A stretch of 64,000 bases of DNA from Crocinitomicaceae bacterium (GTDB taxonomy: Bacteria > Bacteroidota > Bacteroidia > Flavobacteriales_D > Crocinitomicaceae), in the NCBI GenBank assembly GCA_029249445.1, contig JAQWHI010000009.1:62001-126000 (forward strand). The letters run 5' to 3'. The notes beneath the pieces were generated by a model, which saw only the letters and a list, made by a program, of their open reading frames with translations, was not told the origin of the DNA and did not search any database. The translations under genes were made by a program, and so were the position numbers. Positions 1 to 64,000 of the stretch are shown here, one piece after another (within the stretch, counting starts at the first letter, position 1; each line of letters starts with the position of its first letter).

Positions 1-15
1 GTTCAATTTTGACAT

Positions 16-1455
16 ATGGAAAAACTTCAGAATTTCATTAATGGTAAGTATTGCGATCCGATTGAAGGAAAATATATTGACAATTATGAACCGGCATCTG
101 GGCAAGTATACAGCAGTATACCGGATTCGGGAGCACAAGATGTGACATTAGCTGTTGCTGCTGCTGAGAAGGCATTTCCTATTTGGTCAAAAATGAGTGT
201 TCAGGATCGTAGTGGTGTATTGATTCGGCTCTCTGAAGGAATAGCGGAACGCATGGATGAATTTGTTGCTGCAGAGTCAAAAGACAATGGGAAACCACTT
301 GCACTGGCAGGGCATGTTGATATCCCAAGAGCGGTCTCCAATTTTCATTTCTTTGCAACTGCAATTTTGCATTATGCATCAGAGTCGCACAATATGGAAG
401 GGGTAGGCGTCAATTACACATTGAGAAAACCACTTGGAATTGTAGGTTGTATTTCTCCATGGAATTTGCCTTTGTATTTATTTTCATGGAAGATTGCTCC
501 GGCATTAGCTGCTGGTAATTGTGTTATTGCAAAGCCTTCGGAGGTTACACCTTATACCGCGTATTTATTGGGAAAAGTTGCAAAGGATGCCGGGATGCCT
601 GATGGGGTTTTAAATATTCTTCATGGACAAGGAGGAAATGTTGGAGATGCAATTGTGAAGCACCCCAAGATCAAAGCGATCTCTTTTACGGGAGGAACAT
701 CTACGGGCGAATATATTGCAAGAACTGCTGCTCCAATGTTTAAAAAGTTGTCTTTGGAACTTGGCGGTAAAAACCCAAATATTATTTATGCTGATTGCGA
801 TTTTAAAGAAATGATGAGTACGACTTTAAGATCATCATTTGCAAACCAAGGTCAAATTTGTTTGTGTGGCTCTCGGATTTTTATTGAACGCTCAATTTAT
901 GATACGTTCAAAGAAGAATTTGTAAGGCGAGTAGAAGCAACGGTTGTTGGACATCCGAACAATTCGGAGTCAAAGTTAGGAGCAATCGTTTCGAAACAGC
1001 ACATGGAAAAAGTACTGTCTTATGTTGAATTGGCAAAGAAAGAGGGAGGAACTGTCCTTACGGGAGGAGAGCGAGCTATTGTTGAAGGATATGAAGAGGG
1101 GTATTATATGCGTCCTACAGTGATTGAAGGTTTGCCATTTGATTGCAGAACCAATCAAGAAGAAATTTTTGGACCTGTCGTAACGATAACACCTTTTGAT
1201 TCAGAGGAGGAGGTTTTGATGATGGCAAATTCGACCCAGTATGGCTTAAGCGCGACACTTTGGACGTCAGATTTGAAGCGGGCTCACCGTATGGCAGATC
1301 AATTGCACGCAGGTATTGTTTGGGTCAATGCTTGGTTGGTGCGAGACTTGAGAACTCCTTTTGGAGGTGTAAAAGCATCAGGTGTCGGGCGTGAGGGAGG
1401 TTGGGAGGCTTTGCGTTTCTTTACTGAACCCAAAAATGTTTTTATAAAGTATTAA
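16..1455 (+). CDS. Aldehyde dehydrogenase, resembling 2-aminomuconic/2-hydroxymuconic semialdehyde dehydrogenase (ALDH8-like)
   Basis: Full-length ALDH fold motifs: PWNLPLYLFSWKIAPALAAGN, FTGGTSTGEYIA, LELGGKNP, catalytic-Cys region SSFANQGQICLCGSR, EEIFGPVVTI. Confidence 0.9.
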   Translation: MEKLQNFINGKYCDPIEGKYIDNYEPASGQVYSSIPDSGAQDVTLAVAAAEKAFPIWSKMSVQDRSGVLIRLSEGIAERMDEFVAAESKDNGKPLALAGHVDIPRAVSNFHFFATAILHYASESHNMEGVGVNYTLRKPLGIVGCISPWNLPLYLFSWKIAPALAAGNCVIAKPSEVTPYTAYLLGKVAKDAGMPDGVLNILHGQGGNVGDAIVKHPKIKAISFTGGTSTGEYIARTAAPMFKKLSLELGGKNPNIIYADCDFKEMMSTTLRSSFANQGQICLCGSRIFIERSIYDTFKEEFVRRVEATVVGHPNNSESKLGAIVSKQHMEKVLSYVELAKKEGGTVLTGGERAIVEGYEEGYYMRPTVIEGLPFDCRTNQEEIFGPVVTITPFDSEEEVLMMANSTQYGLSATLWTSDLKRAHRMADQLHAGIVWVNAWLVRDLRTPFGGVKASGVGREGGWEALRFFTEPKNVFIKY

Positions 1456-1472
1456 TTATTAAAAATAGAGAC

Positions 1473-1506
1473 AAAAAGAGAGGTGAATGAATTCACCTCT
1501 CTTTTT
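1473..1506. terminator. Bidirectional intrinsic terminator between convergent ALDH and carbonic anhydrase genes
   Basis: Perfect 16-bp inverted repeat AAAAAGAGAGGTGAAT-GA-ATTCACCTCTCTTTTT with A/T tracts on both sides. Confidence 0.85.
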
Positions 1507-1525
1507 ATTTTGTATGCGGGGGAAA

Positions 1526-2185
1526 CTACATCCAGGTTACAGCTCCATTTTTTACGTCATACATTGCTCCGACAATTTTCAACTCTCCATTACTTTCATC
1601 AATCGCTTTCTTGATAGCAGGGCTTTCATCAAGAATTTTAGCAATGGTTATGTGAACATTTTCATCTGCGACATGCTGAATAAATTCGCCATTTGAGGAA
1701 GTATGATCTCCAGGATAATTATTCGCCACAGATTGAGCTGTAGCAGCAAGATTTTCAGAAGCCATTGTGATTAAATTCTGTGCTAAATCTGGTTTCTCTC
1801 CTTCAGGTTTATACAAAAAGTCACATGTTCCTTTTACTGCTCCACACTGCGTGTGTCCCAGGACAACGATTAATTTTACGCCCGCATTTAGTACCGCAAA
1901 CTCCATACTTCCAATAATATCAGTATTTGCGAAGTTTCCTGCAACGCGCGCACTAAATATATCTCCAACGCCTTGATCGAAAAGATATTCAGCAGTTACA
2001 CGTGAGTCGATACAATTCAAGACAACAGAATGGGGGAATTGTCCCTCAGCTCCTGTGATTGCGACTTGTTGCGTTAAGTCGCGGTGCAAACGTTCATTTT
2101 TTATGAATCTTGAATTTCCTTCCTTTAACAACTGCAGCGCTTTGTCAGCAGTCATAGTTGCTTGTGTTTCCTTTGTTTGAGTCAT
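1526..2185 (-). CDS. Beta-class carbonic anhydrase
   Basis: CIDSRV, VLGHTQCGAVKG zinc/active-site motifs of beta-CA. Confidence 0.93.
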   Translation of the reverse strand: MTQTKETQATMTADKALQLLKEGNSRFIKNERLHRDLTQQVAITGAEGQFPHSVVLNCIDSRVTAEYLFDQGVGDIFSARVAGNFANTDIIGSMEFAVLNAGVKLIVVLGHTQCGAVKGTCDFLYKPEGEKPDLAQNLITMASENLAATAQSVANNYPGDHTSSNGEFIQHVADENVHITIAKILDESPAIKKAIDESNGELKIVGAMYDVKNGAVTWM

Positions 2186-3759
2186 TATTCTATGGTGTTA
2201 AGTTGTTCAACATTAATAATAGTCAAGTTAATTCGCTTTTCTGTTACTGTATAATTCTGAAATTCTTTAAGAATTTCAAGTGCATCATGATCGATAAATT
2301 TACAATTGGACCCATCGAGTTCTATATTTGATTCTTCTTCAATAGAATCGAGAAGGTCGAAGATGCTTGCTTTGTTTAAAAATGTGAGCTCCTCAGGCAG
2401 TTTGATTTTTAAGGACCTGTGGCCTTCCTCCATATGCTCCTCAGCGATGTAGTCGTTTTTATAATTTCTCCTTAAAATAAAGAAGATTGCAAATACAACT
2501 CCTATAGCAATACCGGCCAATAAGTTGGTAAGTAAAACACCAACAATTGTTGCAATGAAAGGCAAGAACTGTTCTAGCCCTTGCTTGAAGAGTGTTCTGT
2601 ACAGTTTGATGTTTGATAATTTATATCCAATCATTAAAAGCACCGCCGCCAAAGAAGCCATTGGTATTTTATTGAGAAGATTTGGTATGAACAGTATTGC
2701 AGAGACCAAGAGTATTCCATGCAATATAGCAGACAGTTTTGATTTTGCTCCCGTATTGATGTTGGCAGAACTTCGGACGATTACCTGTGTAATTGGAAGT
2801 CCTCCTAGCATCCCTGATACAATATTTCCTGCACCTTGAGCTTTGAGTTCTCTATTTGTTGGAGTATGATGTTTCTCCGGATCCAACTTATCAGTTGCCT
2901 CAACACTCAGAAGTGTTTCTAAACTGCCAACGATTGCTATGGTTATAGCGATAGCGTATACATTCCAGTTTTTTAATGCGCCGAAATCTGGTGTGGTAAG
3001 GTAGTGGGTAAAATCTTCAAAAGAAGCAATCACGGGCAATTGAACGAGTTGCTTGTCTTTAATGACCCATTCACCGCCTATACCGATAAAGTATTCGTTC
3101 AATAAAATTCCGATTACCACAACAAAAAGGGCTCCCGGAAGGATTTTGAACAGTCCAAACTTTTTCATGAATTTTTGCTCAAAGAGAATCAAAATCAACA
3201 GTGAAATCACACTGATTGTTAATGCCGCTGGATGAATACTCTCCAACATATATCCGAGATCAGAGAATGTATTGTGTCCGTTCATTTGGTTGAGAGCTTC
3301 ATCTCCCATAAAATCTTCATCGTAACCGAAGAAGTGCGGAATCTCTTTTAGGATAAGTGTTAGACCAATTGCGGCGAGCATTCCTTTAATCACGGAAGAG
3401 GGGAAGTATTTACTGAGCACACCGGCTTTGAGAAAACCAGCAATTACTTGAATCACTCCTGCTAAAACGACGGCAGTTAAAAATGCTTCAAAACTACCGA
3501 GAGTTAAAATGGCAGCTGTAACGATTGTAATTAATCCAGCTGCTGGACCTGAGACTCCCAAGCGTGAGCCACTTAGGGATCCAACGACAATACCTCCGAC
3601 AATTCCTGCAATCAATCCAGAGAAGATGTTGGGCATACCATCAATGCCCTGAACGTTTGTTGAGGCAAGTCCGATTCCCAAACACAAAGGGAGTGCTACG
3701 AGAAATACAACTAAACTTGCCGGGAGGTCTTGCCTCCAATGTTTAAAAAAAGATTTCAT
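2185..3759 (-). CDS. SulP family anion (bicarbonate/sulfate) transporter with C-terminal STAS domain
   Basis: Multi-TM, SGPAAGLITIV, GGLPITQVIVRSSANINTGAKSKLSAI; C-terminal STAS-like segment; TAATG stop/start overlap with carbonic anhydrase. Confidence 0.9.
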   Translation of the reverse strand: MKSFFKHWRQDLPASLVVFLVALPLCLGIGLASTNVQGIDGMPNIFSGLIAGIVGGIVVGSLSGSRLGVSGPAAGLITIVTAAILTLGSFEAFLTAVVLAGVIQVIAGFLKAGVLSKYFPSSVIKGMLAAIGLTLILKEIPHFFGYDEDFMGDEALNQMNGHNTFSDLGYMLESIHPAALTISVISLLILILFEQKFMKKFGLFKILPGALFVVVIGILLNEYFIGIGGEWVIKDKQLVQLPVIASFEDFTHYLTTPDFGALKNWNVYAIAITIAIVGSLETLLSVEATDKLDPEKHHTPTNRELKAQGAGNIVSGMLGGLPITQVIVRSSANINTGAKSKLSAILHGILLVSAILFIPNLLNKIPMASLAAVLLMIGYKLSNIKLYRTLFKQGLEQFLPFIATIVGVLLTNLLAGIAIGVVFAIFFILRRNYKNDYIAEEHMEEGHRSLKIKLPEELTFLNKASIFDLLDSIEEESNIELDGSNCKFIDHDALEILKEFQNYTVTEKRINLTIINVEQLNTIE

Positions 3760-3839
3760 AATTATAATTAAAAATGCTGTCGTGAATTGACAGACTTAAA
3801 AACAAATGAGTATCCATTTGGACACTCCGAATATTTGAT

Positions 3840-4139
3840 TTAAGAGCGTCTCCGCGGCGGAGGCGTTAGGACTTCAGGTTGAATGCTCTGAAAGATTCTA
3901 TTTTTGAAATAATAATTTCGGAGGGGGTTTTTGCCTGCAAAAAGCTCATTTTTATCAAAATGATGGTCGGAGAAGTCACAATTGTGCTGTGTTTTTTTTA
4001 CATCATCTTCTTCCTCTTCTTCATTCATCGATTCTAACAATTCGTATAGTGTCTCATCTTCATCAAAAGTAATGACAGTAGATGATAGAATTGGAATGAC
4101 CAACACTACGACTAGAAAAATAGTTTTTGTCAATTTCAT
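3840..4139 (-). CDS. Small secreted/anchored acidic protein of unknown function
   Basis: N-terminal signal-like MKLTKTIFLVVVLVIPILSS, acidic stretch NEEEEEDD, C-terminal QPEVLTPPP segment. Confidence 0.6.
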   Translation of the reverse strand: MKLTKTIFLVVVLVIPILSSTVITFDEDETLYELLESMNEEEEEDDVKKTQHNCDFSDHHFDKNELFAGKNPLRNYYFKNRIFQSIQPEVLTPPPRRRS

Positions 4140-4267
4140 GAATTAAAATCGGAGTTAAAAGTATTAAAAAACTGGCAATGCACGGAAGAATTTTATATTA
4201 TTTAACGATTTCAACACAGACAAATTAATAGTTGTATTTACGGCCTATTTGAATAAGAACCGAACGT

Positions 4268-5035
4268 TTATTGTAGCAGAATACGCTCAGTTTTTATGAT
4301 TTCATTGGTTTCTACAGAAACTAAATATACTCCTGACTCTTGCATACCGAGGTCAATTTCTGATTGATGGTGCAGCGCTTCTTGGCGCAAAACAATTCTA
4401 CCAGACAGATCGCGAACGACAGCTGTGAATTGATCAATACCTTGTGATTCTAAATTTATCTTGAATATTCCATTGGTTGGGTTTGGAACCAATGAAAAAT
4501 TTAGGTCTTGCACGGATGCAGACAACCCGAGGTTTGCATCGAACCATCGAATAATAACTTCTGCAAAATACACATCGTCAAGATCTAGTATTTCAAGATG
4601 ATCAGTATTCTCTGGAATGTTCGCCAATTCAATTTGTTGGACAAATTGACGTTCGTATACAGCATCATCACCAACGATGCTCGTACATCCTGTTGAGATT
4701 GGAGCATCGGATTCAAATCCGGACATGTCAAATGAAATAAATGTAGTACTTGTGTTCGAGACATTCGCAATTTCAAGATTTTGAATGTCCTTCCAAAGGT
4801 TGTATTCCGCTTCCGGGTCGTTTTCGAAAACCCAACAGTTTGTGAATTCATTGGCATCGGAATCATTTGTCCATATATTAATTACTGGATCTTGAGGTGC
4901 CTGAGAGCACAGTGTTACGATTCCGCCGTCACAGTCATCTGCTTTTGCTTTCAATTTTGTAACCGTAACGGTATATGAAATTTGTGCGAATAATGTAGAA
5001 GGGACAAATCCCAATAGTACTAGTAGTTTTTTCAT
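4268..5035 (-). CDS. Secreted protein with T9SS type A C-terminal sorting domain
   Basis: Signal peptide MKKLLVLLGFVPSTLFAQ; CTD NFSLVPNPTNGIFKINLES...SGVYLVSVETNEIIKTERILLQ. Confidence 0.85.
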   Translation of the reverse strand: MKKLLVLLGFVPSTLFAQISYTVTVTKLKAKADDCDGGIVTLCSQAPQDPVINIWTNDSDANEFTNCWVFENDPEAEYNLWKDIQNLEIANVSNTSTTFISFDMSGFESDAPISTGCTSIVGDDAVYERQFVQQIELANIPENTDHLEILDLDDVYFAEVIIRWFDANLGLSASVQDLNFSLVPNPTNGIFKINLESQGIDQFTAVVRDLSGRIVLRQEALHHQSEIDLGMQESGVYLVSVETNEIIKTERILLQ

Positions 5036-5126
5036 TTCTCAATCATTTAAGCAGATCACTCAAATTTAAGTATATCTAAATAACTCACAACCCATTTATA
5101 AAAATTCACCTAAATCGTTTCCCGTA

Positions 5127-5303
5127 GTTTAAACAAAATCACTTGCAAATACTTGAAAAAGTCATTTTTGAAAGAGGGACTCGTTTCCGTATATTCGATT
5201 AAGTTTCGAAGATCAAAATAAAAATGTTTAACAAAAAGTTGTAAAAGTTAAACAAAATATATACTATTGTTTAATGATTGATCAAAAAGGTTAAACAAAA
5301 CTA
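5127..5303. promoter_or_regulatory. Cluster of GTTAAACAAAA-type repeats upstream of the PTPS-folE operon
   Basis: GTTTAAACAAAAT (5127-5139), TGTTTAACAAAAA (5225-5237), GTTAAACAA..TTGTTTAAT (5247-5275; inverted repeat TTAAACAA/TTGTTTAA, 11-nt spacer), GGTTAAACAAAACTA (5289-5303). Confidence 0.6.
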
Positions 5304-5329
5304 TACAATCAACTAATTAATTATCAAAT

Positions 5330-5737
5330 ATGAAAACGGCTGTAATTCGGAAAGCACATTTTAATGCGGCACATCGCCTTCACAATGATGACTGGTCCGC
5401 TGAAAAAAACAAAGATGTCTTTGGAAAGTGTAACAATCCAAACTACCACGGCCACAATTATGACCTGGAGGTTAAAGTTGTGGGTGAGGTTAATCCGGAC
5501 ACAGGATATGTTATGGACATGAAGATTTTGAAACAATTCATCAAAAGTGAAGTGACTGAAATATACGATCACAAAAATTTAAATCTAGATGTACCTGACT
5601 TTAAAACAACCATTCCAACAGCAGAAAATATAGCCCGTGCAATTTACGAAAGGCTGAGAGTACATATTACAGCTCCCCTTGAATTAAAAATTAAATTATA
5701 TGAAACATCGCGAAATTTTGTTGAATACCCAGCTTAA
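5330..5737 (+). CDS. 6-pyruvoyl-tetrahydropterin synthase / 6-carboxytetrahydropterin synthase family protein (PTPS-type motif)
   Basis: FGKCNNPNYHGHNY (CxxxxxHGH), GYVMDMKILK, DHKNLNLDVPDF, PTAENIA. Confidence 0.9.
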   Translation: MKTAVIRKAHFNAAHRLHNDDWSAEKNKDVFGKCNNPNYHGHNYDLEVKVVGEVNPDTGYVMDMKILKQFIKSEVTEIYDHKNLNLDVPDFKTTIPTAENIARAIYERLRVHITAPLELKIKLYETSRNFVEYPA

Positions 5738-6428
5738 CGGCAAGAATGGAACCAATGGAAAAAATGGGATCAATGTAGATCGAGCATTTCATGATGCCAT
5801 TGGTGAGCAACATGCATTTACCTCAATTGAAACACCAATGCGGGAGGATGCGTTTCTTATTACCAAAGAAGAAAAAAAACAAATTATTGCAGATTCGTTC
5901 GAGAGAATTATGCACACACTTGGCCTCGATATGGAAGATGACTCGTTGCGTGGTACACCATACCGTGTTGCAAAAATGTATGTTGACGAAATTTTCTCAG
6001 GCTTGGATACCGCGAATAAGCCTCAAATAGCACTCTTTGAAAATAAGTATGCGTACAAAGAGATGTTGGTTGAGAAAAATATTACTTTTTTCTCCAACTG
6101 TGAGCATCATTTTGTTCCTATAATAGGGAAGGCACATTTGGGGTACATTTCTAATGGTAAGGTCATCGGTCTTTCCAAACTCAACCGCATCGTCCAGTAT
6201 TTTGCAAAACGCCCACAGGTTCAAGAGCGTCTAACGGAACAAATTGCGAGCGAGTTACAAGATATTCTGGGCACTAAGGATGTTGCTATAATTATAGACG
6301 CAGAGCATTTGTGTGTTTCTTCTAGAGGTGTACAAGATGTCAATTCATCTACTGTAACGTCATTCTTTGGAGGGCAATTTAATGATGCAGACAAGCGCAA
6401 GGAATTTCTTGAATACATAAAATTGTGA
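5700..6428 (+). CDS. folE: GTP cyclohydrolase I
   Basis: DDSLRGTPYRVAKMYVDEIFSGL, NITFFSNCEHHFVPIIGKAHLGYI, GLSKLNRIVQYFAKRPQVQERLT, DAEHLCVSSRGVQ; the overlap with the upstream gene depends on the exact start. Confidence 0.95.
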   Translation: MKHREILLNTQLNGKNGTNGKNGINVDRAFHDAIGEQHAFTSIETPMREDAFLITKEEKKQIIADSFERIMHTLGLDMEDDSLRGTPYRVAKMYVDEIFSGLDTANKPQIALFENKYAYKEMLVEKNITFFSNCEHHFVPIIGKAHLGYISNGKVIGLSKLNRIVQYFAKRPQVQERLTEQIASELQDILGTKDVAIIIDAEHLCVSSRGVQDVNSSTVTSFFGGQFNDADKRKEFLEYIKL

Positions 6429-6462
6429 TTTCTACGAAGTGTTAAAAATAAAACACGTCATT

Positions 6463-6639
6463 ATGGTAAAATTTAAGGTTATTGATCGCGTGGATAGATT
6501 GATGTCGGAGTATGTAGAGATTATAGAATCTGCATACCAACTTCACACGGAAAACCGAGAAGAAGCAATGCAAAAGTTAAAAGAAACAGCAAAGCTTGAA
6601 CGTCAAATTGAAGAATTGAAGCAGGCCAGACTAAATTAG
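6463..6639 (+). CDS. Small (58 aa) coiled-coil-like protein of unknown function
   Basis: ATG at 6463 preferred over the GTG at 6439 of the track; helical, charged MVKFKVIDRVDRLMSEYVEIIESAYQLHTENREEAMQKLKETAKLERQIEELKQARLN. Confidence 0.5.
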   Translation: MVKFKVIDRVDRLMSEYVEIIESAYQLHTENREEAMQKLKETAKLERQIEELKQARLN

Positions 6640-6649
6640 TATCTCTTTT

Positions 6650-7051
6650 TCATTCGTTGACGGGTGTCCTGCGAATTTCAAAGTCAATGTGCGCCTTCTC
6701 ACAGGCACGAGACGCGCACTCAGCGTATGTTTTTATGTTTTTGTCTGCCACGGTATCGCCCACATAAAATAGTATCTTTTCAATCTTTTTTTCTTTGATT
6801 TGCTTTGCAACAAAACTACTATGAGTTTCTATTTCTTTAGGCATTAACAAATGATTGTAGTCGGGAATTGTCTGATCTGGCCCAATCAATCCATATTTCC
6901 CCGAAAAAATCATGAATTTAGAGTGTTCTGATTTTGCCTTTTCTGCCACAGAATTTATTCTTTTACTAATGTATCTCTCTATCGCTCGAATTGGGCTTTT
7001 AGCAGGATTCTTTCGCGCTGAGCAATAAGTGCAGAAAACGGTCAGTGGCAT
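6650..7051 (-). CDS. DUF6884-like hypothetical protein
   Basis: N-terminal CTYCSARKNPA and FMIFSGKYGLIGPDQTIPDYNHLL motif typical of DUF6884-like proteins; family call from recall only. Confidence 0.5.
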   Translation of the reverse strand: MPLTVFCTYCSARKNPAKSPIRAIERYISKRINSVAEKAKSEHSKFMIFSGKYGLIGPDQTIPDYNHLLMPKEIETHSSFVAKQIKEKKIEKILFYVGDTVADKNIKTYAECASRACEKAHIDFEIRRTPVNE

Positions 7052-9396
7052 AGTACAGCTTTTTTTGTTAGGCTCGTTCTCCCGTTTTCGATAGTGAAAA
7101 AATAATGCCCATCAGCCATTTCGTTGAGATCAATTGAGCTGAAGTTTTTTTCAATAGCAGCGGTGTGAAGAATTCTCCCCGAATTGTCGCGAACAATAAG
7201 TTCACATTTTTCACTTTGAGCAGAATTCATTGCAATGTATATCGTCCCCGAGCTTGGGTTGGGATAAATGTCAAAATTGAGTAATGCAATTGATTCAATG
7301 CCTGCATCCTCAGCTACGCAGAAATTATTTATTTCAGAGTTTCCAAAATTCACATTTTGAAGGTTGTCTAAGACAAATCCGGTTTGAGTTGTAATGGTGT
7401 AGTTTCCATCTGTAGCGCATGAAATCTGGGAGGAACCTTCCATGCCATCTCCCCAATCGTCATAGATTATGAAATCGTAACAACCAACGGCCAAACATAG
7501 TTTTTTTTCAATAATTGTAATATTTCCAAAACTTCCCGGATTGCTTGATGATGCGGTTTGATTTCCACCAGGCGGAACCAAAGGATTTCCTCCTGAGCCA
7601 ATGAGTGTTGTGGAACTGTCGTACAATTCCCATGCTGTTTCGTGTCCGAAACAGTCCGTTTCGATTGTAATATAGGTTTCAATCGTAGCATTGTAAACTG
7701 TAAATGAAGACGTGATTGAGTCATTACTCGGATTGCTATCATTTGTTCCATTTGGAGTGGAAGTAAATGCGCTAAAGACATGTTGTCCGTTGGTTGTATT
7801 TATTGCGGGAAGTAGGATTGACTCTGAACCATTTGGAGGCAGTATGCCTGACCAATTGTAAATCATATTACTTCCATTGTCGATAGTATATGTCACTGTG
7901 CATGACGTTAAATCATTGTCTCCCGCATTCCGAATAGATAGTTCTGGAGTAAATGTTGACATACATACATCGCCACTAGGGCTGCTTACATATTCGAGGC
8001 TAGCATCATCAAATTGATCTTGTTCATTTGGACCCCACCCATCAAGGACAAGTGCTTGCCCGCATGAATTAGGTGCCAAATAGTCGCTAAGTCCATAGCC
8101 CCATGAAACACCAAGTCGTCCAAAATAATCATACAATCCATTTTCTGTTGTTCCAGAGCAATTGGATTGTCCGCCGTATAGTTGTCCAATAATTCTTTTG
8201 TTCTGATCAAACAATGGAGCTCCCGATGAACCTCCTTGCGTTGAGCCAAATTCGTATGCGTCGACCCACCAAACTTCAGCTGCTGCAATTGCGCTGTGGT
8301 AGATGGTGTCTTGTTCTTGTGAAATTTTCATCAAATCTCCTTGAGGGTGATGGAGGATTGTTGATTGAGGGACAATTGCATTGTCGTTGTGATTCCATCC
8401 TGAAAAATAGAGGTTCCAAGCAGCAACATCATTATTAGTTAAATTATCGACCTCCATCAGTAAAAAATCACCTGCTGCACCATTGGTTAAGATTGTAGCA
8501 CCATTCATCGTTTGATCGTATGGTGGACCTGGATCAATCCCTGTAATTGTATCTGCGCAGACTTCCGTTCCGGGGTTTGCCTTCCAGTTGAAACGGAATG
8601 CCCAAGATGAAACACCTCCTGACAAACAATGATTTGCAGAAAGCATTAATGGACGACCGTCCTCGCAGCTGTTGTTAATGAGTGCCCCAGTGCATATTCC
8701 ATTACCGTTTACAACAATCATCGCGATGGAACGAATTTGATCTTCCCATCCGTTTCCGAGAGGGCATTCAACATCGTAATGACAATCTCCGGCTGAGTTG
8801 AGTGATTTTTCAAGATCGTCTTGAATTTTTTGAATACTTCGGTATCCATGGATGACATTAGTAATCGTGAAATCGCCCTTGTTTATTGCTTCAACGGGTT
8901 CGTAATATTCGACCACAATATGATTTCCCAGTACCAATTCTGTGCCCAGGATTCCATCTTTACGATTGTTTCTTTCCGTGTAGGCACCTACGCAGTTTGT
9001 TTTGTTCTTATCGTATAAATAGAGCGAGGCTCCACTGGGTAGAAATAAATTTTCAAAGATTAAATTTACTGAGAGGGCTTCTGGGCAAACAATCTCAGTT
9101 GTCCAAATCCGACTGCCATTTTCTAATGTGGTCCAATCTCCTGTTATTGAGTCTAATTTCATAGCCGTTTTGTAGGAATAACCGAACCGCCATGGGGCTT
9201 CCTTCCGCTCATCGTTTATAGCATCTTCTGCTTGTATTAGGTCGAGTGAGAAACCGGGCATAATGTGTTGTTTTGGGTCGGGATTCATTATGGCACTATT
9301 CGACCATGATATGGGCCCGCCAGTGTCGGCAGTCTGTCCAAGCGAAATTAATCCAAAGAGAAGACAAAAGAGGAATTGGAGCATGATGTTTTTCAT
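7042..9396 (-). CDS. Secreted trypsin-like serine endopeptidase with T9SS C-terminal sorting domain
   Basis: LMLSANHCLSGG (His), DFLLMEVDN (Asp), STQGGSSGAPLFDQNKRIIGQLYGG (Ser); CTD LNFDIYPNPSSGTIYIAMN...DGHYFFTIENG. Confidence 0.9.
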   Translation of the reverse strand: MKNIMLQFLFCLLFGLISLGQTADTGGPISWSNSAIMNPDPKQHIMPGFSLDLIQAEDAINDERKEAPWRFGYSYKTAMKLDSITGDWTTLENGSRIWTTEIVCPEALSVNLIFENLFLPSGASLYLYDKNKTNCVGAYTERNNRKDGILGTELVLGNHIVVEYYEPVEAINKGDFTITNVIHGYRSIQKIQDDLEKSLNSAGDCHYDVECPLGNGWEDQIRSIAMIVVNGNGICTGALINNSCEDGRPLMLSANHCLSGGVSSWAFRFNWKANPGTEVCADTITGIDPGPPYDQTMNGATILTNGAAGDFLLMEVDNLTNNDVAAWNLYFSGWNHNDNAIVPQSTILHHPQGDLMKISQEQDTIYHSAIAAAEVWWVDAYEFGSTQGGSSGAPLFDQNKRIIGQLYGGQSNCSGTTENGLYDYFGRLGVSWGYGLSDYLAPNSCGQALVLDGWGPNEQDQFDDASLEYVSSPSGDVCMSTFTPELSIRNAGDNDLTSCTVTYTIDNGSNMIYNWSGILPPNGSESILLPAINTTNGQHVFSAFTSTPNGTNDSNPSNDSITSSFTVYNATIETYITIETDCFGHETAWELYDSSTTLIGSGGNPLVPPGGNQTASSSNPGSFGNITIIEKKLCLAVGCYDFIIYDDWGDGMEGSSQISCATDGNYTITTQTGFVLDNLQNVNFGNSEINNFCVAEDAGIESIALLNFDIYPNPSSGTIYIAMNSAQSEKCELIVRDNSGRILHTAAIEKNFSSIDLNEMADGHYFFTIENGRTSLTKKAVLCH

Positions 9397-9692
9397 TTCT
9401 TTATCGTCTATTTATTTTGGGTGGCTATTTTAGTGAATAGTCCTTCATGAAGGCCATTTACAAGATAAAACGAAGGGATAAAGGACAGGGTTGGCATGAT
9501 AAAAGTAAGCTGTAAAATTGCTTTCTTGAAATTCCTTTTTGAAAATGCATTCATAACCTATATTTTAGCACGAAGTTTGCTTGTTCGATTGTGCGCAAAA
9601 TACAAAAACATGACCAAAAAGAGCGTGTTTTCAGATGATTGAAGTGCACAAATGATTAGTTAGGAGTGAAATTGTAAAATTAGAGTGGTGCA

Positions 9693-10310
9693 ATGATAGT
9701 AGGAATATGTGGTGGTAGCGGGTCCGGAAAAACAACCTTATTGAAGCGATTGTTCAATGAATTTGAACACCTAAATCCAAGTGTTTTTACAATGGATAAT
9801 TATTACAAGCCAATTGATGAGCAAGTGAAAGATCAAAAGGGCACTTATAATTTTGATTTGCCAACAGCGCTTGATGAGGAGCTTTTGGTCAATGATCTTA
9901 GAAAATTGGTTGCAGGCCATGCAATTGAAGTTAGAGAATACCATTTCAACGCCCCGCCAGATAAAAATGTGTGGATTACTATAAAACCGTCTAAGTTGAT
10001 TATTGTCGAAGGGTTATTTTTGTTTCACTACGAGCGTGTGCGTGAACTTTTGGACTATACCATTTTTGTAAAGGTAGATCCAGTTGTTCAATTGGACAGA
10101 AGACTTTATCGCGATCAAGAAACAAGAGGCTATTCTCGTGAAGCTATTTTGTATCAGTGGGACAATCATGTTGCTCCGTGCTACAAGAATTATTTATTAC
10201 CTTACGAAGAATGCGCGAACTTTCAGTTTCGAAATGATGTGAATGCAGATTCTGATTTTAGATTGTTGGCTGCTGAGATCTCAAAAGAGATTGATGTTCT
10301 TAAGGTATGA
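9693..10310 (+). CDS. Uridine kinase-like P-loop protein
   Basis: GICGGSGSGKTT Walker A, TMDNYYKP, YNFDLPTALD, IIVEGLFLF, RRLYRDQETRGYS. Confidence 0.88.
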   Translation: MIVGICGGSGSGKTTLLKRLFNEFEHLNPSVFTMDNYYKPIDEQVKDQKGTYNFDLPTALDEELLVNDLRKLVAGHAIEVREYHFNAPPDKNVWITIKPSKLIIVEGLFLFHYERVRELLDYTIFVKVDPVVQLDRRLYRDQETRGYSREAILYQWDNHVAPCYKNYLLPYEECANFQFRNDVNADSDFRLLAAEISKEIDVLKV

Positions 10311-13300
10311 TCATAAATGGGTTAAAAAAATATTATTTGTTTGTCGCTGCCATTGCAGTATCGGTAACTTTCGCAATCTATTTTTTTCAAGTAACATCAA
10401 CGGATTACATTTCTTCGGTCGAGAAGTTCAAGGCTAATTTTAATTCGCGTGAGACGCAGTTGGATGATTATCTCGCAATTAAAGCCAATGAAATTGAAGA
10501 CAATAAAATTCATGATCAATGGACCAGGCCTTCGGACGCATCAAATATCAATATACATGTTTACCGGAATGACTCACTGCTTTTTTGGAATACCAATCAA
10601 TTGCCAATTATTCGATTTGCCGAAATACATTTTCCGGCGGATGGACTATTAAATCTTCAAAATGGGTGGTATTATTCCAAGACCAAAGTAATTGGAGATT
10701 ATTTGGTGTGTGCGAGTTTTTTGATTAAGCACGATTATGCCTACGAAAACAAACATCTGAGCAATAATTTTGCTAAAGAACTCAACCTGCCGTTTAAAGC
10801 AACGATACTTGAGGACAAGGATCAAGGCTTCGCCATTTATTCCACCAAGAATGAATATATCTGTTCTTTGAAGCCTGATTTACAGCAGGAGGTTGGGCGC
10901 AATGAGGGAATTGTTTTGATGGTTTTACTTTTTGTAGCAGTGCTCTTGGGGTTGCTAATTCTTGTCCAAGTTACGCGCTTTTTGCCACAAAAATTTCGGA
11001 GTCTCGTTCCTCTTGGTGTGCTCGCACTTCGAATTGCATCAATTCATTTTGAATGGTTTGATTTTATGATCGAAACAGTGGCATTTGATCCTAAATTGTA
11101 TGCCGTGAATTCGTTGTTCCCGAATTTTTTTGAATACCTATTAAATCTTCTTGTTCTCGTTTATCTTTTGAGTTATCTGGGCAATCAATTGCTGAAATTG
11201 AAGCGGAGTGGTGTATCAAAAAGACTTGTATTAATTTTTGCAGTTCTTTCAATTTTACCTTGGGGTGGGTTGATTTATTTGATTGAGGGATTAATTGATG
11301 ATTCTTCAATTCCAATGGTTATCGATCAGTTGTTTTCGTTGAATGTCTTTTCTGTATTGGCCATGATGAGCTTGGGGATCTTTTTTTATTCGTATTTCCA
11401 AACACTCCGTACAATTATTGAGAGTTGTAAATATCAAGGTATATTGGGTTCGCATTTGGCAGTACTTTTCTTTGCCGTTAGTTGTTTTTATTTGTTTTAT
11501 GAAACAAGCTTCGGACATCAATCGTTGGCTGCAGGGATATTCCCGTTTTTTTTCTACGGCAGCGGCATCTATGTAATTTATCGAATAAAAGGGATCTATC
11601 GTATCGGAACAGGAGTCTCTCTTTTGTTTGGTTTTTCTCTTGTTTTGTCATTGACCATTGGTGAGTTTGGTCGGAGAAAAGAGAGAAGAGACATGGAGCT
11701 TTACGCGAAACAGCTCGCAACAGAAAAAAACATTGAAACCGAGAAAGAATATTCGAAAATCTCAACGAAGCTTATTGAGGATAAATTTTTAAAGCGATTT
11801 ATTGCAGCTCCGAGTTTTAAGGCGCTTTCTGATTTTCAGGAAAACCTAGAACGACGATTTTTCAATGGTTTTTGGGAGCAGTATGAGATGAAATTTGCAA
11901 TTTTTGACGGTAATAAAAGTCCCATTTTTGATCAAAAAACCAATTTTGCACATGGGTACGATCGGTATCAGGAGATTATCGAGCGATCGGGTGTTGTTTC
12001 AACCATTAATTCGAGTATATACTATATCGACGATTACCGCGAGCAATATAGTTATGTGATCCGTCAAGAATTACAAGGTGCGGATCCAAGTAAAGCCTAT
12101 TTGTTTTGTACACTCAAATCAAAAAAGATACCAGAAGAGATTGGGTTCCCGCGACTGTTAATTTCAGGAAAAGCAAATGTATTCGAATCTCTTGAAACCT
12201 ATTCCATTGCAAAGTACCATAACAACGATTTGGTTACAAAATACGGGGCATTTAATTATCCCTCCTACTTTCTGAAAATGGAGGCTTCTGGTAATAGCAA
12301 TTCGTTTAATCATGGGGATTTTAGTCACTATGCAGTAAGTAAGTCATCAGGAGATAAGATTGTGATTTCAAGAAAGGATCCTAATTTCTTGGATTACATT
12401 ACTTCATTTTCTTATTTGTTTAGTTTCTATGGTTTGTTGTTATTGCCTTTGTTGTTTCGAATGGGCTCTTCAGGGTCTTCTCGTAGAACACTCAATTTGG
12501 CAATGAAGATTCAAATTGTTCTTATATCTCTCGTTTTCATATCACTTTTGGCTTTTGGATGGGGCAGTGGTATTTTCGTAAGCAACCAATACAACCAATA
12601 CACCAATGACGTAATTCGCGAGAAGCTTAGTTCTGTAGAAACAGAGGTTCGAGCTAAATTGGGCAATTACGATCAACTGTTTATAGATGTCAATGGTAGC
12701 ATGGCACAATACTACCTTCAAAAATTTGCTCGGGTATTTTTTACGGATATTAATCTTTACGATGCTAATGGCTACCTGCTTGCCACATCTCGACCGAAAG
12801 TATTCAATCAAGGCCTAATCAGTGAGCAAATGAATCCCGAAGCGTTTAAGAACATGAAATATGCGCAAAAAAGTGAGTTCGTTCATCGAGAGAACATCGG
12901 TAATTTGGTGTATTCATCTGCATATAAGCCATTCTACAATAACAATGGTAAGAAATTGGCCTTTATTAATTTGCAACATTTCGGTCAGCAAAGTGAATTT
13001 GAAAATCAAATTCAGAAGTTTCTCGTAGCCATTGTAAATGTTTTTATTTTGCTTTTAGCGGTTTCTATTATTTTGGCAATTTTTATTTCCAATTGGCTTA
13101 CAGCTCCGCTAAGAATCTTGCAAGAGAGTTTTTCCTCCGTTCGTTTTGGAATACACAATGAGCCGATACTTTACAACAAGCAGGATGAGATTGGTGCATT
13201 GGTAAAAGACTATAACTCAAAATTAGAAGAGTTGGAATTTACCGCACAGCAATTGGCGCGAAGTGAGAGGGAATCTGCTTGGCGAGAAATGGCTAAGCAG

Positions 13301-13936
13301 GTCGCACACGAGATTAAAAATCCATTAACTCCTATGAAGCTGAGCGTTCAGCAATTACTTCGGACATACAATCCGAAAGACACTAAAATGGAAGAGAAGT
13401 TTCAGCGGGTTGCGGCTTCAATCATTGAGCAGATTGAGGCGCTGACGAACATTGCGAATGAATTCTCTTCTTTTGCAAAAATGCCCGTTCCAATGGAATC
13501 GAGAATTGAATTAACTGCGCTTATTAAAAGTGTAGTGGAAGTATTCTCGCTTGAAGGACATTCTGACATTGAGCTTTTTTGTGATGAGAAAATTTTCATT
13601 AATGCGGATAAAGATCAGATGATTCGCGTATTCAATAATTTGATTAAAAATGCAACACAAGCGATACCTCAACATCAAGAGGGGCAGATATCAATACAAA
13701 TCCAGCGGATAGAAAATAAAGTTAAAATTGCAGTTTCAGACAATGGTATTGGAATTGAAAAATCAAAGTGGAACAAGTTATTTGTGCCGTATTTTACGAC
13801 GAAAAGTACCGGAACTGGTCTGGGTCTGGCTATGGTTAAGCAAATACTTGAGAGTCATCAAGGAGTCATTGATTTTGAAACACATCCTGGAGAGGGAACA
13901 ACTTTTTATGTTGAATTGCCTCTTGCAGATACGTGA
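10307..13936 (+). CDS. Large (1209 aa) NtrY-like membrane sensor histidine kinase
   Basis: Multiple TM segments, HAMP-like LTAPLRILQESFSSVR, H-box QVAHEIKNPLTPMKLSVQQLLR, N-box NNLIKNATQAI, DNGIGIEKS, GTGLGLAMVKQI; ATGA overlap with upstream gene. Confidence 0.93.
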   Translation: MIINGLKKYYLFVAAIAVSVTFAIYFFQVTSTDYISSVEKFKANFNSRETQLDDYLAIKANEIEDNKIHDQWTRPSDASNINIHVYRNDSLLFWNTNQLPIIRFAEIHFPADGLLNLQNGWYYSKTKVIGDYLVCASFLIKHDYAYENKHLSNNFAKELNLPFKATILEDKDQGFAIYSTKNEYICSLKPDLQQEVGRNEGIVLMVLLFVAVLLGLLILVQVTRFLPQKFRSLVPLGVLALRIASIHFEWFDFMIETVAFDPKLYAVNSLFPNFFEYLLNLLVLVYLLSYLGNQLLKLKRSGVSKRLVLIFAVLSILPWGGLIYLIEGLIDDSSIPMVIDQLFSLNVFSVLAMMSLGIFFYSYFQTLRTIIESCKYQGILGSHLAVLFFAVSCFYLFYETSFGHQSLAAGIFPFFFYGSGIYVIYRIKGIYRIGTGVSLLFGFSLVLSLTIGEFGRRKERRDMELYAKQLATEKNIETEKEYSKISTKLIEDKFLKRFIAAPSFKALSDFQENLERRFFNGFWEQYEMKFAIFDGNKSPIFDQKTNFAHGYDRYQEIIERSGVVSTINSSIYYIDDYREQYSYVIRQELQGADPSKAYLFCTLKSKKIPEEIGFPRLLISGKANVFESLETYSIAKYHNNDLVTKYGAFNYPSYFLKMEASGNSNSFNHGDFSHYAVSKSSGDKIVISRKDPNFLDYITSFSYLFSFYGLLLLPLLFRMGSSGSSRRTLNLAMKIQIVLISLVFISLLAFGWGSGIFVSNQYNQYTNDVIREKLSSVETEVRAKLGNYDQLFIDVNGSMAQYYLQKFARVFFTDINLYDANGYLLATSRPKVFNQGLISEQMNPEAFKNMKYAQKSEFVHRENIGNLVYSSAYKPFYNNNGKKLAFINLQHFGQQSEFENQIQKFLVAIVNVFILLLAVSIILAIFISNWLTAPLRILQESFSSVRFGIHNEPILYNKQDEIGALVKDYNSKLEELEFTAQQLARSERESAWREMAKQVAHEIKNPLTPMKLSVQQLLRTYNPKDTKMEEKFQRVAASIIEQIEALTNIANEFSSFAKMPVPMESRIELTALIKSVVEVFSLEGHSDIELFCDEKIFINADKDQMIRVFNNLIKNATQAIPQHQEGQISIQIQRIENKVKIAVSDNGIGIEKSKWNKLFVPYFTTKSTGTGLGLAMVKQILESHQGVIDFETHPGEGTTFYVELPLADT

Positions 13937-13940
13937 AATA

Positions 13941-13966
13941 AAAAACCCTCCACAACAGCAGAGGGT
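13941..13966 (-). terminator. Intrinsic terminator for the minus-strand small membrane gene
   Basis: Minus strand GACCCTC-TGCTGTTGTG-GAGGGTTTTTTATTT. Confidence 0.65.
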
Positions 13967-13987
13967 CTTAATTAAGCTAATGTACAT

Positions 13988-14302
13988 TCAGGTAATTAAA
14001 AAGTATACCATCAGTAAGAGGTTAATAATTGTGCTGGTGATTCCAGCGGGCAGGATATATTTCATTGGGGCAACGGCAAGCAACAAACTCAGTGTAGTCA
14101 TTGTCGGAATTACAATCATAATCAAGGAAAGCGTGTTTTTTACACCGCCGAGTCCTACTGCAAGTCCACCTGAACAACCAACGATCAATAGTATGACACA
14201 GATTATCCCGTAGCGATTAAATTCTGTATTTTCTGAAAAAATTTGTTCGCTCGAAGCCGATCCACTTAATTGTTCTTCCATAAGCTTTAATTTGAAAATC
14301 AA
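13988..14302 (-). CDS. Small multi-TM membrane protein of unknown function (start possibly ATG at 14281)
   Basis: About three hydrophobic segments (YGIICVILLIVGCSGGLAVGLGG, LIMIVIPTMTTLSLLLAVAP, ITSTIINLLLMVYFLI); terminator downstream. Confidence 0.65.
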   Translation of the reverse strand: MIFKLKLMEEQLSGSASSEQIFSENTEFNRYGIICVILLIVGCSGGLAVGLGGVKNTLSLIMIVIPTMTTLSLLLAVAPMKYILPAGITSTIINLLLMVYFLIT

Positions 14303-14399
14303 ATGTCATACTTGGCAGCGAATTTAAATATGACTTGAATTAAGTTTAAAAATGATTTATATCATATTTTGAAATAGTTTGCTGTTCATTCAGATTCCT

Positions 14400-14407
14400 T
14401 ATATTTG
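14400..14407 (+). promoter_or_regulatory. Candidate Bacteroidetes -7 box (TATATTTG)
   Basis: Matches TAnnTTTG, 22 nt upstream of the metalloprotease ATG. Confidence 0.5.
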
Positions 14408-14429
14408 ATCGATCTAAAATCAATTAATT

Positions 14430-16649
14430 ATGAATATTCGTCTCTCCAAAAAACTAATTGTTAGCACATTACTGTTTGCTCCAATGGTACTTCTCGCGCA
14501 AAGCACAAAACACATTGCCCTCGATTCCAAAGAGGTGAGTAAGTCAACAGTTGAAGCGATTGGAAAGCTTCAGATTGCTGCGAAAAATGCAAGCTATTAT
14601 CAAATGGATGTTGGTTCTTTATTGGAGCAACTGGACGGCATTGCCTACCGTGAATTTACAGGTAATGGATTCACAGCAGTAGTGGATTTGCCCCATCCCG
14701 GAGGCTCAATGCACACCTATTTGGCAAAAGGAAACTATACAATGCATCCTGACTTGGCGTCGAAATATGAACAAATTAGATCGTTTGATGCAACTGGTGA
14801 GAACGGTGCATTTGTCAAATGGGATATGACACAGCACGGCCTCCATGCAATGATTATGACACCTGGACAGCCCACCATTTTTATTGACCCAGCTATTCAA
14901 GGGAATGCTGCTTTTTACATCGTTTATTTTAAAAGTGAGTTTTCAACAACGAAAATGAAGGATTGCCAATTTAATAGTGAATTGGAAGCATTGAAAGAGA
15001 CGCAAGAACCCGTTTCTCAAGCGCAAACGCCATATGCTTCTTGTGAGCTACGAACCTACCGCCTTGCTGTTGCAGCAACAGGTGAATACACCTCTTTTCA
15101 TGGAGGATCTGTGGCCGATGCTCAAGCAGCTCAAGTTACAACGATGAATCGTGTGAATGGTGTTTATGAGCGAGATATGGCAATTACAATGACTATTATC
15201 GGAAATAACGATCAAATCATTTACACATCTGCAGGTGCAGACCCATACACCAATGGTAACCCAGGAGCAATGATTGGTGAAAATCAGTCCAATGTCAATT
15301 CGGTAATCGGGAGTTCAAATTACGATATTGGTCACGTATTCGGAACGAATTCAGGAGGTTTGGCTGGTTTAGGAGTTGTATGTAGTAACGGTAAGGCTCG
15401 TGGAGTTACTGGAAGTAGTGCGCCAATAGGAGACCCTTTTGATATTGACTATGTAGCCCATGAAATGGGACATCAATTTGGAGCAAATCACACCTTTAAC
15501 AATTCATGTGGTGGCAATAGAAATAATGCTACTGCAATGGAACCAGGTAGTGGATCTACAATCATGGCATATGCCGGGATCTGTTCACCAAATGTTCAGA
15601 GCAATAGCGACGATCACTTTCATGGAATAAGTCTAGAAGAAATTGGCATAGAAATTTCAAGTGGAGGTCATCAATGCGAGCAAATTACATCTTTAGCGAA
15701 TGTTGCTCCAATTATAACTTCGACCAATGGAAATATTGCGGTCCCGGGAGGAACACCTTTTGCACTAACAGCAGTTGTTGACGATCCAGATGGTGACCCA
15801 ATAACTTACAATTGGGAACAAATGGACAATGATATAAGCCCACAGCCTCCAATTTCCTCATCGAATGATGGACCTAATTTTAGAAGTTGGGAGTCGAATT
15901 CTGATCCAACACGTTATTTCCCAAAGCTACAATTCGTAGCCAATAATGGTCCATTTACGTGGGAACGTCTGTCAGATGTTTCACGGACAATGAACTTTAG
16001 AGTATCGGTTCGTGACAATTCTCCGGGCCCAGGAAGTTGTAGTAGTTACGAAGATGTTTCAGTTTCAGTGGATGGAAATTCGGGCCCATTCGTGGTTTTG
16101 TATCCTTCTGATTTGGGAATCGTATGGGTCGGAGGTTCAAATAAGATCATTACTTGGGATGTTGCCAATACTGCCAACGCTCCGGTTAATTGCAGCACAG
16201 TGGATATATTTCTGTCTACAGACAACGGTTTGTCATATACGACGACTTTAGCAACGGGTGTTCCAAATGATGGATCTGAGTTGGTTGTAGTGCCGAATGT
16301 TTCTGAAATGGCATGCAGAGTTATGGTGATGAGTTCGAACGGTACTTTCTTTGATGTTTCTGATAAGCGATTCGAAATTCAAATGAGTTTTGCAGGGATT
16401 GATGAGGCGTCGATTAATTCTTCGGTTAGTATCTATCCAAATCCAGTAAGTAAAATGCTGAATGTTGCATGGGACGAGAATATTGAATTGATTGAATTGA
16501 CGGATTCTAGAGGGCGCTTATTGAAGCGATTCTCTGTCAATGAATTGAATGAATTACAGATTAACCTTGCCAACTATTCAGGAGGTGTATATTTTGTAAA
16601 TTTAACGAGTGATCAAGGCAAATCAGTTCACAGTATTATTAAGGAATAG
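14430..16649 (+). CDS. Reprolysin-type zinc metalloprotease with T9SS C-terminal sorting domain
   Basis: HEMGHQFGANHTF zinc motif, AYAGIC Met-turn-like; CTD SVSIYPNPVSKMLNVAW...GGVYFVNLTS. Confidence 0.92.
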   Translation: MNIRLSKKLIVSTLLFAPMVLLAQSTKHIALDSKEVSKSTVEAIGKLQIAAKNASYYQMDVGSLLEQLDGIAYREFTGNGFTAVVDLPHPGGSMHTYLAKGNYTMHPDLASKYEQIRSFDATGENGAFVKWDMTQHGLHAMIMTPGQPTIFIDPAIQGNAAFYIVYFKSEFSTTKMKDCQFNSELEALKETQEPVSQAQTPYASCELRTYRLAVAATGEYTSFHGGSVADAQAAQVTTMNRVNGVYERDMAITMTIIGNNDQIIYTSAGADPYTNGNPGAMIGENQSNVNSVIGSSNYDIGHVFGTNSGGLAGLGVVCSNGKARGVTGSSAPIGDPFDIDYVAHEMGHQFGANHTFNNSCGGNRNNATAMEPGSGSTIMAYAGICSPNVQSNSDDHFHGISLEEIGIEISSGGHQCEQITSLANVAPIITSTNGNIAVPGGTPFALTAVVDDPDGDPITYNWEQMDNDISPQPPISSSNDGPNFRSWESNSDPTRYFPKLQFVANNGPFTWERLSDVSRTMNFRVSVRDNSPGPGSCSSYEDVSVSVDGNSGPFVVLYPSDLGIVWVGGSNKIITWDVANTANAPVNCSTVDIFLSTDNGLSYTTTLATGVPNDGSELVVVPNVSEMACRVMVMSSNGTFFDVSDKRFEIQMSFAGIDEASINSSVSIYPNPVSKMLNVAWDENIELIELTDSRGRLLKRFSVNELNELQINLANYSGGVYFVNLTSDQGKSVHSIIKE

Positions 16650-16665
16650 TGTGAACCAAGATATT

Positions 16666-16697
16666 AAAAAGGGACGCTTTCGGGCGTCCCTTTTTTT
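16666..16697 (+). terminator. Intrinsic terminator
   Basis: GGGACGC-TTTCGG-GCGTCCC followed by TTTTTTT. Confidence 0.9.
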
Positions 16698-16785
16698 GTA
16701 TTTCTTTTCTTTACGGATTCATGGTATGATTGAAAACAATTTCTCGATTATCTCATGAAGAAAGAGTGCCTTTAGGAATAAATAA

Positions 16786-16793
16786 TAACTTTG
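16786..16793 (+). promoter_or_regulatory. Candidate -7 box (TAACTTTG) for gpsA
   Basis: TAnnTTTG, 16 nt upstream of gpsA ATG. Confidence 0.45.
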
Positions 16794-16809
16794 TTGCTCT
16801 ACTTTCATT

Positions 16810-17808
16810 ATGGACGAGCAAAAGAAAATAGCCGTTATTGGTGGTGGCTCATGGGCTACGGCTTTGGTTAAAATATTATGCAACAATGTATCGAGTGTAA
16901 ATTGGTACATGCGTAACGAGGAATCTGTTGCTCATATCTTGAAGTTTCGCCACAATCCAAAATACTTGCAATCGGTTGAGTTTGATTTGAATAAAATCAA
17001 CGTTAGTACCAACCTAGTAGAGGTAATTGAACGATCGGAGCTGGTAATCATTGCAACTCCATCTGCTTTTTTAGTTAAACTCTTCGAAGATTTCCCTGAA
17101 GGATTGATGGAAGGGAAATCATTGTATTCGGCCGTGAAAGGAATTATACCTGAATACAACGCGATTCCTGCACGATTCATTCATAAAACGTTTGGAATTC
17201 CTTACGATTCCATTGGAATAATTTGTGGACCTTGTCATGCTGAAGAGGTTGCTCTTGAGCGCTTGTCTTATTTGACGATTGCATGTCAGGATGAAGAACG
17301 TTCTGAGGAGATGGCAGATTTACTCTCTTGTCGCTACATAAAAACGACAGTTTCAGATGATTTATTTGGGACAGAAATTTCGGCAGTGATGAAGAATATC
17401 TATTCGATTGCATCTGGAATTTGCTCTGGCCTTGGTTATGGGGATAATTTTCAATCTGTACTGATATCGAATGCAATTCAAGAAATTGAAAATTTAATCG
17501 ATGAGATGAGCCCAATTCACCGAGATGTTAAATCATCAGCATATTTAGGGGATCTATTGGTAACGGCATACTCCAAGTTCTCCAGAAACCGAACTTTTGG
17601 TTTTATGGTCGGGAAAGGCTACTCGGTAAAAAGCGCGCAATTGGAAATGGACATGATTGCAGAAGGGTATTATGCGGTCAAAAGTGTTATGGAGATCAAA
17701 AATAAATTTCAAGTTGAAATGCCAATTGTAGAGGCTGTTCACAATATCCTTTACGAAAAAATTTCTCCTGTTATTGAAATGCGAATTCTAACCGACAAAC
17801 TGAGTTAA
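16810..17808 (+). CDS. gpsA: NAD(P)H-dependent glycerol-3-phosphate dehydrogenase
   Basis: AVIGGGSWATALVKIL, SAVKGIIPE, GPCHAEEVALERLSYLTIA, SAVMKNIYSIASGICSGLGYGDN, SRNRTFGFMVGKG. Confidence 0.93.
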   Translation: MDEQKKIAVIGGGSWATALVKILCNNVSSVNWYMRNEESVAHILKFRHNPKYLQSVEFDLNKINVSTNLVEVIERSELVIIATPSAFLVKLFEDFPEGLMEGKSLYSAVKGIIPEYNAIPARFIHKTFGIPYDSIGIICGPCHAEEVALERLSYLTIACQDEERSEEMADLLSCRYIKTTVSDDLFGTEISAVMKNIYSIASGICSGLGYGDNFQSVLISNAIQEIENLIDEMSPIHRDVKSSAYLGDLLVTAYSKFSRNRTFGFMVGKGYSVKSAQLEMDMIAEGYYAVKSVMEIKNKFQVEMPIVEAVHNILYEKISPVIEMRILTDKLS

Positions 17809-17893
17809 ATATCGGGATGGTGGGCTTCGACTTTTGTGATTTCAGTAACATTCAAAAAAGAACTATATTTCGGCAATTAATTCAACCAGAGCA

Positions 17894-19162
17894 ATGAAAG
17901 TCTTCAAATTTGGTGGAGCATCGGTGAAAGATGCACAAGCGGTTAAAAATGTCGCCCGTATTTTGTCCTTGTACGACGGAGAAAAGTTAGGGATTGTAAT
18001 TTCTGCAATGGGAAAGACAACCAATGCGATGGAGAAGGTTATCGATGCTTATTGGATCAAAGATGAGGTCCTATTCCAAGATTTAGTCGAAGAAATAAGA
18101 CAGTTCCATTATGAAATTATGGATGTCCTATTTTCCGACCGAGAATCGAAGGTTTTTGATGCTGTGGATCAGGTGCTGAGAGATTTGGGAGAGAGGTTCA
18201 AAGAAGATCGTTCCGGCAGTTATGATTTTGAATACGATCAACTTGTCGGTTTTGGGGAACTTATATCAACAAAAATTGTTTCGTTTTTTCTCATTGAATC
18301 GGGGTTTAGCGCAAAGTGGATGGATGCAAGAACGCTCATTCAAACGAACAATATTTTTCGTGAGGCTGAGGTCGATTGGGAACAAACGGAGCACAATTTT
18401 CAGTCGAAGTTTGTGCCTGAATTTGATGGGACCGATATTTTGGTGACACAAGGTTTCATTGGAGCAAATTCGAGTTCAACAACGACCCTTGGGAGAGAAG
18501 GTTCCGATTTCACTGCAGGAATTGTTGCGTATTGTTGCAATGCCGATAACGTTACGATATGGAAAGACGTTCCAGGAATGCTAAATGCCGATCCAAAGTG
18601 GTTTGATCATACCGTGAAGTTGGATCAAATCTCATTTCGTGAAGCAATTGAATTGTCATATTATGGAGCGTCAGTAATTCATCCAAAAACGGTGAAACCA
18701 CTCCAAAACAAACGGATTTCGCTTCATGTGAAATCGTTTCTTGATCCGAGTGCTGAAGGCACGGTGATTCAAGAGTCGACGACCTCAGATCATCTTGTAC
18801 CTTCATTTATTTTTAAAATGAACCAAGTGTTATTTTCAATTTCACCAAAAGATTTTTCCTTTATCGTTGAAAAGAACTTAAGTGATATTTTTGCTCGGTT
18901 GTCCAAAGCGAATGCAAAGATTAATTTGATGCAGAATTCTGCATTAAAATTCTCGATTCTTTTGGATGGCGATAAGGTAGATAGTTCACAAATTCTCGAA
19001 GTATTCAAAGATTCATACGATGTAAAGTTCAATGAGGGACTGGAATTGGTTACAATACGTCACTATGATCAAGCAACGATTGATCGAGTTACTGAAGGAA
19101 AAGAAATATTATTGCAGCAAAAAACGCGAGAAACAGCGCGCCTGATTGTAAAGCAAAAATAA
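17894..19162 (+). CDS. Aspartate kinase (monofunctional)
   Basis: VFKFGGASVKDA, VISAMGKTTNAMEK, FIGANSSSTTTLGREGSDFTAGIVAY, ELSYYGASVIHPKT. Confidence 0.92.
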   Translation: MKVFKFGGASVKDAQAVKNVARILSLYDGEKLGIVISAMGKTTNAMEKVIDAYWIKDEVLFQDLVEEIRQFHYEIMDVLFSDRESKVFDAVDQVLRDLGERFKEDRSGSYDFEYDQLVGFGELISTKIVSFFLIESGFSAKWMDARTLIQTNNIFREAEVDWEQTEHNFQSKFVPEFDGTDILVTQGFIGANSSSTTTLGREGSDFTAGIVAYCCNADNVTIWKDVPGMLNADPKWFDHTVKLDQISFREAIELSYYGASVIHPKTVKPLQNKRISLHVKSFLDPSAEGTVIQESTTSDHLVPSFIFKMNQVLFSISPKDFSFIVEKNLSDIFARLSKANAKINLMQNSALKFSILLDGDKVDSSQILEVFKDSYDVKFNEGLELVTIRHYDQATIDRVTEGKEILLQQKTRETARLIVKQK

Positions 19163-19328
19163 ACTCAAGAACTTGGATTTACGAGTAGAACTTATTTCAG
19201 TTTGTCTCTCTAATAGGCCAAGTTATTTATGAACTGTTTCGCCGATTAAATTCAATCACAAATATCGAATCGTTGACCGACTGAAAGAATACCTCTTTTG
19301 GGCTAGTGTAATTTTGTTTTACAAAGTG

Positions 19329-19336
19329 TATTTTTG
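19329..19336 (+). promoter_or_regulatory. Candidate -7 box (TATTTTTG) for feoA
   Basis: TAnnTTTG, 9 nt upstream of feoA ATG. Confidence 0.45.
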
Positions 19337-19345
19337 TGTACCTAA

Positions 19346-19582
19346 ATGACAAAAACATTATCTGACATAACGAATGGTTCCAAAGTGATGGTGTCTGAAA
19401 TATCCCAATCCAAGTTAAGAGTTAAACTGATGGAGATGGGTGTGATTAAAGGACGGATACTTACCGTGTTGTATCGGGCCCCTTTTGGTGATCCAATGGC
19501 CATTGATATTGATGGGTATGTTTTGTCACTTCGTAAAGATGAGGCCTGCTTGGTGGATGTTGAACTAATGACTGAACTGTGA
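19346..19582 (+). CDS. feoA: Ferrous iron transport protein A (SH3-like)
   Basis: 78 aa; LRVKLMEMGVIKGRILTVLYRAPFGDPMAIDIDGYVLSLRKDEA. Confidence 0.93.
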   Translation: MTKTLSDITNGSKVMVSEISQSKLRVKLMEMGVIKGRILTVLYRAPFGDPMAIDIDGYVLSLRKDEACLVDVELMTEL

Positions 19583-21513
19583 GAATAGCGTTAGTTGGAA
19601 ATCCGAACACAGGAAAAAGTTCTATTTTCAATTTGTTGACCGGCTTGCGTCAAAATGTAGGAAACTTCCCTGGGGTTACAGTCGATAAGAAAGTTGGAAA
19701 GCTCAAGGTTCTGGGTCAAATGTACGAATTGATTGACCTTCCAGGAACGTATAGTATCTACCCTCGATCTCGTGATGAACAAGTTGTATATGATAGCCTT
19801 TCAAATTTGGATTCCAGTGAGTATCCAGATGCTGTAATGGTTGTTGTCGACGCTTCCAATTTGGAACGTAATTTGTTGCTGTTTTCTCAGGTCTATGATT
19901 TAGGATTTCCAACTATGATGGTCTTAAACATGACGGATATAGCCGATCGTCAGGGGAAAAAACACAACATTGAACAATTGCAGTTCATGTATCCAGAGGC
20001 GATAATCGTTGAAGCAAATGCACGTGCTGGATTGGGAAAAGAGCGGATCAAGAACGGACTCTCTAACTTAATTTCACGTACGACGACGTCAAGAAAGTTA
20101 TTGTCAGTTGATGATTTTTCAAATCAAGAGGCGGAGACCCTTGAACGGTTTGAAGAAATTCGGCAGGGGTTGGAAAAGGTTGTATCGAAAGAAGAACGTT
20201 CAGAAGTCAAAAACAAATGGGACAAAATCTTAGTACACCCTTTTTTCGGGTATGTTATTTTTGGATTTGTTCTCGTTGTAATTTTCCAGTTTATTTATGC
20301 GTTTGCCTCGATTCCTATGGACTTGATTGATGGTGCTTTTGCCATGTGGAGCAATTGGATGTCAAATGCAATGCCTCCCGGTGTATTTACCGACCTAATC
20401 ACGCAAGGAATTATCCCAGGAGTAGGAGGAATCGTTATTTTTATTCCCCAGATTGCATTGTTATTTTTTTTCATCACAATTCTTGAGGAAACGGGCTATC
20501 TCTCTCGTGTTGTGTTCATTATGGACCGTTTGATGCGGCCGTTTGGTTTGAATGGAAAGAGTGTTGTTCCGTTGATGTCGAGTGTTGCCTGCGCAATTCC
20601 TGGGGTAATGTCCGCTCGTACAATTTCAGATTGGAAAGAACGGTTGATTACAATTATGGTTGCACCTTTAATGAGTTGTAGTGCTAGAATTCCTGTTTTT
20701 ACACTTCTTATTGCGATTGTTATTCCCGAAGAAACAGTTTTTGGTTTCATGAACCTTCAGGGTTTGGTGCTATTTGCACTCTATCTCTTGGGTGCTGTAT
20801 TTGCGTTGTTGGTTGCTATCCTGTTAAAAGCAATAATAAAGACGAAAAAGCAAGGGTTTTTATTGTTAGAAATGCCGGAGTACAAAGCACCGCGTTGGAA
20901 AAATGTCGGCTTGACAGTTTTTGAAAAAGTACGTGTTTTTGTATGGGATGCAGGTAAAATAATTTTAGCGATCTCTATTGTGTTGTGGGCACTTGCAAGT
21001 TATGGCCCGGGCACAAGGATTGAAACATCAATAAACAATGCAAAGCAAGAAGCGGTTGAGATGCAGCTTTCGAAGGATGAAACAGACCAACTGGTGGCTT
21101 CTACACGATTGGAGAATTCCTATATCGGAATAATGGGGAAAACGATTGAACCAGTGATTAAACCGATTGGATTTGATTGGAAAATAGGAGTCGCCCTGAT
21201 TACCTCTTTTGCGGCTCGAGAAGTTTTTGTTGGATCGATGGCAACGATTTATGCAGTGGCTGATGATGGTACCACTTCTTCCAGTTTGATTGATAAAATG
21301 CGACAAGAGAAACACCCCGACGGAACGGCTGTATATTCTCTTGCTGCTGGAGCAAGCTTGATGGTATTTTACGTCTTTGCCATGATGTGTATGGCCACAC
21401 TTGCGGTGGTGAAACGCGAAACAAAAAGCTGGAAGTGGCCACTCATTCAACTTGGATATATGGGAGTATTGGCATATCTTGGAGCTTGGATCACCTTTAA
21501 TCTTCTCTCGTAG
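19579..21513 (+). CDS. feoB: Ferrous iron transport protein B (GTG start, GTGA overlap with feoA)
   Basis: GNPNTGKSSIFNLLTGLRQNVGNFPGVTVDKK, DLPGTYS, multi-TM core with PFGLNGKSVVPLMSSVACAIPG. Confidence 0.96.
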   Translation: MRIALVGNPNTGKSSIFNLLTGLRQNVGNFPGVTVDKKVGKLKVLGQMYELIDLPGTYSIYPRSRDEQVVYDSLSNLDSSEYPDAVMVVVDASNLERNLLLFSQVYDLGFPTMMVLNMTDIADRQGKKHNIEQLQFMYPEAIIVEANARAGLGKERIKNGLSNLISRTTTSRKLLSVDDFSNQEAETLERFEEIRQGLEKVVSKEERSEVKNKWDKILVHPFFGYVIFGFVLVVIFQFIYAFASIPMDLIDGAFAMWSNWMSNAMPPGVFTDLITQGIIPGVGGIVIFIPQIALLFFFITILEETGYLSRVVFIMDRLMRPFGLNGKSVVPLMSSVACAIPGVMSARTISDWKERLITIMVAPLMSCSARIPVFTLLIAIVIPEETVFGFMNLQGLVLFALYLLGAVFALLVAILLKAIIKTKKQGFLLLEMPEYKAPRWKNVGLTVFEKVRVFVWDAGKIILAISIVLWALASYGPGTRIETSINNAKQEAVEMQLSKDETDQLVASTRLENSYIGIMGKTIEPVIKPIGFDWKIGVALITSFAAREVFVGSMATIYAVADDGTTSSSLIDKMRQEKHPDGTAVYSLAAGASLMVFYVFAMMCMATLAVVKRETKSWKWPLIQLGYMGVLAYLGAWITFNLLS

Positions 21514-21641
21514 TGCAGCTTATTTTAGTAACCATAGTACTTTCGCTTGCAACGCTTTATTTGGCGCGCGAGTTCTACAAGCGCTTCCTTTCGAAAGACA
21601 CCAAGTGCGATGGCTGTGCAGTGAATAAGCTAAAGGGTTAA
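21513..21641 (+). CDS. FeoB-associated Cys-rich-type small membrane protein (42 aa; GTG start)
   Basis: Manual translation MQLILVTIVLSLATLYLAREFYKRFLSKDTKCDGCAVNKLKG*; one TM segment then CDGC; starts inside the feoB stop codon (TAGTG); absent from the supplied ORF track because it is short. Confidence 0.75.
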   Translation: MQLILVTIVLSLATLYLAREFYKRFLSKDTKCDGCAVNKLKG

Positions 21642-23053
21642 ACTTCTACCCCTTGCTGTTTTAAAATTCCAGGAGCCTTCCAAGCATAGAAGAACAAGTA
21701 CAAGAAACATGCGACTCCCACGAAGAAGCTAAGTCGAATTCCGATAGACTCTTGATCAACAAGAACACCTTGGAATAATGAGATAAACCCACCTCCCATG
21801 ATCATCATAATCAAAAATCCAGATCCTTTGTTTGTATAGGCTCCTAATCCTTTAATCGCAAGGGTAAAAATACAAGGCCAGAGTGTGCTGCAGAAAAGTC
21901 CTACGCTGATAAGGGCATAGATACTGACCATCCCATCAGAGAAAATTCCGATTAAGAGCGCGATAATTCCGAGTCCTGAAAACAACATCAATTGTCGTGC
22001 GGGATTTCCTTTACTCATCGCTTCCGCAGCGATCATAAATAAGATTACGAAGACGTAGTAATAAAGTGGAGTAAGGTCTTGATTGGTAATGGTATTGATC
22101 AGGACAAATATTCCAAAGGCACCATATGGAAGAACGAAGCGTAAAATATTTTGTGTCATCGGTTTAGAGGAGAAAACTCCCGCGGCTGAGGTCCAACGTC
22201 CAATCATGAGACTTGCCCAATAAAGAGAGACATAAGGAGTAATTTGATTTGGCTCCATATCAAAGTTCACCTTTAAATACTCTCCTAAGTTTCCAGCGGT
22301 CGCAACTTCTACACCTACATAAACGAAGATGGCGATCATCCCTAAATAGAGTTGGGGATAGTCTTTCACTGATTTTTTTACATTCACCTCTTCTGTTGAT
22401 TCTTGCTGTTGAATGTGATTCGGTACTTTGGAAAGCATAATCAGAAGAGCAACAAGTAGAAAAGCACTTCCCAACACGAGATAAGGAGTTTCAATACTTT
22501 CAATACTTGCTTTGGCATCTGCTGCAGAGGTAGTTCCAAAGATGGCTAGGGCAATAAGTACCGGTCCAATCGTTGTTCCAATATTATTGACGCCTCCAGC
22601 CAAGCTCAAGCGCTGCGAACCTTTTTTCGGATCTCCAAGTGAAATTACCAAAGGATTGGCAGCCGTTTGTTGAAGCGAAAATCCGAGACCGACGACGAAA
22701 AGTCCACTGATCAGCAATTCAAAGGATTCCAATCTGGCCGCTGGGATAAACAATAGTGTTCCAACAGCAGATATGCCCAATCCTATCGAGATGCCTTTTT
22801 TATAACCAATTTTAGATAAGATATCGCGCTTTAGCGCAGATGAAGCGATTAAATAGATGATTGACCCAACGGTGTAGGCGACATAAAATGCAAAAGAGAT
22901 CATTTGAGATTGCCATTGTGCCAGGTCCAGTTCCTTCTTAAAAACGGGAATTAGAATGTCATTAGATGCGGCAACAAACCCCCAAAAGAAGAAGACAGTT
23001 GTCAAGGTTATTAGTGCACCGTAGTTTGTTTTTAATGCAGATTGTTCGCTCAT
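21638..23053 (-). CDS. MFS sugar transporter (FucP/GluP-like)
   Basis: MSEQSALKTNYGALITLTTVFFFWGFVAASNDILIPVFKKEL, GFSLQQTAANPLVISLGDPKKGSQRLSLAGGVNNIGTTIGP; ATG at 23053 preferred over the upstream Met of the track ORF. Confidence 0.9.
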   Translation of the reverse strand: MSEQSALKTNYGALITLTTVFFFWGFVAASNDILIPVFKKELDLAQWQSQMISFAFYVAYTVGSIIYLIASSALKRDILSKIGYKKGISIGLGISAVGTLLFIPAARLESFELLISGLFVVGLGFSLQQTAANPLVISLGDPKKGSQRLSLAGGVNNIGTTIGPVLIALAIFGTTSAADAKASIESIETPYLVLGSAFLLVALLIMLSKVPNHIQQQESTEEVNVKKSVKDYPQLYLGMIAIFVYVGVEVATAGNLGEYLKVNFDMEPNQITPYVSLYWASLMIGRWTSAAGVFSSKPMTQNILRFVLPYGAFGIFVLINTITNQDLTPLYYYVFVILFMIAAEAMSKGNPARQLMLFSGLGIIALLIGIFSDGMVSIYALISVGLFCSTLWPCIFTLAIKGLGAYTNKGSGFLIMMIMGGGFISLFQGVLVDQESIGIRLSFFVGVACFLYLFFYAWKAPGILKQQGVEV

Positions 23054-23268
23054 AGTCGTTAATTTGGTTGGACAAAATACGCATAAATATATCACGACAA
23101 GAAATTGAAGAATAATTCCTCTGGGGACTTCCTAAGTTTTGTTGCTTAAGTGAAAGATAATTCGTTTAAATTTGATTGGTTTTCTCTTCTACAACAGTTT
23201 TAATTGTAGCTTTAAAAAGTTTTCTTTTCGAGGGGATTTAAACGCAAAAAAAAATAAAAACGCATTTC

Positions 23269-24276
23269 ATGAGAAAACAAATACAGGCCGATTTGTCGAA
23301 TATTGCCGATGTTCTTCGAAAAGAAACACTGAATTACAAAGAGCTTTCCGAGAGCATAAATGAATTCCAAGAGATTGTGAGTGGCATTCACTCTTTTCGC
23401 AAGGATGGAGAAATTGAGAGCTTGCATTTTGACAACGGAATGGCATTGGGCACTTCTTATGCTGCGATGTGTTTGAAGGATTGCATGCGAACGAAGATGT
23501 TTGTCAAAGGAATTATGGAGGCGATTGATACCTTGGCGTCAAAATCAATGGGTGCCATTCATATTCTTTACGCTGGAACGGGACCTTATGCTACTTTGTT
23601 GCTTCCTGTATTGGCGAAGTATTCAAGTGAGAGGGTGAAATGTTCGTTACTTGAGGTGAATGCATCCACATTTGAATCTATGAAGGCGGTGATTAAGGAA
23701 TGCGGGTTTGAGGATTTTGTTGTTGAATATATTCATGCTGATGCGACACAGTTCGAAATTGACAATCCAAAGAGTATTGATATTCTTGTGAGTGAAACAA
23801 TGCAGCGTGCTTTAGATTCGGAACAGCAAGTCCCGATTGTTATGAATCTTCTGCCACAACTTAGGAGTGATGCGATTTTAATACCAGAAAAAATTGATGT
23901 GAGCGCTGTTCAAATGAGGATTGATTGGATGCATGCTACAAAGACAGGGGATCCATTTTGCAAACAATTGGGGTCAGTCATTGAACTCAGTAGAAATGAA
24001 ATCGAACGAATGACAGCTGGTTTAAAGCATGGGGAACAAATTCAATTTAGTTCTAAAGTATTTACTGTTTCTTCAGCTTCACTGAAAACCCACAACGAAC
24101 TCAGCCTTTTGACGGAAATCCAGATTTTTGACACAACCTGGCTGCGTACTTTTGACAGTGGATTGACTGTTCCTAAGGGCGTATATTCGTTTTCAGATGA
24201 TACCGAAAAAGAGTTCAAGTTTAAGATGCAATATGTTGTTGATGGTGATCCCGGGGTTCGGATTGAACGCCAGTAA
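23269..24276 (+). CDS. Class I SAM-dependent methyltransferase, PRMT-like
   Basis: HILYAGTGPYATLLLPVLA (motif I), CSLLEVN (post I), DILVSETMQRALDSEQQVPIVMNLLPQLRSDAILIPEKI resembling the PRMT double-E loop. Confidence 0.65.
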   Translation: MRKQIQADLSNIADVLRKETLNYKELSESINEFQEIVSGIHSFRKDGEIESLHFDNGMALGTSYAAMCLKDCMRTKMFVKGIMEAIDTLASKSMGAIHILYAGTGPYATLLLPVLAKYSSERVKCSLLEVNASTFESMKAVIKECGFEDFVVEYIHADATQFEIDNPKSIDILVSETMQRALDSEQQVPIVMNLLPQLRSDAILIPEKIDVSAVQMRIDWMHATKTGDPFCKQLGSVIELSRNEIERMTAGLKHGEQIQFSSKVFTVSSASLKTHNELSLLTEIQIFDTTWLRTFDSGLTVPKGVYSFSDDTEKEFKFKMQYVVDGDPGVRIERQ

Positions 24277-24331
24277 TTCTGACGAATTGTCAGTGTGATA
24301 AAATTGGCTTGATATTAGACAAAAAAAAACT

Positions 24332-26071
24332 ATGAGTAAAAAGAAGAATGTGTCGTTTTCTTGGGCATTTAGAGAATACATTTGGCCCAGAAAGAACATG
24401 CTCGGATTGGGATTGATTTTAATACTAATTCGGAGCGCTGCGGGACTTGTTGTGCCGCATGCGACAAAAGTCCTTTTGGATGAAGTTGTTCCATCCAATG
24501 ACATGAAGTCAATGTGGCTGCTGTTGGGAGTTGTTGCTGCCGCGATATTGGTGCAGGCCTCAACCTCTTTTGGTTTGACGCGTTTGCTGAGTGTTCAGGC
24601 GCAACACATGATTTCTCAAATGCGTGTCCAAGTGCAAAAAAAATTGATGCGATTGCCAATTCACTTTTTTGATAACAACAAATCAGGAGCACTTGTATCT
24701 CGTGTGATGAGCGATGTTGAAGGGGTTAGAAACCTTGTGGGAACTGGGTTTGTTCAACTTGTAGGTGGAACAATTACGGCGGTTGCAACGGTAATTATTC
24801 TGATTCAAATCAATTGGGTCATGACGGTTTCTGTATTAATTCCAATCGTCATTTTTGGTTTTGTTATGCTAAAGGCATTTGGCGTTGTTCGACCAATTTT
24901 TAGAGACCGTGGAAAAATCAATGCCGATGTAAAAGGAAGGCTTACCGAGACATTGGGTGGGGTGCGTGTGATCAAAGCATTTAATGCAGAAGAGCAAGAG
25001 AATAAAAACTTCACGAAGGGAGTAGACCTATTGTATCAGAATGTAAAAAAGAGTTTAACGGCAACAGCTTTGATCTCAAGTGCTTCGGCGTTCTTGATTG
25101 GATTGGCTTCAACAGGAATAATGGGTATTGGCGGGTATTTTATGATGGAGCAAACAATGACAACAGGTGAATTCATATCATTTACATTGTATCTCGGATT
25201 GATGATTGCTCCGATTGTTCAGATGAGCAATATCGGAAGTCAGTTGACGGAGGCGATGGCCGGATTGGACCGAACTCAAGAACTCTTGAACATGTCTGAG
25301 GAAGACGACCCGGAGGTTCGAGTAAATTCGTTGGCATCTGTTGTGGGCGACATTGAATTTAAGGACGTTTCATTTGGCTATGAAAAGAGCAAAGAAGTGC
25401 TTCATTCACTATCATTCAAGGCTCCTGCGGGCAGTGTTACTGCGTTAGTTGGTTCTTCCGGATCAGGAAAATCAACAATTGCAGGACTGGTAGCTACATT
25501 TTTGAATCCAGATTCAGGGACTGTTTCTTTGGATGGGCATGACCTTTCCAGTATCAACCTTAATAGCTACCGGCATTATTTAGGAGTGGTGTTACAGGAC
25601 GACTTCTTATTTGAGGGTACTGTTCGGGAGAACATTTTGTTTCCGCGTCCGAATGCTTCTGAAAAAGAATTGGATGCAGCAGTTAAAGGAGCTTATGTGG
25701 ATGAATTTACCGATCGTTTTGACGAAGGTCTCGAGACTGTTATCGGCGAGCGTGGTGTAAAATTATCTGGAGGGCAGCGGCAGCGAATATCAATTGCTAG
25801 AGCACTGCTGGCCAATCCAAAGGTGATTATCTTGGATGAGGCAACATCGAATTTGGATACAGAAAGTGAAACGTTTATCCAAAAGAGCTTGAATGGCTTA
25901 ATGCGTGACCGAACTACATTTGTGATTGCTCACAGACTCAGCACCATTCGTCAAGCGGATCAAATTTTAGTGATTGAAGACGGAGTGATTGTTGAGCGCG
26001 GAAAACACGATGAGCTCTTGGAAAAGAAAGGCCGTTATCATGAATTGTACACCTATCAAAGTCGGATTTGA
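24332..26071 (+). CDS. ABC transporter, fused TM domain + ATPase (MsbA-like exporter)
   Basis: GSSGSGKSTIAGL Walker A, LSGGQRQRISIARALL signature, KVIILDEATSNLDTESE Walker B, IAHRLSTI. Confidence 0.95.
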   Translation: MSKKKNVSFSWAFREYIWPRKNMLGLGLILILIRSAAGLVVPHATKVLLDEVVPSNDMKSMWLLLGVVAAAILVQASTSFGLTRLLSVQAQHMISQMRVQVQKKLMRLPIHFFDNNKSGALVSRVMSDVEGVRNLVGTGFVQLVGGTITAVATVIILIQINWVMTVSVLIPIVIFGFVMLKAFGVVRPIFRDRGKINADVKGRLTETLGGVRVIKAFNAEEQENKNFTKGVDLLYQNVKKSLTATALISSASAFLIGLASTGIMGIGGYFMMEQTMTTGEFISFTLYLGLMIAPIVQMSNIGSQLTEAMAGLDRTQELLNMSEEDDPEVRVNSLASVVGDIEFKDVSFGYEKSKEVLHSLSFKAPAGSVTALVGSSGSGKSTIAGLVATFLNPDSGTVSLDGHDLSSINLNSYRHYLGVVLQDDFLFEGTVRENILFPRPNASEKELDAAVKGAYVDEFTDRFDEGLETVIGERGVKLSGGQRQRISIARALLANPKVIILDEATSNLDTESETFIQKSLNGLMRDRTTFVIAHRLSTIRQADQILVIEDGVIVERGKHDELLEKKGRYHELYTYQSRI

Positions 26072-26082
26072 TGCACTTTCGA

Positions 26083-26679
26083 TCAGGGGCTGTTTCTCAA
26101 GGAATCGAAGGACGTTAGGTCAAGTTCTCTAACCTCACCAGCGTCCAAGTCGTCGAGTTCTATACTTCCAATTCTGATACGGATCAAACGCAATGTTGGG
26201 AAGCCAACAGCGGCTGTCATTTTTCTTACTTGCCTGAATTTCCCCTCGGTGATTGTAATGGATGCCCAGCTTGTTGGGCCGTGTCGGTCGTCTCTGATTT
26301 TTTTTCCTCGGACGGGTAATTTTGGGGGTGTTGCAATCAATTTTGCTTTGCCAGGCTTGGTTGTATAGTTACTTTTATCGACACTAATTTCAACTCCTTT
26401 TTGCAATCGGTCAATTGCTTCAGCAGTAATTTCTCCATCGACTTGAACGAGGTACTCTTTCTCTACTTTTTTACTGCGGATGGCTTCACTCATTTTACCG
26501 TCGGTAGTGAGAATCAATAGGCCTTCTGATGGTTCGTCCAAACGCCCAACGGACATCGTTCCCTTTGGGAAATCATGAAGTGTGCCAAGCAAGCCCTTTT
26601 TTCTTTTTCCAGAGTAAATGAATTGAGATAAGAATCCATACGGTTTGTAGATTTTGAAGTGCTTATGCGTGATTGACAT
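26083..26679 (-). CDS. rRNA large-subunit pseudouridine synthase, RluE/RsuA-like
   Basis: FPKGTMSVGRLDEPSEGLLILTTDGK catalytic motif; EKEYLVQVDG; ITEGKFRQVRKM. Confidence 0.92.
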   Translation of the reverse strand: MSITHKHFKIYKPYGFLSQFIYSGKRKKGLLGTLHDFPKGTMSVGRLDEPSEGLLILTTDGKMSEAIRSKKVEKEYLVQVDGEITAEAIDRLQKGVEISVDKSNYTTKPGKAKLIATPPKLPVRGKKIRDDRHGPTSWASITITEGKFRQVRKMTAAVGFPTLRLIRIRIGSIELDDLDAGEVRELDLTSFDSLRNSP

Positions 26680-26685
26680 GCAGTA

Positions 26686-28638
26686 TTATGCCTTGGCGAG
26701 ATCGGCTACACTTTCAACGGACATATTGAGCATTTCTTTCACCGTTTTCACAATCGCATTTGTATCAAAGCCACATTCGTCCCAAAGTTCTTTTTGAGTA
26801 CCGTGTTGAATATACGCATCAGGGATTCCCAAGCGCACGACTTCTGCCGAATAGCGCTGATCTGCCATGAATTCGATGACGGCAGAACCAAAGCCTCCCA
26901 TGAGACAGCCGTCTTCAACGGTTATAATTTTATCGAACTTTGTAAATACTTCATGGAGCATTGTTTCATCGATCGGTTTGACAAAACGCATGTCGTAGTG
27001 TGCAATTGATGCACCACTTTTTTTCATTTCAGCGATGGCATCCTGGGCAAAATTGCCGGGATGACCTACTGTTAGAATCGCAATATCATTTCCGGAATTC
27101 AGCTTTCTTCCTGTACCGATTTTTACTTTTTTCATTGCAGTTTTCCATTCGGTCATTACTCCCTGACCTCTTGGGTAACGAATAGAAAAAGGCCCTAAAT
27201 CTTCCGATTGTGAGGTATACATTAAATTCCTCAGTTCAGATTCATTCATTGGTGCACTCACAATCATATTCGGGATGCAGCGCATGTATGACAGATCGTA
27301 TGCTCCATGGTGTGTTGCACCATCAGCACCAACCAATCCGCCTCGATCCAAACAAAATACAACGTTCAAATTTTGGAGCGCTACGTCATGCAGCACTTGA
27401 TCGAATGCACGTTGCATAAATGAAGAATAGATGTTACAGAAAGGCGTCATGCCTTGCGTTGCTAGTCCTGCAGAGAAGGTAACTGCATGTTGTTCGGCGA
27501 TCCCAACGTCAAAAGTACGGTCGGGCATGGCCTCCATCATGTAAGTAAGTGAACTCCCTGTTGGCATTGCCGGGGTTACACCCATAATTTTATCATTTTT
27601 CTCGGCCAACTCAACAATTGTGTGTCCGAAAACATCTTGATATTTTGGTGGCTGTGGAGATTTGGGTACAACCTTGACAATTTCTCCTGTTTCTTTGTTA
27701 AATACACCAGGGGCATGCCATTTGGTCGGATTCCCTTCCTCTGAATATTTAAATCCTGCTCCTTTTCGTGTGATGCAGTGCAGTATTTTTGGTCCTGGAA
27801 TGTCTTTAAGGTCTGCCATTACTTTTGCCAAACCAATTACGTCGTGACCATCCACAGGTCCGAAATATCGAAAATTCAATGATTCGAAAAGATTGCTTTG
27901 TTTCATTAAAGATCCTTTCAATGCAGTTGATATTTTCGATGCAACTGATTGCGCATCTGGGCCAAATTTGGACACTTTCCCCAACAAATTCCATACTTCA
28001 TCTTTCACCTTGTTGTAGGTGTGCGATGTTGTGATGTCCGTTAAATATTCTCTCAAAGCCCCTACATTGGGGTCAATTGACATGCAATTATCGTTCAAAA
28101 CAACCAAAAGGTTGGCATCTTTTTCAAAACCTGCGTGGTTCATTCCTTCAAAAGCCAATCCCGCTGTCATTGCGCCATCACCGATCACAGCGATGTGTTG
28201 TTTGTCTTTGTCTCCTTTGTAATTGTTTGCGACTGCCATTCCCAATGCAGCAGAGATGGAGGTCGATGAATGGCCTACGCCAAATGTATCGTATTCGCTT
28301 TCCGATCGTTTTGGAAATCCTGACAAACCATCTTTGATTCTGTTCGTTGGAAATTGTTCTTTTCTACCCGTCAGAATTTTGTGGCCGTACGCTTGGTGGC
28401 CAACGTCCCAGACGATCTGATCATTTGGAGTATCAAATATATAATGCAGCGCGACAGTTAGCTCAACAACGCCTAAGCTTGCTCCAAAATGACTGTTTCC
28501 AATTTCTGAGATAACATCTACGATGTATTGACGCACATCATCGGAGACGTGGGGCAAATCATCGATCTTGAACTTTTCCTTCAGATCCGAAGGAAAGTTG
28601 ATTTGAGACAAATATGGTCCTGTTGAGTATTTTTTCAT
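26686..28638 (-). CDS. dxs: 1-deoxy-D-xylulose-5-phosphate synthase
   Basis: SHFGASLGVVELTVALHYIFDTPNDQIVWDVGHQAYGHKILTGRK, GDGAMTAGLAFEGMNHAG, DVGIAEQHAVTFSAGLA, FDQVLHDVALQNLNV. Confidence 0.96.
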   Translation of the reverse strand: MKKYSTGPYLSQINFPSDLKEKFKIDDLPHVSDDVRQYIVDVISEIGNSHFGASLGVVELTVALHYIFDTPNDQIVWDVGHQAYGHKILTGRKEQFPTNRIKDGLSGFPKRSESEYDTFGVGHSSTSISAALGMAVANNYKGDKDKQHIAVIGDGAMTAGLAFEGMNHAGFEKDANLLVVLNDNCMSIDPNVGALREYLTDITTSHTYNKVKDEVWNLLGKVSKFGPDAQSVASKISTALKGSLMKQSNLFESLNFRYFGPVDGHDVIGLAKVMADLKDIPGPKILHCITRKGAGFKYSEEGNPTKWHAPGVFNKETGEIVKVVPKSPQPPKYQDVFGHTIVELAEKNDKIMGVTPAMPTGSSLTYMMEAMPDRTFDVGIAEQHAVTFSAGLATQGMTPFCNIYSSFMQRAFDQVLHDVALQNLNVVFCLDRGGLVGADGATHHGAYDLSYMRCIPNMIVSAPMNESELRNLMYTSQSEDLGPFSIRYPRGQGVMTEWKTAMKKVKIGTGRKLNSGNDIAILTVGHPGNFAQDAIAEMKKSGASIAHYDMRFVKPIDETMLHEVFTKFDKIITVEDGCLMGGFGSAVIEFMADQRYSAEVVRLGIPDAYIQHGTQKELWDECGFDTNAIVKTVKEMLNMSVESVADLAKA

Positions 28639-28642
28639 AAAC

Positions 28643-28656
28643 GTTAAACAAAACTA
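28643..28656 (+). promoter_or_regulatory. GTTAAACAAAACTA site next to dxs start, identical to the PTPS-upstream site
   Basis: 14-nt identity with 5290-5303 (GTTAAACAAAACTA); on the dxs strand it reads TAGTTTTGTTTAAC and includes a TAnnTTTG match. Confidence 0.45.
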
Positions 28657-28931
28657 AAGTAGTTCATTCATTCCGATTAACCAAATCAGGTTTCTATTTA
28701 TTGTACAAATGTAGGGAAATTAACGTCTGTTATGATTTTAGGAGAGAATAATTCTCTTATCTATTTGTTGGAATAGGGATTTAATTTCTACCTTCAATCT
28801 TTACCTATCTTTGTTTCTATCATGAAGTATACAGTTGTTTTATTTTTGTTTTAAAATTTTGCCCTACTTTGTTTTTGGGAGTGTTCAGGCTTTGTCTCCC
28901 GCTATGAACTTTTTCTAGACTTTAGCTCTTA

Positions 28932-29072
28932 ATGATTAAATCCCTAAAATGGGTGATTTTTAGCTGTTTTCGGTTCTTTCTATTGCTCATAACTATTGTG
29001 TATATGCACCTCTTTCAGAAAACTCTAGAGGAGGTGATTATTTCCATTATTTCGTTGTTCTGTAAGTTCTGA
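28932..29072 (+). CDS. Putative 46-aa single-TM microprotein (speculative)
   Basis: Manual translation MIKSLKWVIFSCFRFFLLLITIVYMHLFQKTLEEVIISIISLFCKF*; basic N-terminus plus hydrophobic segment; no homology test possible. Confidence 0.2.
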   Translation: MIKSLKWVIFSCFRFFLLLITIVYMHLFQKTLEEVIISIISLFCKF

Positions 29073-29215
29073 GTGCGAATTGCGTCACATTTCGATTGTG
29101 AACGACATTCCTTGGTGGCAGCAAAATTTGATTGAAGTGCGGTTTGTTGTTTGTGAAAACTGGGAGTGCTCCAAAAGTTCTTCATCGGTTTTAGGTTTAG
29201 TTTAAAAAAGCAATA

Positions 29216-29250
29216 GGCTGTGCAACTGTATCTCCCCGACAGGTACAACC
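29216..29250. other. Two-tier hairpin, possible structured RNA or operator
   Basis: GGCTGTG-CAA-CTGT-ATCTCCCCG-ACAG-G-TACAACC; outer helix has one mismatch and one G-U pair, inner 4 bp. Confidence 0.3.
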
Positions 29251-29509
29251 TAAATTGAAATTAAAGAAAAGCAGCTGCAAAAACAACACAAAAATGTAGG
29301 CCAGTCTTGGAGTCCTATTTGAGGAGTGGTGGCGTTATTATTGGGGGCTGGATCATTCCGAGACACTCAAACAGTGCCTTCAGAGTTGTGTCTGTCGCAT
29401 TAAAAAAAAGACCAGCAATGGGATAGCAGGCAGGAGTTAAATTTGTGTGTGAATTAAAGGATATTGATTTTGTTCTAAGGTCTAGGCGAAAATACACTGT
29501 AAATCTTAC

Positions 29510-29517
29510 TATCTTTG
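29510..29517 (+). promoter_or_regulatory. Candidate -7 box (TATCTTTG) for ileS
   Basis: TAnnTTTG, 22 nt upstream of ileS ATG. Confidence 0.55.
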
Positions 29518-29539
29518 CCTGTTAAAATCCAACGATAGA

Positions 29540-32500
29540 ATGAGTCAGAAGTATCCAACGTACAACGGTTTAGATTTGCCCAATGTGGCGAGTCGTGTTT
29601 TGGAGCAATGGGAAACAAACAAGGTGTTCGAAAAATCCATCACGTCACGTGAAGGGAAAGAGCCGTTTATTTTCTTTGAAGGTCCGCCATCAGCCAATGG
29701 TTTGCCGGGAATTCACCATGCAATGGGACGTTCGATAAAAGATATTTTCTGTCGCTACAAAACATTGAAAGGATACCAGGTAAAACGAAAAGCAGGGTGG
29801 GACACACACGGTCTTCCAGTTGAACTTAAGGTTGAAAAAGAGCTGGGTATAACCAAAGAAGACATCGGTTCTAAAATCTCCGTCGACGATTACAACAACA
29901 AGTGCAAAGAAACAGTCATGCGTTACACGGATGTCTGGAACAAATTGACGCGCGACATGGGGTACTGGGTGGACATGGAAGATCCATACATTACTTACGA
30001 TACGAAATACATGGAGTCGGTTTGGTGGCTGCTTGGACAACTGTATGAGAAAGATTTAATCTACAAAGGATATACAATCCAGCCGTATTCTCCCGCTGCA
30101 GGAACAGGGCTGTCAACGCATGAGTTGAACCAACCGGGATGCTACCGCGATGTAACGGACACGACAGTTGTTGCGCAATTTAAAGTTGCCGACGATCAAA
30201 TACTACCATCAGGACTATTGAAAGAGACTGAAAGCAGTGAGGGAGAAACACTTTTCTTGGCTTGGACAACAACGCCATGGACACTTCCTTCGAATACAGC
30301 ATTGACGGTTGGTCCAAAAATCGAATATGTTTTGGTCAAAACCTTCAACCAATACACATTCGAACCAATCAATGTGATTCTCGCAAAAAATCTCGTTGCA
30401 TATCAATTCAATAAAAACTACTTCGCTGCAGAATCGGATGAAGATTTTGAAAATTATTCCGACGGAGACAAGAAGATTCCCTACTCCATTCTTGGCGAGT
30501 GCCTCGGACATGAGTTGGCTGGAGTCAGATACGAACAATTGTTGCCTTTTGCTCAACCCTACAAGGATGCAGATAACGCATTTCAGGTAATTACTGGTGA
30601 TTTTGTTACTACAGAAGACGGTACAGGGATTGTTCATACAGCGCCAACATTTGGTGCAGATGATGCAAAAGTTGCTGCGGACGCAAGAGTGCCCGGATTG
30701 CTGGTGCTCGATGAAAACGAGACCCCCGTTCCCTTAGTCGATCTGCAAGGTCGGTTTACCATGCACATGGGAGAAAAATTTGGAGGAATGTTTGTGAAAA
30801 ATGAATATTACGCCGATGGAGAGGCGCCAGATAAAAGCGCAGATGTTCAATTGGCAATTCAACTAAAAACCGAAAACAAAGCATTTAAGGTTGAAAAATA
30901 CGTACACAGTTATCCGCATTGTTGGAGAACCGACAAACCCGTTCTTTACTATCCGTTAGACTCGTGGTTCATCAAAGCGACAGAAGGTAAAAAACGAATG
31001 TCCGAGCTGAATGAAACAATCAATTGGAAACCTGCTTCAACTGGAACTGGACGTTTTGGAAAGTGGTTGGAAAATTTGAACGATTGGAACTTATCACGAT
31101 CGAGGTATTGGGGAATTCCAATTCCAATTTGGTCCACTGAAGATGGAGATGAGCGTGTTTGTATTTCATCAGTAGAAATGCTAAAAAGAGAATGTGACAA
31201 AGCCGTTGCTGCTGGTCTCATGGAGACAAATCCAATCGCTGCGTTTGATGCAGGGGATATGTCCAAAGAAAATTATGCGAAAGTAGATTTACATAAAAAT
31301 TACATGGATGGGATTACGTTGGTTTCCACTTCTGGAAAACCAATGAAGCGCGAGTCGGATTTGATTGATGTTTGGTTCGATTCTGGATCTATGCCGTATG
31401 CGCAATGGCACTATCCATTTGAAAACAAAGAATTGATCGACAATCGTGTTGGATATCCAGCAGATTTCATTGCCGAGGGCGTTGATCAAACAAGAGGATG
31501 GTTTTACACACTCCATGCCATTTCAACAATGGTATTTGATTCTGTTGCCTACAAAGCAGTGGTTTCAAATGGTTTGGTTTTGGACAAGAACGGTCAGAAA
31601 ATGTCGAAGCGTTTAGGGAATGCAGTGGATCCATTCACGACGCTAGATACCTATGGTCCGGATGCAACGCGGTGGTATATGATTACAAATGCACAGCCGT
31701 GGGACAACCTGAAATTTGACTTGGATGGAATTACGGAAGTGCAACGCAAATTCTTTGGAACACTTTACAATACGTATTCGTTCTTCGCACTGTATGCGAA
31801 CATCGACGGCTTTGATTATTCTGAAGACAACATACCGCTTAATGAGCGTCCAGAAATTGACCGTTGGGTTCTGTCAAAGTTGAATTCATTGATCAAAAAT
31901 GTAGATGAAGCCTATGAAAATTATGAACCTACAAAGGCAGGAAGATTGATTCAAGAATTCGTTGGAGATCAATTGTCGAATTGGTACGTACGTTTGTGTA
32001 GAAGACGTTTTTGGAAGCAAAGCACAGACGACAGCGCAGGAATAAAAGACAAAACTTCTGCCTACCAAACGTTGTATACGTGCATGGAAACAGTAGCAAT
32101 GTTGGGTGCGCCGATTGCGCCATTCTTTATGGATCAATTGTTTTCAGATTTGAATAGTGTGTCCAAAAAGTACAAGTTCGAATCGATTCATTTGGCGGAT
32201 TTCCCTTGTGTCCAGGAGGATCATATTAATGTAGACTTGGAGCGTCAAATGGAGATTGCACAACGAACGTGTTCACTTGTTCTTGGGTTGAGAAAGAAAG
32301 AAAACATTCGCGTGCGTCAACCGTTGCAGAAGATTATGGTTCCTGTGTTAAGTGATGAATTTGCGACAAATCTCAAACACGTTCAAGACTTGATCCTTTC
32401 AGAAGTGAATGTGAAAGAGTTGGAGTTGTTGACAGAAGACAACAATGTATTAGTGAAGAGCATCAAACCCAACTTTAAAACGATTGGACCAAAGTATGGG

Positions 32501-32980
32501 AAGCACATGAAAGCAATTGTTGGAATGGTCGCACAATTTTCTGCTGATGATATTGCTCTCATCGAATCAAATTCAGGTTGGATAGGAGAAGTGAATGGCG
32601 ACTCCATCAGTCTTGATTTGGGTGATTTTGAAATTGTAGCTCAGGACATACCGGGTTGGCTCGTGAGCTCAGAAGGAAATCTGACTGTGGCCTTAGATGT
32701 AACTGTTTCTGAAGAATTGAAATCTGAAGGGATTGCTCGTGAGTTGGTGAACAGGGTTCAAAACTTGCGTAAAGATTCTGGTCTTGAAATTACAGATAGA
32801 ATCGTTCTGAAGGTCGATACAAATGACGCCATTCAAAAGGCAATTGTCTCCAACAAGGACTATGTTTGCGCAGAAGTTTTGGCCGATGACATTCAGTTCG
32901 AATCCTTGGGAGTAGAAGCAGTAGTTTCAGACTTGGTTGTTTCAGAAGATGTCAAGCTTGCTCTCGATAAGAAAGTATAA
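29540..32980 (+). CDS. ileS: Isoleucyl-tRNA synthetase
   Basis: GPPSANGLPGIHHAMGRSIKDIFCRYKTLKGYQVKRKAGWDTHGLPVE, DQTRGWFYTLH, KMSKRLGNAVDP. Confidence 0.97.
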   Translation: MSQKYPTYNGLDLPNVASRVLEQWETNKVFEKSITSREGKEPFIFFEGPPSANGLPGIHHAMGRSIKDIFCRYKTLKGYQVKRKAGWDTHGLPVELKVEKELGITKEDIGSKISVDDYNNKCKETVMRYTDVWNKLTRDMGYWVDMEDPYITYDTKYMESVWWLLGQLYEKDLIYKGYTIQPYSPAAGTGLSTHELNQPGCYRDVTDTTVVAQFKVADDQILPSGLLKETESSEGETLFLAWTTTPWTLPSNTALTVGPKIEYVLVKTFNQYTFEPINVILAKNLVAYQFNKNYFAAESDEDFENYSDGDKKIPYSILGECLGHELAGVRYEQLLPFAQPYKDADNAFQVITGDFVTTEDGTGIVHTAPTFGADDAKVAADARVPGLLVLDENETPVPLVDLQGRFTMHMGEKFGGMFVKNEYYADGEAPDKSADVQLAIQLKTENKAFKVEKYVHSYPHCWRTDKPVLYYPLDSWFIKATEGKKRMSELNETINWKPASTGTGRFGKWLENLNDWNLSRSRYWGIPIPIWSTEDGDERVCISSVEMLKRECDKAVAAGLMETNPIAAFDAGDMSKENYAKVDLHKNYMDGITLVSTSGKPMKRESDLIDVWFDSGSMPYAQWHYPFENKELIDNRVGYPADFIAEGVDQTRGWFYTLHAISTMVFDSVAYKAVVSNGLVLDKNGQKMSKRLGNAVDPFTTLDTYGPDATRWYMITNAQPWDNLKFDLDGITEVQRKFFGTLYNTYSFFALYANIDGFDYSEDNIPLNERPEIDRWVLSKLNSLIKNVDEAYENYEPTKAGRLIQEFVGDQLSNWYVRLCRRRFWKQSTDDSAGIKDKTSAYQTLYTCMETVAMLGAPIAPFFMDQLFSDLNSVSKKYKFESIHLADFPCVQEDHINVDLERQMEIAQRTCSLVLGLRKKENIRVRQPLQKIMVPVLSDEFATNLKHVQDLILSEVNVKELELLTEDNNVLVKSIKPNFKTIGPKYGKHMKAIVGMVAQFSADDIALIESNSGWIGEVNGDSISLDLGDFEIVAQDIPGWLVSSEGNLTVALDVTVSEELKSEGIARELVNRVQNLRKDSGLEITDRIVLKVDTNDAIQKAIVSNKDYVCAEVLADDIQFESLGVEAVVSDLVVSEDVKLALDKKV

Positions 32981-33002
32981 TTCGAATAACAAAATTAGAA
33001 GT

Positions 33003-33467
33003 ATGGGAAACAAGAAAAAAAGAATATGGCGATGGGTTGCGTTGGCTGTTGTAGTTCTTTTTATCGTGTTGCAGTTCTTTAAAATTGACACGTCGGTTCC
33101 GAAATTTGATGCAGATAAGGATTTTATTGCGATGACGGCTCCTAGTGATGCGGTTGTGACCCTTCTAAAAAATGCGTGTTATGATTGCCATTCGTATGCA
33201 ACTGAGTATCCTTGGTATGCTGAGGTGACTCCAATATCATGGTGGCTGCAGCACCATGTGGAGGAGGGAAGAGAGCACTTGAATTTTTCACTTTGGGGAA
33301 CTTATTCTATTGAGAAATCGATGCACAAACTTGAGGAGTGCACTGAGGAAGTAGAAGGTGGCGAGATGCCTTTAAAGTCGTATACATTCGCCCATGGAGA
33401 CGCAAAGTTGAGCGCCAAAGAGAAGGCAACACTCGTCGCTTTTTTTGATCGTTTGAGAAAAGAATAA
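33003..33467 (+). CDS. Membrane-anchored heme-binding domain protein
   Basis: N-terminal TM; NACYDCHSYATEYPWYAEVTPISWWLQHHVEEGREHLNFSLW; start at ATG 33003 (MGNKKKRIWRW). Confidence 0.85.
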   Translation: MGNKKKRIWRWVALAVVVLFIVLQFFKIDTSVPKFDADKDFIAMTAPSDAVVTLLKNACYDCHSYATEYPWYAEVTPISWWLQHHVEEGREHLNFSLWGTYSIEKSMHKLEECTEEVEGGEMPLKSYTFAHGDAKLSAKEKATLVAFFDRLRKE

Positions 33468-33517
33468 TTACGTATTTTTTTGTTTTTCATTTCATAATTT
33501 TCACTAACTTAATGTAG

Positions 33518-35818
33518 ATGCAACAAAATACAGAATCATCTCAGTCAAGTGAAATAACCCAATTTATTGAGCAGTTCATCAACCAAACCAACCGATCCGT
33601 ATTTATGACAGGAAAGGCGGGTACGGGCAAAACGACCTTGCTCCGAAAATTGGTAAAAGAAACGCACAAGCAAGCAGTTATCGTCGCTCCAACCGGAATT
33701 GCTGCGTTGAATGCAGGAGGAGTTACGATACATTCATTTTTTCAATTGCCATTTGCTACATTCATTCCTGATTTCACAATCCCTGGTGGATTCAACAATC
33801 AAATGAAATTGGAGAGCAAACAAACACTTCTGCATCATTTTAAAATGAACTCCACCCGAAGAGCAATTTTTAGAAACCTTGAGTTGTTGATCATTGATGA
33901 GGTAAGCATGTTGAGGGCCGATGTTTTGGATGCAATGGACTGGACATTAAGAAACGTGCGGAAGATGAATACGCCTTTTGGTGGGGTTCAGGTATTGTAT
34001 ATTGGTGATTTGCTTCAATTGCCGCCAGTCGTTAAACCACAGGAGTGGTCTTATTTGCGAAACTATTACAACAGCATTTACTTTTTTAATGCAAAATCGG
34101 TAGCAGAAGATCCTCCGTTATACATTGAACTGAATAAAATTTACCGTCAGGAAGATGAGGTCTTTCTTTCTATTTTGAACAACTTGCGCAACAATGAAAT
34201 TACGGCGCAAGATGTGGCGTATTTGAATCAATACGTGCGGCCAAATTTCGACCCGACAGAAGTGGATGATTACATTACTCTTACAACACACAATCGGGAT
34301 GCAGATCGCATGAACTCGAATGCACTTCAGAAGCTGTCGACCAACTCCGTTAAATATACAGCTGAGGTAACAGGGAATTTCCCCGAACACATGTTTCCAG
34401 TTGACGTCGAGTTGGAGTTGAAAATTGGAGCTCAAGTGATGTTCATAAAGAATGATTTGTCACTAGAGAAAGAATTCTACAATGGCAAAATGGGCCGTAT
34501 TGTTGCCCTAGAAAGCGATGAGATTAAAGTGAGTTTTCCTGCGGAGAAGCGAACAATCTCTGTCGATAAATACGAATGGGAGAATATCCAATATGCCCTG
34601 GATCCATCAACGGGTGAGGTAGAAGAAAAAACACTGGGTACTTTTGTGCATTATCCTTTGAAATTGGCCTGGGCCATAACCGTGCACAAAAGTCAGGGAT
34701 TGACATTTGAAAAAGCAGTATTGGATGTTTCAAAAGTTTTTGTCCCAGGACAAGCCTATGTTGCGCTCTCTCGATTGCGTTCCTTGGAAGGCCTAATTCT
34801 GCTGAATCCAATTGGTATGAATGGATTGTCGAATGACACAAACGTTGTCCAATATTCAAAAACAAAGGTTTCTGAAAAGTACCTTGGAGATCACTTGAGC
34901 AGCTCAACCTATAAATTCCTGTATGATGAGCTGGTGCATGCATACGATTGGCTTCACTTGCTTAACGCGTGGCAGTCGCATGAGGTAACTTATAAGAATC
35001 AAGGGTCAAAATCTCAAAAAGGAATCAATAGAAGTTGGGTCGCACAGCAGGTGCAGATTCTAAATGGTACGATGGATTCATCTCGAAAGTTTAGAAATGA
35101 GTTGTCACGTATATTTTCTGTTTTGAATGTTGATCTTGATCATGCGCACAAGCGGGTTGCAGCAGCGGCTGCTTATTTCTTCAAAATTCTTGATGGTATT
35201 CTTACGTCTAACCTGAAGAAAATGGCGGAGTTGCAGCAGAAAAACAATACCAAACAGTACAACGAGGAGTTGGAAGATCTCGATGTGTTGCTTACAGAAG
35301 TAATTTTACGAATCAAGAAGACACAGTTGTTAATTCAGGCAGTTCGGAATGGACGGCCTATTGATAAGTCAGTGGTAATGTCGATTGAGGTGCGCAATTA
35401 TAAGCGTTCCAAAGTGGAAATGGTGAAACGTGAAATGCAGGAATCAAATTCGACCTTTGATTTTGACACGAATTTTGTTCAATTGGAAACCAAAACAGAA
35501 AAAAAGGCAAAATCAAAGAAGAAAAAGAAAGGTTCTACCTATGACAGCACTTTGGGAATGCTCAAAGATGGAATGACAATAGAGCAGATAGCGAATGAAC
35601 GGCAATTGTCAAAAGGAACTATAAGCACCCATTGTGCGCGGCTAATTAAATTGGAAAAGATAGATTTGAGCGATGTAATGGATTCGGACAAACGCAATGC
35701 ATTGTCTGATCTTTTTGATGCTTATGATGGAGGTTCGATGACGGGGCTGAAAGAATTGGCAGGAGACGATTTTTCGTGGGACGAGTTGAGGTTGTATCAA
35801 GCGTCACTTTTGATTTAA
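33518..35818 (+). CDS. Pif1/RecD-like SF1 helicase with C-terminal helix-turn-helix
   Basis: MTGKAGTGKTTLLRKL Walker A, LLIIDEVSMLRADVLDAMD Walker B, AWAITVHKSQGLTFEKAVLDV, YVALSRLRSLEGLIL; C-term MTIEQIANERQLSKGTISTHCARLI. Confidence 0.92.
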   Translation: MQQNTESSQSSEITQFIEQFINQTNRSVFMTGKAGTGKTTLLRKLVKETHKQAVIVAPTGIAALNAGGVTIHSFFQLPFATFIPDFTIPGGFNNQMKLESKQTLLHHFKMNSTRRAIFRNLELLIIDEVSMLRADVLDAMDWTLRNVRKMNTPFGGVQVLYIGDLLQLPPVVKPQEWSYLRNYYNSIYFFNAKSVAEDPPLYIELNKIYRQEDEVFLSILNNLRNNEITAQDVAYLNQYVRPNFDPTEVDDYITLTTHNRDADRMNSNALQKLSTNSVKYTAEVTGNFPEHMFPVDVELELKIGAQVMFIKNDLSLEKEFYNGKMGRIVALESDEIKVSFPAEKRTISVDKYEWENIQYALDPSTGEVEEKTLGTFVHYPLKLAWAITVHKSQGLTFEKAVLDVSKVFVPGQAYVALSRLRSLEGLILLNPIGMNGLSNDTNVVQYSKTKVSEKYLGDHLSSSTYKFLYDELVHAYDWLHLLNAWQSHEVTYKNQGSKSQKGINRSWVAQQVQILNGTMDSSRKFRNELSRIFSVLNVDLDHAHKRVAAAAAYFFKILDGILTSNLKKMAELQQKNNTKQYNEELEDLDVLLTEVILRIKKTQLLIQAVRNGRPIDKSVVMSIEVRNYKRSKVEMVKREMQESNSTFDFDTNFVQLETKTEKKAKSKKKKKGSTYDSTLGMLKDGMTIEQIANERQLSKGTISTHCARLIKLEKIDLSDVMDSDKRNALSDLFDAYDGGSMTGLKELAGDDFSWDELRLYQASLLI

Positions 35819-35860
35819 CGAATTCGTTTTAAAACTGTTTAATTCATTTAAATTTAGCAC

Positions 35861-37585
35861 ATGCAAAAAAAGTGGTACATTAAATCGCCAAAAGATGTTT
35901 CAGTAGTGAATGACTTTCGTTCATCTTTAAAGGTCGATCCGATTATTGCAGAACTATTGCTTCAAAGAGGAATTGATTCTTTTGAGGCCGCAGAAAATTT
36001 CTTTCGACCAAAGTTGGAGCAGTTGCATGATCCGTTTTTAATGGCAGATATGGAACGGGCTGTGAACAGGATGCAAGAGGCCATTGAAGAGAATCAAAAA
36101 GTCATGCTTTTCGGAGATTATGATGTTGATGGGACCACTGCTGTAGCTCTGATGTATTCGTTTTTGAAAGATACCATGCAATTGGATTTTTATATTCCCG
36201 ATCGGTATAAGGAGGGCTATGGATTGAGTAAAGAAGGGATTGAGGTTGCAAAAAAGCATAATGTAGATTTGATTATTTCCTTGGATTGTGGCATCAAAGC
36301 AGTCGATAAAATAGCATACGCCAAAACTCTAGGGATCGACTTTATTATTTGCGACCACCACACGCCCGGGGATACATTGCCCGATGCAATCGTATTGGAC
36401 CCCAAACGTAAAGATTGCAATTATCCTTACGATGAACTTTCAGGTTGCGGCGTTGGATTTAAGCTGCTTCAAGGCATGTGTGAGCACAACAATTGGTCAA
36501 CCGATCGACTTTTCGAACACCTTGATTTATTAGCTGTAAGTATCGGAGCTGATATTGTCCCTGTGACTGGAGAAAATAGAATCCTTGCGTACCATGGGAT
36601 GAAGCGATTGAACGAACATCCGAGAAATGCATTCAAGGAGTTGTTGAAGCTTGCAAAGAAGCAATTCCCCGTTTCGTTGACGGATGTGATTTTCTCAATC
36701 GCCCCAAGAATTAATGCTGCAGGAAGGCTGCGTAGCGGGCGTCATGCGGTCGAGTTGATGGTTTCACTCCAATTGGATGAAATTGAGCAGTTGGCGCAGG
36801 CGATCAACCAGGACAACATTGAGCGTAGGGAACTTGACCAGCAAATAACGCAAGAGGCATTGGACATTATTACGAACCGGTGGAAAGAAAAAGAATCATA
36901 TTCAAGTGTTGTTTTCAGCCCGACTTGGCACAAAGGCGTGGTTGGAATCGTTGCGTCGCGACTGATAGAGAAGTATTACAGACCAACGATTGTATTGACT
37001 GAATCACAAGGGCGAATCACGGGTTCTGCTCGATCAATTCGAGACTTCAATGTATACGATGCATTAAATTCGTGCGCTCAATTTCTTGAACAGTTTGGAG
37101 GCCACAAGTACGCCGCAGGAATGACCCTGAAACGTGAGAACTTGGACGCGTTTATTGAAGCATTTGAGTCTTATGCTAAGGAGAACATTACGCCAGAAAT
37201 GCTCGTTGAAGAACAAGAAGTTGATTTGTCTTTGGGCTTCAATCAGATTTATGGGAAAGAAGAAAATCGTATGAAAATCCCGCGGTTGAAACGCATATTA
37301 AATCAGTTTGAGCCTCATGGACCTGGTAATATGAAGCCCGTTTTTATGAGCAAGAACGTCTTTTCTACGGATATGAGGTTGTTGAAGGACGCACATATTA
37401 AGTTGTCCATGACACAACCCGAACACGATGTTGTAATTGATGGAATTGGATTCAATCAGGCGGAAAGCGCAAATATTGTTGCCGCAGGCGTTCCGTTTGA
37501 TGTCGTTTATACACTTGAAACAAATCGGTGGATGAATCGAGAGACGCTACAGCTGAACATTAAAGATGTGCGCGAAACGATTTAA
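35861..37585 (+). CDS. recJ: Single-stranded-DNA-specific exonuclease RecJ
   Basis: VMLFGDYDVDGTTAVALMYSFL, FIICDHHTPGDTLPDAIVLDPK, LLAVSIGADIVPVTGENR, GRLRSGRHAVEL, SGSARSI-like and QFGGHKYAAGMTL. Confidence 0.95.
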   Translation: MQKKWYIKSPKDVSVVNDFRSSLKVDPIIAELLLQRGIDSFEAAENFFRPKLEQLHDPFLMADMERAVNRMQEAIEENQKVMLFGDYDVDGTTAVALMYSFLKDTMQLDFYIPDRYKEGYGLSKEGIEVAKKHNVDLIISLDCGIKAVDKIAYAKTLGIDFIICDHHTPGDTLPDAIVLDPKRKDCNYPYDELSGCGVGFKLLQGMCEHNNWSTDRLFEHLDLLAVSIGADIVPVTGENRILAYHGMKRLNEHPRNAFKELLKLAKKQFPVSLTDVIFSIAPRINAAGRLRSGRHAVELMVSLQLDEIEQLAQAINQDNIERRELDQQITQEALDIITNRWKEKESYSSVVFSPTWHKGVVGIVASRLIEKYYRPTIVLTESQGRITGSARSIRDFNVYDALNSCAQFLEQFGGHKYAAGMTLKRENLDAFIEAFESYAKENITPEMLVEEQEVDLSLGFNQIYGKEENRMKIPRLKRILNQFEPHGPGNMKPVFMSKNVFSTDMRLLKDAHIKLSMTQPEHDVVIDGIGFNQAESANIVAAGVPFDVVYTLETNRWMNRETLQLNIKDVRETI

Positions 37586-37614
37586 CACCAAAATAAGATG
37601 TTCTCCGAGTATTT

Positions 37615-38862
37615 TTAATGGTTAATTTGATCGAAGGCACTTTTTAAATCTGAAATTAAATCGTCGTAGTTTTCTACGCCTATAGAAAGGCGAATAAGTT
37701 TTTCTGTGATGTTCATTGCAACCTTATCTTCTGAATCAACATCAGCATGTGTCATTGTTTGAGGATGCTCAGCCAAACTTTCAGTTCCTCCAAGAGAAAC
37801 GGCCAACTTTATTAATTTGAGGTTGTCTAAAAAACAGAAGGCTTCCTTTTCACCTCCTTTAATGTCAAAGGCAATCATAGCGCCGTATGATTTGTATTGT
37901 TTCGCAATTAATTCACGTTCCTTCTCTGTGCCGTTCACGGCAGCATTTCCCAAATAATAGACAGATTCTACCAGTGGATGTGCATTCAAAAATTCCGCAA
38001 CATGCTTGGCGTTTTTTGCTTGCTGATCCATTCTGACCTTGAGTGTTTCTAGACTTCGCATCAATAGCCATCCTGTCCAAGGACCGGCCATATTTCCTAA
38101 AAATGTTCGAAGTCCTTTTACTCTTCCCATAAGTTCTTTTGAGCCTAAGCATGCACCTGCAATCACATCTGAGTGTCCACCAATATACTTCGTTGCAGAG
38201 TACAATACCAAATCAGCTCCGTGCTTAAGTGGGTGCTGCCATACGGGCCCCATATAAGTATTGTCAACCGAGAAAACAATAGGGTTCTCTATTGTTTCGA
38301 AATGTTTTTTTATTTCTGCGCACATTTCGATATCTATAATTGCGTTTGTTGGATTTGCTGGAGTTTCAATATGAATCATTGACAGTTTATGACCGAGCCC
38401 CTTCTCTTCAATCTTTTTGATGATTTCTTCTTTCGTTTCATCTGCACGAAAACCAACACTTGAAATTTGTAGTTTCTTCAAGAAATGATTTATGAAGTGA
38501 TCTGTTCCGCCATAAACGGGCTTACTGTATAGCAATAGGTCTCCAGGCTTCATGAACTCCATCATTGCAGTTGAAATGGCTGACATACCGCTCTCAAATA
38601 CGGCACATTCCTCAGCGCCATCCCATAAGCACAAGCGGTCTTCCAGAATTTCCAAATCAGGATTGTTTAAACGGCTGTAGATCAACCCCATCTCTTCGTC
38701 TTGATCTTTTTCCCTTAATCCATAGGCTACCTCAAAAAATCGTTTCCCCTCTAATGCAGTGTTAAAGACGAACGTCGAGGTTTGAAATATTGGACATTTG
38801 ATCGCTCCTTCTGACAGCGACGGCTTGTATCCATAACTCATCATTAAACTTTCTGGCTTCAT
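37615..38862 (-). CDS. Cys/Met metabolism PLP-dependent enzyme (cystathionine gamma-synthase / methionine gamma-lyase family)
   Basis: IYSRLNNPDLEILEDRL, ESGMSAISTAMMEFMKPGD, SVDNTYMGPVWQHPLKHGADLVLYSATKYIGGHSDVIAG, SLGGTESLAEHPQTMTH. Confidence 0.92.
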   Translation of the reverse strand: MKPESLMMSYGYKPSLSEGAIKCPIFQTSTFVFNTALEGKRFFEVAYGLREKDQDEEMGLIYSRLNNPDLEILEDRLCLWDGAEECAVFESGMSAISTAMMEFMKPGDLLLYSKPVYGGTDHFINHFLKKLQISSVGFRADETKEEIIKKIEEKGLGHKLSMIHIETPANPTNAIIDIEMCAEIKKHFETIENPIVFSVDNTYMGPVWQHPLKHGADLVLYSATKYIGGHSDVIAGACLGSKELMGRVKGLRTFLGNMAGPWTGWLLMRSLETLKVRMDQQAKNAKHVAEFLNAHPLVESVYYLGNAAVNGTEKERELIAKQYKSYGAMIAFDIKGGEKEAFCFLDNLKLIKLAVSLGGTESLAEHPQTMTHADVDSEDKVAMNITEKLIRLSIGVENYDDLISDLKSAFDQINH

Positions 38863-38925
38863 TCTTTTTCTAGTTTTATTTCAACTAACGATTAGGTATA
38901 AACGTATTAATTTTTCTTATTAAAT

Positions 38926-38958
38926 AGTCATAGTAAGATAATATTGCTATTATTGACT
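38926..38958. promoter_or_regulatory. Imperfect dyad in the divergent PLP-enzyme/Lrp intergenic region (candidate Lrp operator)
   Basis: AGTCATAGTAAGATAATATTGCTATTATTGACT: arms AGTCA-TAgTA / revcomp AGTCAATAaTA around AT-rich core. Confidence 0.4.
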
Positions 38959-39045
38959 GTTTATTAAGATTTTATTTCTTTTTTTGTGTTTGAAGAGCGT
39001 GGAATTTAGAAATGCTATCTACGGTTTAAATTTAAATGTGAAGAC

Positions 39046-39480
39046 ATGGACAACATTGATCGAGCGATTGTAGAGATTCTGTCAGAGAATTCGAAATTAG
39101 GGACAAAAGAAATTGCAGTTCAAGTTGGGTTAACAATTACTCCCACGTATGAAAGAATTAAGCGTCTCGAAAAAAGCGGTGTAATACAGCGCTATACAAT
39201 TGAAGTCAACAGGGCGGCAATCGGTAGAAATTTACAGGTGCTGTGTAATGTTTCTTTGAAAGAACACAATCTCGGTTTAATTACCCACTTTGAGGAGCAG
39301 GTTGTTGGCCTGGTAGAAGTGATTGCATGTTATCATATTGCAGGCAATCACGACTATTCTTTACTCATTCAGGTTTCAGACATGGTAGAATATGAATCAT
39401 TCCTTCGCCACAAACTTGCCTCAATTGACAGTATTGGGAATGTTCAAAGTTCCTTTGTAATGCGCCAGTTAAAAGTATAA
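39046..39480 (+). CDS. Lrp/AsnC family transcriptional regulator
   Basis: DNIDRAIVEILSENSKLGTKEIAVQVGLTITPTYERIKRLEKSGVIQRYTIEVN; ligand domain YHIAGNHDYSLLIQVSDM. Confidence 0.95.
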   Translation: MDNIDRAIVEILSENSKLGTKEIAVQVGLTITPTYERIKRLEKSGVIQRYTIEVNRAAIGRNLQVLCNVSLKEHNLGLITHFEEQVVGLVEVIACYHIAGNHDYSLLIQVSDMVEYESFLRHKLASIDSIGNVQSSFVMRQLKV

Positions 39481-39499
39481 TATTTTAGAAGAAATAATA

Positions 39500-39540
39500 A
39501 AAAAACCCGCTATCATCGATAGCGGGTTGTATTGTTTTTT
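39500..39540. terminator. Bidirectional terminator
   Basis: AACCCGCTATC-ATC-GATAGCGGGTT (11-bp perfect stem) with A-tract upstream and T-rich downstream. Confidence 0.9.
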
Positions 39541-39551
39541 AACTGTGCTTT

Positions 39552-40754
39552 TTATTTACTTAAATCTGGCATTTCACGAGTAAAGGCTGGAATTCCAGTC
39601 ACATCCATTCCAGTAATTAGTAGGTGAATATCATGTGTTCCTTCGTAGGTCACAACAGATTCTAGGTTTGCCATGTGGCGCATAATTGAGTACTCACTTG
39701 TTATTCCCATTCCGCCATGAATTTGTCTTGCTTCTCTGGCGATATTCAGTGCGATTTCAACATTGTTTCTTTTCGCCATCGATATTTGTGCAGACGTTGC
39801 TTTTCCTTCATTTCTCAATTGTCCAAGACGTAAGGTTAGAAGTTGTGCCTTGGTAATTTCAGTAATCATTTCGGCTAATTTTTTCTGGATGAGCTGAAAA
39901 GAACCAATCGGAACATTAAATTGTGTTCGTTCTTTTGAATATCTCAGTGCTTGGTCGTAGCAGTCCATTGCTGCTCCTAACGCTCCCCATGCAATTCCAA
40001 ATCGGGCTGAATCGAGGCAACTCAAAGGGGCTCCCAGACCTGACCTTCCGGGTAAAATATTTTCTTTTGGGACTTTTACATTGTCAAAAATAAGTTCTCC
40101 AGTAGCAGATGCTCGAAGAGAGAGTTTTCCATGCATTTCTGGTGTGGAAAAGCCTTCCATACCTCGTTCCACTACCAATCCATGAATTCTTCCAGATTCA
40201 TCTTTTGCCCAAACAACTGCAATATCAGCAAATGGTGCATTTGAAATCCACATTTTAGCACCGTTCAAGATTACATGGTCTCCAGCATCTTTGAAGTTGG
40301 ATAGCATTCCACTTGGGTTGGATCCATAATCAGGTTCAGTGAGTCCAAAACAACCGATCATCTCTCCAGTCGATAATTTTGGAAGGAATTTTTGTTTTTG
40401 TTCTTCAGAACCATATTTCCAAATAGGATACATGACTAATGAACTCTGCACTGAGGCTGTAGATCTTAATCCGGAATCGCACCGCTCCAGCTCTTGCATG
40501 ATTAATCCGTAAGAAATTTGGTCCAAGCCGGGACCGCCATATTCCTCTGGTATGTATGGTCCAAAAGCACCAATCTCACCCAATCCAGTTAAAAGGTGAT
40601 TCGGAAAAGTTGCATTTTCATAATGCTCATCAATGATTGGTGAAACCTCTTTTTTAACCCATGCTCTAGCAGCATCTCTGACGAGTTTGTGCTCTTCGGA
40701 CAGTAAATCGTCCATGTTGTAGTAATCAGGGTGTGTATATAAGTCAGTTCTCAT
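39552..40754 (-). CDS. Acyl-CoA dehydrogenase (glutaryl-CoA dehydrogenase-like)
   Basis: CFGLTEPDYGSNPSGM, GAKMWISNAPFADIAVVWAKDE, ARQIHGGMGITSEYSIMRHMANLESVVTYEGTHDIHLLI; ATG at 40754 (MRTDLY) preferred. Confidence 0.92.
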   Translation of the reverse strand: MRTDLYTHPDYYNMDDLLSEEHKLVRDAARAWVKKEVSPIIDEHYENATFPNHLLTGLGEIGAFGPYIPEEYGGPGLDQISYGLIMQELERCDSGLRSTASVQSSLVMYPIWKYGSEEQKQKFLPKLSTGEMIGCFGLTEPDYGSNPSGMLSNFKDAGDHVILNGAKMWISNAPFADIAVVWAKDESGRIHGLVVERGMEGFSTPEMHGKLSLRASATGELIFDNVKVPKENILPGRSGLGAPLSCLDSARFGIAWGALGAAMDCYDQALRYSKERTQFNVPIGSFQLIQKKLAEMITEITKAQLLTLRLGQLRNEGKATSAQISMAKRNNVEIALNIAREARQIHGGMGITSEYSIMRHMANLESVVTYEGTHDIHLLITGMDVTGIPAFTREMPDLSK

Positions 40755-40861
40755 AGTCTTCTTTATTTGAAGCACAAATTTAACTATATTTTTTGTCTTT
40801 GTTAAAATATTCTCGAATTCAAAAGGTAACTTTGTGTATACAATCTTCTAGGACAAATTTG

Positions 40862-41551
40862 ATGGTTAGTAACCTTAATTTTCATGTACTTTATTTGCTG
40901 GCTCCCCATGAATTGGCGCCACGTGAGTTTGTATATCCCATTCAGATTGGAGTGCTATTGGCATTTTGTTTTATATGTATCACTTTGGCTCGTGTTGTTC
41001 GTCCATCGATTTATTTTTCCATTTTTTCAGGAATGATGAAGACGACAAGTTTACGAGCTCATATTAGAGAAACATTACCTCTTCTTAAAAGAGGGTCGCT
41101 ATTTCTGCTGCTCAATTACTTTCTTTCAAGTGCATTGGTTCTATATTTCTTAATTGGTCAATATGAAATTCCAAAAGCAAATCAAGTTGTTCTATCCAGT
41201 ATTGCACCCATTGGATTGCTGTTCGGGAACCTTTTGAGCTTATTAATGACAGGGTGGATTACAGGTGAATGGAAATGTCTCAAGGAGCCTATTATTATGA
41301 AAGTTCTTGGAGCGCAAACACTCGGGCTCTTCTATTTCATTTACGCTTTGGTTTGGGTGTTAAATTCAAGCTATCATGAGGCCCTTCTCTTGTTGATTGT
41401 TTGGACATTTGTATGGGAGAGTGTATTGCGTTTAACTAAGAGTGTTAAAACTGTTTATGGCCATGGTGTTTCATGGTATTATATAATTTTGTATCTTTGC
41501 ACCCTTGAAATCCTGCCGTTCTTCGTTTTATTTTACTTCGGAGTTCAGTAG
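40862..41551 (+). CDS. DUF4271-type membrane protein
   Basis: Multi-TM protein directly upstream of hemD; ATG 40862 (MVSNLNFHVLYLLAPHEL) preferred over the TTG used by the track. Confidence 0.75.
   Translation: MVSNLNFHVLYLLAPHELAPREFVYPIQIGVLLAFCFICITLARVVRPSIYFSIFSGMMKTTSLRAHIRETLPLLKRGSLFLLLNYFLSSALVLYFLIGQYEIPKANQVVLSSIAPIGLLFGNLLSLLMTGWITGEWKCLKEPIIMKVLGAQTLGLFYFIYALVWVLNSSYHEALLLLIVWTFVWESVLRLTKSVKTVYGHGVSWYYIILYLCTLEILPFFVLFYFGVQ
41492..41499 (+). promoter_or_regulatory. Candidate internal -7 box (TATCTTTG) for hemD inside the DUF4271 gene
   Basis: TAnnTTTG 92 nt upstream of hemD start. Confidence 0.35.
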
Positions 41552-41590
41552 TTTTTTGTTTACAGGATTGTTAATTAAACTTTTGAGACA

Positions 41591-42331
41591 TTGGCTATCA
41601 AGACTATATTAGTTTCTCAACCAAAACCGGAGGGTAAAAAATCACCGTATTTTGATTTGGCTGAAAAATATGGATTGAAGATTGATTTTCGATCGTTTAT
41701 CCACGTAGATGGTATTGGTGCTCAAGAATTCAGAGCCCAAAAAATTGATTTGGCGGCTCACACTGCGGTGATCCTTACCTCGAAAACAGCTGTAGATCAT
41801 TTTTTTAGAATCGCAGAAGAAATGCGTTTCGAAGTTCCAGACAGCATGAAGTATTTTTGTATTTCAGAAGCAGTAGCTTACTATTTGCAAAAGTATGTAG
41901 CTTACCGAAAGCGAAAAATATTTTTTGGAAAGCAAACCATCGTTGATTTGGTTGATGTGCTTAAAAAACATAAGAAAGAGACGTTTTTATTGCCATGTAC
42001 GGATCGGCTCCGAGATAATATACCATTGACTTTAGAGTCCAATAACTTGAAGTTTACAAAAGCTGTTTTGTACAGAACAGTTGCGTCTGATCTCTCTGAT
42101 TTGGAGGATGTATATTATGATATGCTTGTATTTTACAGCCCTGGAGGAATCGAATCTTTATTGAAGAATTTTCCAAACTTCAAGCAAAACGACACTGTGA
42201 TTGCAGCTTTTGGACCAACGACGGCAAATGCAATTGTCAAAAACAACTTGCGTTTGGATCTTCATGCTCCTCAGCCCAATGCACCTTCAATGACCGGAGC
42301 GATAGAACTTTTCGTTAAGGAGAAAAGTTGA
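41591..42331 (+). CDS. hemD: Uroporphyrinogen-III synthase (TTG start)
   Basis: AIKTILVSQPKPEGKKSPYFDLAEKYGLKIDFRSFIHV, VILTSKTAVDHFFRI, VFYSPGGIESLLKNFP, AAFGPTTANAI. Confidence 0.88.
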   Translation: MAIKTILVSQPKPEGKKSPYFDLAEKYGLKIDFRSFIHVDGIGAQEFRAQKIDLAAHTAVILTSKTAVDHFFRIAEEMRFEVPDSMKYFCISEAVAYYLQKYVAYRKRKIFFGKQTIVDLVDVLKKHKKETFLLPCTDRLRDNIPLTLESNNLKFTKAVLYRTVASDLSDLEDVYYDMLVFYSPGGIESLLKNFPNFKQNDTVIAAFGPTTANAIVKNNLRLDLHAPQPNAPSMTGAIELFVKEKS

Positions 42332-43024
42332 TCAGTTTTCAGTGAGCTGCCTTTTGAGCTCTACAAATCCGGTTTCGGCATTTGATGTGATTTGCACAAA
42401 CGTTTTAGGAATGTTAAGTAGCGCTGCTTTGGGGTCAATTACAAACGCTTTTGTTGCATTGCGTGCAAAATGAATTAGTCCAGCTGCAGGATGAATATTT
42501 AATGATGTTCCCACAACAATCAAAATGTCGGCCTGTTCTAATTGCTCTATGGCGTCTTGGTATGCGGGTACTTCTTCTCCGAACCATACGACATGAGGGC
42601 GCAACCTATAACCATCCGGACAGGTATCATTCGGTGTTAATTTCCAACCATTAATTTTGTAGTAGTATTCTTCTTTTTGAGGACCACTTGATTTCGCATA
42701 GGTTATATTTCCATGCAAATGAAGTACAGAACTACTCCCTGCGCGCTCGTGCAAATCATCAATATTTTGCGTAATAACGAGTACCTTGTATTTCTCTTCG
42801 AGCTCGGCAATGATCCTATGTGCCTGATTTGGTTGTGCTTCGAGAATTTGTTTTCGACGTTTATTGTAAAATTCAGTGACAAGATTTGGATTGCTTTTCC
42901 AAGCTTGTGGTGTTGCGATTTCTTCAATGGAGTAGTTTTCCCAGAGGCCATCTGAATCCCGAAAGGTTTGAATTCCACTTTCAGCACTTATGCCTGCTCC
43001 AGAAAATACAACAATTGTTTTCAT
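42332..43024 (-). CDS. NAD-dependent protein deacylase, sirtuin (Sir2/CobB family)
   Basis: VVFSGAGISAESGIQTFRDSDGLW, VITQNIDDLHERAGSSSVLHLHGN, LRPHVVWFGEEVP, VVGTSLNIHPAAGL. Confidence 0.94.
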   Translation of the reverse strand: MKTIVVFSGAGISAESGIQTFRDSDGLWENYSIEEIATPQAWKSNPNLVTEFYNKRRKQILEAQPNQAHRIIAELEEKYKVLVITQNIDDLHERAGSSSVLHLHGNITYAKSSGPQKEEYYYKINGWKLTPNDTCPDGYRLRPHVVWFGEEVPAYQDAIEQLEQADILIVVGTSLNIHPAAGLIHFARNATKAFVIDPKAALLNIPKTFVQITSNAETGFVELKRQLTEN

Positions 43025-43033
43025 TTTTCATAG

Positions 43034-43071
43034 ATATAAAAAAGCCCCGACATTAGCAATGCCGGGGCTTT
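43034..43071 (-). terminator. Intrinsic terminator downstream of the Omp28-like gene
   Basis: AAAGCCCCGaCATT-AGC-AATGcCGGGGCTTT (one mismatch); minus strand ends in TTTTTT. Confidence 0.85.
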
Positions 43072-43103
43072 AATCTCTTACCTCTCAAAGAAGTGAATCG
43101 GTA

Positions 43104-44933
43104 TTACTTGATTACAACATTTTCAGTATAAACTCCTGATTCTGTTGAAATTGTTACTAAGTAAGATCCTGCAGACAATTCCCCAACTGGGAAAGTAACA
43201 TTTTGAGATCCAGACTCAGTAGCCAAAACTCTTCCTTGAAGATCAAGGATAGCTACATTATAAGTAGACGCTTCGGCGTTGAAACTAATATTCAATACGT
43301 CAGACGCTGGATTCGGGAATATTGAAACATTTTCAATGTTGATGTTTCCTAATCCTGAAGATGCATCTGTTCTCATCGCTGCGCCACGCTCAATGTCTGA
43401 CCATCCACTACCAGCGTCCCAGTTAAAGATAACATTCCCAAATGATTTTACTTCAATCCCAAATCCACCTTGAGGATTTGTTCCTGTTCCGTATTGTTGA
43501 CCATCACCGTAGCTGTCGATTAATTTAACAGAATAGCAATCCACACCATTCGGCAAGGTATGAGCTGATGTTATTGTTGTTTGAGCGTCTGGGCCACCTG
43601 CACCAAATTGATCGTCAGTTCCAGGGGTGTACGGACCTCCTGAAGCAACAACAGTTCCAGCAGAAGAAATGATTTCCCATGAAGTTTCTCCCGGGTAGTT
43701 GTCTGTGAAGAAGTCAACGTTAATACTGTATCCTGTAGATGTGGCTGCAACTACTTCAAATGTTCCTGTACCTGAGTTGTCCGCCGTGTTGTCAGCAACA
43801 CCATTTGGATTGGACACTGATACATTAATTGTATTTGTTCCTACTATAGGATTGAATGTGATTGGATTTAAAGTAATTTGCGACGATGCACCTGGAGCGA
43901 TTGAACCAGTCCAATTCATCACCTCAGATGTTCCACCATTGATATCGTAAGTAATTGTTGCCGATGTCATTGTGTTTGATCCCCAATTGGTTATTGTAGT
44001 GCTTGGAGAAATTGTTTGTGCCGCTGTTCCATCACAAGATTCAATATCAGAAGTTGCTGCTGAGCTGAAGATTACCTCATCCGTTGCAGTGAATCCAGTC
44101 AATTGTGGATTGATTACTTCTCCTGTTAAGATGTCTCCGTTTGCTTGATTTCCATCATTGATGAACGCAGCAATCTCGAGGTCAGCCAATTCAAGGGCAA
44201 CACCATTGATGTCTGGCGGAAGTGTTTGCGTGTAGGACATAATTGCCGTTGCACCAGTTGTTGTTGTGTTGATTGCATCTCCCCATACTGGAGTAATAAA
44301 ATCTCTAAACATGTGAGAATGGTTGTAATTTCCATTCGGTAAAACAGCTGTTGGGTTGTACGTTGCTCCACCAGTCTGTGGCCCTTCAACGTTGTTTTGA
44401 AGAAGTGCTACATACATGTAATTTGTTGAATTTGGAGCATTTGCTGTGTAGTAGTATTCAACGTCAACATTTAAGACACGCGTAACGATGTCTACTGTTG
44501 CGGAGATGTGCATATTCACCTCAGATGCCTCAGAGATAACTTGAGGTACTTTGTCAGCGTCGTTCGAACCTGCTGGGTGATAGGTTTGCGAACCACCAAT
44601 GGTTCTTCTGTTAAGCGTCGATGCTGGATAGCCTGATATTGAGAATAGCGAGGCGTTATCGTCTCCATCTGTCGTACGGAAGTCTGGATCTCCGCCACTT
44701 GGTGCTGCATATCCACCGGTATGGATATTTAATGCAACAACATCTCCAGGGTTTGTAGCGATAGCTTGATCAACAGCAATGTGACCAGTTGGGCAATAGA
44801 CACAATAAATTCCAGTCCATTCCTCAATAACGGCATTTCTGTTTTCTGGTGTTGTGCTTACGTTCACTTGGGTGTTTCCAATCATCGGAATAGCCAAAGC
44901 TCCGGCAAACAATAATTTCGTAAAGTTTTTCAT
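43104..44933 (-). CDS. Omp28-related secreted protein with T9SS C-terminal sorting domain
   Basis: Thioredoxin-like EEWTGIYCVYCPTGHIAVDQAI; CTD NVSIFPNPASDVLNISFNAEAS...GSYLVTISTESGVYTENVVIK. Confidence 0.9.
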   Translation of the reverse strand: MKNFTKLLFAGALAIPMIGNTQVNVSTTPENRNAVIEEWTGIYCVYCPTGHIAVDQAIATNPGDVVALNIHTGGYAAPSGGDPDFRTTDGDDNASLFSISGYPASTLNRRTIGGSQTYHPAGSNDADKVPQVISEASEVNMHISATVDIVTRVLNVDVEYYYTANAPNSTNYMYVALLQNNVEGPQTGGATYNPTAVLPNGNYNHSHMFRDFITPVWGDAINTTTTGATAIMSYTQTLPPDINGVALELADLEIAAFINDGNQANGDILTGEVINPQLTGFTATDEVIFSSAATSDIESCDGTAAQTISPSTTITNWGSNTMTSATITYDINGGTSEVMNWTGSIAPGASSQITLNPITFNPIVGTNTINVSVSNPNGVADNTADNSGTGTFEVVAATSTGYSINVDFFTDNYPGETSWEIISSAGTVVASGGPYTPGTDDQFGAGGPDAQTTITSAHTLPNGVDCYSVKLIDSYGDGQQYGTGTNPQGGFGIEVKSFGNVIFNWDAGSGWSDIERGAAMRTDASSGLGNINIENVSIFPNPASDVLNISFNAEASTYNVAILDLQGRVLATESGSQNVTFPVGELSAGSYLVTISTESGVYTENVVIK

Positions 44934-45125
44934 GATTTTTTGAGTATGTTAGTTTTGAGCATTGAAATTTCTTGTTTTTTTTTTGAATAAACAACAATAA
45001 CATCAAATTCTTTTAATATTGAGATCATTTTTAGTATTTCATATTGTGACAGATTTTGTTTAGTTGGTTGTTTCTACTCTTTTTGGAACACGAAATTATT
45101 TCATTCATTTCCTCACGCTTTTTCG

Positions 45126-45133
45126 TACATTTG
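45126..45133 (+). promoter_or_regulatory. Candidate -7 box (TACATTTG) for the malic enzyme-ruvA-sprA unit
   Basis: TAnnTTTG 20 nt upstream of the ATG. Confidence 0.5.
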
Positions 45134-45153
45134 TTCGCTTCAAAAGACCCTAA

Positions 45154-47418
45154 ATGGCGAAAATTAGAAAACAAGATGCATTGGATTATCATTCTTCTGG
45201 GAAACCAGGTAAGATTGAGGTAGTCCCTACAAAACCATATTCATCTCAAAGGGATTTGTCCTTGGCATATTCTCCAGGAGTGGCAGAGCCTTGTCTGAGA
45301 ATAGCAGAGCACAAAGAAGACGTTTACAGATATACAAGCAAAGGAAATCTGGTAGCTGTCATTTCTAATGGAACAGCAGTCCTTGGATTGGGTGATATTG
45401 GTCCCGAAGCTTCCAAACCAGTGATGGAGGGGAAAGGTTTACTATTCAAAATCTTTGCAGATATTGATGTTTTTGACATTGAATTGGATGCAACAGATCC
45501 AGAGTTATTTATTCAAACAGTGAAAGCGATGGCCCCAACATTTGGGGGGATTAATCTTGAAGACATAAAAGCACCTGAAGCATTCGAAATCGAGCAGCGA
45601 TTAAAAGAGGAGCTTGACATACCAATCATGCATGATGATCAGCATGGGACTGCAATTATTTCTTCTGCAGCCCTGATCAATGCGCTTGAATTGGCAAAAA
45701 AGAAAATTGAGAAAGTTAAAATTGTAGTTTCAGGAGCAGGAGCTTCGGCACTTTCTTGTGCGAAGTTGTATCGCATGCTGGGAGCGAAGGTGGAAAATAT
45801 TTTCATGTTTGATTCCAAAGGATTGATTCATTCAGGAAGAACGGACCTTGACGCGAATAAGAAGTTTTTTGCCAAGCACAAGCAATCTGTTCCTTTTGAG
45901 GACGCATTTAGAAAAGCAGATGTATTTCTTGGGCTCTCAAAAGGAGGAATTGTATCGAAAGAAATGATTCAAAGAATGGCAAAGGATGCAATTGTATTTG
46001 CTCTTGCCAACCCGGAGCCTGAGATTTCTTACAAAGACGCAATGTCGGTGCGAGAAGACATCATTATGGCAACAGGACGTTCTGATCATCCAAACCAGGT
46101 GAATAATGTTCTTGGCTTTCCATTTATTTTCCGTGGAGCACTCGATGTTCGTGCCAAATGTATCAATGAAGAAATGAAGCTTGCAGCAGTTAAGGCCATA
46201 GCTTCCCTGGCAAAGGAAACAATTCCTGAGGAGGTCATTGAAGCATATGGAGAGAAAAACATTTCTTTTGGGCGTGATCAAATTATTCCGAAACCATTGG
46301 ACCCAAGACTGATCTATTATGTGGCCCCTGCAGTGGCAAAAGCAGCAATGGATTCAGGTGTCGCTCAGCATCCAATTGAAGACTGGGAGTCCTATGAAAT
46401 GGAACTTAAAAACCGTCTTGGGTTAGACAATAAATTGATCCGAAATATTACAGAAAAAGCACAGCGATCTCCGAAACGTGTTGTCTTCGCTGAAGCAGAC
46501 AATATAAAGATTTTAAAAGCGGCTCAAACTGCATGGGAAGAAGGTGTGGCAGAGCCCATCCTTTTAGGGAAAGAAAAACGAATTCAGGAACTGATTGAAG
46601 AATATGCGATTGAGATTCCAAATGTAGAAATTATCGATCCGAAGGCAGATACTGAGAAAGAAAGACGTGAAGCCTTCGGGAATGCCTTTTTTGATAAAAG
46701 AATGCGCAAAGGAATCACCCATTTTGAAGCAATTCAAATCATGCGAGAACGAAACCACTTTGGCTCAATGATGGTAGAGTTGGGTGATGCGGATGCTATG
46801 ATATCAGGGATTACGCGTAACTACAGAGATGTTGTACGTCCTGCAATTCAAACTGTCGGGTTACAGAAGGACATGAACAGAGTAGCTGGCATGTATATTT
46901 TGAATACGAAACGCGGCCCGTTATTCCTTGCAGATACAACCATTAATTTAAATCCTTCGGCAGAAGATATTGCTGAAATTACCTCGAACGTTGCGAAAAC
47001 AATTCGAAAATTTAAGGTGAATCCAAGAATAGCATTACTAAGTTATTCGAACTTTGGCTCTTCCCCTGGAGAGGATGCAAGTAAAATGTCGAAAGCAGTA
47101 GAGCTTATTCATGAGAATGACCCCAATCTTATTGTTGACGGCGAGGTGCAGGCGAACTTTGCACTGAACAGTCAGTTGATGAATGAAAAATTTGATTTTT
47201 CAGTTTTGGCCAATAAAAAAGTCAATACTTTAATTTTTCCCAATTTATCTTCGGGAAATATTGCCTACAAATTACTACAAGAAATGACAGAAGGCGATGC
47301 GATAGGGCCTGTGCTGGTTGGTTTGAGAAAGTCGATTCACGTGTTGCAAATGGGTTCATCTGTAAGAGAGATTATAAATATGGTGAAAGTAGCTGTAGTT
47401 GATGCGCAAAACAAGTAG
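45154..47418 (+). CDS. maeB: NADP-dependent malic enzyme with C-terminal phosphotransacetylase-like domain
   Basis: [52 protein letters not shown]-terminal PTA-like [17 protein letters not shown]...[13 protein letters not shown]. Confidence 0.94.
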
Positions 47419-47421
47419 AAT

Positions 47422-47997
47422 ATGATTACACAGTTGAATGGTAGGCTAATTGAAAAAAATCCAACGTCACTTGTAATAGATTGTGGCGGTGTGGGTTATG
47501 AAGTGAAAATATCGCTAAATACATTTGGTACAATTGGTTCGGAAGAGTCAATTAAAATATACACAAAGTTTGTTGTTCGTGAAGATGCTCAATTGCTATA
47601 CGGATTTGCAGAGCCGATCGAACGCGAAATGTTCAATCACCTGGTTTCGGTTTCAGGAATTGGTCCCAACACAGCAATGATTATGCTTTCCTCTTTAATC
47701 CCGGAAGAAATCGCAACTGCAATTCAAGCAGAAGACGTTAAAACAATTCAAAGTATTAAAGGGATTGGAGCAAAAACAGCTCAGCGCGTAATAGTCGATT
47801 TGAAAGACAAAATGTTAAAAATGACCTTTTCAACTGAAAATATTTTCTCATCGAACAATACGAATCATTTTGATGCGTTAACAGCATTGATTTCCTTAGG
47901 GTTTGATAAGAAATCTGCCGAAAAAGCAATTGATAAAGTAAGTACGGGAGAAGAGTCTGTAGAAAAACTGATTAAGGAAGCATTGAAAATACTTTAG
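47422..47997 (+). CDS. ruvA: Holliday junction DNA helicase subunit RuvA
   Basis: MITQLNGRLIEKNPTSLVIDCGGVGYEVKIS, LVSVSGIGPNTAMIMLSSL, IQSIKGIGAKTAQRVIVDLKDK. Confidence 0.96.
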   Translation: MITQLNGRLIEKNPTSLVIDCGGVGYEVKISLNTFGTIGSEESIKIYTKFVVREDAQLLYGFAEPIEREMFNHLVSVSGIGPNTAMIMLSSLIPEEIATAIQAEDVKTIQSIKGIGAKTAQRVIVDLKDKMLKMTFSTENIFSSNNTNHFDALTALISLGFDKKSAEKAIDKVSTGEESVEKLIKEALKIL

Positions 47998-47998
47998 A

Positions 47999-50900
47999 GT
48001 GGGTATCAGATTACTAGATATAAAACGTATTGTTTTTTTTAGCGCCTTTGTTTTTAACTGCGCCTTTGTTTATTCTCAGGATACGCTAAAATACCCTATT
48101 GTACCCACTTATGATCCAACACAAACGACACCTCAAAGCTTTGATCTTGGTGACCCAAGCTCAATGCAGCAAACCATTGTTTATGACCCGATCACGGGAA
48201 CATATATCTTTACGGAAGTAATCGGCGTTTCTGAGTTAAACTTCAGAAAGCCATCGATGATGACCTTTGATGAGTACATCGAGTATGAACGTCAGAAGGC
48301 GTTGCGTGAAAACTGGAAAGAACGCATTGATGACCAAACAGAACAAAATCAGCCATTTGAGCTGCCCATAAAAGTTGGAGCGAAAGAATTTGAGAACTTT
48401 TTTGGATCCGATCAAATTGTAATTCGGCCTCAAGGTAGTGTGGAATTGTCCTTTGGTGTAAATTCATCCCGCTACGACAATCCAATCCTACCCGTAAAGC
48501 AAAGACGAATTACACGGTTTGATTTTCAGCAGCAAATTCAAATGAATCTGACTGCTCAGATTGGGACAAAATTGAAGATTGGAACCAACTACAATACGCA
48601 AGCGGCATTTGATTTTGATAATCAGCAGAAGCTAGAATACGTCGGAAACGAAGACCAAATCATGCAAAAAATTGCGCTTGGGAATGTTGCATTTGAGTTG
48701 CCAACTGCTCTAATTCCCAGTTCTCAGACGCTTTTTGGAGCTTCTACATCTTTGCGTTTTGGTAGGACGACCGTTGATATGATCGCAGCTTCTTCAAAAG
48801 GGCAACGGAAAGAAATCAACATAAGCGGAAAAGCGCAGGTTCAAGATTTTGATTTGACGGCTGACAATTATGAAGCGAATCGACATTATTTTATCAATAT
48901 GTATCACAGGGATCATTACGACGAAGCAATGTCGACATTGCCAATCCCGAACACAACCATCAACATCACACGGATGGAGGTGTGGTTGACAAACAGAACA
49001 AACAACACGGATAATACAAGAAATATTATTGCTTTTACTGATTTAGGTGAAGGGAAGCAATCCAATTGTGATGGTGACCCCGGATCTTTCACAGGCAATG
49101 AATTGCCGGACAACAATTCAAATGGTCTATACGATTGGGCATCAGGTTTACCAGAAATTAGAGGATTTGTTAATGCGGTTTCTACATTAAGCTCGCAGGT
49201 TGCGCAGCCCGGACCGTTCCAACAAGCGAAACACTTCGAAAAAGTTGAGAATGCTCGGAAATTAACGAACCAAGAGTTTAGCTACAATGCACAGATGGGA
49301 TTCATCTCACTGAATCTTCCTTTGAATAACGATGAGGTTTTGGCCGTGGCGTACGAGTATACCTACAGAAATGAGACCTATCAAGTTGGAGAGTTCTCTA
49401 CGGATGGAGTAGCGGGACAGGATGCCTTGATTTTGAAACTGTTGAAGCCAACAATCATGAACCCGAAAAATAAAATTTGGGACTTGATGATGAAAAATGT
49501 GTATTCTATCGGTGCTTATCAGGTCGACCAAACAGGCTTCCGTATGGATATTCTGTACAACAATCCGGAGCAATCTGTTTTGATTCCGTACTTTCCTTTG
49601 AGTGGAGTTGATTCGATGCAATTGGTCACATTGCTTGACATGGACAAGATGAATCAGACACAGCAGCCTTTCTCAGATGGAGTTTTTGATTTTGTCCCGA
49701 TCATTTTTGAACAAAATAAGGCCGTATCGGCGGGAACGATTAATAGTAGAAATGGGAGGGTGTATTTTTCTACAGTCGAACCGTTTGGCGCAACACTTGA
49801 AAAGAAATTACAGGAAGCAGGGATTCCTCAAGTAACTATTGATCGTGTAACTTATACTGAGCTTTATGATTCAACGAAGACAGCTGCTCAGCAAATTCCA
49901 AGTAAGAATCGGTTTAGTTTCAAGGGACAATATGAATCTTCAATCAGCTCAGACATCCCTCTGAATGCTCTAAATGTGCCAGAAGGAGCTGTAACTGTTA
50001 CTGCTGGAGGGATTAGACTGGAAGAAGGTCTTGATTATACAGTTGATTACAATCTTGGTCGCGTAAAAATTCTAAACTCTGGCATATTAGAGTCAAATAC
50101 ACCAATTAAAATTTCTATTGAAAGTAACTCTGCCTTTGGTTTTCAAGCAAAATCATTACTCGGAACACGTATTTCACATCGATTTGGAAACCGACTCAAT
50201 GTAGGAGCTACTTGGATGAGAATGATGGAGCGTCCTGTAACGCAGAAAGTCGATTATGGAAGCGAACCATATAAGAATAATGTTCTTGGATTGGATCTTC
50301 AATTCAACTCAGAAGTTCCCTTCCTAACGAAGGTGATTGATTTCATTCCCGGGATATCTACCAAAGCAAAGTCAACAGTTTCGTTTTCCGGAGAATTTGC
50401 ACATCTAATACCCGGACAACCACGAGCGATAAATAAAGAGGGTACGTCCTATATTGACGATTTTGAAGGGGCGCAGAGTTCAATTGATTTGCGCTCATTT
50501 GCATCATGGAGACTGGCTTCAATTCCTGAGGGCCAGCCGGAATTATTTCCAGAAGCGAGCAATCTGGGCCTCTCATCTGGGTTCAACCGATCCAATATTT
50601 CTTGGTATGTAATCGATCCAATCTTTTATCAAAGCAATGCCCAAACGCCACAGCATATCAAGGACAATCCGCAACAACTTTCTGACAGTAGGATGCGTTT
50701 GGTGAATCAGACAGATGTTTTCCCGAATTTACAGCAGGCTTATGGATCGTTGCCAAACATCCCAATGTTAGAACTGGCCTATTATCCCAAAGAGCGTGGG
50801 ATGTACAATTACGACACTACCTCAGTTGATGCAGATGGAAATTGGACTGACCCTGAGAGCCGATGGGGAGGCATAATGCGCGCGCTGACAACGAATAATT

Positions 50901-53900
50901 TTGAACAAACTAACATTGAGTACATTCAGTTTTGGATGCTTGATCCGTTCAATGATGATGCTGAAAATGTAGATCCAAACGGACAACACAACGGAGGGGA
51001 TTTGTACTTCAATCTAGGAAATATCTCAGAAGACATATTACCAGATTCGCGAAAGAGTTTTGAAAATGGCTTACCAACTGCAACCTCTGTAAATGATAAT
51101 ACAGACATAACAGATTGGGCTCGTGTTTCCACGGAACAAGTCGTCGTGAATGCTTTTGACACAGACCCGAATTCGCGTTTTAGTCAAGATGTCGGGATTG
51201 ATGGGTGGAACAATGCCAAAGAACGAATAGCCTACTTGGATTATGTATCATGGATAGAGGGGAATTCACTATTAACACCTGCTGTAAAAGCACGTATGCT
51301 GGCCGATCCTTCCAATGATGATTATAACTATTACCGCGACGATGTTTACGATCAAGACGAGTTAACAATTCTTGAAAGATACAAGAAGTACAATGGTATG
51401 GAGGGGAATTCATACACTACAGAGATGTCGGATACTGCGAATGCTGATGGCTACCCAACATTAGGCACAAACAACCCTGATGTCGAGGACATCAATCAAG
51501 ACAACAACCTTTCTGAGACAGAAAGTTATTATCAGTACAAGGTAAGTATGCGACCAGAGGACATGGTAGTCGGTCAGAATTTTATTACAAGTGTACAAAC
51601 GTTTACTACAGGAACAAAAACTGAAAATTGGTATCAATTCAAGGTTCCAATTCGTGATTTTGAGAAAGCTGTGAATGGTATTTCTGATTTTAGATCCATT
51701 CGTTTCATGCGAATGTTCATGAAAGGGTTTGATGAAGAAGTTGTCTTGCGCTTTGCACGACTCGAATTTATCCGTGGAGAGTGGCGAAGGTATTTTGAAG
51801 ACTTGACGGAACCTGGAGAAGGAGTTACTGTTGATCCAAATTTGACAACATTCAATATTGGCGCTGTAAACATTCAGGAAAACGAACAGCGATCACCTGT
51901 GAAGTATGAAATTCCACCAGGAATTATTCAAGAAGTCGATCCTTCTCAGACATTCCAACGACAATTAAATGAGCAATCGCTGACCCTAGAAGTTTGTGAT
52001 CTTCAAGATGGAGATGCACGAGCAGCCTACAAGAATGTAAACTTTGATGTCCGAACATATAAGAAGATGAAGATGTTCGTTCATGAAGAAGCCGTTGAAG
52101 GAGCTGTAAATCCCCTAGCTGATGAAGATCTAACCATATTTATTCGAATGGGTACGGATTTCGTAGAGAATTATTACGAATATGAAATACCATTGTACAA
52201 AACGGAATTTGGGGCTTCAATTGATACGGATATTTGGCCTGAGAAGAACAATGTTGAGATAGTTTTCGATGACCTTTTAGCTCTTAAAAAAGAACGAAAT
52301 GCTGCAATTGACAATGGAACTGCCTCCTACATTGTAGAATATAAGTCATTCAAAGCGGCCAACGCTGTTGAGGGAACAAATGAAGCAATGCTAAGCATTA
52401 AGGGAAGCCCGAATCTTCAAGGGATGAAAACAATTATGATCGGGGTTCGAAATCGCCATAAAAATTCACATACGAACCCAGCTGAGAATTGGAACGAGGA
52501 TGGGCTGTCAAAATGTGCGAACATTTGGATTAATGAATTGCGATTGACTGATTTTGTGACGCAAGGAGGGTCAGCAGCTGTCGCGCAAGCGAGAGTTCAG
52601 TTGGCAGACTTTGCAAACGTGAACATGTCTGGATCGTATCAAGGGATAAATTGGGGTGCAGTTGATAGTAGAGTTCAAGACCGCCAACGAAATGAACAGA
52701 TTGGTTTTGATATGAATGCAAGCGTTCAATTGGGACAATTTTTTGGTAAAAAAGCAAAAGTTTCTTTGCCCTTCTTTTACGGATACTCTCTTGGTATTGT
52801 GAACCCTGAATACGATCCTTTTAACCCAGACATAAAATTAAAAGATTATGATGCAGCAACTCGGAAAGAGCGCTCTGCAATGGGACAAGATTTTGAGGAA
52901 CGAAAATCATACAATTTCACCAATGTCCGAAAGGAAATAAAGGCAGGTGCTAAGTCTAGTTTCTGGAGAGTATCAAATTGGACTGCGAATTATTCGTACT
53001 CTGAAAATTTAATGCGTGATTTTAACACCAATTTTGATAGAACCAAGACATGGGATGGGGGGTTGGCCTACAACTACTCATTCAAGGTAAAACCAGTCAT
53101 GCCCTTTAAAAAGGTTAAGTTCTTAAAGAAATCAAAGTGGTTTGCAATTATTCGAGATGTAAATTTCTTCTTGGCTCCGAAAAACATTTCGATGACCAAT
53201 AACTTCTCGAGAACATACAACGAGCGTCAGATTCGAAACAACTTGGTTCCCACATTCCCATTTGATACGCTTTACATGAAACAGTTTGATTGGAACCGAT
53301 CGTATAATTTGGGATATGATATTACACGGAAACTCAAGTTCCAGTTTTCAGCGACGAACCGTTCGATGTTCACAGAGGACAATTCGAGAGTAAATAGAAA
53401 AGAAGATGCCTTCAGCTTTTCAAATTTCAGAGATACAGTATTTAGTCAACTGGGTACTTGGGGTACGGCAATGGATTACACACACAATTACAGTTTTAGC
53501 TATTCATTCCCATTTGAGAAAATTCCAGCCACCGATTGGATAAGTGCCAACTTTAAATATTCGGGGACCTACAATTGGCAGAGAGCTCCGCTTAATCAAT
53601 CTGAATTTGGGAATGTGATTCAAAATAGCCGCAATGTCAATATAACAGGTCAGGCAAATTTCACAAGTTTATACAATAAGGTACCATGGTTGAAGAAAGT
53701 CAATACAAACGGTAGGAACAGTGGTCGAGGTCGTTCAGGAAGTAAAGCGTCCCCTCGTAAGACTTCTAAAGGAGGAAATGCTGAATCGAAGCCAAAAGCT
53801 ACTCTCGATCCTCCAAAGCCAGTTGAGGAAATGACCGAGAAGGAAAAACGCAAATGGGAGCGCAAATTAAAACGGTTTGAGCGCAAGCAGAAGCGAGAAG

Positions 53901-55345
53901 AAATACGTCAAAAAAAGCGCAAAGGGAAAGTACATCCAATAGCAGGATTTGGGGCAAGGGCGCTGATGTCGGTTCGCAATATTTCTGGAACCTATGCATT
54001 AACAAATGGAACACTTCTGCCTGGTTACAATCAAAATGTATCTGCATTGGGATACAATCCAAGTTTAAGCTCAAGTATGAGTGGCTTTATATTTGGCCAG
54101 CAGCGTTACAATATTTGGGGGCAAGAAACAGGATATAATATTGCCACCATCGCAAGAGATGAGGGTTGGCTCGTTGAAAATGAGAAATTAAATAAACAAT
54201 TCTCAAATACACACAACCAAACTTTGAATTTAAAATCAAACCTTGAACCAATTAAAGATTTAAAAGTCGAGGTAACTGTGAATAGAACTTATTCCGTCAG
54301 TTCAAATGAGTTCTTTAGGTGGAATGATTTGACCAGCGTATTTGAAAGTCAAAGTCAAATAAATACATCGACTCTGACATATTCGAACGTTTCTTTTGGA
54401 TCGGCATTTGTGAATCTCGGAAATGAATTTGAATCTGAGGTATTCAATGACATGTTGACCAAACGAAAAGAGATTTCCTCTCTTTTAGGCCAGAAAAATA
54501 CCAATTCAAATGCTACGAATTCTGGATATTATGACGGTTATGGTGCTTCGCAGCAAGAGGTTGTTTTGGGGTCTTTCTTGACAGCGTATACCAACAGAGG
54601 AGTTTCTGACAAGAATATCAATCCAATAAAAAATATGCCTTTACCAAATTGGTCAATGAACTATAATGGATTGAAGAAATTTGACTTTATGAAGAAGCAT
54701 GTGAAGAACTTTGTAATTCGTCATGCCTATTCGTCATCAATAAGTATTTCTGGGATACAAACCAATCTGAATGCTAATTTCGATGCAAATGGTAATCCGC
54801 TGACCAGAGACTTGAATGATAATTTCTTAGCAGGAGATCAGATTCAAAATGTTTCAATAATAGAGCGTTTTTCTCCATTAATTGGATTGGATGCGACTTG
54901 GCTCATTAAATCAAAAGGTCAAGCACAAGGATTGATCACCAAATTTGAGTACAAAAAAGACCGAAGTGCAGTTCTCTCATTGAACAACAATCAGGTTACT
55001 GAGATTCTAGGAAACGAATGGGTTATCGGTACTGGGTACAAATTCAAAGAGGTACAATTGCCGTTTAAAAAGGTAAAGCCAAATGACCTTACGGTGCGGG
55101 TTGATATTTCTTTTAGGGACAACCTAACTGTAATACGTAAAGTTGTAGAAAATACGAATCAAGCGACAGCAGGACAGCGAGTTGTTTCAATTAAATCTTC
55201 GGCAGATTATAATTTCACTAAGAATTTGACCATTTCTTTCTATTATGATCAAACAATGAATACTCCTAAGGTGACAACTTCATATCCTACTGGAAACCTA
55301 AATACAGGGATTCGTTTAAGGTTTAATCTTGCAGGTGTTCAATAA
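47999..55345 (+). CDS. sprA: SprA, T9SS outer-membrane translocon / gliding motility protein (GTG start)
   Basis: 2448 aa; signal peptide; GSVELSFGVNSSRYDNPILPVKQRR, FQQQIQMNLTAQIGTKLKIGTNYNTQAAFDFDNQQKLEYVG; SIDLRSFASWRLASIPEG; follows ruvA. Confidence 0.95.
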   Translation: MGIRLLDIKRIVFFSAFVFNCAFVYSQDTLKYPIVPTYDPTQTTPQSFDLGDPSSMQQTIVYDPITGTYIFTEVIGVSELNFRKPSMMTFDEYIEYERQKALRENWKERIDDQTEQNQPFELPIKVGAKEFENFFGSDQIVIRPQGSVELSFGVNSSRYDNPILPVKQRRITRFDFQQQIQMNLTAQIGTKLKIGTNYNTQAAFDFDNQQKLEYVGNEDQIMQKIALGNVAFELPTALIPSSQTLFGASTSLRFGRTTVDMIAASSKGQRKEINISGKAQVQDFDLTADNYEANRHYFINMYHRDHYDEAMSTLPIPNTTINITRMEVWLTNRTNNTDNTRNIIAFTDLGEGKQSNCDGDPGSFTGNELPDNNSNGLYDWASGLPEIRGFVNAVSTLSSQVAQPGPFQQAKHFEKVENARKLTNQEFSYNAQMGFISLNLPLNNDEVLAVAYEYTYRNETYQVGEFSTDGVAGQDALILKLLKPTIMNPKNKIWDLMMKNVYSIGAYQVDQTGFRMDILYNNPEQSVLIPYFPLSGVDSMQLVTLLDMDKMNQTQQPFSDGVFDFVPIIFEQNKAVSAGTINSRNGRVYFSTVEPFGATLEKKLQEAGIPQVTIDRVTYTELYDSTKTAAQQIPSKNRFSFKGQYESSISSDIPLNALNVPEGAVTVTAGGIRLEEGLDYTVDYNLGRVKILNSGILESNTPIKISIESNSAFGFQAKSLLGTRISHRFGNRLNVGATWMRMMERPVTQKVDYGSEPYKNNVLGLDLQFNSEVPFLTKVIDFIPGISTKAKSTVSFSGEFAHLIPGQPRAINKEGTSYIDDFEGAQSSIDLRSFASWRLASIPEGQPELFPEASNLGLSSGFNRSNISWYVIDPIFYQSNAQTPQHIKDNPQQLSDSRMRLVNQTDVFPNLQQAYGSLPNIPMLELAYYPKERGMYNYDTTSVDADGNWTDPESRWGGIMRALTTNNFEQTNIEYIQFWMLDPFNDDAENVDPNGQHNGGDLYFNLGNISEDILPDSRKSFENGLPTATSVNDNTDITDWARVSTEQVVVNAFDTDPNSRFSQDVGIDGWNNAKERIAYLDYVSWIEGNSLLTPAVKARMLADPSNDDYNYYRDDVYDQDELTILERYKKYNGMEGNSYTTEMSDTANADGYPTLGTNNPDVEDINQDNNLSETESYYQYKVSMRPEDMVVGQNFITSVQTFTTGTKTENWYQFKVPIRDFEKAVNGISDFRSIRFMRMFMKGFDEEVVLRFARLEFIRGEWRRYFEDLTEPGEGVTVDPNLTTFNIGAVNIQENEQRSPVKYEIPPGIIQEVDPSQTFQRQLNEQSLTLEVCDLQDGDARAAYKNVNFDVRTYKKMKMFVHEEAVEGAVNPLADEDLTIFIRMGTDFVENYYEYEIPLYKTEFGASIDTDIWPEKNNVEIVFDDLLALKKERNAAIDNGTASYIVEYKSFKAANAVEGTNEAMLSIKGSPNLQGMKTIMIGVRNRHKNSHTNPAENWNEDGLSKCANIWINELRLTDFVTQGGSAAVAQARVQLADFANVNMSGSYQGINWGAVDSRVQDRQRNEQIGFDMNASVQLGQFFGKKAKVSLPFFYGYSLGIVNPEYDPFNPDIKLKDYDAATRKERSAMGQDFEERKSYNFTNVRKEIKAGAKSSFWRVSNWTANYSYSENLMRDFNTNFDRTKTWDGGLAYNYSFKVKPVMPFKKVKFLKKSKWFAIIRDVNFFLAPKNISMTNNFSRTYNERQIRNNLVPTFPFDTLYMKQFDWNRSYNLGYDITRKLKFQFSATNRSMFTEDNSRVNRKEDAFSFSNFRDTVFSQLGTWGTAMDYTHNYSFSYSFPFEKIPATDWISANFKYSGTYNWQRAPLNQSEFGNVIQNSRNVNITGQANFTSLYNKVPWLKKVNTNGRNSGRGRSGSKASPRKTSKGGNAESKPKATLDPPKPVEEMTEKEKRKWERKLKRFERKQKREEIRQKKRKGKVHPIAGFGARALMSVRNISGTYALTNGTLLPGYNQNVSALGYNPSLSSSMSGFIFGQQRYNIWGQETGYNIATIARDEGWLVENEKLNKQFSNTHNQTLNLKSNLEPIKDLKVEVTVNRTYSVSSNEFFRWNDLTSVFESQSQINTSTLTYSNVSFGSAFVNLGNEFESEVFNDMLTKRKEISSLLGQKNTNSNATNSGYYDGYGASQQEVVLGSFLTAYTNRGVSDKNINPIKNMPLPNWSMNYNGLKKFDFMKKHVKNFVIRHAYSSSISISGIQTNLNANFDANGNPLTRDLNDNFLAGDQIQNVSIIERFSPLIGLDATWLIKSKGQAQGLITKFEYKKDRSAVLSLNNNQVTEILGNEWVIGTGYKFKEVQLPFKKVKPNDLTVRVDISFRDNLTVIRKVVENTNQATAGQRVVSIKSSADYNFTKNLTISFYYDQTMNTPKVTTSYPTGNLNTGIRLRFNLAGVQ

Positions 55346-55791
55346 TGACAATACGAAAAGCAGTTTCTGGAGACGAGGATTCAATTCTTGAATTGATCAA
55401 AGAGCTGGCGGTCTATGAGAAGGAGCCCAATGCTGTGATTAATACCTCAGAACAACTTGCAAAACATCTTTTTACTGATACTATTTGTGAAGCATTTGTC
55501 GCTTTGGTTGATGAAAAAGTGATTGGTTTTTCATTGTTTTACACATCGTATTCGACTTGGAAAGGTCCGTGTATTTATCTCGAAGATTTGTATGTAAGGC
55601 CTAGATTTCGTAGAACAGGGGCCGGATCAAAGCTGTTTAATGCTGTCGTTGATGTAGCTAAAGAGCGCAAAGTTGCTAGAATGGATTGGCAAGTCCTAGG
55701 ATGGAATCAGTTAGCAATTGACTTTTATAAGCGAAAAAATGCGATTATTGACGACGATTGGTGTAACGGACGCTTTTTCTTTAACGATTAA
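55345..55791 (+). CDS. GNAT family N-acetyltransferase
   Basis: IYLEDLYVRPRFRRTGAGSKLFNAVVDVAKERKVARMDWQVLGWNQLAIDFYKRKNA; TAATG overlap with sprA stop. Confidence 0.93.
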   Translation: MTIRKAVSGDEDSILELIKELAVYEKEPNAVINTSEQLAKHLFTDTICEAFVALVDEKVIGFSLFYTSYSTWKGPCIYLEDLYVRPRFRRTGAGSKLFNAVVDVAKERKVARMDWQVLGWNQLAIDFYKRKNAIIDDDWCNGRFFFND

Positions 55792-55837
55792 AAAAGCAGA
55801 GGCGTAAAATATACGCAACGAAAAACGCATTTAAGGT

Positions 55838-57163
55838 TTACAGCAGGTCATTAGCCAAATTAGCCAATTCTGAACGCTCTCCTTTTTCTAATTTTACATG
55901 TGCAAATAGATTTTGTCCTCGCAATCGATCCATTAAATAGGCCAGTCCATTACTGTGCTCATCCAAATAGGGTGTATCTATTTGGTTTACATCACCGGTG
56001 AAGACAATTTTTGTGTTGTCTCCCGCTCGTGTGATGATTGTTTTTATTTCATGTGGCGTTAAGTTCTGAGCTTCATCTACAATGAACATGATATTTGATA
56101 AACTTCTCCCTCGAATGAAGGCCAATGGTGTAATTACGAATTTGCCGTTTTCTTCAAGCTCTGTAATCGCCTTTCTCTTTTTTTCATTTTCGCCGAATTG
56201 CGATTTAATAAACTTTAAATTGTCCCAAAGTGGCTCCATATAAGGTCCAATTTTATCATCAGCATCTCCTGGTAAAAATCCGATTTCTTTATTCGAAAGA
56301 GGGACGATTGGCCGTGCAAGGATAATTTGATGGTATTTTTTGTGCTGTTCAAGAGCTGAAGCGAGTGCTAGAAGTGTTTTTCCTGTCCCAGCAACTCCCT
56401 GGAGCGCAACGAGTTTTATGTCTGGATTTAAAAGTGCATTCAATGCGAATGCTTGCTCTGCATTTTTAGGCTTTATTCCGTAAACGAATTCTTTTTCAAT
56501 GCGTTCAATTCTATCGAGGTGTGGATTGTAGACCGCAAGGGAAGAAGATTTCCCATTTTTTAGGATATAATATCCATTGGCAATTTTGTTTGTGCCTAAA
56601 ATGTCATTTTCCTCAATATGACCTTTTGTAAAGATCTGTCGAATTTGTTCTGAGTCTACATTTTCAACAGTGCACACACTTGACGGTTGAATATTTTCTA
56701 AAGCTACTTTCCCTGTTTCGTAATCTTCAGCAACAATCCCAAGTGCTTTGGCTTTAATCCGCAGGTTGATGTCTTTTGTTACCATGATGACATCAGTTTT
56801 TGCATTTTTTTCTTTTAGGTGAAGTGCAGAATTAATGATTTTGTGGTCATTTTTTCCGCGCGCATAGATTGTTTCAGCATCCAATCCTTCTGGATTTGAA
56901 ACGAGTATCACTTTAAATTTCCCATGTCCATTCCCTAGTGGAATCCAGTCTTGAAGGCTGTGGCTCCCGGATAGTTTATCAATGAAACGGATTACCTCTC
57001 TTGCAGAAAAGTTTTTTGTATCGTTCCCAATCTTGAATTTGTCCAACTCTTCCAGCACGGTAATTGGAATCGCGACATCATGGTGCTCAAAGTTTGTAAT
57101 AGATTGGTGATCATGGAGTAGTACGGATGTATCAAGTACAAAAATCTTTTTCTTTTTACCCAT
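55838..57163 (-). CDS. PIN-domain + PhoH-family ATPase (YlaK/PhoH-like)
   Basis: N-term KKIFVLDTSVLLHDHQSI (PIN); VALQGVAGTGKTLLALA Walker A, ARPIVPLSNKEIGFLPGD, FIVDEAQNLTPHEIKTIITRAG, FTGDVNQIDTPYLD. Confidence 0.95.
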   Translation of the reverse strand: MGKKKKIFVLDTSVLLHDHQSITNFEHHDVAIPITVLEELDKFKIGNDTKNFSAREVIRFIDKLSGSHSLQDWIPLGNGHGKFKVILVSNPEGLDAETIYARGKNDHKIINSALHLKEKNAKTDVIMVTKDINLRIKAKALGIVAEDYETGKVALENIQPSSVCTVENVDSEQIRQIFTKGHIEENDILGTNKIANGYYILKNGKSSSLAVYNPHLDRIERIEKEFVYGIKPKNAEQAFALNALLNPDIKLVALQGVAGTGKTLLALASALEQHKKYHQIILARPIVPLSNKEIGFLPGDADDKIGPYMEPLWDNLKFIKSQFGENEKKRKAITELEENGKFVITPLAFIRGRSLSNIMFIVDEAQNLTPHEIKTIITRAGDNTKIVFTGDVNQIDTPYLDEHSNGLAYLMDRLRGQNLFAHVKLEKGERSELANLANDLL

Positions 57164-57261
57164 AGAGTTTTATTTGCTATTAAGTTACGAGTATTGCATC
57201 ATATTCTCTGTGTTTTGTGCCTCTAGTTATTGACAATTTTATGTTGATCTGGATTGTTTGA

Positions 57262-58599
57262 TTAAAAGAGAATGTTGTCTTTTAAGATTTGATTTAAAGG
57301 AATCTTTAGTCTTCCATAGGCTGTTTTCGTTGAGGTCGAGTCAAGTAGCAGCGTGTAGGGTGTTTTATTGTATGTAAAATCAATTTTATTTTGTTCATTT
57401 TCATACAGTACAGGGATGAATCCACCAGTATGGAATACTATCGAAGAATCCGTGATTTTTAGATTAAAGGGCGGGGAAAAGAGGAAACGGTATTTTTTAT
57501 CATGCCGTGTTAACATCCCTTTCTTTAATAACTGTGTAATGAAAGCCTCATTTTTTTCATTTGTGCTAATAAACAATGAATACGCAGGGACTTTGATTTT
57601 TCGAGAACGAACAACCTCACTGACCTCAAAGTTATCATCCAAAATGGATTCTATATATTTTTCAGTTATTGTTTGTATTCCTCCTTGGCGAAATGCAAGG
57701 CCTCCGTCCCAAACATCAAAGAATTCTTTTAGAGGAAAATTAATTGGAACACCTATTTTTTTTATTAATCGTACAAGAGGCTTATTTGAATTATTTCTCA
57801 GGCGCTCTGGGGTTATGAAAAGGCTCGCAGAATTCCGCGTAAATTCCTGTGATGCATACTTCCAACCTTCTTCAACGAGTTGGAAAGGAAGAGTGTCAAT
57901 TTGATTCACTTCAGCATTTAACGTAATACTGGTCGAATCATTACTCATCGTAAGATAGATAGATTCAATACCATTTGATGCCAAGTCTGCACCCTTGATT
58001 TTGGCAATCAATGGAGGTCCTGAGGGTTGTTGGTTTAAAAAAGACCGCCAGTTTGGTTGAATCTCATTTATTTTTGCAAACAAGATATCATGGTATATTC
58101 GTTTAAAATCACCTCCTTGATAAAGTAAAAGCCAATCATATCCATAGGCAATGTAAGTGTTGTATTTCTCTATTTTGAATACATGCTTTTTATAGACAAC
58201 AGTATCTTTAAGTCCGATGATACGATCAAGCTGTTCAATTCCGGATCGTACTGCTGAACTATCAGAAATTACGAACATCGCACCTAGAGATTGGACCATC
58301 CAATCGTTTTCATTTGCAAAGATGTAAGCAGGTTTTTGAAAATCAACTCCAAAACTTTTGCCTTGACCAAGGATAAATTCGGGCGTCAAAAATTCTCGAA
58401 AGGGTACTTTGAAATGATAGGTAGAACTTGATAGCGAGCGCGAGAGAGCCAACACATTTGCGGTGCCAATAACATCAGCTTCGGGCAAACGATCAAAAAA
58501 GCGTGTCCGCTCTAGGGGTATTTCTTTCCATCGCTGAAAGAATAGCAGCGTGACGAAAACCACGCAGAGAGTAAGGATTACACTGTTTTTTTTTCGCAT
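57262..58599 (-). CDS. Uncharacterised N-terminally membrane-anchored protein
   Basis: Long ORF with N-terminal TM (NSVILTLCVVFVTLLFFQRW), 4 nt from the next minus-strand gene; no family recognised. Confidence 0.75.
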   Translation of the reverse strand: MRKKNSVILTLCVVFVTLLFFQRWKEIPLERTRFFDRLPEADVIGTANVLALSRSLSSSTYHFKVPFREFLTPEFILGQGKSFGVDFQKPAYIFANENDWMVQSLGAMFVISDSSAVRSGIEQLDRIIGLKDTVVYKKHVFKIEKYNTYIAYGYDWLLLYQGGDFKRIYHDILFAKINEIQPNWRSFLNQQPSGPPLIAKIKGADLASNGIESIYLTMSNDSTSITLNAEVNQIDTLPFQLVEEGWKYASQEFTRNSASLFITPERLRNNSNKPLVRLIKKIGVPINFPLKEFFDVWDGGLAFRQGGIQTITEKYIESILDDNFEVSEVVRSRKIKVPAYSLFISTNEKNEAFITQLLKKGMLTRHDKKYRFLFSPPFNLKITDSSIVFHTGGFIPVLYENEQNKIDFTYNKTPYTLLLDSTSTKTAYGRLKIPLNQILKDNILF

Positions 58600-58603
58600 T
58601 GAC

Positions 58604-60430
58604 CTACTTCGATATTACATACAAACTGTTTATTAAATCTAAGAGATAAGTACCTGAGTTTGTATATTCTCCTTCAAATTTATAGTTCATACTGAACGTG
58701 GTACCTGTATTCGATGTTTTTGAAGATGTCAACTCGAACACACCTGATTTTCCTCGAAGCACATTAACTATCTGATTCTGTTGGGTATTGAACAACTCTT
58801 CAGGAAGTTCTTCGACTGCTTTGGATAAGTCAACGTGCGCATATACTGCACCTCCTTTCATTGCTTTTTTTATTTTTTTCTTTGTGATAGAAGCATCACC
58901 ATATCCGTTGGAATGCGTTTTCGCTAAATTCTCATCATTGGTGTAGATGAACAAATTGTTTTTGTTAATGATGTACAAAGGAGCTGTATTGAGAATCGCA
59001 TTATCGATCATGTAGTACTCTCCCATATCATGTGTTTCGCTGTAGAATTGACTATTGAATTTCATGATTTTATACATGATATCATTTCTGTCTGTTGAAA
59101 AGCCAACCACAAAAATAGGCATGTCTTCTTCGGCTTCAACTTCCTGTTCTGTGTAATCATAGTTTTCTTCGTCATACTCCCAAATAAATTTCTTTGTCTT
59201 GATTTTTTGAATTCCATTGAAGGTCCCAAACAAGCTTCCCTTGTAAGAGGCAAACAAGGCATCCTTATTTAAATATTCGTCCATTAATTCAACTACTAAA
59301 ACGAGAGCAGCGATTTCCCTACTCTTAGATTCAGAGAGGATAGGGAGTAGAATTTCCGTAACTTTTTCATAGGCATTTCTTAAATTCAAGTTGTAGGTAA
59401 AAAATGCCTGATTGTTCTGATGAATGTAGGGAAGAATGTTCTTGTCAAATTTGGCATCGGTCAACTCTTCATATACTGCGCCAATTTTTTCTCCGTACTG
59501 TGCATCAAGCTTAAATTGAATTTCATGGTCTAAGATGTGAATGGACCCAAGCATTAAATTCCCAGTGTATAGTTTCTCAAATTGGGTGTAAATTTGTGGG
59601 TGGACACTTCGCATGAAATCGAATGTGTTTTCATTCTGAAATCCTTTGGAATTGTCCATGTAAAAGGTTCCCTCTGTTGCCGATTTCAGCTGATTTTTGA
59701 ATTCTGGACTCTGATTTATAAGCATATTTTTATGAATGAATAGATCATCACAAATGGCTTTAACTGTTTTTTCTTGCATCGAGAGATCGACAGAATCGCG
59801 CAATTCCAAATAGGTCTTTTCGGAAGGATTGTGTTCCGCTTCTTCGAAGGCTTCTTCTATTGTGAGTTCCTCACTTATAACTTCTAACTCATATTCGGTA
59901 AAGGATTCCTCATTATACCATTCTGGTGTATGCCCGAGGGCCTCCCATATTGAATCTGTTATTGCTGTCACTCGGAAGTCTTTAGGGATAACACGAAACA
60001 ATATTCCAGAATTTCCAGAAATTGCAATTCTGTTGAAATAGGAAGTGTAAATATCAACCTCTGGATATGGAGATTTGGCGGATTTAAAGTCGTCAAATAC
60101 AGTAAAGAATTCTTTTCTGTTTTCAATACCAAATGTTAATCCAGTAACATCGTAATTGGCTGTTCGACCGATAAAAATATTCAATTTCTGATTGAAATCA
60201 ATTCCAGATTCTTTGATTGTTTTTTGTGCTGTTGAGCCGTCAAAGATTTCTTGTTGAATCTCTTCCATAAATTCATATTGGACCAATTCATCGAGTGAAA
60301 TTTTTTGGAGAAGGTTTATGTTGTTGAGGCTAAAAACAGAAATTGCTTCTTGGGGGATTAGTTCTTCTGGTTTTTGTCCGTTTACAGCGAAAATAATAAG
60401 AACAGAAAATAAGGTTGCTAGGGTTTTCAT
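58604..60430 (-). CDS. Uncharacterised secreted protein
   Basis: Signal peptide MKTLATLFSVLIIFAVNGQ; 608 aa ORF; IPQEAISVFSLNNINLLQKISLDELVQYEFMEEI; no family firmly recognised. Confidence 0.75.
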   Translation of the reverse strand: MKTLATLFSVLIIFAVNGQKPEELIPQEAISVFSLNNINLLQKISLDELVQYEFMEEIQQEIFDGSTAQKTIKESGIDFNQKLNIFIGRTANYDVTGLTFGIENRKEFFTVFDDFKSAKSPYPEVDIYTSYFNRIAISGNSGILFRVIPKDFRVTAITDSIWEALGHTPEWYNEESFTEYELEVISEELTIEEAFEEAEHNPSEKTYLELRDSVDLSMQEKTVKAICDDLFIHKNMLINQSPEFKNQLKSATEGTFYMDNSKGFQNENTFDFMRSVHPQIYTQFEKLYTGNLMLGSIHILDHEIQFKLDAQYGEKIGAVYEELTDAKFDKNILPYIHQNNQAFFTYNLNLRNAYEKVTEILLPILSESKSREIAALVLVVELMDEYLNKDALFASYKGSLFGTFNGIQKIKTKKFIWEYDEENYDYTEQEVEAEEDMPIFVVGFSTDRNDIMYKIMKFNSQFYSETHDMGEYYMIDNAILNTAPLYIINKNNLFIYTNDENLAKTHSNGYGDASITKKKIKKAMKGGAVYAHVDLSKAVEELPEELFNTQQNQIVNVLRGKSGVFELTSSKTSNTGTTFSMNYKFEGEYTNSGTYLLDLINSLYVISK

Positions 60431-60502
60431 TTTGGTTTTTTATGCGGTGTGTAAGACACATATATTTACTCAAAAATACAAATAATTGTATGGTCTGATT
60501 GT

Positions 60503-61174
60503 TTACTGCTTCAGATCGATGAGATTGTCTAAAAGTCTTGGATTTTGAACTAATGAATAGGTGTCAGTGCGAAGCATAATTGCTTTTTTATTGGTTGATA
60601 ATTTGGCGCTGTCGTTGTTGAATGCACGAATTTCTTTATCGAATCGGGTAATTGAAGTGTAGGTGCCCTCTTTGAGTTTCAGTTGATCTTTAGCGGTGAT
60701 TTGTTTCGATTTCTTTAAAGTAATTTTAGGTACAGATCGTTCCAAATGCGTCCCACTAAAGATCAGCCATTTGTGGTCCAACTCAGGAATTGGTTTGCCT
60801 TTATTTTCTGAAATAGCAATTAGTTTAATCGCATACTGTAAGTCTTCGATGGATGCAAAGTCGCAAGAAAATTTAAATATAAAGTTGGTGTAATCTGCTT
60901 CAAGTTTTGCATTTGAAATTCCTGGTTGAAGTTTTAATTTTTCGTGTAAAGAAGTAATTTTCTGTTTCATCTCATCGAGCGATGGCACCCGTTTTCCGTC
61001 AAGACTGTCAAGAGCTAAGATGGAGTTGATTTTAATTTTACTTGAACTAAGATTTACGTTGTATTTGAAACAGCCACTGCCATCGGAGTTTAAGGTGAGG
61101 TCATCAATTATTTCAACGCAGCCTGTTAACAGAACAGCAGAAAGAATAGCGAAAATAAACTGAAGAAATCTCAT
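60503..61174 (-). CDS. Uncharacterised lipoprotein
   Basis: Lipobox FAILSAVLLTGCVEIIDDLTLNSDGSG. Confidence 0.75.
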   Translation of the reverse strand: MRFLQFIFAILSAVLLTGCVEIIDDLTLNSDGSGCFKYNVNLSSSKIKINSILALDSLDGKRVPSLDEMKQKITSLHEKLKLQPGISNAKLEADYTNFIFKFSCDFASIEDLQYAIKLIAISENKGKPIPELDHKWLIFSGTHLERSVPKITLKKSKQITAKDQLKLKEGTYTSITRFDKEIRAFNNDSAKLSTNKKAIMLRTDTYSLVQNPRLLDNLIDLKQ

Positions 61175-61332
61175 TGTACAAATTTATATATTTCTAGGTT
61201 TATCGAAAATCGAGCCAATTGGAGAAACAAAGTTGAAATTACAGTATTTTTCTATTCGCAACTGTACACTTGAATGTTCCTTTTTTAGGGCGATAACAAA
61301 CGGGATTAATTCAAAAACTCTGAGAAAAAACC

Positions 61333-61340
61333 TATATTTG
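61333..61340 (+). promoter_or_regulatory. Candidate -7 box (TATATTTG) for ridA-like gene
   Basis: TAnnTTTG 15 nt upstream of ATG 61356. Confidence 0.5.
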
Positions 61341-61355
61341 TCGCAAATAGTTGAT

Positions 61356-61790
61356 ATGTCAGACGATAGTAGAATTTCAACATCAAAAGCGCCAAAACCG
61401 GTAGGCTTGTATCCTCATGCTCGCAGAGTAGGGGACTTGTTGTTTTTATCAGGGGTAGGTCCTCGAGTAGCAGGATCCGATGCGATTGATTCTGCGGTGC
61501 CCGGATTGAAATTGGATAAAAATGGAAACTTTATTGAATTTGATTTTGCGGCACAATGCAGAAGTGTTTTTGACAATGTAAAAGTCATACTTGAAGCCTC
61601 TGGATCAAGCTGGGATCAATTGGTTGATGTTACTGTTTTCTTAGTGAATATGAAGCGTGATTTTCATGAATACAACAAAATTTATGCGGAGTATTTTAAG
61701 GACAATCTTCCTTGTCGAACAACTGTTGAGATCAATTCGCTCCCAACTCCGATCGCTATTGAATTAAAATGTATTGCAACAATTAAATAA
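61356..61790 (+). CDS. RidA/YjgF family protein
   Basis: PVGLYPHARRVGDLLFLSGVGPR, FDNVKVILEASGSSWDQLVDVTVFLVNMKRDFHEYNKIYAEYF, CRTTVEINSLPTPIAIELKCIA; ATG 61356 used since upstream track extension spans a likely promoter. Confidence 0.92.
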   Translation: MSDDSRISTSKAPKPVGLYPHARRVGDLLFLSGVGPRVAGSDAIDSAVPGLKLDKNGNFIEFDFAAQCRSVFDNVKVILEASGSSWDQLVDVTVFLVNMKRDFHEYNKIYAEYFKDNLPCRTTVEINSLPTPIAIELKCIATIK

Positions 61791-61792
61791 TT

Positions 61793-62371
61793 ATGTTTGG
61801 ATTTATTATTCGCTGTTTTTTAACAGCAGGATTACTTTTTAGTACTGTAGCACTCTTCTATAGTGGATACTGGGGATGGGGAATTACCTTAATTTTCCCA
61901 ACGGCGATTGTCATTTTTTCTTTTTTCCGAAATGAGCAAATGGTTTTGGCTTTGAATGCTATGCGAACAGGAGATACAGATAAAGCAAAAGCTAGAATTA
62001 ACAAAATTACTGCTCCTCAATTTTTACCTAAGAAACAACATGCGTATGTCTTGTTTTTAAAAGCGGTATTAAATACACAAGAACTTGGATTTACGAAGAG
62101 TGAAAACTTACTAAGAAAGGCAATAGATATGGGCTTACGGACAGCGCAAGACAATGCTGTGGCGCGCATGCATTTAGCAGGTATTTGTGCACAAACCGGG
62201 CGAAAGAAAGAGGCAACAACTCTACTCGCTGAGGCAAAAAAGCTGGACGCATCTGGAATGATGAAGGAGCAAATAAATCAAATGCAAGGACAGCTTCGTG
62301 CTACTCCATCTAAAAATCAAATGCGAATGGCTCAAATGATGGGAGGCCGACGCAAAACACCACGGAGATAG
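61793..62371 (+). CDS. Membrane protein with TPR-like repeats, unknown function
   Basis: Two N-terminal hydrophobic segments, TPR-like helices (YVLFLKAVLNTQELGFTKSENLLRKAIDMGL...ARMHLAGICAQTGRKKEATTLLAEAKKLD), basic C-terminus; 2-nt gap after ridA. Confidence 0.75.
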   Translation: MFGFIIRCFLTAGLLFSTVALFYSGYWGWGITLIFPTAIVIFSFFRNEQMVLALNAMRTGDTDKAKARINKITAPQFLPKKQHAYVLFLKAVLNTQELGFTKSENLLRKAIDMGLRTAQDNAVARMHLAGICAQTGRKKEATTLLAEAKKLDASGMMKEQINQMQGQLRATPSKNQMRMAQMMGGRRKTPRR

Positions 62372-62411
62372 TTGTTGAGCAGCAACAATTAGTGCTAGAT
62401 TTCAACTCGAC

Positions 62412-63254
62412 ATGCGTAAACTATATACTTCAAGCTGGTCAGATTACGAGCTAATAGATGCTGGCGGGGGAAAGAAACTTGAACGTTGGGGAACTGTGAT
62501 TACAATTCGTCCTGAAGTACAAGCCTACTTTAAATCTGAAAAACCGTTTGATGCATGGAGGAAGATGGCGCATTGGGAGTTCGTCTCAAAAGGTGCTCAA
62601 TCAGGTAGTTGGCAATCACTTAAAAAGAACGCTCCTTCAAATTGGAGTATTCACTATAAGAGGCATTCATTTGAACTACAGTTGACAAAGTTCAAACATG
62701 TTGGGCTGTTTCCTGAACAAGCAATCAATTGGCAATTCATTCAAGAAAAACTCAATGACGAAGGAAAGTTGTTGAACTTATTTGCCTACACGGGGGCTGC
62801 GTCTATTGCGGCGCGCAGCACAGGAGCAGAAACCTTGCATGTCGACTCCGTAAAACAACTGATTTCTTGGGCAAAGACAAACATGATAGCTTCCGATTTG
62901 GACAATATAAAATGGGTACATGAAGACGCATTGAAGTTCGCATCTCGAGAGGTAAAACGCGGAAATAAATTTGACGGGATCGTTATGGATCCACCTGCTT
63001 GGGGAATTGGAGCAAAAAAAGAAAAGTGGAAACTAGAGGATAAACTGGACGAACTGATGCGGACGGCAAAAAAATTGCTGACCCAAAAAGGGTTTTTAAT
63101 TTTAAATACATATTCTCCAAAAATTCAGATTGAAAGAATTGAAGAGTTGGCGCAGCTCTATTTTCCAGACCGAAATTTTGAAGTAAAGGAACTTTGGATG
63201 AAAACTACCTCAGGTAAAGAATTGTATTTCGGAAATTTACTTCGCGTGTTTTAA
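62412..63254 (+). CDS. Class I SAM-dependent methyltransferase, RlmI-like core
   Basis: LLNLFAYTGAASIAARSTGAETLHVDSVKQLISWAKTNM, FDGIVMDPPAWGIGAKKEKW; N-terminal PUA domain not evident. Confidence 0.85.
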   Translation: MRKLYTSSWSDYELIDAGGGKKLERWGTVITIRPEVQAYFKSEKPFDAWRKMAHWEFVSKGAQSGSWQSLKKNAPSNWSIHYKRHSFELQLTKFKHVGLFPEQAINWQFIQEKLNDEGKLLNLFAYTGAASIAARSTGAETLHVDSVKQLISWAKTNMIASDLDNIKWVHEDALKFASREVKRGNKFDGIVMDPPAWGIGAKKEKWKLEDKLDELMRTAKKLLTQKGFLILNTYSPKIQIERIEELAQLYFPDRNFEVKELWMKTTSGKELYFGNLLRVF

Positions 63255-64000
63255 GCGTTTTTAAGAATTTTATCGGCCAAAACATTACTCAATTTGAAGT
63301 AGCTTTCAGTCGTCCAACCGCCAACATGAGGCGATAGGATTACATTTTCAGCGTTCAATAGGTAATCAAAGCAGGGGTCATTTTTTTGCGAAAAAATGGA
63401 TTCAAAACTTGCCTTTTCGTATTCAAGAACGTCGAGACAAGCACCTAAAACGCTTTCTGATTTTAATGCATTTACTAATGCAGCAGTGTTTACTACTTTT
63501 CCGCGTGCTAGGTTGATCAGATATATAGGTTTTCTGAATTTTGAAAAGAAGGTTTCATCGGCAAAGTATACTGTTTCTGTATTCTGTGGAATATGAAAAC
63601 TTATTACATCACACTGATCAAATAAAGATTCAAGTTGCACTTCTTCGACCCATTCTGTGGCGAATCCTGTTTTGTATTTGTCGTAGGCTAAAACCGTTAC
63701 ATCAAATCCTCTTAATTTTTTGGCAAAGGCGCTACCGTTGTTTCCGAATCCAATGATTCCTACCGTTTTGCCATCCAACTCGGCACCTCGATTTTTTTCA
63801 CGCTCCCATTTCCCGTTTTTCACATCGTTACTGCAAAGGTGTAATTTATTGAATAAGGCCAATAACATACCTAGGGCGTGCTCTCCAACAGCATTTCTGT
63901 TTCCCTCAGGAGCATTATACAGCGCAATATTTTGCTGCTTACAATAAGTGAGGTCAATATTTTCCATTCCGGCACCCGAACGTGCAATAAAAATAAGTTG
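63251..64000 (-). CDS. D-2-hydroxyacid dehydrogenase (phosphoglycerate dehydrogenase-like), 5' end truncated by window edge
   Basis: Open to window end: QLIFIARSGAGMENIDLTYC...GKTVGIIGFGNNGSAFAKKLRGF, INLARGKVVNTAALVNAL, ILSPHVGGWTTES. Confidence 0.92.
   Translation of the reverse strand, partial: QLIFIARSGAGMENIDLTYCKQQNIALYNAPEGNRNAVGEHALGMLLALFNKLHLCSNDVKNGKWEREKNRGAELDGKTVGIIGFGNNGSAFAKKLRGFDVTVLAYDKYKTGFATEWVEEVQLESLFDQCDVISFHIPQNTETVYFADETFFSKFRKPIYLINLARGKVVNTAALVNALKSESVLGACLDVLEYEKASFESIFSQKNDPCFDYLLNAENVILSPHVGGWTTESYFKLSNVLADKILKNA

Follow-up and report, generated by a model that had tools for sequence, protein, structure and literature searches.

Described light-responsive regulators

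CarH is known as a repressor that blocks RNA polymerase in darkness and lets go on illumination. The Bacteroidota system described below resembles the CarH/LitR family, as represented by CarH of Thermus thermophilus and CarH/CarA of Myxococcus xanthus, in the combination of a MerR helix-turn-helix with B12-binding helical and Rossmann domains, in the Wx9EH and ExHxxG motifs, in a gene adjoining carotenoid genes, and in operators placed over promoters. It differs from known CarH systems by its operator, a 32-bp 9-14-9 dyad that is often found in tandem, and by a predicted regulon that is much wider (rhodopsin, photolyase, folE-PTPS, glutathione peroxidase, TspO and fasciclin genes).

The closest described case is that of the class II LitR proteins of Pseudomonas (PplR1/PmlR2), where light-inducible folE, photolyase and cryptochrome genes are under the control of a LitR/CarH-type repressor acting at paired half-sites, TGTACA-N12-TGTACA (PMC9758184). 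The Bacteroidota dyad reads TTGTTTAAC-N14-GTTAAACAA, and is therefore a different type of operator rather than a class II LitR site; its predicted regulon is also wider. Moreover, the cobalamin-binding residues are retained in the Bacteroidota proteins, whereas PmlR2 works as effector for a short LOV photoreceptor. In Rhodobacter sphaeroides, the singlet-oxygen regulon of RpoE(ECF11)-ChrR responds to photo-oxidative stress and includes photolyase (PMC6852236), but it is governed by a sigma/anti-sigma pair, with no dyad operator; the ECF factors of Bacteroidota are themselves targets of the dyad in some families, and are absent beside crtI in the genome studied here. In Vibrio cholerae, a gammaproteobacterium, the MerR-like VCA0056 is encoded in the same operon as a photolyase, and the blue-light response goes through VCA0056 and ChrR (PMC5241685); no operator of the dyad's form is described there. 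Among Bacteroidota, light induces crt transcription and carotenoid synthesis in Chryseobacterium lacus, by a regulatory mechanism that was stated to be unknown (PMC7064467). Searches on the dyad motif, on Bacteroidota CarH and on light transcriptomes returned no description of the operator or of its regulon in the open-access literature.

Tandem dyads upstream of the PTPS-folE operon

The window, i.e. the whole 64-kb stretch of DNA that was analysed, contains two tandem 32-bp inverted repeats of the form given above, 43 bp apart and with one mismatch each: dyad 1, ATGTTTAAC-N14-GTTAAACAA, at 5224-5255, and dyad 2, TTGTTTAAT-N14-GTTAAACAA, at 5267-5298, neither of which has a strand. The initial annotation had proposed here a multi-site operator upstream of folE, made of four related elements. 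All the sequences that it quoted were found at about the coordinates it gave, and the two tandem dyads support an operator of several sites, but its exact anatomy had been misread. What had been taken for a dyad at 5248-5274 straddles the junction of the two dyads, joining the right arm of the first to the left arm of the second, and the element placed at 5127 is an isolated half-site, TTTAAACAA (5128-5136, forward strand), which has no partner at N14 and is probably a chance occurrence. The 43-bp spacing that had been pointed out is real, and tandem dyads at other loci are 42-46 bp apart. More generally, neighbouring dyads are mostly separated by 21, 33-35, 42-46, 53 or 63-64 bp, values close to whole helical turns.

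The clustering itself, also remarked upon in that annotation, is not due to chance. Four TTAAACAA/TTGTTTAA words fall within the 294-bp intergenic region, a number reached in none of 5000 dinucleotide shuffles, and not a single TTGTTTAAC-N14-GTTAAACAA dyad was obtained in 5000 shuffles of the same region. Over the 64-kb window the bare words are present at background frequency (7 found vs 7.9 expected from dinucleotide shuffles), and for this reason they are uninformative on their own.

Downstream of the dyads, the operon starts with a gene for a 6-pyruvoyl-tetrahydropterin synthase of the PTPS/QueD family (5330-5737, forward strand), followed by folE, encoding GTP cyclohydrolase I (5700-6428, forward strand). 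The two genes overlap by 38 bp. In distant Bacteroidota too, namely a MAG of Chitinophaga and another of a marine flavobacterium, they overlap to a similar extent, 37-38 bp. On the opposite (reverse) strand, a gene for a DUF6884 protein lies downstream of folE (6650-7051). GTP cyclohydrolase I is encoded twice in the genome: the window's folE is the second paralogue, preceded by dyads, and the housekeeping copy (G000:C8:100010-100561) has none. Many relatives show the same division, and in some only the housekeeping copy is retained. The dyad is conserved upstream of the orthologous PTPS-folE genes and missing from the paralogues. Among the readable relatives within the best matches (L153-L165), the PTPS-linked or inducible type of folE (65-100% identical to the window's) had a dyad 7-74 bp upstream in 13 cases out of 13; for housekeeping folE (39-45% identity to the window's) the score was 0 out of 15. 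No dyad precedes folE genes of greater divergence (mostly 52-69% identity), among them a PTPS-linked pair in G033, and in G012 PTPS and folE are apart, each with its own dyad. An exact dyad (L226:1053-1084) was also found on a contig labelled Candidatus Kuenenia, probably a misbinned Bacteroidota contig, close to a folE that shares 62% identity with the window's.

Distribution of the dyad and of CarH-like regulators in Bacteroidota

The initial annotation had named three findings that would count against it, namely a motif at background frequency, no conservation at orthologous folE/PTPS genes, and a genome lacking a MerR-type candidate; all three were looked for, and none was observed. In 40 relatives, 81 dyads with at most one mismatch were counted, vs 4 for the reversed control, so that the dyad is far commoner than its control. 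Its spacer is nearly fixed: when any length from 2 to 32 was allowed, 37 of 43 exact dyads had a spacer of 14, the others having 15 (four dyads), 13 (one) or 5 (one). A scan for exact dyads over all species gave at least 120 stretches, and 77 of the 80 titles among the matches listed name Bacteroidota.

Conservation extends across the phylum, in front of genes of the regulon. At the fetched loci, which hold 196 distinct dyads, a regulon-type gene was found downstream of 164 (as the first gene for 159, within three genes for 5), a fraction that is somewhat circular because the reference set of regulon-type genes was built in part from dyad-adjacent genes. Another gene was downstream of 27 dyads and no gene downstream of 5; only one of the 196 lies inside an ORF. 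As a measure of background, PTPS, folE and one marginal match at 24% identity are the only ones of the window's 42 ORFs that fit the reference set. About 16% of the dyads precede genes outside this set, including those for secreted proteins of the DUF4397, Porph_ging and Ig-domain kinds; these genes may belong to the regulon as well or may be there by chance. Targets recurring in distant taxa are crtI-crtB, ECF sigma-crtI, rhodopsin, lycopene cyclase/carotene dioxygenase, folE, fasciclin, SRPBCC-SDR-photolyase-cryptochrome and TetR-ABC1. Genes for rhodopsin and for lycopene cyclase/carotene dioxygenase are linked to dyads in relatives of the present genome.

The genome itself (2.33 Mb) was scanned with sites of at most two mismatches taken as regulon, the limit being one mismatch for counts. 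Allowing up to three mismatches gave 15 matches to the motif and 16 to the reversed control, hence no excess, and since the control was equally frequent, sites with three mismatches were not counted. Eleven dyads were found with at most two mismatches. Two precede PTPS-folE, and single ones lie upstream of the glutathione peroxidase-SRPBCC-CIA30-photolyase operon, of a second glutathione peroxidase gene, and of the TetR_C_23-ABC1 kinase-DUF2805 operon. Two more precede fasciclin-TspO-MerR, and another two a CIA30/DUF3050 cluster; this cluster adjoins the other MerR gene as well as carotenoid genes (crtI, phytoene synthase, idi and lycopene cyclase). The last two are a dyad with two mismatches (L033:4668-4699) upstream of a Bac_rhodopsin gene (L033:3839-4591, in G000:C22), and one lying between two large surface-protein genes. 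A match with three mismatches at the MerR-1/crtI junction (L028:12834-12865) was not treated as a site.

A link between the repeats and a light-responsive regulator of the MerR/LitR type had been put forward in the initial annotation, together with the remark that the window encodes no regulator. The remark is correct: both candidates of the genome, two CarH-like MerR genes at G000:C10:463959-464837 and G000:C2:233540-234415, are located outside the window. Both proteins match Pfam MerR_1 and B12-binding_2 above the gathering cut-off; no sequence match to PF02310, which represents the Rossmann part, was obtained for the CarH-like MerR, and against the NCBIfam CarH equivalog it scores 80 bits, short of the cut-off of 400. 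In the PDB, the sequence of MerR-1 matches T. thermophilus CarH best (E 5e-14), and the AlphaFold model of MerR-1 (mean pLDDT 85) is likewise closest in fold to CarH, along its full length and over about 300 columns, with an identity to TtCarH of only about 20% over the fold alignment. The motifs of adenosylcobalamin contact, Wx9EH and the lower axial histidine in ExHxxG, are present. At the adenosylcobalamin-contact positions, given in TtCarH numbering, 67 homologues are almost uniform: W131 is kept in 67, E141 in 66, H142 in 65 and H177 in 67. In MerR-2, the final G of ExHxxG is replaced by S. The genome also has a cobalamin adenosyltransferase gene, and a MeaB gene adjoins MerR-1. MerR-1 directly precedes crtI-crtB-idi-crt genes, an arrangement found throughout the phylum. 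Judged by domains, residues and gene linkage, the regulator appears to belong to the CarH/LitR family.

The dyad follows the CarH-like gene at three taxonomic levels. In 24 genomes of the same genus, both were present in 15 and neither in 6, with disagreement in 3 (p=0.0013). In the order (199 genomes), 107 of 175 CarH-positive genomes had a dyad vs 1 of 24 CarH-negative ones (p=4e-8), and in the phylum (198 genomes) the figures were 25 of 47 vs 0 of 151 (p=4e-19); all these p values are optimistic, because the genomes are related. Joint absences of dyad and CarH-like gene recur within several genera. No dyad with at most one mismatch was present in 68 of the 175 CarH-positive genomes of the order, and dyads were seen in two genomes in which CarH was not detected, G002 (83% complete) and G201 (93% complete). 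Dyad and CarH-like gene are also adjacent: a dyad is found 5-417 bp from the CarH-like gene in 26 genomes with coordinates compared, the chance of this being about 0.0007 per genome. At the level of sequence, the light-responsive MerR/LitR hypothesis therefore appears well supported. We are fairly confident that the dyads are tandem operators of a MerR repressor of the CarH/LitR type, which would bind adenosylcobalamin and be released by light.

Promoter overlap, rival explanations and proposed light switch

TAnnTTTG, the consensus of the -7 promoter element in Bacteroidota, was located relative to 162 dyad sites oriented toward the downstream gene. It occurs at offset -5 in 38 of them (9.8 by chance), with its TTTG reaching into the left arm, and at offset +16 in 33 (1.7 by chance), in which case the right arm starts with its G. 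With these two offsets far above chance, the dyads overlap the core promoter, as expected of CarH/LitR operators. In the layout of classical MerR activators, the dyad lies wholly inside an over-long -35/-10 spacer; here the dyad is 32 bp long and contains or overlaps the -7 element, and is therefore not an operator of that class. Start codons often adjoin the dyads, a few bp downstream. At the PTPS-folE operon, a -7 element is predicted at offset -5 from dyad 2 (TACTATTG, one mismatch to TAnnTTTG; 5262-5269, forward strand), and a -33 TTG is predicted 20 nt before it (5239-5241, forward strand) from sequence and from geometry, by analogy. Dyad 1 would then extend over the -33 element and the spacer upstream, and dyad 2 is predicted to overlap the -7 element and the transcription start. 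A -7 element within or over the dyad fits a repressor that blocks RNA polymerase, and it is from this layout that we infer repression rather than activation.

The opposite sign has nevertheless to be weighed. MerR proteins are often activators, and the same CarH-like MerR might bind the dyads as such, or might sense mainly singlet oxygen and photo-oxidative stress, or cobalamin status. Glutathione peroxidase, TspO and other oxidative-stress genes of the regulon would suit a stress sensor, as would the MerR-like protein of V. cholerae, which acts with ChrR in the blue-light/photo-oxidative response (PMC5241685). We nevertheless hold this to be unlikely, given the repressor-like layout just described, with start codons a few bp further on, the near invariance of the adenosylcobalamin-binding residues, and the presence of rhodopsin, retinal/carotenoid and photolyase genes in the regulon.

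Two other products of the regulon could in principle bind the dyad, namely the TetR_C_23 protein (G000:C10:19328) and the crt-adjacent ECF sigma factor of other families, both of whose genes are themselves preceded by a dyad; we consider this very improbable. TetR_C_23 shows no association with the dyad at the genome level (23/44 vs 85/155 genomes, p=0.86) and was not detected in some genomes rich in dyads, G010 and G023 for example, and it was rejected. As for ECF sigma factors, they recognise -35/-10 elements and not 32-bp dyads, and there is no ECF gene between MerR-1 and crtI in the present genome. In other families, the gene order CarH-like MerR, dyad, ECF sigma factor, crtI, crtB (L148, L149, L152 and several of L206-L322) suggests a relay through the ECF sigma factor.

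Since the 9-bp arms could pair and often adjoin the start codon, the inverted repeat might also act as an RNA hairpin (thermosensor, attenuator or riboswitch). This was rejected, and its probability is in our view minimal: changes in the arms are one-sided and break the pair, a C-A being found at 20 sites vs 7 with a T-G that preserves a wobble, and no compensatory pair was seen in a search confined to sites with at most one change. Besides, at many sites the left arm shares bases with the -7 element, so that part of the dyad would lie upstream of the transcript, and an Rfam search for the dyad hairpin gave no match. Chance repeats in A+T-rich DNA deserve practically no credence, for although GTTAAACA and TTAAACAA alone are no commoner in the 64-kb window than in dinucleotide shuffles, this explanation is already refuted by the shuffles, none of which in 5000 yields the dyad, and by the reversed-control patterns, which are almost absent.

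Returning to the light-released repressor, we infer that the CarH-like protein binds the dyads and that light is the signal. In the dark, the adenosylcobalamin-bound repressor would sit on the TTGTTTAAC-N14-GTTAAACAA dyads over the promoter and so silence PTPS-folE. On illumination the cobalt-carbon bond would break and the repressor would fall apart, leaving the promoter free, and pterins would then be made alongside carotenoids, rhodopsin, photolyase, glutathione peroxidase and TspO. They might serve, for example, as antenna cofactor of photolyase/cryptochrome or as antioxidants. Because the dyad precedes genes for protection from sunlight and for light harvesting, and tracks the gene of a B12-based light sensor, the repeats very probably form the light switch of a pterin-making operon, as part of a light-response network that spans the phylum.

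We lean, more cautiously, towards a broader proposal, in which a single B12-dependent receptor of the CarH type, with an operator code of its own, governs the response to light across non-gut Bacteroidota, including the switch to rhodopsin phototrophy. If this is true, the rhodopsin, carotenoid, pterin and DNA-repair genes of these abundant aquatic bacteria are controlled by light together with the supply of B12. Many Bacteroidota respond to light, and a 32-bp code with its probable receptor would allow light-controlled genes to be predicted in their genomes. It would connect vitamin B12 with rhodopsin phototrophy and would supply genetic tools with a native light switch. Testable functions also follow for poorly known genes, such as those for DUF3050, DUF2805, CIA30, fasciclin, SOUL and DUF4397 proteins.

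On two Bacteroidetes contigs (L258:1033-2860 and L299:2024-3851), an exact dyad reaches as far as the start codon of a gene for a 599-aa secreted protein with an Ig domain and a Por_Secre_tail (domains checked for L258), which is a possible further member of the regulon.
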